From: Bacteroidales bacterium
GTDB taxonomy: Bacteria > Bacteroidota > Bacteroidia > Bacteroidales > JAAUTT01
Assembly: GCA_025361285.1 (NCBI GenBank)
Contig: JANYAP010000158.1
Coordinates: 1-32,153, forward strand
Direction of reading: 5' to 3'
DNA: 32,153 bases
The notes beneath the pieces were generated by a model, which ran no database searches, had not been told where the DNA came from, and saw only the letters and a program-made list of their open reading frames with translations. A program made the position numbers and the translations under genes. Below are positions 1-32,153 of this stretch, one piece after another; within the stretch, counting starts at the first letter, position 1, and each line of letters begins with the position of its first letter.

Positions 1-97
1 CCCGCAAAGCCTCGTACTGTATTGCCCATGGCAACGACGATGAAAACCCATTTAAGTAATACTCAACAGTAGTAGCTCCTTCGGGTTCTAAAAAAAG
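1..97. repeat. Left arm of a 97-bp inverted duplication of mnmG sequence
   Basis: Bases 1-97 are the reverse complement of bases 208-304 (paired positions sum to 305). The single mismatch is t77 against c228, which is synonymous in the mnmG frame (both give Ala). The left arm carries two in-frame stops (70-75) in the mnmG reading frame, so it is not part of the gene. A near-perfect fold-back at the very edge of a sequence is typical of a chimeric end made by amplification or assembly, although a real inversion cannot be excluded. Confidence 0.9.
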
Positions 98-1206
98 GCT
101 TTGAAGATTCTCCATTGTATAATGGTATTATTAAAGGTATGGGTCCACGGTATTGTCCGAGTATTGAGGACAAGGTTGTGAGATTTGCTATTAAAGAATC
201 GCATCAGCTTTTTTTAGAACCCGAAGGCGCTACTACTGTTGAGTATTACTTAAATGGGTTTTCATCGTCGTTGCCATGGGCAATACAGTACGAGGCTTTG
301 CGGGGCATTAAAGGTTTAGAAAATGTTAAAATTTTTCGACCAGGCTACGCAATTGAATACGATTTTTTTCAGCCAACGCAGTTAAAGCCTACATTAGAAA
401 CGAAGCAAATTTCGGGCTTGTTTTTCGCTGGTCAAATTAATGGCACTACAGGTTACGAGGAGGCTGCAGCTCAAGGCTTGATGGCTGGTATTAACGCGGC
501 TTTAAAAATTTGTGGCAAGGAGCAAGTTATTTTAGGCAGAGATCAGGCTTATATTGGCGTTCTTATCGACGATTTAATTAATAAAGGAGTTGATGAGCCT
601 TATCGAATGTTTACATCTCGTGCCGAATACCGAATGCTTTTGCGTCAGGATGATGCCGATTTTCGGTTAACACCAATTGGTTACAAAATCGGCTTAGCAA
701 CTCAGGAGCGGTATCTAAATATGAGTAATAAGCTTGTTCGCCGTAATGAAATTGTCGAGTTTTCGAAGAAATGTGTCGTACATTCCCACGAAATTAACGA
801 TAAATTGGCAGTCCTTAATTCTTCGGAAATTAAGCAGATTGTGAAGGTACACGATTTACTATTACGGCCCGAGATTTCTATTTCAAACATACGTGAAAGT
901 ATCCGCGACTTCGATGCTTTTCTTGGCGCTGCCAACTCCACCTCTAATGATATTATAGAATCGGCAGAAATTGCTATAAAGTATGCAGGTTATATTGATA
1001 GAGAACGGCAAATAGCCGAAAAAATACTTCGTTTGGAAGGTGTTAAAATATCCCAAGAGTTTGATTATTCAAAATTTGTTTCACTTTCAACCGAGGCGCG
1101 GCAAAAACTAACAAAGATAAAGCCAGTTACAATTGGGCAAGCTTCGCGCATCAGTGGAATTTCCCCTTCGGACATTAATGTACTTTTGGTACATTTAGGT
1201 CGATAA
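97..1206 (+). CDS. mnmG: MnmG (GidA), tRNA uridine 5-carboxymethylaminomethyl modification enzyme, C-terminal part
   Basis: With MnmE, MnmG installs the carboxymethylaminomethyl group on U34 of certain tRNAs, using FAD. Visible family motifs are GPRYCPSIEDK with its conserved Cys, the LEPEG block, RPGYAIEYD, GLFFAGQINGTTGYEEAAAQG, EPYRMFTSRAEYR, and a C-terminus of the usual IGQASRISG...VLLVHLGR form. About 370 residues remain of a family length near 620. The N-terminal FAD-binding Rossmann region is missing because the sequence runs into the inverted duplication. The frame reads GFEDSPLYNGIIKG from base 97, so the TTG at 115 is not a real start. The gene is 5' truncated by the window or assembly, not by mutation. 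Its stop codon overlaps the first parS palindrome. Confidence 0.95.
   Translation, partial: GFEDSPLYNGIIKGMGPRYCPSIEDKVVRFAIKESHQLFLEPEGATTVEYYLNGFSSSLPWAIQYEALRGIKGLENVKIFRPGYAIEYDFFQPTQLKPTLETKQISGLFFAGQINGTTGYEEAAAQGLMAGINAALKICGKEQVILGRDQAYIGVLIDDLINKGVDEPYRMFTSRAEYRMLLRQDDADFRLTPIGYKIGLATQERYLNMSNKLVRRNEIVEFSKKCVVHSHEINDKLAVLNSSEIKQIVKVHDLLLRPEISISNIRESIRDFDAFLGAANSTSNDIIESAEIAIKYAGYIDRERQIAEKILRLEGVKISQEFDYSKFVSLSTEARQKLTKIKPVTIGQASRISGISPSDINVLLVHLGR
208..304. repeat. Right arm of the inverted duplication (genuine mnmG sequence)
   Basis: This arm lies inside the mnmG frame and encodes the conserved stretch LEPEGATTVEYYLNG and what follows, so it is the original copy. Its reverse complement occupies the first 97 bases of the window. 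The 110 bases between the arms (98-207) are unique and continue the mnmG reading frame. Confidence 0.9.
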
Positions 1207-1226
1207 TTGTTCCACGTGGAACAATT
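1205..1226. promoter_or_regulatory. parS site 1 (ParB-binding palindrome)
   Basis: The core at 1208-1223, TGTTCCACGTGGAACA, is a perfect palindrome matching the parS consensus TGTTNCACGTGNAACA. Symmetry extends to 22 bp with an AATT at each end, and it overlaps the mnmG stop codon (1204-1206). It is the first of three copies. The consensus match is directly visible; ParB binding is inferred. Confidence 0.85.
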
Positions 1227-1249
1227 GTAGGGTTTAGGTTTTGGCTTCG

Positions 1250-1273
1250 AAATTGTTCCACGTGGAACAATTT
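1250..1273. promoter_or_regulatory. parS site 2
   Basis: The core at 1254-1269 is identical to site 1 and starts 46 bases downstream of it. The symmetry reaches 24 bp here, making this the longest perfect palindrome of the three. Confidence 0.85.
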
Positions 1274-1297
1274 TTAGATTTGTTTTATAAAGTCGAT

Positions 1298-1319
1298 AAT
1301 TGTTCCACGTGGAACAATT
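1298..1319. promoter_or_regulatory. parS site 3
   Basis: The core at 1301-1316 is identical to the other two and starts 47 bases after site 2. Like site 1 it is preceded by GTCGATA. The same GTCGATAAT string occurs once more at 1372-1380 without a palindrome. Confidence 0.85.
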
Positions 1320-1378
1320 TACGATTGGTTTTAACCAGTGGTTTACAATGTTTTTTCGGTGAATAATTCCTGTCGATA

Positions 1379-3187
1379 ATGATGCCTAATGCAGCTCAAG
1401 CAAAGATAGCTACTATATTACAAAATCTAACAGATACTGCTGGGGTTTATTTGTTCTCTAATGTTGCCGACGAAGTTATTTATGTAGGTAAGGCCAAGAA
1501 TCTGAAGCGACGAGTTACTTCCTATTTTCAGAAATCACATCAGGATAATGCAAAGGTTCGCTTAATGGTTTCCAAAGTTTGCGATGTACGGTTTGTAGTG
1601 GTCGAATCGGAATCGGATGCTCTTTTACTCGAAAATAATTTAATAAAAAAATACCTACCACGTTACAATATACTGCTAAAGGACGATAAAACATTTCCTT
1701 GGATTTGCATTAGCAATGAACCTTTTCCTAAAATATACTCTACTCGCAACATTAAAAAAGATGGCTCTTTATATTTTGGACCATATACCTCGGCGGTAAT
1801 GGTGCGTACTTTGCTTGATATGATTCGACAAATATATCAATTACGAACTTGCCATTTAGCACTTTCAGCAGCTAATATCGAGGCAAAAAAGTTTAAAGTT
1901 TGCTTGGAATTTCACATGGGTAATTGCTTGGCTCCATGCGTAGGAAACCAAACCGAGGATAAATACGATTTGAATATTTCGCAAATTAAGGATATTTTGA
2001 AGGGAAATCTTTTTAAAGTTATTGTTTATTTGAAAGATACAATGCGCGTTTTAGCCGATGAATATAAGTTTGAAGAGGCGGAATTGATGCGACAAAAAAT
2101 ACAAATTTTAGAAAAATTTCAAAGCAAGTCTACAATAGTCAATCCTTCTATTAATAATATCGATGTGTTTTCGATTGTTAATGAACAAAATACTACGGTG
2201 GTTAATTTTTTGAAGGTAATGAATGGTTCAATTATTCAGTCGCATACCGTAGAAGTGCAACGCAAGCTCGACGAGGATATGCCGGAAATGCTTGAATTTG
2301 CTATAATGGATATCCGCGATCGTTTTCAGAGTACGTCGTTGGAGATTGTAGTTCCTTTTTCAATCGAATCGGTGTTTTCGGGGGCTATATTTACCGTTCC
2401 AAAAATTGGCGACAAGAAAAAATTACTAGAATTATCGGAACGAAATGCAAAATATTTTTTAGTTGAGCGAAGTAAAAATGCTGAAAAAGCCAATCCCGAA
2501 TTACGTTACGAAAGGGTTTTAACTCAATTACAGCGCGATTTGCACTTATTGGAGCTTCCTAATTATATCGAATGTTTCGATAATTCCAATATTCAAGGCA
2601 CTAATCCAGTTTCTTCCTGTGTAATTTTTAAATCGGGACGACCATCGAAGGCAGATTATCGGCATTTCAATATTAAAACGGTACAAGGTGCCAATGATTT
2701 TGCTTCAATGGAAGAGGTTGTTTATAGGCGTTATAAACGTTTGGTTGACGAAAATTCTCCTTTGCCTCAATTAATTATTGTTGATGGGGGCAAAGGCCAG
2801 TTAAGCTCAGCAGTCGAAAGCCTAGATAAACTGGGTTTGTTTGGTAAAATACCTATTATTGGTATTGCCAAACGCTTGGAGGAAATATATTTCCCTAACG
2901 ATTCAGTTCCTATTTATTTGGATAAGAAGTCGGAATCGTTAAAATTAATTCAGCAAATACGCGATGAAGCACATCGTTTTGGCATTACTTTTCATCGAAA
3001 TAAGCGTTCGCAATCGATGATTAGCTCTAAGATGGAAGCTATTCCTGGGATAGGACCAAAAACTATTGAATTACTGTATAACAAATATTCAACTATTACC
3101 AACATTTTAAATGTGCCAGTTGATGAATTCGTAGAACTTATTGGTAAGAAAAAGACCGAGATATTACTTGAGCATTTACAAAAATAG
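1379..3187 (+). CDS. uvrC: UvrC, excinuclease ABC subunit C
   Basis: UvrC makes the 3' and 5' incisions during nucleotide excision repair after UvrAB has marked the lesion. The 602 residues match the family length. An N-terminal GIY-YIG nuclease is visible (GVY 22-24, YVG 35-37, Arg44/45, Glu85 in the LLLENNLIKKYLPRYN block). Four cysteines (C158, C175, C183, C187) fit the [4Fe-4S] cluster of UvrC. A UVR motif that binds UvrB lies around residues 213-243. An RNase H-like nuclease follows (ECFDNSNIQG, LIIVDGGKGQ), then C-terminal helix-hairpin-helix DNA-binding elements (IPGIGPKTIELL). Either of two tandem ATGs (1379 or 1382) could start it. It lies directly after the parS cluster and ends 2 bases from the convergent polyprenyl synthase gene. 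Confidence 0.97.
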   Translation: MMPNAAQAKIATILQNLTDTAGVYLFSNVADEVIYVGKAKNLKRRVTSYFQKSHQDNAKVRLMVSKVCDVRFVVVESESDALLLENNLIKKYLPRYNILLKDDKTFPWICISNEPFPKIYSTRNIKKDGSLYFGPYTSAVMVRTLLDMIRQIYQLRTCHLALSAANIEAKKFKVCLEFHMGNCLAPCVGNQTEDKYDLNISQIKDILKGNLFKVIVYLKDTMRVLADEYKFEEAELMRQKIQILEKFQSKSTIVNPSINNIDVFSIVNEQNTTVVNFLKVMNGSIIQSHTVEVQRKLDEDMPEMLEFAIMDIRDRFQSTSLEIVVPFSIESVFSGAIFTVPKIGDKKKLLELSERNAKYFLVERSKNAEKANPELRYERVLTQLQRDLHLLELPNYIECFDNSNIQGTNPVSSCVIFKSGRPSKADYRHFNIKTVQGANDFASMEEVVYRRYKRLVDENSPLPQLIIVDGGKGQLSSAVESLDKLGLFGKIPIIGIAKRLEEIYFPNDSVPIYLDKKSESLKLIQQIRDEAHRFGITFHRNKRSQSMISSKMEAIPGIGPKTIELLYNKYSTITNILNVPVDEFVELIGKKKTEILLEHLQK

Positions 3188-3189
3188 CC

Positions 3190-4164
3190 TTATTTTTTTC
3201 GCTCGATAGTGTAGTTAACTATATCAAACATGGCTTGCTTTACCGCCGATTCGGGGTAGGAAGAAAGTAAATTGAGAGCCATATTTTTATATTCGTTCAT
3301 TTGCGAAGTAGCATATTCAATTCCTCCTTTTGCTCTAACAAATTCCACTACTGTTTTTACTTTTTCAGTATTCGTATTGTTCTTTGATATAGTGCGTAAG
3401 ATATGTTTTCTTTCAGCGTTACTTGAAGTTTCTAAAGCGTAAATTAACGGAAGTGTTAACTTTTTCTCTTTAATGTCGTTTCCGGTGGGTTTTCCTATAA
3501 TGCCTTGAGGTTGGTAATCGAATAAATCGTCTTTTATTTGAAAAGCTAAGCCAACGTATTCGCCGAAAAGTTTCATATTAGCTACCACTTCATCGGCAGC
3601 TCCAACCGATTTTGCACCACTTGCTGTGCATGATGCTATTAGTGTAGCAGTTTTTTTGCGTATTATTTCAAAGTACTGTTCTTTATTGATATTCATGGTT
3701 CTGGAGCGTTGTATTTGAAGCAATTCTCCCTCGCTCATCTCCCTAACTGCCTCTGATACAATTTCTAACAGATCGTAGGCTTTATTATTTACCGCAAGTA
3801 ATAGTCCTTTAGCTAATAAATAATCGCCCAGTAGTACTGCTATTTTCGATTTCCAAACGGCGTTTATCGAAAAAATGCCTCTTCGTTCATACGATTCGTC
3901 AACAACATCGTCGTGGATTAAGGTAGCGGTATGGAGCAATTCTATTAACGATGCTGCTGTGTATGTCGCATCGGTTGGCGTTCCGTTTAGTTTTGCCGAA
4001 AGAAACACAAACATAGGTCGCATCTGCTTTCCTTTTTGCTTGATAATGTAACTAGTAATTATATCAAGTATGCGTACTTTGCTTGTCATCGAAGCTTTGA
4101 AGAGTGTCTCAAACTTCGTCATTTCATCCTTAATTGGGAACTTTATAGAATCTATAAATGACAT
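3190..4164 (-). CDS. Long-chain trans-polyprenyl diphosphate synthase
   Basis: This enzyme condenses isopentenyl diphosphate onto an allylic diphosphate, probably making the side chain of menaquinone. Both aspartate-rich motifs are intact: DDVVD (residues 85-89, inside LIHDDVVDESYERRG) and DDLFD (212-216). The basic GKQMRP block near the N-terminus is also present. Residues before the first DDxxD are small (Thr81, Ala80), which in this family usually allows long products (about C35-C40); the exact length is inferred. At 324 residues it is full length. It converges on uvrC with a 2-base gap, leaving no room for a separate terminator, and is divergent from the ArsR-type gene. Confidence 0.9.
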   Translation of the reverse strand: MSFIDSIKFPIKDEMTKFETLFKASMTSKVRILDIITSYIIKQKGKQMRPMFVFLSAKLNGTPTDATYTAASLIELLHTATLIHDDVVDESYERRGIFSINAVWKSKIAVLLGDYLLAKGLLLAVNNKAYDLLEIVSEAVREMSEGELLQIQRSRTMNINKEQYFEIIRKKTATLIASCTASGAKSVGAADEVVANMKLFGEYVGLAFQIKDDLFDYQPQGIIGKPTGNDIKEKKLTLPLIYALETSSNAERKHILRTISKNNTNTEKVKTVVEFVRAKGGIEYATSQMNEYKNMALNLLSSYPESAVKQAMFDIVNYTIERKK

Positions 4165-4227
4165 TTACTTTGGTTTTTATCGGCACAGAAAGACCGAAAA
4201 TTGTTTCATTGTATCTTAGCTAACGTT

Positions 4228-4235
4228 CAAATATA
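4228..4235 (-). promoter_or_regulatory. Candidate -7 element for the polyprenyl synthase gene
   Basis: On the minus strand these bases read TATATTTG, a full match to the Bacteroidota -7 element TAnnTTTG, 64 bases upstream of the start codon. I see no convincing -33 TTG at the usual spacing. Confidence 0.45.
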
Positions 4236-4268
4236 GACAATTTTTCGCCAATAGGTACGATATAACTT

Positions 4269-4301
4269 TTATACAACCAATATATTTATATATTTGTATA
4301 A
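4269..4301. promoter_or_regulatory. Inverted repeat at the arsR-type promoter (candidate operator)
   Basis: Arms TTATACAA (4269-4276) and TTGTATAA (4294-4301) form a perfect 8-bp inverted repeat with a 17-base spacer. The right arm overlaps the predicted -7 element (4289-4296). TTGTATAAC recurs at 4619-4627 just past the stop codon. Autoregulation by the ArsR-type protein is an inference. Confidence 0.4.
4289..4296 (+). promoter_or_regulatory. Candidate -7 element for the ArsR-type gene
   Basis: TATATTTG matches the Bacteroidota -7 consensus TAnnTTTG and would start transcription around 4303, leaving a leader of only about 13 bases before the ATG at 4316. The -33 element is not obvious. Confidence 0.5.
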
Positions 4302-4315
4302 CATAATTTTATACT

Positions 4316-4615
4316 ATGCCTTTTAACGAATTGACATCCGAGCAAATAGAGCTAGTGGCGAATATGCTAAAAGCAATTGCGCATCCTACACGTATTTCTA
4401 TTTTGAACTTTCTTGAAGATGGTAAGAAGTTGACAGTTAGCGAGATTCGTGATTTATTGCAAATCGAACAATCTACAACATCTCATCATTTAGGGATACT
4501 TAAAGACAAGGGAGTGTTGCTTTCGAAACGAGAGGGCAAGAATACCTATTACTCGCTGAGAAATGTTAATTTGTCGAGTTTAGTGGAGTGCGTTAGCAAA
4601 TGTCATAATGCATGA
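4316..4615 (+). CDS. ArsR/SmtB-type winged-helix transcriptional regulator
   Basis: A 99-residue protein with the compact winged-helix fold of ArsR-type repressors. Visible are the helix leading into AIAHPTRISILNFLEDG, the recognition helix region SEIRDLLQIEQSTTSHHLGILKDKG, and the wing LSKREGKNTYYSL. The classic metal motif ELCVCDL of the recognition helix is absent (the place holds VSEIRDLL), so metal sensing of the ArsR or SmtB kind is not supported; one cysteine pair (VECVSKC) sits at the C-terminus. The gene stands alone between a divergent polyprenyl synthase gene and polA, with a candidate operator over its own promoter. The regulated target is unknown. Confidence 0.85.
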   Translation: MPFNELTSEQIELVANMLKAIAHPTRISILNFLEDGKKLTVSEIRDLLQIEQSTTSHHLGILKDKGVLLSKREGKNTYYSLRNVNLSSLVECVSKCHNA

Positions 4616-4638
4616 GTTTTGTATAACTTATTTTAACG

Positions 4639-4666
4639 ATACCTCGAATTTTGTTGAGGTATTTTG
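4639..4666 (+). terminator. Weak intrinsic terminator after the ArsR-type gene
   Basis: A 7-bp stem (4639-4645 with 4656-4662, ATACCTC/GAGGTAT) and a 10-base loop are followed by a short T-rich run. It would separate the regulator from polA. Confidence 0.5.
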
Positions 4667-4705
4667 TATTAGGTACGGTTCAATATAAATTGTTATATTT
4701 TCAAT

Positions 4706-7489
4706 ATGGTTAATGATAAAAGGTTATTTCTTTTGGATGCTTACGCCTTGATATTTAGGGCTCATTATGCGTTTATTAAAAATCCGATGTATAATTCGGA
4801 TGGGCTTAATACTTCGGCAATTTTTGGATTTGTAAATACTTTAGAGGAAGTTATTTCTAAGGAAAAACCTACACATATAGCTGTAGCATTCGACCCTGCA
4901 GGACCTAATTTTAGGCACGTAATGTACCCCGATTATAAGGCTAATAGAGATGAGACTCCTGAAGATATAAAAAAAGCAGTACCCATTATAAAAGATATTT
5001 TAAAAGCGTATGGCATACCAATTTTACAAATAGATGGTTATGAGGCTGATGATGTAATTGGAACTATTTCGCGCAAAGCTGATGAAGATGGATATACCGT
5101 TTTTATGATGACTCCCGATAAGGATTATATTCAACTTTTGTCGGATAACATATTCATTTATAAGCCAAGTAAATTCGGTAGCGGAATGGAAGTTTTAGAT
5201 AGCGCAAAGGCATGTGCTAAATTTCAATTGCAAAACCCACAGCAGTTTATCGACATTTTGGCTTTAATGGGCGATGCTTCCGATAATATACCAGGTGCAC
5301 CTGGGGTAGGGGAGAAGACTGCTATGAAATTGATTGATGAGTTTCAAACCATTGAAAATATTTATGTTAATATCGATTCGCTTAAAGGAAAGCTGAAAGA
5401 TACTATTGCTAACAATAAGGACAAGATATATTTATCGCGAGCTTTGGCTACTATCGATAGAAATGTGCCAATCTCTGTTTCGGATGAGGATTTAGTATTT
5501 AGTGCGCCTGATATTGACGAAATTAAGCGAATTTTCGAATATCTTAATTTTAAAACGCTCGAAAAAAGGGTTCTTTCCCGATATTCGATTGTTGGAACTG
5601 CTTCGGTAACTACTTCGGTTCAGAAGACGTTATTCGATTTACCTGAAGTATCTGAAACAAAGGCGGTAAGCAATTTCAATACCATTCATAATACTGCGCA
5701 TTCTTATATATTGATAGATACGTTTGAGAAGCGAAGCAATCTTGTAAGCTCGATGCATACGTTGAAGGAGGTTTGTTTTGACACCGAAACTACTGGACTT
5801 GATGTTATGACAGCGCAATTGGTTGGCTTTTCTTTTTCTTGGAAAGCAGGGGAGGGGTACTATGTTCCCGTTCCTGCTGATCAAACCGAGGCGAGGAAAA
5901 TTTGTAATGAATTTAAACCTATGCTTGAAAATGAAGCAATTACAAAAGTCGGACAAAACATAAAGTTCGATATACTAATGCTTAAGAACTATGGTATTGA
6001 AGTTAAAGGTAAGATATTCGATACTATGATTGCTCATTATTTGCTACAACCCGAATTGAGACATAATATGAATGTTTTATCGGAGCAATATTTGGGATAT
6101 TCGCCTGTTCATATCGAAGAATTAATAGGTCAAAGTACTAAGCATCAAATTAGTATGCGGTCGGTTCCTATCGATAAAATAAAGGAATATGCCGCCGAAG
6201 ATTCCGATATTACATGGCAGTTAAAGGAGAAACTCGAAAAGGAACTAAACGATCAAAACCTATCGAAACTTGCTAACGAGTTGGAAATGCCATTAATACA
6301 AGTGTTAGCCGATGTGGAATATTATGGAGTTTCGCTTAACACAGATGCTCTGAATGAATCGGCCGAAATTTTGCGGACCGACATTATTGAGTTAGATAGG
6401 AAAATTATTGAGCTAGCAGGTGTAGAATTTAACATTGCTTCGCCAAAGCAGTTGGGTGAGGTTTTATTCGAAAGGCTCAAAATTGATACTAACGCCAAAA
6501 AAACTAAAACAAAGCAATACTCTACTAATGAGGAAGTATTGGCTCAATTAGCCGATAAGCACGCAATAATTCCGCTGATATTAGAATATCGTGGCTTGCG
6601 TAAGTTATTGAGTACGTACGTAGAAGCTTTACCTAGGATGATTAATAGTAGAACTGGACGTATACATACATCATTTAATCAGGCTGTTGCGGCTACAGGT
6701 CGGTTAAGCTCCGTAGATCCAAATCTGCAGAATATTCCTATCCGCGAAGAGCGAGGGCGTGAGATACGAAAGGCTTTCGTGGCTTCGGGCGATGATTTTT
6801 TACTATTATCTGCCGATTATTCTCAAATTGAATTGCGCATTATGGCTCACCTTAGTGAAGATGAAAATATGATGGATGCTTTTATGCATAATGCAGATAT
6901 ACATACTGCTACTGCATCAAAAATTTATGGAGTTACACCCGAAGAAGTTACAAGAGAAATGCGCAGCAAAGCTAAAACTGCCAACTTTGGCATTATCTAT
7001 GGGATTTCGGCGTTTGGTTTATCGCAACGTTTAAATATTCCTCGTAAAGAGGCTACGGAACTTATTGATGGTTACTTTAATACTTTTCCTGGAGTTAAGC
7101 GATATATGGATGAAAGTATTCGTCGCGCTCGTGTTAACGGATTTGTAGAGACTATTATGGGGCGGCGTAGGTTTTTAGCCGACATTAATTCGAATAACGG
7201 AAATGTTCGCGGTATGGCCGAACGAAATGCAATTAATTCGCCAATACAAGGCTCAGCAGCCGATATTATTAAGCTTGCAATGATTAGGGTTCATCGATTG
7301 CTAAAAAGCGAAAATATGCGTTCGAAAATGATTCTTCAGGTGCACGATGAATTAGTGTTTGATGCTTACCAACCTGAGCTAGATAAATTAAAGGAAATAA
7401 TTAAGTACGAAATGGAAAATGCTGTTAAGTTGAAAGTTCCGTTAACAATTGAACTAGGCGTTGGAAGTAATTGGCTGGTAGCGCATTAA
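4706..7489 (+). CDS. polA: DNA polymerase I (5' nuclease, 3'-5' exonuclease, polymerase)
   Basis: PolA fills gaps and removes RNA primers in lagging-strand synthesis and repair. At 927 residues it has all three parts. The 5' nuclease occupies about 1-290 (GYEADDVIGT, GDASDNIPGAPGVGEKTA). The proofreading exonuclease occupies about 335-520, with D359/E361 in DTETTG, D422 in NIKFD, and Y495/D499 in YAAED all kept. The polymerase has motif A DYSQIE with D704, the O helix from R753 to F761 and Y765, and motif C VHDE with D881. Phe761 is the residue that disfavours dideoxynucleotides. Many bacterial PolA proteins have lost the exonuclease residues; this one has not. The ATG at 4706 gives the usual short N-terminus before the LFLLDAYALIFRAHYAF block. 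Confidence 0.97.
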   Translation: MVNDKRLFLLDAYALIFRAHYAFIKNPMYNSDGLNTSAIFGFVNTLEEVISKEKPTHIAVAFDPAGPNFRHVMYPDYKANRDETPEDIKKAVPIIKDILKAYGIPILQIDGYEADDVIGTISRKADEDGYTVFMMTPDKDYIQLLSDNIFIYKPSKFGSGMEVLDSAKACAKFQLQNPQQFIDILALMGDASDNIPGAPGVGEKTAMKLIDEFQTIENIYVNIDSLKGKLKDTIANNKDKIYLSRALATIDRNVPISVSDEDLVFSAPDIDEIKRIFEYLNFKTLEKRVLSRYSIVGTASVTTSVQKTLFDLPEVSETKAVSNFNTIHNTAHSYILIDTFEKRSNLVSSMHTLKEVCFDTETTGLDVMTAQLVGFSFSWKAGEGYYVPVPADQTEARKICNEFKPMLENEAITKVGQNIKFDILMLKNYGIEVKGKIFDTMIAHYLLQPELRHNMNVLSEQYLGYSPVHIEELIGQSTKHQISMRSVPIDKIKEYAAEDSDITWQLKEKLEKELNDQNLSKLANELEMPLIQVLADVEYYGVSLNTDALNESAEILRTDIIELDRKIIELAGVEFNIASPKQLGEVLFERLKIDTNAKKTKTKQYSTNEEVLAQLADKHAIIPLILEYRGLRKLLSTYVEALPRMINSRTGRIHTSFNQAVAATGRLSSVDPNLQNIPIREERGREIRKAFVASGDDFLLLSADYSQIELRIMAHLSEDENMMDAFMHNADIHTATASKIYGVTPEEVTREMRSKAKTANFGIIYGISAFGLSQRLNIPRKEATELIDGYFNTFPGVKRYMDESIRRARVNGFVETIMGRRRFLADINSNNGNVRGMAERNAINSPIQGSAADIIKLAMIRVHRLLKSENMRSKMILQVHDELVFDAYQPELDKLKEIIKYEMENAVKLKVPLTIELGVGSNWLVAH

Positions 7490-7552
7490 ATACAGATAAT
7501 TTTAACGATATAATAAATGTAATTAAGTCTAATGTAAACGTAGTACACTCTT

Positions 7553-8887
7553 ATGAAAAAAAGAAAATCTCTTTTGTTATTGGGCTTTGCTTTTCTGGCA
7601 TACAGTCCTGGATTTTTTGCGCAATCGTCAAAAATCGAATTTAAGGAATTCGACCTAAAGAATGGTTTGCATGTTATTCTGCATCAGAATAATACAACAC
7701 CTACAGTTGCAATAAACATTGTTTATCACGTGGGTTCGAAAAACGAAAGTGCCGACCGTACTGGGTTTGCTCATTTTTTTGAACATTTAATGTTCGAAGG
7801 TTCCGAAAACATTGAGCGAGGCGCGTATTTTAAATATATTCAGAATGCGGGCGGTAACAACAATGCTTCTACATCGTTCGACATAACTCAGTATTACGAA
7901 GTTCTTCCATCCAACCAACTCGAATTGGGCTTGTGGCTCGAATCGGAACGAATGCTTCATTTAAAAATCGATAGCTTAGGCATTGAAACTCAACGTAAGG
8001 TAGTTAAGGAAGAAAAGAAGCAACGGTACGAGAATACTCCGTACGGCCGATTGCTTCCTGAAATTTTTTCTAATTCATTTAAAGTTTATCCTTACCGATG
8101 GACGCCAATAGGCGAAGAGCAATATATCGATCAGGCTAAGTACACCGAGTTTATCGATTTTTATAAGAGTTTCTATGTTCCCGAAAATGCCGTACTTGTT
8201 ATCGCTGGCGACATTCATTTAGATTCGGCTACTTATTTTGTTGAAAAGTACTTTGCTGATATCCCCAAAGGAAATCATGAAATTTTTCGACCAAAGGTAA
8301 AAGAACCTGCTCAAACAGCCGAAGTTCGAGCCAGCGCTTTCGACAAAGTTCAGCTACCTGTAGTTTTATATACCTACCACATCCCAGCCATGGGAACTCC
8401 CGATTCGTATGCGCTTGATATGCTTCAAAAATGGATGGCAGGCGGAAAAAGTTCGCTGTTATATAAATCGTTGGTTGATAAACAACAAATTGCACTGCAG
8501 GTGGGCGCTATGCCATTTAGCTTGGAAGATGCAGGTCTTTTTATCGCCTACGGTTTCGCAAACCTTGGCAAAACAGCCGGAAGCCTCGATACTGCTATTA
8601 ATGCCGAAATTGAAAACGCTAAGGTGAGTGAAATAACGGATAACGATTTTCAGAAAATTAAAAACCAAATAGAAAACGATTTTTATAGCCAAAATGCCAC
8701 TATGGAAGGAATATCGTCATCGTTAGCAAATTTTTATACTTATTATAAAAATACAAATCTTATTAATACCGAAATTGAAAAATACCAGAAGATTACCAAG
8801 AACGACATTAAGCGTGTTGCAAACCAGTATTTAAAGGCCGAAAACCGCATGGTTTTATATTATTTACCCGAAACATTAAAGAAATAA
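7553..8887 (+). CDS. Exported M16 (insulinase-type) zinc peptidase, active subunit
   Basis: A 444-residue M16 protein with a signal peptide (about residues 1-23, ending FFAQ). The inverted zinc motif HFFEH is at 74-78 and the third ligand Glu154 lies 76 residues beyond, in VVKEEKKQRYENTPYG, which is the spacing expected of an active M16 enzyme. It carries an N-terminal catalytic half and a C-terminal half. It is followed after 12 bases by a second M16 protein that lacks the zinc site; such pairs act as heterodimers in processing peptidases and bacterial PqqL/YmxG-like systems. The location is probably periplasmic or outer membrane facing. The substrate is unknown. Confidence 0.9.
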   Translation: MKKRKSLLLLGFAFLAYSPGFFAQSSKIEFKEFDLKNGLHVILHQNNTTPTVAINIVYHVGSKNESADRTGFAHFFEHLMFEGSENIERGAYFKYIQNAGGNNNASTSFDITQYYEVLPSNQLELGLWLESERMLHLKIDSLGIETQRKVVKEEKKQRYENTPYGRLLPEIFSNSFKVYPYRWTPIGEEQYIDQAKYTEFIDFYKSFYVPENAVLVIAGDIHLDSATYFVEKYFADIPKGNHEIFRPKVKEPAQTAEVRASAFDKVQLPVVLYTYHIPAMGTPDSYALDMLQKWMAGGKSSLLYKSLVDKQQIALQVGAMPFSLEDAGLFIAYGFANLGKTAGSLDTAINAEIENAKVSEITDNDFQKIKNQIENDFYSQNATMEGISSSLANFYTYYKNTNLINTEIEKYQKITKNDIKRVANQYLKAENRMVLYYLPETLKK

Positions 8888-8890
8888 GGA
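8885..8890 (+). promoter_or_regulatory. Shine-Dalgarno-like sequence before the second M16 gene
   Basis: AAGGAG begins inside the stop codon of the first M16 gene and ends 9 bases before the ATG at 8900. Recognisable ribosome binding sites are rare in this window, so this one supports the start and tight coupling of the two subunits. Confidence 0.6.
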
Positions 8891-8899
8891 GTCGAAACA

Positions 8900-10975
8900 A
8901 TGAAAAATTTAATATACATTATTGCGCTTTTAACGTGTTCATTAGCTAGCGTTAGCGCTCAAACCAACCGCACCAAAGCTCCATTACCTGCAGTAGCTCC
9001 TAAAATTCAGATTGGCGAATATAAGAAGTTCGAGTTAGCGAATGGCTTGAAAGTGTTTGTTGTTGAAAATCACCGTATTCCACGAGTATCATTTTCAATA
9101 TCGTTAATTTTTAATCCCGAAGTAGAGGGTGTAAATAGTGGCGTTGGCTCAATTACTTCAGAACTTATTGGCACTGGTACAAAAAAGCGTACTAAGGATC
9201 AGATTAACGAGGAAGTTGATTTTATGGCTGCCAGCTTAAGTGCCAATGCCGAAGGTATTTATGCGTCGTCGCTTAAAAAACATACCGAAAAGTTGCTCGA
9301 TGTTTTATCCGATGTTACCATGAATTCTGTTTTTAAGAACGAGGAGTTGGAAAAAATTCGCACTCAAACGCTATCGGGACTTGCAGCATCGGCCGACGAC
9401 CCTAATTCTATTTCCGATAATGTTTCAGCGGCACTTATTTATGGCAAAAATCACCCTTACGGGGAATTTGCTACCGAAGCTTCAATAAAAAATATCAATC
9501 TCGAAATGTGCGCTCAATACTATCAGAAATATTTTAAACCTAACATTGCGTATTTAGCTGTTGTTGGCGATATTAAACCCGCCGAAGCCAAAAAACTTAT
9601 TGAAAAATATTTTGGCAAATGGGAAAAGGGAATTGTAAGCTCACCAACGTATTCAAAACCTTTAGCTTCAGTGGCTACTAAGGTTGCAATTGTCGATAGG
9701 CCACAGTCGGTGCAATCGGTTATTAATGTTTGTTATCCGGTTGATATTAACATAGGTAGCCCCGATTATATAAATACAAGAGTTACAAACACCATTCTTG
9801 GAGGAGGTATATTTCGCCTTTTTCTAAATTTGCGCGAAAAGCACGCTTTTACTTACGGTGCATATTCAAATTTTAGCTATAACCCTATTATTGGTGGGTT
9901 TGAAGCCAGTACTAGTGTGCGAAATGCTGTTACCGATAGTGCCGTTGGCGAAATTCTATACGAAATGAAACGGCTTCGTGATGAACCAGTTGGAGACAGT
10001 GAGCTTAGCATGGTTAAAAATTACCTTATGGGAAATTTCGCTTTATCGCTCGAAAGGCCTCAAACTATTGCTTCCTTCGCCATAAACACCGAGCGTTATA
10101 AACTTCCGTCCGATTTCTATTCAACATACTTAAAGCGCATTGAAGCTGTTACTCCAGCCGATGTTCAGGAAACTGCTAAAAAGTATATTTTGCCCGATAA
10201 ATCTAAAATTATTGTTGTTGGTAAAGCTTCGGAAGTAGCCGAAAAGCTCAAGAAATTTAATACTGAAGGGAAAATTGATTATTACGATGTTGACGCGAAT
10301 ATTTACGATCCGGCTATCAAAAGTAAACTTATTCCTGAAGGTGTAACAGCTAAAACTGTACTTAGCCGTTATATTCGGGCAATTGGTGGAACAGCTACTA
10401 TTAATGGTGTTAAAGACTTATCTATTAAAGGAAAACTTTCAGTACAAGGCATGAATTTGAACTTGAATATAGTTTATAAGATTCCTGGCAAATATTTAAA
10501 GGAAGTTATTATGAACGGTCAAACTATACAAAAATATGTTATAAATGGCAATACGGGAAAAGTATCTGGTATGGAGGGTGTTAGAGACGTTCAAGGTGCC
10601 GAATTAGATAAGATGAAATTAGACGCCGAATTAGTACCTGAGTTGAAATACGAATTGTTGGGTTATAAAACCGAGCTAAAAGAGATTTCGAAGGTAAATG
10701 ATAAGGATGCTTTTTTACTTGAAGTAACTTCGCCAACAGGGTCAACTACATCCGATTATTATTCAGCAGAAACAGGTTTGAAAATTAAGTCGGTTTCTCA
10801 AATGGATTCGCCAATGGGCAAAATTTCGCAGGTTACAGAAATTTTGGAATACACCGAGGTAGGCGAACTAAAGTATCCTAAAAAAATTAAGCAAACTATA
10901 GGAGCACAAGTAGTTGAAATTTCGGTTGACGATATTTTAGTTAATACCGACGTTAATGATGAATTATTTAAATAG
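8900..10975 (+). CDS. M16-family protein without zinc site, with extra C-terminal domain
   Basis: A 691-residue exported protein (signal peptide 1-20, cleavage near SVSA-Q). Residues about 40-460 form an M16 fold, with NLREKHAFTYGAYSNF as the substrate-binding Arg/Tyr block typical of the non-catalytic partner. At the place of HxxEH it reads ITSELIGTG, so no zinc can be held. From about 465 a region of roughly 220 residues follows (start of segment: VLSRYIRAIGGTATING). It is beta-rich and resembles the LolA-like or lipoprotein-sorting type of domain attached to some Bacteroidota M16 proteins; this assignment is tentative. Co-transcribed with the active subunit, it probably forms the structural half of a heterodimer. 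Confidence 0.85.
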   Translation: MKNLIYIIALLTCSLASVSAQTNRTKAPLPAVAPKIQIGEYKKFELANGLKVFVVENHRIPRVSFSISLIFNPEVEGVNSGVGSITSELIGTGTKKRTKDQINEEVDFMAASLSANAEGIYASSLKKHTEKLLDVLSDVTMNSVFKNEELEKIRTQTLSGLAASADDPNSISDNVSAALIYGKNHPYGEFATEASIKNINLEMCAQYYQKYFKPNIAYLAVVGDIKPAEAKKLIEKYFGKWEKGIVSSPTYSKPLASVATKVAIVDRPQSVQSVINVCYPVDINIGSPDYINTRVTNTILGGGIFRLFLNLREKHAFTYGAYSNFSYNPIIGGFEASTSVRNAVTDSAVGEILYEMKRLRDEPVGDSELSMVKNYLMGNFALSLERPQTIASFAINTERYKLPSDFYSTYLKRIEAVTPADVQETAKKYILPDKSKIIVVGKASEVAEKLKKFNTEGKIDYYDVDANIYDPAIKSKLIPEGVTAKTVLSRYIRAIGGTATINGVKDLSIKGKLSVQGMNLNLNIVYKIPGKYLKEVIMNGQTIQKYVINGNTGKVSGMEGVRDVQGAELDKMKLDAELVPELKYELLGYKTELKEISKVNDKDAFLLEVTSPTGSTTSDYYSAETGLKIKSVSQMDSPMGKISQVTEILEYTEVGELKYPKKIKQTIGAQVVEISVDDILVNTDVNDELFK

Positions 10976-11014
10976 TTATTGAAAACTAATTGATATGTAG
11001 TGTGTTAATAGCAT

Positions 11015-11049
11015 AAAAAGGGCAGAATTTTAATAATTCTGCCCTTTTT
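11015..11049. terminator. Strong bidirectional intrinsic terminator
   Basis: A 15-bp perfect stem (11015-11029 with 11035-11049, core AGGGCAGAATT) with a 5-base loop has an A run on one side and a T run on the other. It therefore serves both the M16 operon (plus) and the small HTH gene (minus), which converge here. Confidence 0.9.
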
Positions 11050-11065
11050 ATGTTTTTGTTGGATG

Positions 11066-11323
11066 CTAATTAATTTCGTGTGCGTGCTTATGAAGTATTG
11101 TTTGAGCCATATCTAAAATTGTAGTATCATCTAACGCTACAATCCCACCATCAGGCCCCTGTTCTACATGCATACCAACACATTCTCCACTTTTATAATG
11201 GCTACCACCAAAATAATTTCGAACGGTATCTTCCGTTACATTTAAACTTTGTGCGATAGTTCTAATACTGCCAACTGGCAAATCATCCTTAATTTTTCTG
11301 AGTTCGTTGAATGTAATATTCAT
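11066..11323 (-). CDS. Small helix-turn-helix DNA-binding protein
   Basis: An 85-residue soluble protein. Residues about 16-40 (SIRTIAQSLNVTEDTVRNYF) read as a helix-turn-helix in which the second helix begins TEDTVRNYF, similar to the short HTH proteins often seen alone in Bacteroidales. The C-terminal half (GGIVALDDTTILDMAQTIL) resembles no domain I can name. The stop lies against the shared terminator and the gene is divergent from the sensor kinase, with a very AT-rich 216-base gap upstream. No regulatory target can be read from the context. Confidence 0.7.
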   Translation of the reverse strand: MNITFNELRKIKDDLPVGSIRTIAQSLNVTEDTVRNYFGGSHYKSGECVGMHVEQGPDGGIVALDDTTILDMAQTILHKHAHEIN

Positions 11324-11539
11324 AACTGAAAATTTTGAGGTTATTAATTAAAACAGCAGCCTAATTTACAAATAAAAATAATGATATATTCAATAGTTTA
11401 TAAATTTTTTTTCGTTTTTTCATTTATTTATTACAACTTGTTGATAACATGGTTTTGTTTACGATTTTGAATACTTATTCTTTTTATTAATCAAAAAGTT
11501 ATATATTTCCGATTCATTTAAGTTGAAAACATTATTATT
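11324..11539. other. AT-rich divergent intergenic region
   Basis: These 216 bases separate the small HTH gene from the sensor kinase and must hold both promoters, but no full TAnnTTTG is found for either. One DnaA-box-like 9-mer (TTATCAACA on the minus strand, within 11440-11455) is present. I see no open reading frame or RNA gene. Confidence 0.6.
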
Positions 11540-14527
11540 ATGAGGGTTAAATATCTTTATCTTATTTTACTAATAATAGGTTCAATTCAATCCTTTTGTT
11601 TTGCCGATAATCAAAAGGTTTCAGCGCTACCTGTTAAACAGAAGGAAGGATATGTCGATAATATTAACATATTACTCGATTTAGCAACAAAAGTATATTC
11701 TCAGCAACCTGAGCGCAGTTTGCAGTATGCCGAAACGGCCATAGGAATCGCCCAAAAGCACCGCGACAATATATTGGAAGCCAAGGCGCTTATGGTAATT
11801 GGCAATGTTTATCGTAGGCTCGATTACGATCGTCTTTCGATACCTTATTTTAATAGAGCTCTCGAACTTGTTCAAAAAGAGCATAACCTTAAAATGGAGT
11901 CGGAATTGCAACTAGCTCTTGGCGACATTTTTAATAAATTGAACCAAAACGATTCGGCTTTGCGGTATTTTCAAAAAGGTTTGATGTTATCGCAGAAAAT
12001 GGGTGATCAATTGGGTATTGCTAACAGTTATCTTAAAATTGGCAATTCGTATTGGTTCAGAACTAATTACGATAAAACTCTCGATTATTATTTAAAAGCC
12101 TTAAATATTTACGAACAGCTTAATAATAAGGAAGGTATAGCTAAAGTTTATAATAACATAGGGTCGTTATATACGGTGTTAGGCGATTATAAAAAATCAA
12201 TATTGTATTTAAAAAAATCGCTTCAGTATTATTCTAACTTAACTGATGCTGAGGGTATTGCTGAGTTGTATTTCCGCTTGGGCGAAACAATGTCGCAAAT
12301 GCACAATTACGATTCTGCTCTTTTATATCTCGATATTTCCAAATCAGTATTCGATTCGTTGCATTTCGAAAGGAAATCGGCCTATGTGGATCAGGCAAAG
12401 GGTAATATTTATTTTCAAAAAGGGAATACCAATAAAGCAATAGTTTTAGCATTAAGTGCTTATAAACGATTTAACAAATTCGAATTTGTTTGGGGTGCAA
12501 TTGAATCAAGTAACGACCTTGGGAAATATTATATGAAACTGGAGGATCTTGAAAATTCCAAACTCTTTCTTAATCACGCACTTGTGCAAGCCACGAAAGT
12601 GAAATCGTGGGAATTACTTAAAGATACTTATTTCGAACTCTCAAATTTGTACAAACTTAAGGAAGATTATAAAAAATCGCTCGATTTTTATCACAAATAT
12701 CAAGTTATGAGCGATTCGGTTTCGAACCGTGAGAAAACTGCTCGAATTGCCGAATTGCAAGCTAAATACGAAACTGAGAAAAGAGAATTGGAAATTCAAC
12801 TTAAAAACGATGAGATTGATAAGAACAATGAATTAATTAAACGGCAACGCTTTCATTTATATCTATTTGGAGGGGGTATTGCTATAATTTTGCTACTTGG
12901 CTTTGGGTTGTTTCGGCAATATAAATTGCTCGAAATTAAAGGAAAAAAAATCGAACGTATTAATACTGAGCTCGATTTGCGCGTTAAGGAGCGAACATCG
13001 GCGTTACGTTTAACCCAGTTTTCAGTAGAACATGCAGCCGACCCTATTTTCTGGATCGATTTGCAAGGTAGGTTCGCTTACGCCAATAATTCGGCATGCA
13101 TAAGCTTAGTTTATTCGAAGGAAGAACTTCTTCGAAAAACTATTACTGATATAATACCAAATTTTTCGATTGTCGACTGGAAACAATTTTGGGAAATCAC
13201 TAAAAAGAAAGGATCGTTGGTTGTTGAAACTTCATTTATTAGAAAGTCAAACATTGTATTTCCTATCGAGCTCATTCTTACTTATATATACCACGAACAA
13301 AAGGAGTATGCTTTCGCTTTTATGCGCGACATTTCGGATCGTAAGCAGAAGGAAGAGAATTTGAAGAATGCCAAAGATAAGGCCGAGGAAGCCGATAAAC
13401 TAAAATCGGCATTTTTGGCTAACATGTCGCACGAAATTCGAACTCCAATGAACGCTATAATTGGCTTTTCCGATATGCTTCTGCACGAAGACTTTACGAG
13501 CGACGAAAAACTGGAATTTGCTACTATTATTAAAACAAGTGGCGACACGTTGCTTAAATTAATAGACGATATTATCGATGTATCTATTATCGAAGCTGGA
13601 CAGCTAAAAATTAATAAATCAACCTATTATGTAAATGTACTTCTTCGGGAAATTCACCTGTTTTTTATGGGCGAAAAAAATCGCTTAAATAAGGATAGTA
13701 TTGAGCTGAAGCTCTCCGATACAAATTTCGACGATCAAATACAAATTGATGTCGATAGGGTTAGGTTTAGTCAGGTTTTAACTAATTTGCTTGCAAATGC
13801 TCTAAAATTTACCGACAAAGGTTCCATTGAAATTGGTTACTATACCAAAAAAAACAAGTCGATTACTATATATGTTAAAGATACGGGGATTGGGATTCCT
13901 TCACATAAATTACTTACAATATTCGAGAGATTTAACAAGCATGTTGACGCTAAGAAGCTTTATAGCGGAACAGGCCTTGGTTTAACAATTTCCAAGAAGC
14001 TTGCCGAACAAATGGATGGTGTTTTAACCGTGGAATCGAACCTAGGCGCTGGATCGATATTTATGTTTACGTTACCGTATTCATTTGCCTCATCGCCACC
14101 ACATAAAACGGAAAAGGAGCAGGTTTTGAGTAACGGGAAATTCGATTGGAGCAACAAAACTATTTTGGTAGTAGAGGATGTGGCTTCAAATTTTTTGCTG
14201 CTCGAAAACGCTTTGAAAAGAACAGGAGCCATTGTTTACTGGGCTAAGGAAGGGTTTGCAGCTCTGGAGTATTGCAACCATACAATACCCGATGCTATAT
14301 TAATGGACATTCAACTGCCAGGATTAAGTGGTTACGAGATTACACGCGAAATTCTAAATATGCATCCCAACGTACCTATAATCGCGCAAACAGGGTATGC
14401 TTTTAACAACGAAAAGGAGAAAATTCTTGAAGCAGGGTGCATCGATTGCCTAACCAAACCTATAAATATCGAATTATTGTATGCTACACTAAATAGGTAT
14501 ATGTTTTTTAAGACGGCAAGTATTTAA
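11540..14527 (+). CDS. TPR-PAS hybrid sensor histidine kinase with receiver domain
   Basis: A 995-residue protein. It has a signal peptide (1-22) and about eight tetratricopeptide repeats (roughly 40-390) placed in the periplasm. A coiled coil follows (400-436), then one transmembrane helix (about 439-458) and a PAS domain (about 490-600). The HisKA domain holds the phospho-acceptor H631 in SHEIRTPMNAIIGFSDML. The HATPase has the N box around N749/N753, DTGIGIP (781-787) and GTGLGL (810-815). A C-terminal receiver has E879/D880, phospho-acceptor D923 and K973. All catalytic residues are present. No response regulator or target gene is adjacent, so it is an orphan kinase; the phosphoryl group may pass on through a separate His-phosphotransfer protein. 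Confidence 0.93.
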   Translation: MRVKYLYLILLIIGSIQSFCFADNQKVSALPVKQKEGYVDNINILLDLATKVYSQQPERSLQYAETAIGIAQKHRDNILEAKALMVIGNVYRRLDYDRLSIPYFNRALELVQKEHNLKMESELQLALGDIFNKLNQNDSALRYFQKGLMLSQKMGDQLGIANSYLKIGNSYWFRTNYDKTLDYYLKALNIYEQLNNKEGIAKVYNNIGSLYTVLGDYKKSILYLKKSLQYYSNLTDAEGIAELYFRLGETMSQMHNYDSALLYLDISKSVFDSLHFERKSAYVDQAKGNIYFQKGNTNKAIVLALSAYKRFNKFEFVWGAIESSNDLGKYYMKLEDLENSKLFLNHALVQATKVKSWELLKDTYFELSNLYKLKEDYKKSLDFYHKYQVMSDSVSNREKTARIAELQAKYETEKRELEIQLKNDEIDKNNELIKRQRFHLYLFGGGIAIILLLGFGLFRQYKLLEIKGKKIERINTELDLRVKERTSALRLTQFSVEHAADPIFWIDLQGRFAYANNSACISLVYSKEELLRKTITDIIPNFSIVDWKQFWEITKKKGSLVVETSFIRKSNIVFPIELILTYIYHEQKEYAFAFMRDISDRKQKEENLKNAKDKAEEADKLKSAFLANMSHEIRTPMNAIIGFSDMLLHEDFTSDEKLEFATIIKTSGDTLLKLIDDIIDVSIIEAGQLKINKSTYYVNVLLREIHLFFMGEKNRLNKDSIELKLSDTNFDDQIQIDVDRVRFSQVLTNLLANALKFTDKGSIEIGYYTKKNKSITIYVKDTGIGIPSHKLLTIFERFNKHVDAKKLYSGTGLGLTISKKLAEQMDGVLTVESNLGAGSIFMFTLPYSFASSPPHKTEKEQVLSNGKFDWSNKTILVVEDVASNFLLLENALKRTGAIVYWAKEGFAALEYCNHTIPDAILMDIQLPGLSGYEITREILNMHPNVPIIAQTGYAFNNEKEKILEAGCIDCLTKPINIELLYATLNRYMFFKTASI

Positions 14528-14626
14528 TATTCAAATAAATATAAGTCAGCAGTAAATACATTTGAATGAATTTTTAAACCATGATAAAATATGCTGATTT
14601 AAATGTCAGGAAGCTAATTATTTGAT

Positions 14627-14634
14627 TAAATTTG
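14627..14634 (+). promoter_or_regulatory. Candidate -7 element for the DUF4271-hemD unit
   Basis: TAAATTTG matches TAnnTTTG and lies 22 bases before the ATG at 14657. The -33 region shows only a weak TTT. It would drive DUF4271 and hemD. Confidence 0.5.
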
Positions 14635-14656
14635 CCAAAAAATTTAACGTTTCTGT

Positions 14657-15847
14657 ATGTTAAAGGGAATATCAATGGGCAAATATGGAAATATTGATTT
14701 GAATCCTTTAATTAAGGCAAATAGCGCTGTAGCTAGTTATATCCAAGTTCAGGATACTTCAAAAATACCTGATCAATCTATTTCGACACCCAAATCAAAT
14801 TTGGAAGTCCCTTCAATTACAGCGACTCCAGAGGTCGATAGCGTAACACAAAAATCAACTGAAGTAAATTTAACTCGTAGTGAGCAATTAGTTAAGCCTT
14901 TAAGCGCAAAAATTAAGTTGGTTTCCATTAAGCAAGAGGTTATAACTAATTCGCAGGACACTAGTTATGATAGAGTTAATAACGATGAGCTTCCTTTTCA
15001 GCATTCCAAACTTATTATCGATCGCATTTTCCAAGAAAACTTTTTGCTTTCCATTCCTTACAAATCAATTGGGATTAATTCTTCTGAGAACCTTTTGAAC
15101 GATAGCACAATACAGAGAATTGAGAAATCGATTCATATTTCATTACCGCCTGTTGTTGAAAAAAGACCATTGGGCATTGATGGCACTTTGCGTTCCGAAT
15201 CGTCGTTTAACTGGATAGCTGGTTTACTTTTACTCTCGCTTTTTGTGTTTTCGTGGATGAAAATTTTATACCAAAAGTATGTAGAACAGGTAGTTATAAC
15301 AGTAGTTAATTATCAAGCATCGGTTAGGCTGCTTCGCGAGAAAAATGTACTTTTCAAAAATATGGCTGTGGGCTTGAATGTAGTTTTCAGCATAAATTTA
15401 GGATTATTTGTATTTTTCACTTTGGCATACTTTAATGTATCTCAGGTTATTGCCGATAGAAATTTTTTAAGTGTTTTAATATACTGCTTCGCAATAGGAG
15501 TAATTTATAGTGTTAAAACGCTTAGCTGTAAACTTATAGGGTATATATTTTTAGCGCAAGATGAATTTAAGGAATACGTTCATAATTTTAATTTATTCAA
15601 TAAAAATATTGGACTATTTCTTTTCCCAATTGTTATAACTATGCCATATATAAGCGATTATATGGAGCCATTAGTTATATTTTCGGGAATGGCAGTTTTT
15701 TCTAGTCTATTTGTTTTACGCACTGTTAGAGGTTTTCAAATTATTATACGCAAAGGAGTCTCTACGTTTTATTTGATTTTGTATCTTTGTGCGATTGAAA
15801 TTTTACCTGTGCTACTACTTGTAAAATATTCATCGACATGGATTTAG
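14657..15847 (+). CDS. DUF4271 family integral membrane protein
   Basis: A 396-residue protein. The first ~180 residues are polar and low in conservation (many Ser, Thr and Lys). The rest holds about six transmembrane helices (near 190-210, 235-260, 270-290, 315-335, 340-360, 370-395). Its size, topology and position directly upstream of hemD match the DUF4271 family of Bacteroidota, whose function is unknown. The start may be the ATG at 14657 or the one at 14675, six codons later. The gene ends 42 bases before the TTG start of hemD, so they are probably one transcript. Confidence 0.8.
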   Translation: MLKGISMGKYGNIDLNPLIKANSAVASYIQVQDTSKIPDQSISTPKSNLEVPSITATPEVDSVTQKSTEVNLTRSEQLVKPLSAKIKLVSIKQEVITNSQDTSYDRVNNDELPFQHSKLIIDRIFQENFLLSIPYKSIGINSSENLLNDSTIQRIEKSIHISLPPVVEKRPLGIDGTLRSESSFNWIAGLLLLSLFVFSWMKILYQKYVEQVVITVVNYQASVRLLREKNVLFKNMAVGLNVVFSINLGLFVFFTLAYFNVSQVIADRNFLSVLIYCFAIGVIYSVKTLSCKLIGYIFLAQDEFKEYVHNFNLFNKNIGLFLFPIVITMPYISDYMEPLVIFSGMAVFSSLFVLRTVRGFQIIIRKGVSTFYLILYLCAIEILPVLLLVKYSSTWI

Positions 15848-15889
15848 CTTTATCTTAGTCAGTTGTACAATTAAAAAAAAACTACGGCA

Positions 15890-16693
15890 TTGAAAATTAA
15901 AAAAATTTTGGTATCGCAACCGCAACCTGCCGAACAGGAAAAATCACCATTCTACGAGCTGGCTGAAAAGAACAATCTAAAAGTGGATTTTCGTCCGTTT
16001 AGTTTTGTGGAAGGTATACCGGTAAAGGAGTTCAGACAATGCAGGGTTGAAATTTTAGCGCACAATTCTGTAATTTTTACGAGTAAAACGTCTATCGATC
16101 ATTTTTTTCGCATTTGCGAAGAAATGCGCGTTACAGTGCCTGATGCTATGAAGTATTTTTGCATGTCGGAGTCCACCGCTTTTTACCTACAGAAGTACAT
16201 CATTTACCGAAAGCGAAAGATTTTCTTTGGAAAAGGAACGTTCCCCGAAATGATTGATATTTTGCTTAAGCATAAAGACGATAAATTTCTTTTACCGCTC
16301 TCCGATTTACATAAACCTGAAATTCCTAAGCTTCTCGAAAAGAATAAATTAGAATTCACGAAAGCAATATTGTATCGCAATGTTTGTTCCGATTTGGCCG
16401 ATCTGGTTGGTGTTAAGTACGATGTGCTAGTTTTTTATAGCCCATCGTGTATTAAGTCGTTATTACAAAATTTTCCAAATTTTAGTCAGGATGAAATAAA
16501 AATTGCTAGTTTTGGCACATCAACAGCCAAAGCAGTTAAGGATGCTGGTTTAAGGCTCGATATACAAGCACCTATGCCCCAATTTCCATCAATGACGATG
16601 GCCTTGGAATACTTTATTAAAGATCACAATAAAAATGAAGTTAAAAATGGTAAGGTAGTTGAACTAAAATCTGAGGAGAATAAAGTAAAATAA
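15890..16693 (+). CDS. hemD: Uroporphyrinogen-III synthase (TTG start)
   Basis: HemD cyclises and inverts ring D of hydroxymethylbilane to give uroporphyrinogen III for heme and siroheme. The 267 residues include VIFTSKTSIDHFFRICEEM, MKYFCMSESTAFYLQKYI and the C-terminal FGTSTAKAVKDAGL block, all typical of the Bacteroidota form, which is highly divergent from enterobacterial HemD. The protein begins at TTG (15890-15892); the MKIKKILVSQPQP start that this gives matches the family N-terminus, and there is no ATG nearby. A terminator follows the stop. Confidence 0.9.
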   Translation: MKIKKILVSQPQPAEQEKSPFYELAEKNNLKVDFRPFSFVEGIPVKEFRQCRVEILAHNSVIFTSKTSIDHFFRICEEMRVTVPDAMKYFCMSESTAFYLQKYIIYRKRKIFFGKGTFPEMIDILLKHKDDKFLLPLSDLHKPEIPKLLEKNKLEFTKAILYRNVCSDLADLVGVKYDVLVFYSPSCIKSLLQNFPNFSQDEIKIASFGTSTAKAVKDAGLRLDIQAPMPQFPSMTMALEYFIKDHNKNEVKNGKVVELKSEENKVK

Positions 16694-16712
16694 TTGAATT
16701 TCAAGTTAGTAT

Positions 16713-16765
16713 AAAGCCGATTCCATAGATTGTATTGTCGATTTTTGGTTTCGGCTTTTTTTTTT
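16713..16765 (+). terminator. Intrinsic terminator after hemD
   Basis: AAAGCCGA (16713-16720) pairs with TCGGCTTT (16751-16758). A short further helix lies across a 2x2 mismatch (CCA with TGG), and the stem is followed by a run of ten T. Its end is only about 20 bases before the TTG start of rnpA, so rnpA must either use a promoter inside the terminator tail or depend on read-through. Confidence 0.8.
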
Positions 16766-16784
16766 AACTATAAGAATTTATCCA

Positions 16785-17177
16785 TTGAATTTTACATTTT
16801 CGAAAGAAGAAAAACTATGTAGCCGAAAAGCAATTGAAGCTTTAATTAGGGACGGAAAATCGTTGTTTTGTTTCCCATTTAAAGTACAATGGATAAAAAC
16901 CGAATACCAGCAGCCATTTCCTATTCAAATTGTTTTTTCGGTTCCCAAAAGGCGCTATAAGCGCGCAAATAATCGAAACTTATTAAAACGGCGAATGCGT
17001 GAGGCTTTTCGCCTAAACAAAGCCGATATATATAAAGTGCTATACGGTAAGGATATAAAAATTCAAATCCTTCTGGTTTATATAGCCCCCACCGAATTAG
17101 CGTATTATGAGATTGAAGCAAAACTTAAATTTGTACTCGAAAAAATTGCTAATTCTATTGAGCCAAATATTAATTAG
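16785..17177 (+). CDS. rnpA: Ribonuclease P protein component (TTG start)
   Basis: RnpA is the protein subunit of RNase P, which removes 5' leaders from pre-tRNAs together with the RnpB RNA. The 130 residues show the FSKEEKL start, the central [27 protein letters not shown] block with the conserved RNR-type basic motif, and a C-terminal helix. The start is TTG (16785-16787); the following [20 protein letters not shown] aligns with family N-termini and no ATG is available. yidD overlaps its 3' end, so the two are probably translationally coupled. No rpmH is found upstream, as is usual for Bacteroidota. Confidence 0.92.
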
Positions 17178-17379
17178 TTTTTTTATTGGTCTTATTCGAA
17201 TTTATCAATATACTTTATCACCATTTTTTGGTCGATCATGTCGTTATTATCCAACATGTTCCAACTATTCAATAGAAGCCTTTAAAAGGCATGGGGTACT
17301 TAAAGGATTGACTTTAACTACTAAACGATTATTTTCATGTCATCCTTGGGGTGGGCATGGATTCGATCCTGTACCATAA
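17107..17379 (+). CDS. yidD: YidD, membrane protein insertion efficiency factor
   Basis: YidD is a small membrane-associated protein that assists YidC-dependent insertion. The diagnostic block [25 protein letters not shown] with its CxxxPTCS motif, followed by [14 protein letters not shown], is complete. A hydrophobic helix precedes it ([21 protein letters not shown]). The ATG at 17107 would overlap rnpA by 71 bases. The TTG codons at 17131 or 17146 would give a more usual short N-terminus, so the exact start is uncertain. Overlap of rnpA and yidD is common in this phylum. Confidence 0.92.
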
Positions 17380-17393
17380 AAAACATATCTCAG

Positions 17394-17442
17394 TTCTTGA
17401 TTCTTGGTTCTTATTTCTTGGCTCTAGGCTCTTGCGTTCTAT
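17394..17442 (+). repeat. Seven-base tandem repeat, about seven degenerate copies
   Basis: Read in steps of seven from 17394 the sequence is TTCTTGA, TTCTTGG, TTCTTAT, TTCTTGG, CTCTAGG, CTCTTGC, GTTCTAT. It lies between yidD and the EamA gene and is noncoding. Confidence 0.85.
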
Positions 17443-17458
17443 ATAATTTCAATTTTGT

Positions 17459-18301
17459 ATGTATCGAGGAATAATATTACTTCTTTTGGCCGAATTTTGT
17501 TTTGCATCGGCTACAGTATTTGCAAAATTTGTAACTAATACCTCGGATATTTCGCCAATAGAAATTACTTTTTTTAGGTTTTTCTTTGGTGTATTTATTG
17601 CTTATTTTTCTCTTCGTAAAAGTAATATGTCATTGATTCCCAATAATAAGAAGTTTGTTATTTCGAGGGCTATTTTAAATACTGTTGCGGTAATACTATT
17701 TTTTATGTCGGTTAAATATACAACAGTTACAAACGCCAACATGCTTAATATGACTTACCCCATTTTCATATTTATGTTTATGCCGTTGTTTGGATACGAA
17801 AAAATTAAACCAATACGAATTGTTTACTTAGCCATTTCAATATTAGGTGTTTACATGGTAATACAACCAAATTTTGGGCATTTGCTTCTTGGCGATTTAC
17901 TTGGATTGCTATCGGGCATTATGGGTGGCTTATCGGTAATTACATTACGAAGGGCTCGGCAATTCGATTCTACGGCAATTATTATTTTTTACATAATGGC
18001 AATTGGTACAGTTATTAACGGTGCTTTAATGATAGGTTTATTTAAGATACCAACTGTTGAATTATCTATTTATATTGCTATTTCGGCGCTTTTGGGACTT
18101 GCGGGCCAAGTTTTTATTACTTCGGGCTATAAACATATCGAGGCAAATAAAGGATCGATAATTTCTACCTCACGAATAATAATGGCAGCCATTCTGGGTA
18201 TTACAATATTCAACGACAAAATAAATTTGGAGCTAATTTTGGGAGGTGTGCTTATTCTTTTTTCAATAGTGCAATTAACAGTTAGTGAATATAAAGCATG
18301 A
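17459..18301 (+). CDS. EamA-family (DMT superfamily) transporter
   Basis: A 280-residue protein with about ten transmembrane helices arranged as two five-helix EamA repeats (first half near 1-135, second near 145-275). Hallmarks are the opening GIILLLLAEFCFASATVFAKFV and the repeat-two start LLGDLLGLLSGIMGGLSVITLR. Family members export metabolites or amino acids; the substrate cannot be read here. It stands alone after the heptad repeat, with the ATG at 17459. Confidence 0.88.
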   Translation: MYRGIILLLLAEFCFASATVFAKFVTNTSDISPIEITFFRFFFGVFIAYFSLRKSNMSLIPNNKKFVISRAILNTVAVILFFMSVKYTTVTNANMLNMTYPIFIFMFMPLFGYEKIKPIRIVYLAISILGVYMVIQPNFGHLLLGDLLGLLSGIMGGLSVITLRRARQFDSTAIIIFYIMAIGTVINGALMIGLFKIPTVELSIYIAISALLGLAGQVFITSGYKHIEANKGSIISTSRIIMAAILGITIFNDKINLELILGGVLILFSIVQLTVSEYKA

Positions 18302-18423
18302 TATGAGTTGAAAATACTGATAATAACTTTTTAAGAGCTAAATTTGTATTCTTTTAACCGTTTCTTTATGAGAAATTTCTTCCCTTGATTTACCAACAAC
18401 ATAATTTTTTTATAAATCTACCG

Positions 18424-18455
18424 TTGATGTATATAACAGTTTTATTCTATTTTTG
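18424..18455 (+). promoter_or_regulatory. Candidate Bacteroidota promoter for porQ
   Basis: A -33 TTG (18424-18426) lies 21 bases before a -7 TATTTTTG (18448-18455), matching TTG-N19-21-TAnnTTTG. Transcription would begin around 18462, some 14 bases before the ATG at 18476. Confidence 0.6.
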
Positions 18456-18475
18456 ACGATTAAAGCATTTGAACG

Positions 18476-19522
18476 ATGAAAAAAATTTGGACTATACTCC
18501 TAGTTTTGTTATGCACAGTGGGTTACGCGCAATTGGGTGGAAAGCATATTTACGAATTCCTAAATCTAACGAGTTCCGCTAAAATTGCAGCTTTGGGCGG
18601 AAAGAATATTTCCTCTTACGACGATGATCTATCGGTGGTGTACCATAATCCTTCGTCGTTGAATTCGGAAATGGATAACCATCTATCGCTGAATTACGTT
18701 GCATATTACGCCGGCATAAAATTCGGGAATTTTACATACGCACGAAAGTACAAAGAAAAAAATAGAATAGCGGTTGGCATTCAATACTTTAATTATGGCG
18801 ACTTTATAGCTGCCGAACCTACTGGCATTAAAACAGGTTCCTTTACCGCAGCCGATTATGCCCTTAATGTTACATACTCACATCCTATCGATAGTTTTTT
18901 TACTGTAGGAGCCGATATTCGTCCAATTATTTCGGTTTACGAACGTTATCAATCGTACGGATTATCAACCGATTGGGGGTTAACCTATCATAATCCTCAA
19001 AAATTATATACGCTTGCTTTGGTAGTTAGAAGCTTAGGAACTCAGTTTAAACCATATTATGGCAATAGCTACGAACGATTACCTTTCGAAATACAGGTTG
19101 GTTTTACTCAACAATTGAAGTATGCTCCTTTCCGTTTCTCGGTTACACTGCAAAATTTAGAAAAACCTGATATGTCGGTACCCGATTTTGGTGTAAGCGA
19201 AAACTCCATAACTACTTTAGATAAGCCCAAAGAAAAGCGAAAGCTCGAAAAAATTGCAAATGCGGCAATGCGTCATGTTATAATTGGAGCTGAGTTTTTC
19301 CCAATAAAAAACTTTTTCTTACGTGCTGGTTATAATTTTCAACGCCGACAGGAGCTTAAAGTTACTACACAAGCTGCTATGGTGGGCTTTTCGTGGGGTT
19401 TTGGTATAACAATTTCGAAGTTTCAAATAAATTTTAGTCGTTCCACATACCATTTGGCGGGGTCGCTCAATCACTTTTCGGTGGCAACCAATTTGGCTTC
19501 GTTTTATAGGAAGAAGGGTTAA
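18476..19522 (+). CDS. porQ: PorQ, type IX secretion system outer-membrane protein
   Basis: PorQ is a beta-barrel protein of the PorV/FadL-like group required in the type IX secretion system. The 348-residue protein has a signal peptide (1-18, ending GYAQ). The block YEFLNLTSSAKIAALGGKNISSYDDDLSVVYHNPSSL is the PorQ N-terminal signature, and many amphipathic beta strands follow to the C-terminus. It stands alone, as porQ often does, away from the main por genes. Its presence implies a T9SS elsewhere in the genome and is strong evidence for the phylum. Confidence 0.9.
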   Translation: MKKIWTILLVLLCTVGYAQLGGKHIYEFLNLTSSAKIAALGGKNISSYDDDLSVVYHNPSSLNSEMDNHLSLNYVAYYAGIKFGNFTYARKYKEKNRIAVGIQYFNYGDFIAAEPTGIKTGSFTAADYALNVTYSHPIDSFFTVGADIRPIISVYERYQSYGLSTDWGLTYHNPQKLYTLALVVRSLGTQFKPYYGNSYERLPFEIQVGFTQQLKYAPFRFSVTLQNLEKPDMSVPDFGVSENSITTLDKPKEKRKLEKIANAAMRHVIIGAEFFPIKNFFLRAGYNFQRRQELKVTTQAAMVGFSWGFGITISKFQINFSRSTYHLAGSLNHFSVATNLASFYRKKG

Positions 19523-19583
19523 TTCTTTTTTTGAGAAGCCGTGCGAGCTAAATATAGCCGTGGTAGCAAAGTTTATCGCAGAC

Positions 19584-19657
19584 AACCACAGAGTTTAGAG
19601 AACCTCGTTATTATCACTCTGCGGTTCTTTGGTGTTACTTTGCGGTTTTCTGCGGTT
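19584..19657. repeat. Intergenic GCGGTT-type repeat with inverted copy
   Basis: Three direct copies of a TCTGCGGTT-like unit (19617-19626, 19638-19647, 19648-19657) follow an inverted copy, AACCACAGAGT at 19584-19594, which pairs with ACTCTGCGGTT at 19616-19626 with one mismatch. It lies between the convergent genes porQ and the aldo/keto reductase and resembles dispersed noncoding repeats seen in many genomes. Confidence 0.7.
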
Positions 19658-19689
19658 AAAATTATTTATTGATGAAAATAAATATTTCT

Positions 19690-20865
19690 CTACTCATTCT
19701 TATACAGCGCCTCGTGTGTTTCCCTTAATAGATCAATAATAGGGATATTTGGAGGGCATTTGCTTAAGTCAACTTTATCCAACTTATCTTCCGTAGGAAA
19801 TGCTCCCTGAAACCAGTGGTCGTTCTCCAGAAACATATTATAGCGGTACATAGCAAAATCCTTCATATCGTAACATTTCAGTAGTGTTCGAAACCTAAGT
19901 ACTTCGGCAATGTTTATGCCCGATGGATCGTTCGCCATCGAAAATCCATCGAAATCGGCGTATTTATCAAGCAATCGTTGGCTGTCGAGCAAATATTTAA
20001 TGGCGGAATCGCTCTCCGACAGTGGAACAGAAGCCGGAAAGATACCATCAATTTGGTTAAACGAAACGGTTGCTGGCAAACCAAAACTTAAAGTATGAAC
20101 AGCAGGGTTGGAAAGGCAAAACCGAGCGTTCCACTGAACTGGTGTTAGAGGCGCAGTTAAAATGGTTAACTTTTGTGGTGGTTTAGATAATTGACCGCCT
20201 TTATCGTTTGGCGAGATAATAAACACACCCATATCCTTGGTTTGAGCCAGATCTATCGCACCCTTATTTCGTTGAAAAAAGTAGTAATAATGCAGGTTCA
20301 TAAACTCGAATAAGTCGGTTTCAATGGCTTTGATAATAATTTCGAGCTGAGCGTGTGTGCTAAAGCCAATGTGCTTAATTAAGCCCTCGCTTTTCATTTT
20401 ATGCAATTCCTCAACTGGTCCATTTTTTTGGCAAGAAGTTCGAAAGTCGTTTATGCTGTTAATGCCATGCCATGCATAAAAATCAAGATAATCTGTTTTT
20501 AGTGTTCGAAGCTGCTCTTCAACCAATTTGCGAGTATCGGCGGCTGTTGTAGGCGACCCTTTAGTCATTAAAAAATACAAATTTCGTTTTACTTTTAAGA
20601 TGTCGTTAAGTACTATGCCATAGGCAGTTTCGCTTTTAACATATCCATAAGCAGTTTCGATATGATTAATTCCCATCGAAAGCGCTGTTTTAACGGTTTC
20701 CAAACATTCCTGAAGCGTATCATCTGGAATTTCGTGACGGGGATTAGTCCAACCGTGCTTGTAACGCATTCCGCCTAACGCAATTACGCTTATTTTCTCG
20801 TTAGTTTTACCAAACCTACGATATTCCATTTTGGGTTTATAAACCGATATATTATTAAAATTCAT
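19690..20865 (-). CDS. Aldo/keto reductase
   Basis: A 391-residue NAD(P)H-dependent oxidoreductase of the aldo/keto reductase superfamily, TIM-barrel type. Visible are GGMRY at strand one, GINHIETAYGY with the catalytic Tyr, FLMTKG with the catalytic Lys, and YAWHGIN with the His. GFSTHAQ and the cofactor-side VFIISPNDKGG come later. In the usual DTA motif the aspartate is replaced by glutamate (ETAYGY), as in one subgroup of this family. The ~100-residue C-terminal extension has no ferredoxin-type cysteine motif. Substrate unknown. The start could be the ATG at the N-terminus or the later Met in KMEYRRFG. It is convergent with porQ and divergent from the M20 deacylase. Confidence 0.88.
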   Translation of the reverse strand: MNFNNISVYKPKMEYRRFGKTNEKISVIALGGMRYKHGWTNPRHEIPDDTLQECLETVKTALSMGINHIETAYGYVKSETAYGIVLNDILKVKRNLYFLMTKGSPTTAADTRKLVEEQLRTLKTDYLDFYAWHGINSINDFRTSCQKNGPVEELHKMKSEGLIKHIGFSTHAQLEIIIKAIETDLFEFMNLHYYYFFQRNKGAIDLAQTKDMGVFIISPNDKGGQLSKPPQKLTILTAPLTPVQWNARFCLSNPAVHTLSFGLPATVSFNQIDGIFPASVPLSESDSAIKYLLDSQRLLDKYADFDGFSMANDPSGINIAEVLRFRTLLKCYDMKDFAMYRYNMFLENDHWFQGAFPTEDKLDKVDLSKCPPNIPIIDLLRETHEALYKNE

Positions 20866-20900
20866 AGAGGTTGTATTTTAAAATTTAACTATTTTAACAG

Positions 20901-20908
20901 CAAAATTA
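20901..20908 (-). promoter_or_regulatory. Candidate -7 element for the aldo/keto reductase
   Basis: Reads TAATTTTG on the minus strand, a TAnnTTTG match 36 bases upstream of the start. No clear -33. Confidence 0.4.
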
Positions 20909-20951
20909 GTGAGGTTGTTTTACTCGACGTAAATATTAATCTTTTCTGCCT

Positions 20952-20959
20952 TATATTTG
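20952..20959 (+). promoter_or_regulatory. Candidate -7 element for the arginine block
   Basis: TATATTTG, a full TAnnTTTG match, lies 32 bases before the ATG at 20991. The -33 position shows no TTG at the right spacing. Confidence 0.5.
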
Positions 20960-20990
20960 TTGACGTGTTTAATTATACTGTTTTAAATAA

Positions 20991-22076
20991 ATGCTAAAAA
21001 ATATTTTACTCGAAGAATATTATTCTAAAGCTTTAAGTTTGCTCAAGCAACTAATTGCTATTCCGTCGGTTAGCCGAAATGAAGACGAAACTGCCGATCT
21101 CATATTCAGTACCTTGAAGGAGAATGGATTTTCGCCCGAACGCAAAGGTAATAACGTATGGGTAAAATCCTTCATTTCCGATAATTTACCAACCATATTG
21201 CTAAACTCGCACCACGATACAGTAAAACCTTCTGCATCGTGGACCTACGACCCTTTTATACCTACCGAAATTGATGGAAAACTTTACGGGCTTGGTAGTA
21301 ACGACGCAGGCGCATCAGTAGTAAGCCAAATAATGGCATTTTTTGAACTATCAAAACAAACTACCCGCACCCGCCCTTACAATCTTATATATAGTGCCAC
21401 TGCCGAAGAGGAGGTTATGGGAGAAGGTGGTGTTATTAGCGTTTTACCACTTTTTGGGAAAATTGACCTTGCAATTGTTGGCGAACCCACACAAATGCAA
21501 ATGGCTGTAGCCGAAAAGGGTTTAATGGTACTGGATTGTAAAACTTTAGGTAAAACAGGTCACGCCGCTCGTAATGAAGGCATTAACTCGATTTATCTAG
21601 CTATGGAGGATATCGAATGGTTTCGAACTTTTCAATTTCCAAATGAATCGGAAACACTAGGCAAAGTAAAAACATCGGTAACCATAGTAAATGCCGGAAC
21701 CCAGCACAATGTTGTACCCGATACCTGCACGTTTGTTGTTGATGTGCGTACTAACGAACACTATACCAACGAGCAAGCCTTGAATATTGTTCGTAACCAT
21801 ATGAAACATACAGAAGTAACGCCACGTTCGCTTCGGCATAACTCGTCTCATATTCCTATTAATCATTTACTTGTAAAACGTGGGCAAGAATTAGGCCTAA
21901 CTTATTACGGGTCGCCAACCACGTCCGATCAAACGGTTATGCGCCTTACATCTATGAAAATTGGTCCCGGCGACTCAGCACGCTCGCACACCGCCAACGA
22001 ATACATTGAAATTGAGGAGATTAAAAATGGTATTGATACATATATTCGATTGCTCAATGGGTTAAAGATTTCGTGA
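20991..22076 (+). CDS. M20-family N-acyl amino acid deacylase (ArgE-type)
   Basis: A 361-residue di-zinc M20 hydrolase. The metal and catalytic residues are visible: H74 and D76 in LLNSHHDTV, D105 in GLGSNDAGA, the glutamates at 139-141 in SATAEEEVMGEGG, and IVGEPT. An adjoining argH places it in arginine synthesis. In Bacteroides the pathway runs through N-succinylated intermediates, with succinylornithine transcarbamylase in place of ornithine transcarbamylase; the deacylase then acts on N-succinyl- or N-acetylcitrulline instead of acetylornithine. Which acyl group is used here cannot be read from sequence. The next gene begins 28 bases after the stop if its second ATG is used. Confidence 0.88.
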   Translation: MLKNILLEEYYSKALSLLKQLIAIPSVSRNEDETADLIFSTLKENGFSPERKGNNVWVKSFISDNLPTILLNSHHDTVKPSASWTYDPFIPTEIDGKLYGLGSNDAGASVVSQIMAFFELSKQTTRTRPYNLIYSATAEEEVMGEGGVISVLPLFGKIDLAIVGEPTQMQMAVAEKGLMVLDCKTLGKTGHAARNEGINSIYLAMEDIEWFRTFQFPNESETLGKVKTSVTIVNAGTQHNVVPDTCTFVVDVRTNEHYTNEQALNIVRNHMKHTEVTPRSLRHNSSHIPINHLLVKRGQELGLTYYGSPTTSDQTVMRLTSMKIGPGDSARSHTANEYIEIEEIKNGIDTYIRLLNGLKIS

Positions 22077-22104
22077 TTTTATTGTACTTTTGAAAAAAAA
22101 TGAT

Positions 22105-22299
22105 ATGGAAAGCATAGTAATTATGCCAAATGATGTTCAAGAATTGGATTTTTTGAAAACAATGATTAAAATGATGAAACTTAAAGCGAGTTACATCTCT
22201 GAGGAAGAATGGGAAGATAAAATATTAGGGCATTTAATTGGTGAATCGAGAAAGACAGGTTATTCCTCAAAAGATGAAGTAATTAAAGCTTTAGAATAA
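22105..22299 (+). CDS. Small antitoxin-like protein (DUF2683-type)
   Basis: A 64-residue acidic protein starting MESIVIMPNDVQELDFLKTM; an alternative start at 22090 adds five residues (a TTG codon read as Met, then KKND). The N-terminal strand and helix pattern resembles small antitoxins that precede RelE/ParE-type toxins. The stop codon overlaps the start of the following toxin remnant by one base (TAATG), the usual arrangement of a type II toxin-antitoxin operon. The name DUF2683 is a best guess from the N-terminal pattern. Confidence 0.6.
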   Translation: MESIVIMPNDVQELDFLKTMIKMMKLKASYISEEEWEDKILGHLIGESRKTGYSSKDEVIKALE

Positions 22300-22439
22300 T
22301 GAAATTGTTATTTTCAAATGCATTTTTAGCCGATATATCGAAATTAAAGAACTTAAGGAAGATAAGAGGCTTAGAATTCGGTCGATTCCTTCACAGAAAG
22401 GATATTTATAAATTTTCCCTTGATAAAAACACATTTTGA
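22299..22439 (+). pseudogene. Internally deleted RelE/ParE-type toxin remnant
   Basis: An ATG at 22299 overlaps the antitoxin stop and opens a 46-codon frame. Its N-terminus (MKLLFSNAFLADISKLKN) and its later block (FGRFLHRKDIYKF) are both recognisable parts of RelE/ParE toxins. Such toxins are usually 85-95 residues; the central portion with the GxYRIRxGxYR strand and its basic catalytic residues is missing between residues ~18 and ~25. The tail after IYKF (SLDKNTF) also departs from the family end. This points to an inactive toxin left by an in-frame deletion, with its antitoxin still present. The frame ends 3 bases before argH. Confidence 0.7.
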
Positions 22440-22442
22440 AGT

Positions 22443-23777
22443 ATGAGCCTCTGGGACAAAGGAATATCGGTAAACGAATGGATTGCGCAATTTACCGTAG
22501 GGCGCGATAGAGAAATGGATTTGTATTTAGCAGAATTCGATGTGCTAGGTACAATTGCGCATATTACAATGCTCGAAACTATAGGTTTAATTGGCATCGA
22601 CGAATTGCCTATTCTTAAAAAAGAGCTCTCGGCAATTTATAATCAAATTAAAGATGGTAGGTTTTTTATCGAAGACGGTGTAGAAGACGTACACTCGCAA
22701 GTTGAGCTTATGCTTACACGTTCGCTTGGCGATATGGGCAAAAAAGTTCACAGCGGCCGATCGCGCAACGACCAAGTATTGGTTGACAGTAAGTTGTTCA
22801 TTCGCTGCGAGTTACAAAAAACTGTGGAATCGGTTAAAATTCTATTCGATGCACTTATCGCGCAAAGCGAACGTTACAAAGATGTTTTGTTACCAGGATA
22901 TACACACTTGCAGGTTGCCATGCCATCGTCGTTCGGGTTGTGGTTCGGCGCGTATGCCGAAAGCTTAACCGACGATATGCTGCTATTGCAAACCGCCTAC
23001 AAAATTGCCAACCAAAACCCGTTAGGTTCGGCGGCAGGGTATGGCTCGTCGTTTCCGTTAAACCGAACATTAACAACACAATTACTTGGATTCGAAAACC
23101 TTAGCTACAACGTGGTTTATGCACAAATGGGTCGTGGCAAAACCGAAAAAATAGCTGCTTTCGCAATGTCGTCGGTGGCAGCAACTCTATCGCGCATGGC
23201 AATGGATATCTGCCTGTATATGAGTCAGAATTTCGCATTTATATGTTTACCCGATGAATATACAACTGGCTCATCGATAATGCCTCACAAAAAAAACCCC
23301 GACGTTTTTGAGCTAATTCGTGCCAAATGCAATAAAATACAAGCCTTGCCCACCGATATTACTTTAATGTTGGCAAACCTTCCGTCTGGCTATTTTCGTG
23401 ATTTACAAATACTTAAGGAAATAATTTTTCCGGCTTTTACTGCTTTGCGCGATTGTTTAGACATTGCCGCTTTTATGATGGACAAACTCATAATCAATAG
23501 AAATATTCTTGAGGACGACCGATACAAATATTTATTTAGCGTTGATGTAGTTAACCAATTAGTTATTGAAGGAACTCCATTTCGCGATGCATATAAAATT
23601 GTAGGTAAGGATATTAACGAAGGTAACTTTAAGCCCGATGTGAATGTAAAGCATACCCACGAAGGCAGCATCGGAAACCTATGTAACGTTGAAATAGCCT
23701 TGAAAATGAATAAAACACTACAATCGTTCGAATTCGATAAAACTAATAAAGCAATTAATACTTTGTTGAAAAATTAA
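22443..23777 (+). CDS. argH: Argininosuccinate lyase
   Basis: ArgH splits argininosuccinate into arginine and fumarate, the last step of arginine synthesis. At 444 residues it is full length. It belongs to the fumarase/aspartase superfamily and has the signature GSSIMPHKKNP around residues 277-287. KKVHSGRSRNDQVLVD and the catalytic His region GYTHLQVAMPSS are also intact. It follows the M20 deacylase and the toxin-antitoxin remnant on the same strand, so it may be read as one transcript with them. Confidence 0.97.
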   Translation: MSLWDKGISVNEWIAQFTVGRDREMDLYLAEFDVLGTIAHITMLETIGLIGIDELPILKKELSAIYNQIKDGRFFIEDGVEDVHSQVELMLTRSLGDMGKKVHSGRSRNDQVLVDSKLFIRCELQKTVESVKILFDALIAQSERYKDVLLPGYTHLQVAMPSSFGLWFGAYAESLTDDMLLLQTAYKIANQNPLGSAAGYGSSFPLNRTLTTQLLGFENLSYNVVYAQMGRGKTEKIAAFAMSSVAATLSRMAMDICLYMSQNFAFICLPDEYTTGSSIMPHKKNPDVFELIRAKCNKIQALPTDITLMLANLPSGYFRDLQILKEIIFPAFTALRDCLDIAAFMMDKLIINRNILEDDRYKYLFSVDVVNQLVIEGTPFRDAYKIVGKDINEGNFKPDVNVKHTHEGSIGNLCNVEIALKMNKTLQSFEFDKTNKAINTLLKN

Positions 23778-23786
23778 TTAATTTCA

Positions 23787-23818
23787 AAACCCTTTACTTT
23801 TCGAAAAAGCAAGGGTTT
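23787..23818 (+). terminator. Hairpin after argH (possible terminator)
   Basis: AAACCCTT (23787-23794) pairs with AAGGGTTT (23811-23818), enclosing an inner CTTTT/AAAAG helix. No T run follows, so it may instead stabilise the 3' end. Confidence 0.45.
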
Positions 23819-23948
23819 ATCTACCAAATAAACCTACTATAAATCTTTTTATTAAATACAATAAAGGCTTACGCATCAAATTCTACAATTATTAAATAAT
23901 TTAAACTCAAATAAATTTTATACTTTTTAACTATCTAAATCTAAAGTT

Positions 23949-24965
23949 ATGAAAATAAGATTATTACTTGTATTTTGTTTATTATGTACTATCAAACTTT
24001 TTTCGCAGGACATTATTGTAAAAGCCGATGGCGATAGCCTTATTGTTATAGTTAATGAAATTAACGACGAACAAGTTATATATTACCGATTCGACAACAA
24101 AGAAGGACCAATTTATAAGCTTAACAAAAGCGAAGTTCGGAAGATTAAATTTAATAACGGTACTGAAGAAGTTTTTAAAATTAAACCAGCCATTGTTAGC
24201 AATTGCAAACTTAACCAACCAACGCAACCCGAACAAAATTTCGAATATGTCGATTCTGTAACTTTACGAGGCGAAAAATATATACGAGCTAAAATTGTTG
24301 ACGCACTCTCCGATCCCATTCGATATTATGATATAGATAACCCACTAGAACTTGTTAAATGTTCGAGAAAGAAAGTGAATTACAGTATTAAGAATGGATG
24401 GAATAATTATGCCGCTAAAAATAATTTAACACAATACGACGATGCTTTTGATTTATTAGTGCTTAAGATGGATGTTAAACGTATTCAGGCGAAAGTTATT
24501 AATTATCAGAACGATACCGTTTATTTTTATAATGCAGCCAATCCAGAAACTCTAGTACAATTACCAAAAGATAACATTACATTTCAAAATCCTTCGGGGT
24601 TAAATAGTTACATTAATTCAGCAAAAACAGCAAAAACGCTTAAAAATACATATCCAACAGTTAATCAGGATTATTCAACTATCTATCAGAAGGGAAAGTT
24701 CGATGCAGAACACTATCATGGAAAAGCAGGCGGGCTATTTTTTTGCGGAGTGTTGTTTGGTCCTTTTGCAGTAATTGGGGCAGCAGTATGCGAACCAACA
24801 CCCTATACAGGTATTAATACATTAGCACAATCACAAAATAGAGATTTATTTGGAAATCCAACATATTTAACTAGTTATAAAAAAACAGCTCGCAGTAAGC
24901 TTGTTGGTGCGGCCTTTGTAGGTTGGATTTCTTGGGCTGTAATTTATTTAATTTTAAGTAGGTAG
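23949..24965 (+). CDS. Exported protein with three beta-rich repeats and a C-terminal membrane anchor
   Basis: Not a family I can name. A signal peptide (about 1-19, ending LFSQ) is followed by three related modules of 45-60 residues, near 20-75, 98-155 and 170-220. Each has the pattern [AK]x(3)GD/I-x-AK-[IV]...D-x-[IV]-x-[YF]YxxxNPx-LV...[KR]x-[VI]x[FY]xNG. Such modules are common in Bacteroidota exported proteins but their role is unknown. The C-terminus (about 255-338) holds two hydrophobic segments, GLFFCGVLFGPFAVIGAAVC and LVGAAFVGWISWAVIYLIL. The protein probably faces the periplasm while anchored in the inner membrane. It is preceded by a weak promoter-like TATACTTT. Confidence 0.7.
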   Translation: MKIRLLLVFCLLCTIKLFSQDIIVKADGDSLIVIVNEINDEQVIYYRFDNKEGPIYKLNKSEVRKIKFNNGTEEVFKIKPAIVSNCKLNQPTQPEQNFEYVDSVTLRGEKYIRAKIVDALSDPIRYYDIDNPLELVKCSRKKVNYSIKNGWNNYAAKNNLTQYDDAFDLLVLKMDVKRIQAKVINYQNDTVYFYNAANPETLVQLPKDNITFQNPSGLNSYINSAKTAKTLKNTYPTVNQDYSTIYQKGKFDAEHYHGKAGGLFFCGVLFGPFAVIGAAVCEPTPYTGINTLAQSQNRDLFGNPTYLTSYKKTARSKLVGAAFVGWISWAVIYLILSR

Positions 24966-25061
24966 TTTTATTATATAGCTATAATTTACTTCAACTGGAA
25001 TATAAAATTAGTATAGTAACTTTTTTAATAATCTTATTTATTAAACAAAATAATCATTATC

Positions 25062-25667
25062 ATGAAAAATTTTATAAAATTAATCGTCGGAACTTTGTTA
25101 GCATTTGTAACATTTATTTCAATTAATGCACAAGATAACATCTTACAAATTAATGCAAATGAATGGTTTAAAGGTGAATCATATTTAGGTGGTTTGAAAA
25201 TAAAACCTTTTGAAGGTACAAACATAACTGAGTTTTACAATCAATACAAAAAAAACAAATTAGTTATCGATAAGGCTTTTGCATACCTCAAATGCACCAA
25301 TCTCGATACGTTATCGGTTGGTCAGCACACAATTTATGGCGATTCGCTATTTGCTCGAGTTTCGCAAAACCCCACCAAGGCTTTTGATATTACAAAATGG
25401 GAATTTCATAAGAAATATATTGATATTCAATATGTTATAAGAGGCAAAGAAAAGATGGGAATTACGCTAATTGAAAACCTTAAAGTAATCGAACCTTATG
25501 AAGATGAGCGCGAAACAGGCTTTGGCTTAGCCGAAACAGGTAAATATTACCTTGCTGATTCAAGTGTTTTTTTAATATTTTTCCCATCAGATGCACATCG
25601 GCCCAACATTAAAGTAGAGGGCTGGGATAAAACCAAAAAAATTGTATTAAAGCTGATGGCAAAATAG
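25062..25667 (+). CDS. Exported YhcH/YjgK/YiaL-family (DUF386) protein
   Basis: A 201-residue protein with a signal peptide (1-24, ending INAQ). The cupin-like YhcH/YjgK/YiaL domain shows the metal-site block EFHKKYIDIQYVIRGKEKMG (E114, H116, D121, Q123) and FFPSDAHRPNI with H179. Known members act as sugar isomerases or anomerases on sialic acid and related sugars in the cytoplasm, where most have no signal peptide. A periplasmic copy fits sugar processing after uptake, but no glycoside hydrolase or sus genes are adjacent. It is separated from the next gene by only 29 bases, suggesting co-transcription with the MFS transporter. Confidence 0.85.
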   Translation: MKNFIKLIVGTLLAFVTFISINAQDNILQINANEWFKGESYLGGLKIKPFEGTNITEFYNQYKKNKLVIDKAFAYLKCTNLDTLSVGQHTIYGDSLFARVSQNPTKAFDITKWEFHKKYIDIQYVIRGKEKMGITLIENLKVIEPYEDERETGFGLAETGKYYLADSSVFLIFFPSDAHRPNIKVEGWDKTKKIVLKLMAK

Positions 25668-25696
25668 TTTACTGTGTTAACAAACCACCTATAAAA

Positions 25697-27007
25697 ATGC
25701 TCGAAGCAACTTTACTACCCCAAAAAAATAACTCAAAAATAATAAATGCTTGGTGCTCTTACGATATTGCTAACTCGGTATATAACTTGTGCATTACCAC
25801 TGCTTTATACCCTATTTATTATCAGGAAGTTACTAAACAGTTTTGGGGTTCGGATGTTGTTACCTTCTTGAGCTTATCTGTTAGAAACACTGTTCTTTAC
25901 AATTATTCAATTGCGTCAGGTTATTTTTTTATCATTTTTTTAACGCCGCTGTTGGCCGGTATTGCCGATATGGGCGGTTACCGTAAGCGGTTTATGCAGT
26001 TTTTTACTCTTATTGGCGCGCTATCGTGCATTGGTTTATATTGGTTTAATGGCAGTAATATTGCGTATGGCTTTACATTACAAGCTTTAGCAGTTATTGG
26101 ATTTGCTGGTTCTCAGGTTAATTATAATTCGTTTTTACCAATTATTGCTACTCGCGATAAGCACGATAAAATTAGCGCTCGTGGTTTTTCGTGGGGTTAT
26201 GGTGGTAGCATGTTGTTGTTAATCTTCAATTTATACTGTATCGAAAACTATGCAACTTTTGGCTTTTCAGGAAAATTAGATGCCGTTAGGTTCGCATTTC
26301 TCGAAGTTGGTATTTGGTGGCTTTTAATATCGCAATATGCTTTTAGGCATTTAAAGGAATATAAGGGTGAGTTTTCGCTTAAATTGCAAGTGTTTTCGAA
26401 GGGTTTTCAGGAAATTAAAAGTGTTTATGGCGTAGTTGCACATTACAAGCCAATGCGAAGGTTTTTACTTGCATTTTTCCTTTTTAGCACTGGTGTTCAA
26501 ACCATAATGCTTGTTGCCACTTTGTTCGGCAGTAAAGAGCTGGGTATTACAGGCTCTAAACTAATAATTACAGTATTACTAATTCAAATATTGGGGTTGA
26601 CAGGGGCAACATTTTTCGGTTGGCTTTCGGGGAAACGTGGTAACAAATTTTCGTTGGTAAGTATGCTCATTATTTGGGTGATAGTGTGCATATATGCTTT
26701 TTTTATTCGTACCGAAATAGAGTTTTTTGTTATTGCTGCATTTGTTGGTTTAGTAATGGGCGGTATTCAATCGCAGGCTCGATCAACCTTTTCAAAAATG
26801 ATTCCTTTGGAATCGCACGACACTGCCTCGTATTTTAGTTTTTACGATGTTACCGAAAAAACTGCTATTGTGCTAGGCATGGTGGGATTTGGGTTGATTG
26901 AACAACTCTCGGGAAGCATGCGCTTAAGCACACTATTTTTGTCGGTTTTGTTCGTAGCAAGTTTGGTAATTATTGTAAAAACCCCATTTTCGTTAACACA
27001 TAAATAA
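25697..27007 (+). CDS. MFS transporter, UMF1/Atg22-like
   Basis: A 436-residue, roughly 12-helix major facilitator superfamily protein. The opening NAWCSYDIANSVYNLCITTALYPIYYQE has the YDxANSxY signature of the UMF1/Atg22 group, whose yeast relatives release amino acids from vacuoles. Loop LLAGIADMGGYRKRFM and the central halves follow. It lies 29 bases after the YhcH-type gene and ends at a hairpin terminator, so the two may be one unit and transport could relate to the sugar or amino acid made there. Substrate not predictable. Confidence 0.85.
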   Translation: MLEATLLPQKNNSKIINAWCSYDIANSVYNLCITTALYPIYYQEVTKQFWGSDVVTFLSLSVRNTVLYNYSIASGYFFIIFLTPLLAGIADMGGYRKRFMQFFTLIGALSCIGLYWFNGSNIAYGFTLQALAVIGFAGSQVNYNSFLPIIATRDKHDKISARGFSWGYGGSMLLLIFNLYCIENYATFGFSGKLDAVRFAFLEVGIWWLLISQYAFRHLKEYKGEFSLKLQVFSKGFQEIKSVYGVVAHYKPMRRFLLAFFLFSTGVQTIMLVATLFGSKELGITGSKLIITVLLIQILGLTGATFFGWLSGKRGNKFSLVSMLIIWVIVCIYAFFIRTEIEFFVIAAFVGLVMGGIQSQARSTFSKMIPLESHDTASYFSFYDVTEKTAIVLGMVGFGLIEQLSGSMRLSTLFLSVLFVASLVIIVKTPFSLTHK

Positions 27008-27024
27008 TATATTAAGAAAAAAAT

Positions 27025-27056
27025 GCCATAAAGGAATGAGCATAATCCTTTATGGC
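27025..27056. terminator. Intrinsic terminator between convergent genes
   Basis: An 11-bp perfect stem (27025-27035 with 27046-27056, GCCATAAAGGA/TCCTTTATGGC) with a 10-base loop has an A run before and TTAAAAT after. It serves the MFS gene and probably also the minus-strand membrane gene. Confidence 0.75.
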
Positions 27057-27071
27057 TTAAAATATTAACTA

Positions 27072-27665
27072 TTATCCAATCAATTTTTCAATTTTATCTT
27101 TATTACTTATAACATAAACAAATAGAAGAAAAAACAACAGAATGCATATCGGATTCAAAATAGTTGAAAACTGATGAAAAACTGAAGGTTTATCAGTGAT
27201 ATTAATAAATTTAATCAGTTCGTTAACGCACTGTATAAATGATATAAATACTAGCGACGACATTGCAATTAGCGAAATTCGTAACATCGTTGCTTTTTTA
27301 AGTAAATAGCTAACTGGTATTAGAACTAGCAAAATTCGCGATCCATAGTTCATAACTTGATCAATAGCAGGCATTAATCCAGCCGAGGCCGATGCAATGT
27401 TTATCGATGTTTTAGTTACTATATCGTAAATAGGAAAAATGATAGATATAAGTATTGCTATATTAATATTTTTTAATTGTGCTTTATTGGTTGTTTCGGT
27501 AGCTATAAAATAAAGAGTTAACAGAAGCGAGAAAAATGAAATAGTACTGGAAATTAATGAAATACTATCGAAAGTTTGAGTACATAAGCCTAAAATACTA
27601 GGAATCATGTTAACCGTAAAGGATAGAGAACAAACAAATAAAGGAAGTAATAGAAGTTTTTTCAT
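27072..27665 (-). CDS. Unrecognised integral membrane protein
   Basis: A 197-residue protein with five or six hydrophobic segments (about 3-22, 30-55, 67-85, 108-125, 130-150, 172-190) and a positively charged Lys-rich C-terminus. It has no motif I can match to a family. It follows the ExbD-type gene on the same strand after 44 bases, so it may belong to that motor operon, possibly as an accessory membrane component; this is inference only. The downstream hairpin at 27025-27056 can end its transcript. Confidence 0.6.
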   Translation of the reverse strand: MKKLLLLPLFVCSLSFTVNMIPSILGLCTQTFDSISLISSTISFFSLLLTLYFIATETTNKAQLKNINIAILISIIFPIYDIVTKTSINIASASAGLMPAIDQVMNYGSRILLVLIPVSYLLKKATMLRISLIAMSSLVFISFIQCVNELIKFINITDKPSVFHQFSTILNPICILLFFLLFVYVISNKDKIEKLIG

Positions 27666-27709
27666 AAGTAAAGTGTTTTGAAGTTAGTATTATAAAAGTA
27701 AAAGGTATT

Positions 27710-28105
27710 CTATTCTTTTTCGGTTGCCAAAATCATTTTAACCCCAACGCGTTTACCAATTTCGAGTATGTCAACTAAATCCTGAATAGTTAAATGATTG
27801 TCGGCACGCAAAACGATAGTTAAATCGTTAATTTTCTTCTTTTTATCTGTTAAAGCCAGTTCAATATCTGCAGGCGCAACCATTACCTGATCGAGATAAT
27901 ACTTTTTATCGGCAGTAATTGATAGCGTTATCTGTTTTTTCGATAGCGTTTGGTTCGAACTAGCTCTTGGAAGCATCAGCTTAATAACGTTGGGGTTAGC
28001 AAACGTGGCAACAATAAGAAAAAACAATAGCAGAAAAAACATTATGTCGTTCAGCGATGCCGTGGCTACTTCGGCCTTAAAATCGTGGCTACGTTTAATT
28101 TTCAT
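27710..28105 (-). CDS. ExbD/TolR-family proton-channel subunit
   Basis: A 131-residue protein with a short basic cytoplasmic start, one transmembrane helix (about 18-37, SLNDIMFFLLLFFLIVATFA) holding the conserved Asp20 that carries protons, and a periplasmic domain. With the ExbB/TolQ partner it forms an inner-membrane motor driven by the proton gradient. It starts one base after the partner's stop. No tonB or tolA is next to it. Confidence 0.9.
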   Translation of the reverse strand: MKIKRSHDFKAEVATASLNDIMFFLLLFFLIVATFANPNVIKLMLPRASSNQTLSKKQITLSITADKKYYLDQVMVAPADIELALTDKKKKINDLTIVLRADNHLTIQDLVDILEIGKRVGVKMILATEKE

Positions 28106-28106
28106 A

Positions 28107-28799
28107 CTATTTCCTATTCTCTTTCACACTATTTAAAACGTCGAACGATTCAGCTTCAACGAAAGTAATAAATCTGTCGAGTTTCATATTAAGCACGTGG
28201 TAACCACAATAGGCAATAACGCCAACAATTAAACCACTTCCACTCGAAATCATTTTTTCGTATAAACCGCCAGCAATAATCCCAATGCTAATATTGTCGG
28301 TTACCGAAATATTGTAAAAAATTTTAATAATACCCGAGATAGTGCCTATAAAACCCAACATAGGTGCTACACCAGCTATAATACCTAAATAGTTAATATT
28401 TCTGTTAAGCTTCGCAACCTCAATGTTACTAACGTTTTCAATCTCGCTTTCAACTTCCTTAACGGGATGATTAATATTTTTAAGAAAATGCGTAAAAATA
28501 GCGCGATAAGCTCCCGACCCTGCTTGTAAAGCGGTTAAAGCTTTATCGGGTTCGTTGTTTTTTACGTGAAGTTTAAAATTCGCTCGTACCGAGGCAATAA
28601 CTTTTGTGCCTTTACTAATAACAAAGTACTTTTCGGCTATAAGGTAAATGGCTATAATAGAAAGTATTCCAATTGGTATTAGAATTATACCACCTTTCAT
28701 AATTAAATCGAACACCGAAAGATGCTGGTTAGCTACATCTTCAACCTTTAAGTTATTTAAAGTTTGTGGAATTTGTAAAATAGTGTTTATTGATATCAT
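28107..28799 (-). CDS. MotA/TolQ/ExbB-family proton-channel protein
   Basis: A 230-residue protein with the three-helix layout of the family: a first helix (about 32-53), a cytoplasmic loop rich in charged residues, then the paired helices around YLGIIAGVAPMLGFIGTISGIIKIF and SGLIVGVIAYCGYHVL. It is the larger subunit of an ExbB/ExbD-type motor and may power TonB-dependent uptake, Tol function or gliding-type processes. It is the first gene of a minus-strand operon with ExbD-type and an unrecognised membrane protein, and has the best promoter match in the window. Confidence 0.9.
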   Translation of the reverse strand: MISINTILQIPQTLNNLKVEDVANQHLSVFDLIMKGGIILIPIGILSIIAIYLIAEKYFVISKGTKVIASVRANFKLHVKNNEPDKALTALQAGSGAYRAIFTHFLKNINHPVKEVESEIENVSNIEVAKLNRNINYLGIIAGVAPMLGFIGTISGIIKIFYNISVTDNISIGIIAGGLYEKMISSGSGLIVGVIAYCGYHVLNMKLDRFITFVEAESFDVLNSVKENRK

Positions 28800-28826
28800 T
28801 TTAATTGCCTAATTATAAATTTTATA

Positions 28827-28857
28827 CAAACGTATATGATTTTTTTGAAATACCAAA
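28827..28857 (-). promoter_or_regulatory. Bacteroidota promoter of the ExbB/ExbD operon
   Basis: On the minus strand TTTG (28854-28857) and TACGTTTG (28827-28834) are separated by 19 bases, the canonical TTTG-N19-TAnnTTTG arrangement, 27 bases upstream of the ATG. It is the strongest promoter match seen here. Confidence 0.75.
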
Positions 28858-28900
28858 TCGCAAACTCCACCCAAATATCTATCGCACTCTAACGTTGTTT

Positions 28901-28927
28901 GAGATGCCGACCTTCGTCGGGATGACA
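28901..28927. repeat. Hairpin element GAGATGCCGACCTTCGTCGG
   Basis: CCGAC (28907-28911) pairs with GTCGG (28916-28920) around a 4-base loop, followed by GATGAC. The form resembles dispersed hairpin repeats common in bacterial intergenic regions, and it sits between the divergent motor operon and the Rpn nuclease gene. Confidence 0.55.
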
Positions 28928-29048
28928 AAACCACTAACGGATTTCCTTCGGTGAGTGCTTCGCCTTTCCTACCTAGGTTTGGTTGACACTAAATCGCTTG
29001 ACTTATTTTATTACCAAGTCTTACATAAAAAAAGGAATATTTTTTTCA

Positions 29049-29056
29049 TATCTTTG
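29049..29056 (+). promoter_or_regulatory. Candidate -7 element for the Rpn nuclease gene
   Basis: TATCTTTG matches TAnnTTTG, 26 bases upstream of the ATG at 29082. A clear -33 is not seen. Confidence 0.5.
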
Positions 29057-29081
29057 CCAAGCATAAGAAATACAAAACTTT

Positions 29082-30041
29082 ATGGCACGAAAAATAATTC
29101 ATTTCGATTGGGCATTAAAAAAATTGCTGCGCCAAAAAGCCAACTACGAAATACTCGAAGGTTTTTTGAGTGTGCTTTTAAACCAAGAAATTACAATTGA
29201 TAACATTGTTGACTCGGAAAGCAACAAAGAACACAATACCGATAAATACAACCGTGTTGATGTTTTTGCCCAAACCACAGCTGGCGAATTAATTATTATT
29301 GAATTACAAGTTGATAGCGAAGTTGACTATTTCCAACGTATGGCTTATGGTACAAGTAAGGCCATTACACAATATATTGAAGAAGGCGACAAATACATTA
29401 AAGTAAAAAAGGTATATTCGGTAAATATCGTTTATTTCGATTTAGGGCAAGGCAAAGACTATGTTTACCATGGCATCACCGAATTTATAGGTTTGCATAA
29501 TAACGATGTTCTGCAACTATCGAAACAACAAAAAATGGCTATGCCCCATACCACTGTAGCCAATATTTTCCCCGAATATTACGTATTACGCGTTAACGAT
29601 TTTAACGACATAGCCAAGGATAGTTTGGACGAGTGGGTTTATGTGCTCAAAAACTCGGCGGTTGAAGACAGTTTTAAAGCCAAAGGCTTAAACAAAGTTA
29701 AAGAAGCCCTGTTATACGAGAATATGACCGATGCGGAAAAGCAGAATTATCAAGCATTTATGGGACACCTACGTAAAGCCAAGAGTACCCTATTTACTGC
29801 AAAATTAGAGGGTGTTATGGAAGGACGAATTGAAGGGCTAATGGAAGGACGATTAGAAGGCGAACAAACAAAAGCATACATTATTGCATTAAAAGTTTTA
29901 CGCAAAGGTTTTAATTTAAATGATGTTGCCGAACTTACCGAATTACACCCTGAAACCATTGAAAAACTAAAAAAGCTATTAGACGAATTCGGCATCAACG
30001 CCGAGAATCATCTAGGTAATGTGCCGTTAAAATTGCACTAA
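29082..30041 (+). CDS. Rpn-family PD-(D/E)XK nuclease (recombination-promoting nuclease/putative transposase)
   Basis: A 319-residue protein of the Rpn group, annotated historically as transposase-like. The PD-(D/E)XK core is visible: Asp60 in YNRVDVFA and the ExQ pair Glu74/Gln76 in ELIIIELQ, with a leading block FDWALKKLLRQKANYEILEGFL. Near the C-terminus (about residues 244-265) lie tandem MEGR-type units (EGVMEGRIEGLMEGRLEGEQ), the hallmark low-complexity linker of this family, and an alpha-helical end. Family members promote RecA-independent recombination and some act in phage defence; this protein's role is unknown. DUF2797 starts 16 bases downstream and may be co-transcribed. Confidence 0.85.
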   Translation: MARKIIHFDWALKKLLRQKANYEILEGFLSVLLNQEITIDNIVDSESNKEHNTDKYNRVDVFAQTTAGELIIIELQVDSEVDYFQRMAYGTSKAITQYIEEGDKYIKVKKVYSVNIVYFDLGQGKDYVYHGITEFIGLHNNDVLQLSKQQKMAMPHTTVANIFPEYYVLRVNDFNDIAKDSLDEWVYVLKNSAVEDSFKAKGLNKVKEALLYENMTDAEKQNYQAFMGHLRKAKSTLFTAKLEGVMEGRIEGLMEGRLEGEQTKAYIIALKVLRKGFNLNDVAELTELHPETIEKLKKLLDEFGINAENHLGNVPLKLH

Positions 30042-30057
30042 TTACAAAACAAAAACT

Positions 30058-30855
30058 ATGGATTATAGAGGTGTTATTTCGAAAATGCATGTTGAACTAT
30101 ACAACCCAGTTAAATACCATTTGACTGTTGGCGAAAACAAAGTTTACATGAATGAGCTGTTAAACAACGAAATATCAATTACTTGGCTCGAAAAAATACA
30201 TTGCCTTAATTGTGGTAAAATCACTCGCAAATCGTTTGGGCAAGGGTACTGCTACCCATGTTTTGCTTCGATACCCGAAACCGACGATTGTGTGCTTCGA
30301 CCCGAACTATGCCGTGCCCACGAAGGTATTGCGCGCAGTATGGATTGGGCTACTGAATATTGTTTGCAAAACCATTTTGTGTATTTGGCCCTTTCAAGTG
30401 CGCTAAAAGTTGGAGTTACCAGATGTCACCAAATACCCACTCGTTGGATCGACCAAGGAGCTTCGAAAGCAATTAAACTGGCGCAAACACCAAACCGATT
30501 TACAGCTGGTATAATCGAAGTATTTCTTAAAAATCATTTAACCGATAAAACCAATTGGCGGAATATGCTAACCAACAAAATTGCATGCGATACCGATTTG
30601 CTAACAGCGAAAAATAATATTGTCTCGCTCCTGCCTGCCAGCTTTCAACAATACGTTTGTATCGATAACATAATTACTCACATTGAATATCCGCACATAT
30701 CTTTTCCCATAAAGGTAACAAGTATCGACATGGAAAAGAACCCATCAATTAGCGGTAAACTCACCGCCATTAAGGGTCAGTATCTTATTCTGAATGACGA
30801 AAAAGCTATAAATATTCGTAAATACGGCGGCTATTTGGTGGAGGTAAGTGTATAG
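30058..30855 (+). CDS. DUF2797 protein with zinc ribbon and GIY-YIG-like block
   Basis: A 265-residue protein. An N-terminal zinc ribbon, CLNCGK (C49, C52) with YCYPCF (C65, C68), is followed by C78 and C85. Residues 107-135 read FVYLALSSALKVGVTRCHQIPTRWIDQGA. The VYL-x7-KVGVT pattern with a downstream Arg129 and Glu154 resembles the core of GIY-YIG nucleases, so a nuclease or related fold is plausible but unproven; the order and spacing suggest a degenerate or modified active site. It follows the Rpn nuclease gene closely and ends one base before the convergent rsmH. DUF2797 proteins have no known function. Confidence 0.75.
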   Translation: MDYRGVISKMHVELYNPVKYHLTVGENKVYMNELLNNEISITWLEKIHCLNCGKITRKSFGQGYCYPCFASIPETDDCVLRPELCRAHEGIARSMDWATEYCLQNHFVYLALSSALKVGVTRCHQIPTRWIDQGASKAIKLAQTPNRFTAGIIEVFLKNHLTDKTNWRNMLTNKIACDTDLLTAKNNIVSLLPASFQQYVCIDNIITHIEYPHISFPIKVTSIDMEKNPSISGKLTAIKGQYLILNDEKAINIRKYGGYLVEVSV

Positions 30856-30856
30856 C

Positions 30857-31909
30857 CTACCCCCTAATAGCCCAACGCAATTTTGCTGAGCTTGCACGAG
30901 GGTTAGCGTTACATTCCTTTGCCGATGGTCGGATTGGCTCCGCCGCAATTTCGCTGTAAATACCTAGGTTTAGCATGGTTTGAAACGATTTTTTTACGCG
31001 CCTATCCTCGCCCGAATGAAACGACAGAATTGCCACACGTCCGCCTTCCGCTAAAGCCAATGGAAGTTTTTCGAGAAATTTATCCAATACCCCAAATTCA
31101 TTATTCACTTCAATTCGTAATGCCTGAAAGCATCGCCTACAGGCTTTTATAATCTCATCGTTTCGAATATTTATGGGAAGAAAATCGATCGCCTCCTTAA
31201 TTATCTCTTTCAACTGTGATGTTGTTTCAATAACTGTTCCGCTAACCATTTTAGCAATAATTGTTGTTGCAATTGCTTCGTAATAAGGTTCATCGGCATT
31301 TTCTTTAAAAAGTGTTTCCAGCTTATGTTTCGAAACACTTTTTAAAAATGCAGCAGCCGATTTTCCGCTCTTGGGGTTAAGCCTCAAATCCAAAGGGCCT
31401 TCAACTTTAATCGAAAAACCCCTTTCGGGATTATCAATTTGCATCGACGAAACACCCAAATCGGCTAATACAAAATTCAAAAGTCCAGCCTCGGAAGCAA
31501 TTTGGTCTATCTCCGAAAAATTCATCTTTCTAACCACCAACACATCCTCCCCAAAACCCAGCGAAGCCAAACGATCTCTGGTACGGGGTAACTCGAACGG
31601 GTCAACATCGGTTGCATATAGTAAACCACCAGGTACTAAACATTTTAGTATTTCGTGGCTATGCCCGCCGTACCCTAATGTAGCATCAAGCCCAACTTGC
31701 CCCGGAGAAACTTTTAGAAAATGCATAATTTCGTTAACACAAATGGGTCGATGCATACCCGCAGGAGTGCGACCTTGCTCAATTACCTTGATTACGTCAT
31801 CGGCGTACTGTTCGGGTTGTAGCTCTTTGTACTTATCTTTAAACGTTTTAGGGTGTGTTCCCTTGTATCGTATGCGACGCGGAGGTATCGATTGATTATT
31901 ATCCATCAA
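30857..31909 (-). CDS. rsmH: RsmH-type 16S rRNA cytosine-N4 methyltransferase with N-terminal extension
   Basis: RsmH (MraW) methylates N4 of C1402 in the ribosomal P site using S-adenosylmethionine. Core motifs are present: DATLGYGGHS (75-84) for SAM binding, DVDP, DLGVSSMQIDNPERGFS, LRLNP, CRRCFQALRIEVNNE, ILSFHSGEDRRVKK, and ANPRASSAKLRWA. At 350 residues it is about 40-50 longer than usual because of a basic extension before MHRPI (residue 52), beginning PPRRIRYKGTHPKTFKDKYK. Several family positions also differ, for instance SGED for the usual SLED. It has no mraZ, ftsL or mur neighbours, so it may be a second RsmH-like enzyme besides the one in the division cluster. Confidence 0.85.
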   Translation of the reverse strand: MMDNNQSIPPRRIRYKGTHPKTFKDKYKELQPEQYADDVIKVIEQGRTPAGMHRPICVNEIMHFLKVSPGQVGLDATLGYGGHSHEILKCLVPGGLLYATDVDPFELPRTRDRLASLGFGEDVLVVRKMNFSEIDQIASEAGLLNFVLADLGVSSMQIDNPERGFSIKVEGPLDLRLNPKSGKSAAAFLKSVSKHKLETLFKENADEPYYEAIATTIIAKMVSGTVIETTSQLKEIIKEAIDFLPINIRNDEIIKACRRCFQALRIEVNNEFGVLDKFLEKLPLALAEGGRVAILSFHSGEDRRVKKSFQTMLNLGIYSEIAAEPIRPSAKECNANPRASSAKLRWAIRG

Positions 31910-32044
31910 ATTGTAAAATTAACTATTTGCGTTCGTAATATACTCATTGTTAATGAAAATGGTTTACGTAATTTTGGTGTTATTAGAATTGTGGAAATGT
32001 TTGTTTTTAATGAGTATCGGGTGTTATACCTAAAGATAAATGTT

Positions 32045-32052
32045 TACATTTG
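32045..32052 (+). promoter_or_regulatory. Candidate -7 element for the transposase
   Basis: TACATTTG matches TAnnTTTG, 23 bases before the ATG at 32076. Confidence 0.35.
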
Positions 32053-32075
32053 TTTTTCAGTGTTAATCAAAGATA

Positions 32076-32153
32076 ATGAATTTATTAAATTTCATAGAGC
32101 AATTCCCAGATGAAGAAAGTTGCAAATTAAAATTCAAGGAGGTTAGAGACAAG
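32076..32153 (+). CDS. IS1595-family transposase, N-terminal 26 residues
   Basis: Only the start is in the window. The ATG at 32076 opens MNLLNFIEQFPDEESCKLKF, followed by KEVRDK. This closely follows the N-terminus of IS1595 transposases (MNLLxFIxxFPDExxCxxxFKxxRDK), which normally lead into a zinc-ribbon and a DDE catalytic domain. The remainder is cut by the window end. Confidence 0.75.
   Translation, partial: MNLLNFIEQFPDEESCKLKFKEVRDK

Follow-up and report, generated by a model that had tools for sequence, protein, structure and literature searches.

The 32,153-nucleotide stretch of DNA analysed here (the window), from a contig of a Bacteroidales bacterium, carries a gene whose product, as judged from its sequence, is a real, second and distinct paralogue of RsmH (MraW), the 16S rRNA m4C1402 methyltransferase. 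The window protein and its clade are named R2 in this work, and ordinary RsmH is named R1. We see about an even chance that R2 is an active SAM-dependent N4-cytosine methyltransferase, which works on rRNA beside the housekeeping RsmH and yields a product other than its m4C1402.

Gene, domain and companion RsmH

The minus-strand open reading frame 30857-31909 was confirmed as present in the window. Directly after the TTG listed as its start (31909) comes an ATG at 31906 and, since several relatives begin at the position of that ATG in the alignment, the R2 gene most likely extends over 30857..31906 on the minus strand (stop codon 30857-30859) and encodes a protein of 349 amino acids. When the window gene is compared with two relatives, codon positions 1, 2 and 3 differ by 0.23, 0.10-0.13 and 0.59, respectively, which resembles the pattern of a gene kept for its protein. 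The G+C content of the gene is 42.7%, that of the window 36.0%.

The RsmH core was found to be kept, in agreement with the original prediction. PF01795 matched residues 51-346 with 229.5 bits (cut-off 27) over profile positions 3-306 of 309, i.e. at full length, and TIGR00006, the NCBIfam equivalog model for RsmH, matched the same residues with 213.2 bits against a cut-off of 154.3; with the latter model the genome's ordinary copy reaches 299.9 bits. Chance is ruled out for these matches. Among solved sequences, the RsmH-type proteins of Thermus and Thermotoga are the nearest, followed by METTL15 and E. coli RsmH. An AlphaFold model of R2 built on a 70-row alignment (mean pLDDT 90.2, pTM 0.87) was superposed on four RsmH-type entries (T. 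thermophilus, T. maritima and E. coli) with VIA Z scores of 34.0-34.9 and an rmsd of 1.5-1.9 Å over 278-287 residues, and on human and mouse METTL15 entries with Z scores of 24.6-33.4. According to this model, the window protein is a full PF01795/RsmH-fold methyltransferase.

The same genome, which is 97.7% complete, contains a second PF01795 gene on another contig (C180), flanked by genes that Pfam confirmed as MraZ and FtsL-like, in an mraZ-rsmH-ftsL cluster. Its product is 31% identical to the window protein. The possibility that the window gene is a sole-copy RsmH in a new place, which would have contradicted the original prediction of a second, specialised paralogue, was therefore rejected. 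The original prediction had also described the gene as devoid of mraZ, ftsL and mur neighbours; this holds for the visible side, only 247 bases separating the gene start from the window end, which, going by the length of locus L002, is also the contig end, so that the upstream side is out of view. In 65 of 67 genomes R1 was found beside R2, namely in the window genome, the one in which the mra-cluster position of R1 was checked, and in 18/18, 13/13 and 33/35 genomes of three samples; the listings behind the 18/18 and 33/35 counts share no coordinates. Of the 18, G687 has R1 split into two fragments that lie at contig ends, and G701 has a broken R2. Two genomes depart from the joint occurrence: G1180 (68% complete), with R2 alone, and G1293 (99% complete), with two R2 copies (C17:2628-3518 and C49:2050-2940) and no R1 found. 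Gaps in an assembly can account for a missing R1, since 2 of 60 relatives are without any PF01795 match. The pattern of G1293 might also be expected if R2 could replace R1 and, given both exceptions, R2 might be capable of the function of RsmH.

Group-specific residues and the N-terminal arm

The two types were compared using 36 R2 rows (the window protein and 35 relatives, a broken gene at locus L018 being excluded) and 69 R1 rows (the window genome's own copy, 17 and 14 copies from two of the co-occurrence samples, and 8 of 30 and 29 further loci). The R1 set omits one fragment and includes G920, a genome without R2; 35 class-sample genomes with R2, obtained later, lie outside the 36-row comparison. 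At thirty-eight positions the two groups share one residue, present in at least 95% of the rows of each, and these positions cover most of the residues that line SAM in METTL15, the mitochondrial 12S rRNA m4C methyltransferase, according to passages of PMC10828496 and a mapping done by hand from the match of R2 to the solved sequences. The SAM-site residues D74, T76, G78, G81, H82, D100, D149 and S153 are kept in R2, and a further one, Q156, is invariant across 18 aligned rows.

Other positions separate the groups. SAM-binding motif I, DATLGYGGH (residues 74-82; 31661..31687, minus strand), has Tyr79 where ordinary RsmH has Gly, and the motif FHSGEDRR (residues 296-303; 30998..31021, minus strand) has Gly299 in place of the Leu of HSLED. 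The latter change, SGED for SLED, had been noticed in the original prediction and turned out to be group-specific, HSGED being present in 36/36 R2 and 1/69 R1 and HS[LI]ED in 68/69 R1. Likewise, G[YF]GGH occurs in 36/36 R2 and 2/69 R1, and GPLDLRL in 36/36 and 0/69. Eight positions of the domain are R2-specific, each in 35 or 36 of the 36 rows: Tyr79, Glu105, Phe145, Leu174, Leu176, Asn203 (35/36), Asp205 and Gly299; Tyr79 and Gly299 occur in all 36. The residues that they replace are 88-100% conserved in R1. Ile55 and Gly72 of R2 also differ from R1 in like manner. By the hand mapping, Tyr79 corresponds to METTL15 Ser99 and Gly299 to METTL15 Leu324; passages of PMC10828496 describe Ser99 as contacting the SAM carboxyl group.

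The N-terminal extension (residues 1-50, RR.RY.GTHPK...KYKE...TPAG; 31757..31906, minus strand), hereafter the arm, is not found in ordinary RsmH. The original prediction of about 50 basic extra residues was right as to length, the arm being conserved in all 36 R2 rows, and overstated as to charge: the first 48 residues contain 10 K/R and 7 D/E (net +3), and over the 36 rows the net charge of the arm has a median of +4 and a range of +1 to +9, so that by composition the arm is only mildly basic. Eleven of its positions never vary in R2 and align mostly with gaps in R1, and KYKE is present in 36/36 R2 and 0/69 R1. Helices are predicted with moderate confidence at residues 22-27 and 31-43. In the 70-row AlphaFold model the block means of pLDDT in the arm are 60-71; in an earlier model from 18 rows the arm was poor. 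The trypanosome entries 9hny and 6sg9 align from R2 residue 6 with an rmsd of 4.2-4.3 Å, the arm being modelled at low confidence.

R2 thus resembles RsmH/MraW in fold, SAM site, identity (about 31-40%) and full-length domain, and differs from it by the conserved arm of about 50 residues, by Tyr79, Glu105, Phe145, Asn203 and Gly299, and by being outside the mra cluster, extra to RsmH and in a separate clade. METTL15, as described in passages of PMC10828496, is similar to R2 in fold, in SAM residues and in having sequence before the methyltransferase domain; unlike R2, it keeps HSLED. The structural alignments with human and mouse METTL15 begin at R2 residue 51 or later and thus show no relation between the two N-termini.

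The likeness to METTL15 raises the question of whether R2 could be mainly a ribosome assembly or structural factor, with methylation secondary. The title of PMC11197891 describes the catalytic activity of METTL15 as not required for its part in ribosome biogenesis, passages of PMC9200640 give METTL15 a structural role, and the conserved arm of R2 could be a docking element. We consider this explanation quite unlikely, since the SAM-pocket and shared catalytic residues are retained across the 36 R2 rows and would be unneeded for a structural role alone.

Distribution, phylogeny and genomic surroundings

Searches with the N-terminal profile found R2 in 2 of 295 genomes of the order sample, i.e. 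that of the window and another from its genus, and in 36 of 395 genomes (14 of 197 genera) of the class sample. Among 299 Bacillota genomes around G698 there were 15 matches, including a weak one in G920 that overlaps the genome's own ordinary rsmH and was neither taken as R2 nor counted. These prevalence counts include the centre genome of each sample. In a phylum sample of 395 genomes searched with the full protein, no other genome exceeded 45% identity among the matches listed, so that R2 seems to be rare or lacking there. Eight of its genomes (G062, G065, G067, G089, G238, G331, G392 and G449) gave two query matches each, which may stem from a split gene, from contamination or from yet another paralogue. 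Other phyla were hardly sampled, through one genome-contig scan with patterns from the window protein, which gave 18 loci with Bacteroidota or Bacillota titles only. R2 is thus patchy in Bacteroidota and Bacillota; one of its carriers is Rhodocytophaga aerolata KACC 12507 (locus L006), a harmless strain that can be cultured. The only other R2 found in the window's genus, at L018 5001-6048 (G701; same coordinates as G003, C6:1277-2168), is 80% identical and interrupted, with 218 amino acids followed by a restart; it is a decaying gene or an assembly error.

A tree of both types, which the original prediction had proposed, was built by quick maximum likelihood from 105 rows. R1 and R2 lie each on one side of a branch with an SH-aLRT of 100, this being the only support measure used and the tree being flagged for two long branches and 15 rows of odd composition. 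The window protein does not group with ordinary RsmH and falls within the separate R2 clade. Together with the companion gene and the co-occurrence, this supports the original prediction of a second, specialised paralogue. With R1 as outgroup, the 14 Bacteroidota R2 form one group (support 99) nested among the Bacillota R2. Identities were compared in 22 genomes with both types (13 Bacteroidota and 9 of 17 Bacillota). Between the phyla, the median identity is 63.0% for R2 versus 41.6% for R1, R2 being higher in 117/117 pairs; it is also higher in 75/78 pairs within Bacteroidota and in 36/36 within Bacillota. The high cross-phylum identity, together with the Bacteroidota branch nested inside Bacillota, suggests transfer of R2 between phyla. 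Slower evolution of R2 would raise identity too, yet alone it would leave the nesting and the patchiness unexplained.

In the window, a DUF2797 gene (30058..30855, plus strand) is convergent with R2 and adjoins it, in a cluster not common to the other loci with R2 that were compared. The gene beyond it, second from R2 (29082-30041), is Rpn-family PD-(D/E)XK nuclease/transposase-like. Further away, 27072-28799 holds an ExbB/ExbD-type pair followed by a 197-amino-acid protein for which Pfam gave no match at E ≤ 0.01. No conserved neighbour family of R2 was found in 37 loci (the window and 36 others), surveyed by simple open reading frame calls, many of them cut by contig ends and one with a broken gene. 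A conserved operon partner was rejected, the commonest neighbour family occurring in 6 of the 37 loci (8 genes) and several others in 3 loci each. As R2 accompanies RsmH in nearly all genomes and is without conserved neighbours, it is best read as an add-on to RsmH rather than a replacement.

A defence gene was rejected as well: PADLOC gave a weak partial mad2 match only (25.9 bits, E 1e-6), which we read as the shared methyltransferase fold. In the phage collection four records match R2 at 54-58%. Two of them, MT835555.1 (L115) and MT835514.1 (L116), carry, by eye, chromosomal-looking aroB-, lspA-, lexA-, feoB- and gltX-like genes; they are probably bacterial contigs, and on these two records the reading as a phage gene was set aside. 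In the viral contig L132, R2 lies between a lysis-type and an integrase-type stretch (by eye), which speaks neither for nor against a phage origin. The reading as a plasmid gene was also rejected, two plasmid records with R2 being of 2.6 Mb and 252 kb. The first, NZ_CP154629.1 (L113), is a 2.63-Mb Acetoanaerobium noterae "plasmid" with two RsmH-type places and looks like a chromosome. In the second, NZ_CP143948.1 (L114) of Agathobacter rectalis, metK, a UDP-N-acetylglucosamine carboxyvinyltransferase gene and pflB lie near R2.

Substrate and significance

The differences in the active site and at the N-terminus make another rRNA position or another target plausible for R2, while C1402 itself is a possible target. 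The C1402 region is normal in all 6 R2-bearing genomes with a full-length 16S rRNA gene and also in the R2-negative genome G002; no 16S match was found in the window genome. Genes of the TP_methylase family, which is that of RsmI and was left unsorted, are present in 33 of 34 genomes, 31 of those 33 with R2, and the only genome without one is the R2 carrier G697. From the normal C1402 region and these genes, the usual C1402 substrate is in place and so, probably, is its partner enzyme. C1409 was rejected as a shared target: the corresponding position, numbered by motif, reads A in 3/3 R2-bearing Bacteroidota with full-length 16S.

R2 may instead be an isozyme, maintained as a back-up or as a regulated copy, that makes the same m4C1402 in different conditions or at a different step of 30S assembly. 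Consistent with this are the shared family, fold and SAM pocket, the intact C1402 region in the six readable R2-bearing genomes and the genome with R2 twice and RsmH not detected. We hold it to be somewhat unlikely, as R2 accompanies RsmH so regularly and as the group-wide coordinated changes and the long stem between the groups exceed what a recent spare copy would display.

A non-rRNA substrate (tRNA, mRNA, DNA or protein) was also considered. The abstract of PMC6863780 connects MraW with DNA methylation in E. coli O157:H7, and the more distant fold matches include tRNA methyltransferases. Set against this, the close solved relatives, i.e. RsmH, METTL15 and a trypanosome mitoribosomal small-subunit protein, are of or on the small subunit, and DNA m4C methylase families were unmatched at E ≤ 0.01 in Pfam and NCBIfam. 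Such a substrate is therefore improbable.

In the preferred reading, a product distinct from m4C1402, R2 would act on the ribosomal RNA of an assembling or assembled subunit; this placement follows E. coli RsmH, which acts on the assembled 30S according to passages of PMC5053481. SAM would be bound as in METTL15 and RsmH, the conserved arm (RR.RY.GTHPK..KYKE) would dock R2 on a particular surface of rRNA or of a ribosomal protein, and Tyr79, Asn203 and Gly299 would adapt the pocket to a different cytosine or to a C1402 that already carries a methyl group, the product then differing from that of the housekeeping enzyme. More tentatively, R2 could make m4C, or add a second N4-methyl group to give m4,4C, at an rRNA position or state outside the reach of the known enzymes, as a lineage-variable mark spread by transfer, the Gly of HSGED and the arm reading the new acceptor. 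Passages of PMC11708014 count m4,4C among the bacteria-specific nucleosides and name no enzyme for it; passages of PMC11190147 describe S. aureus C1412 as N4,O2'-dimethylated, not N4,N4. Points against the preferred reading are the modest pLDDT of the arm, the two genomes (G1293 and G1180) that show R2 and no ordinary RsmH, the lack of a neighbour pointing to a process, and the acceptance of R2 as RsmH by TIGR00006.

Second RsmH copies have been named before. In clostridia, UniProt names such as RSMH1 and RSMH2 are used for them, and the R2 of A. rectalis is annotated rsmH. Planctopirus limnophila likewise has a second PF01795 or COG0275 gene; its two mraW genes are both non-essential, and the passages of PMC12283558 report no separate function. 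A survey of bacterial RNA methyltransferases lists RsmF and SPOUT paralogues, its passages naming none for RsmH (PMC4119055). Among the papers listed in searches of one open library, none concerned a second RsmH type in its title or abstract opening, subscription papers being mostly outside the search.

Databases name R2-type proteins RsmH, and one curated model gives both types one name and one target. If the target of R2 differs, an entire subgroup would be misannotated as RsmH, and an unmapped rRNA mark would be present in some Bacteroidota and Clostridia. If it is the same, R2 would be a duplicate, apparently transferred and so far without explanation, of an enzyme that ranks among the most conserved of those modifying rRNA.
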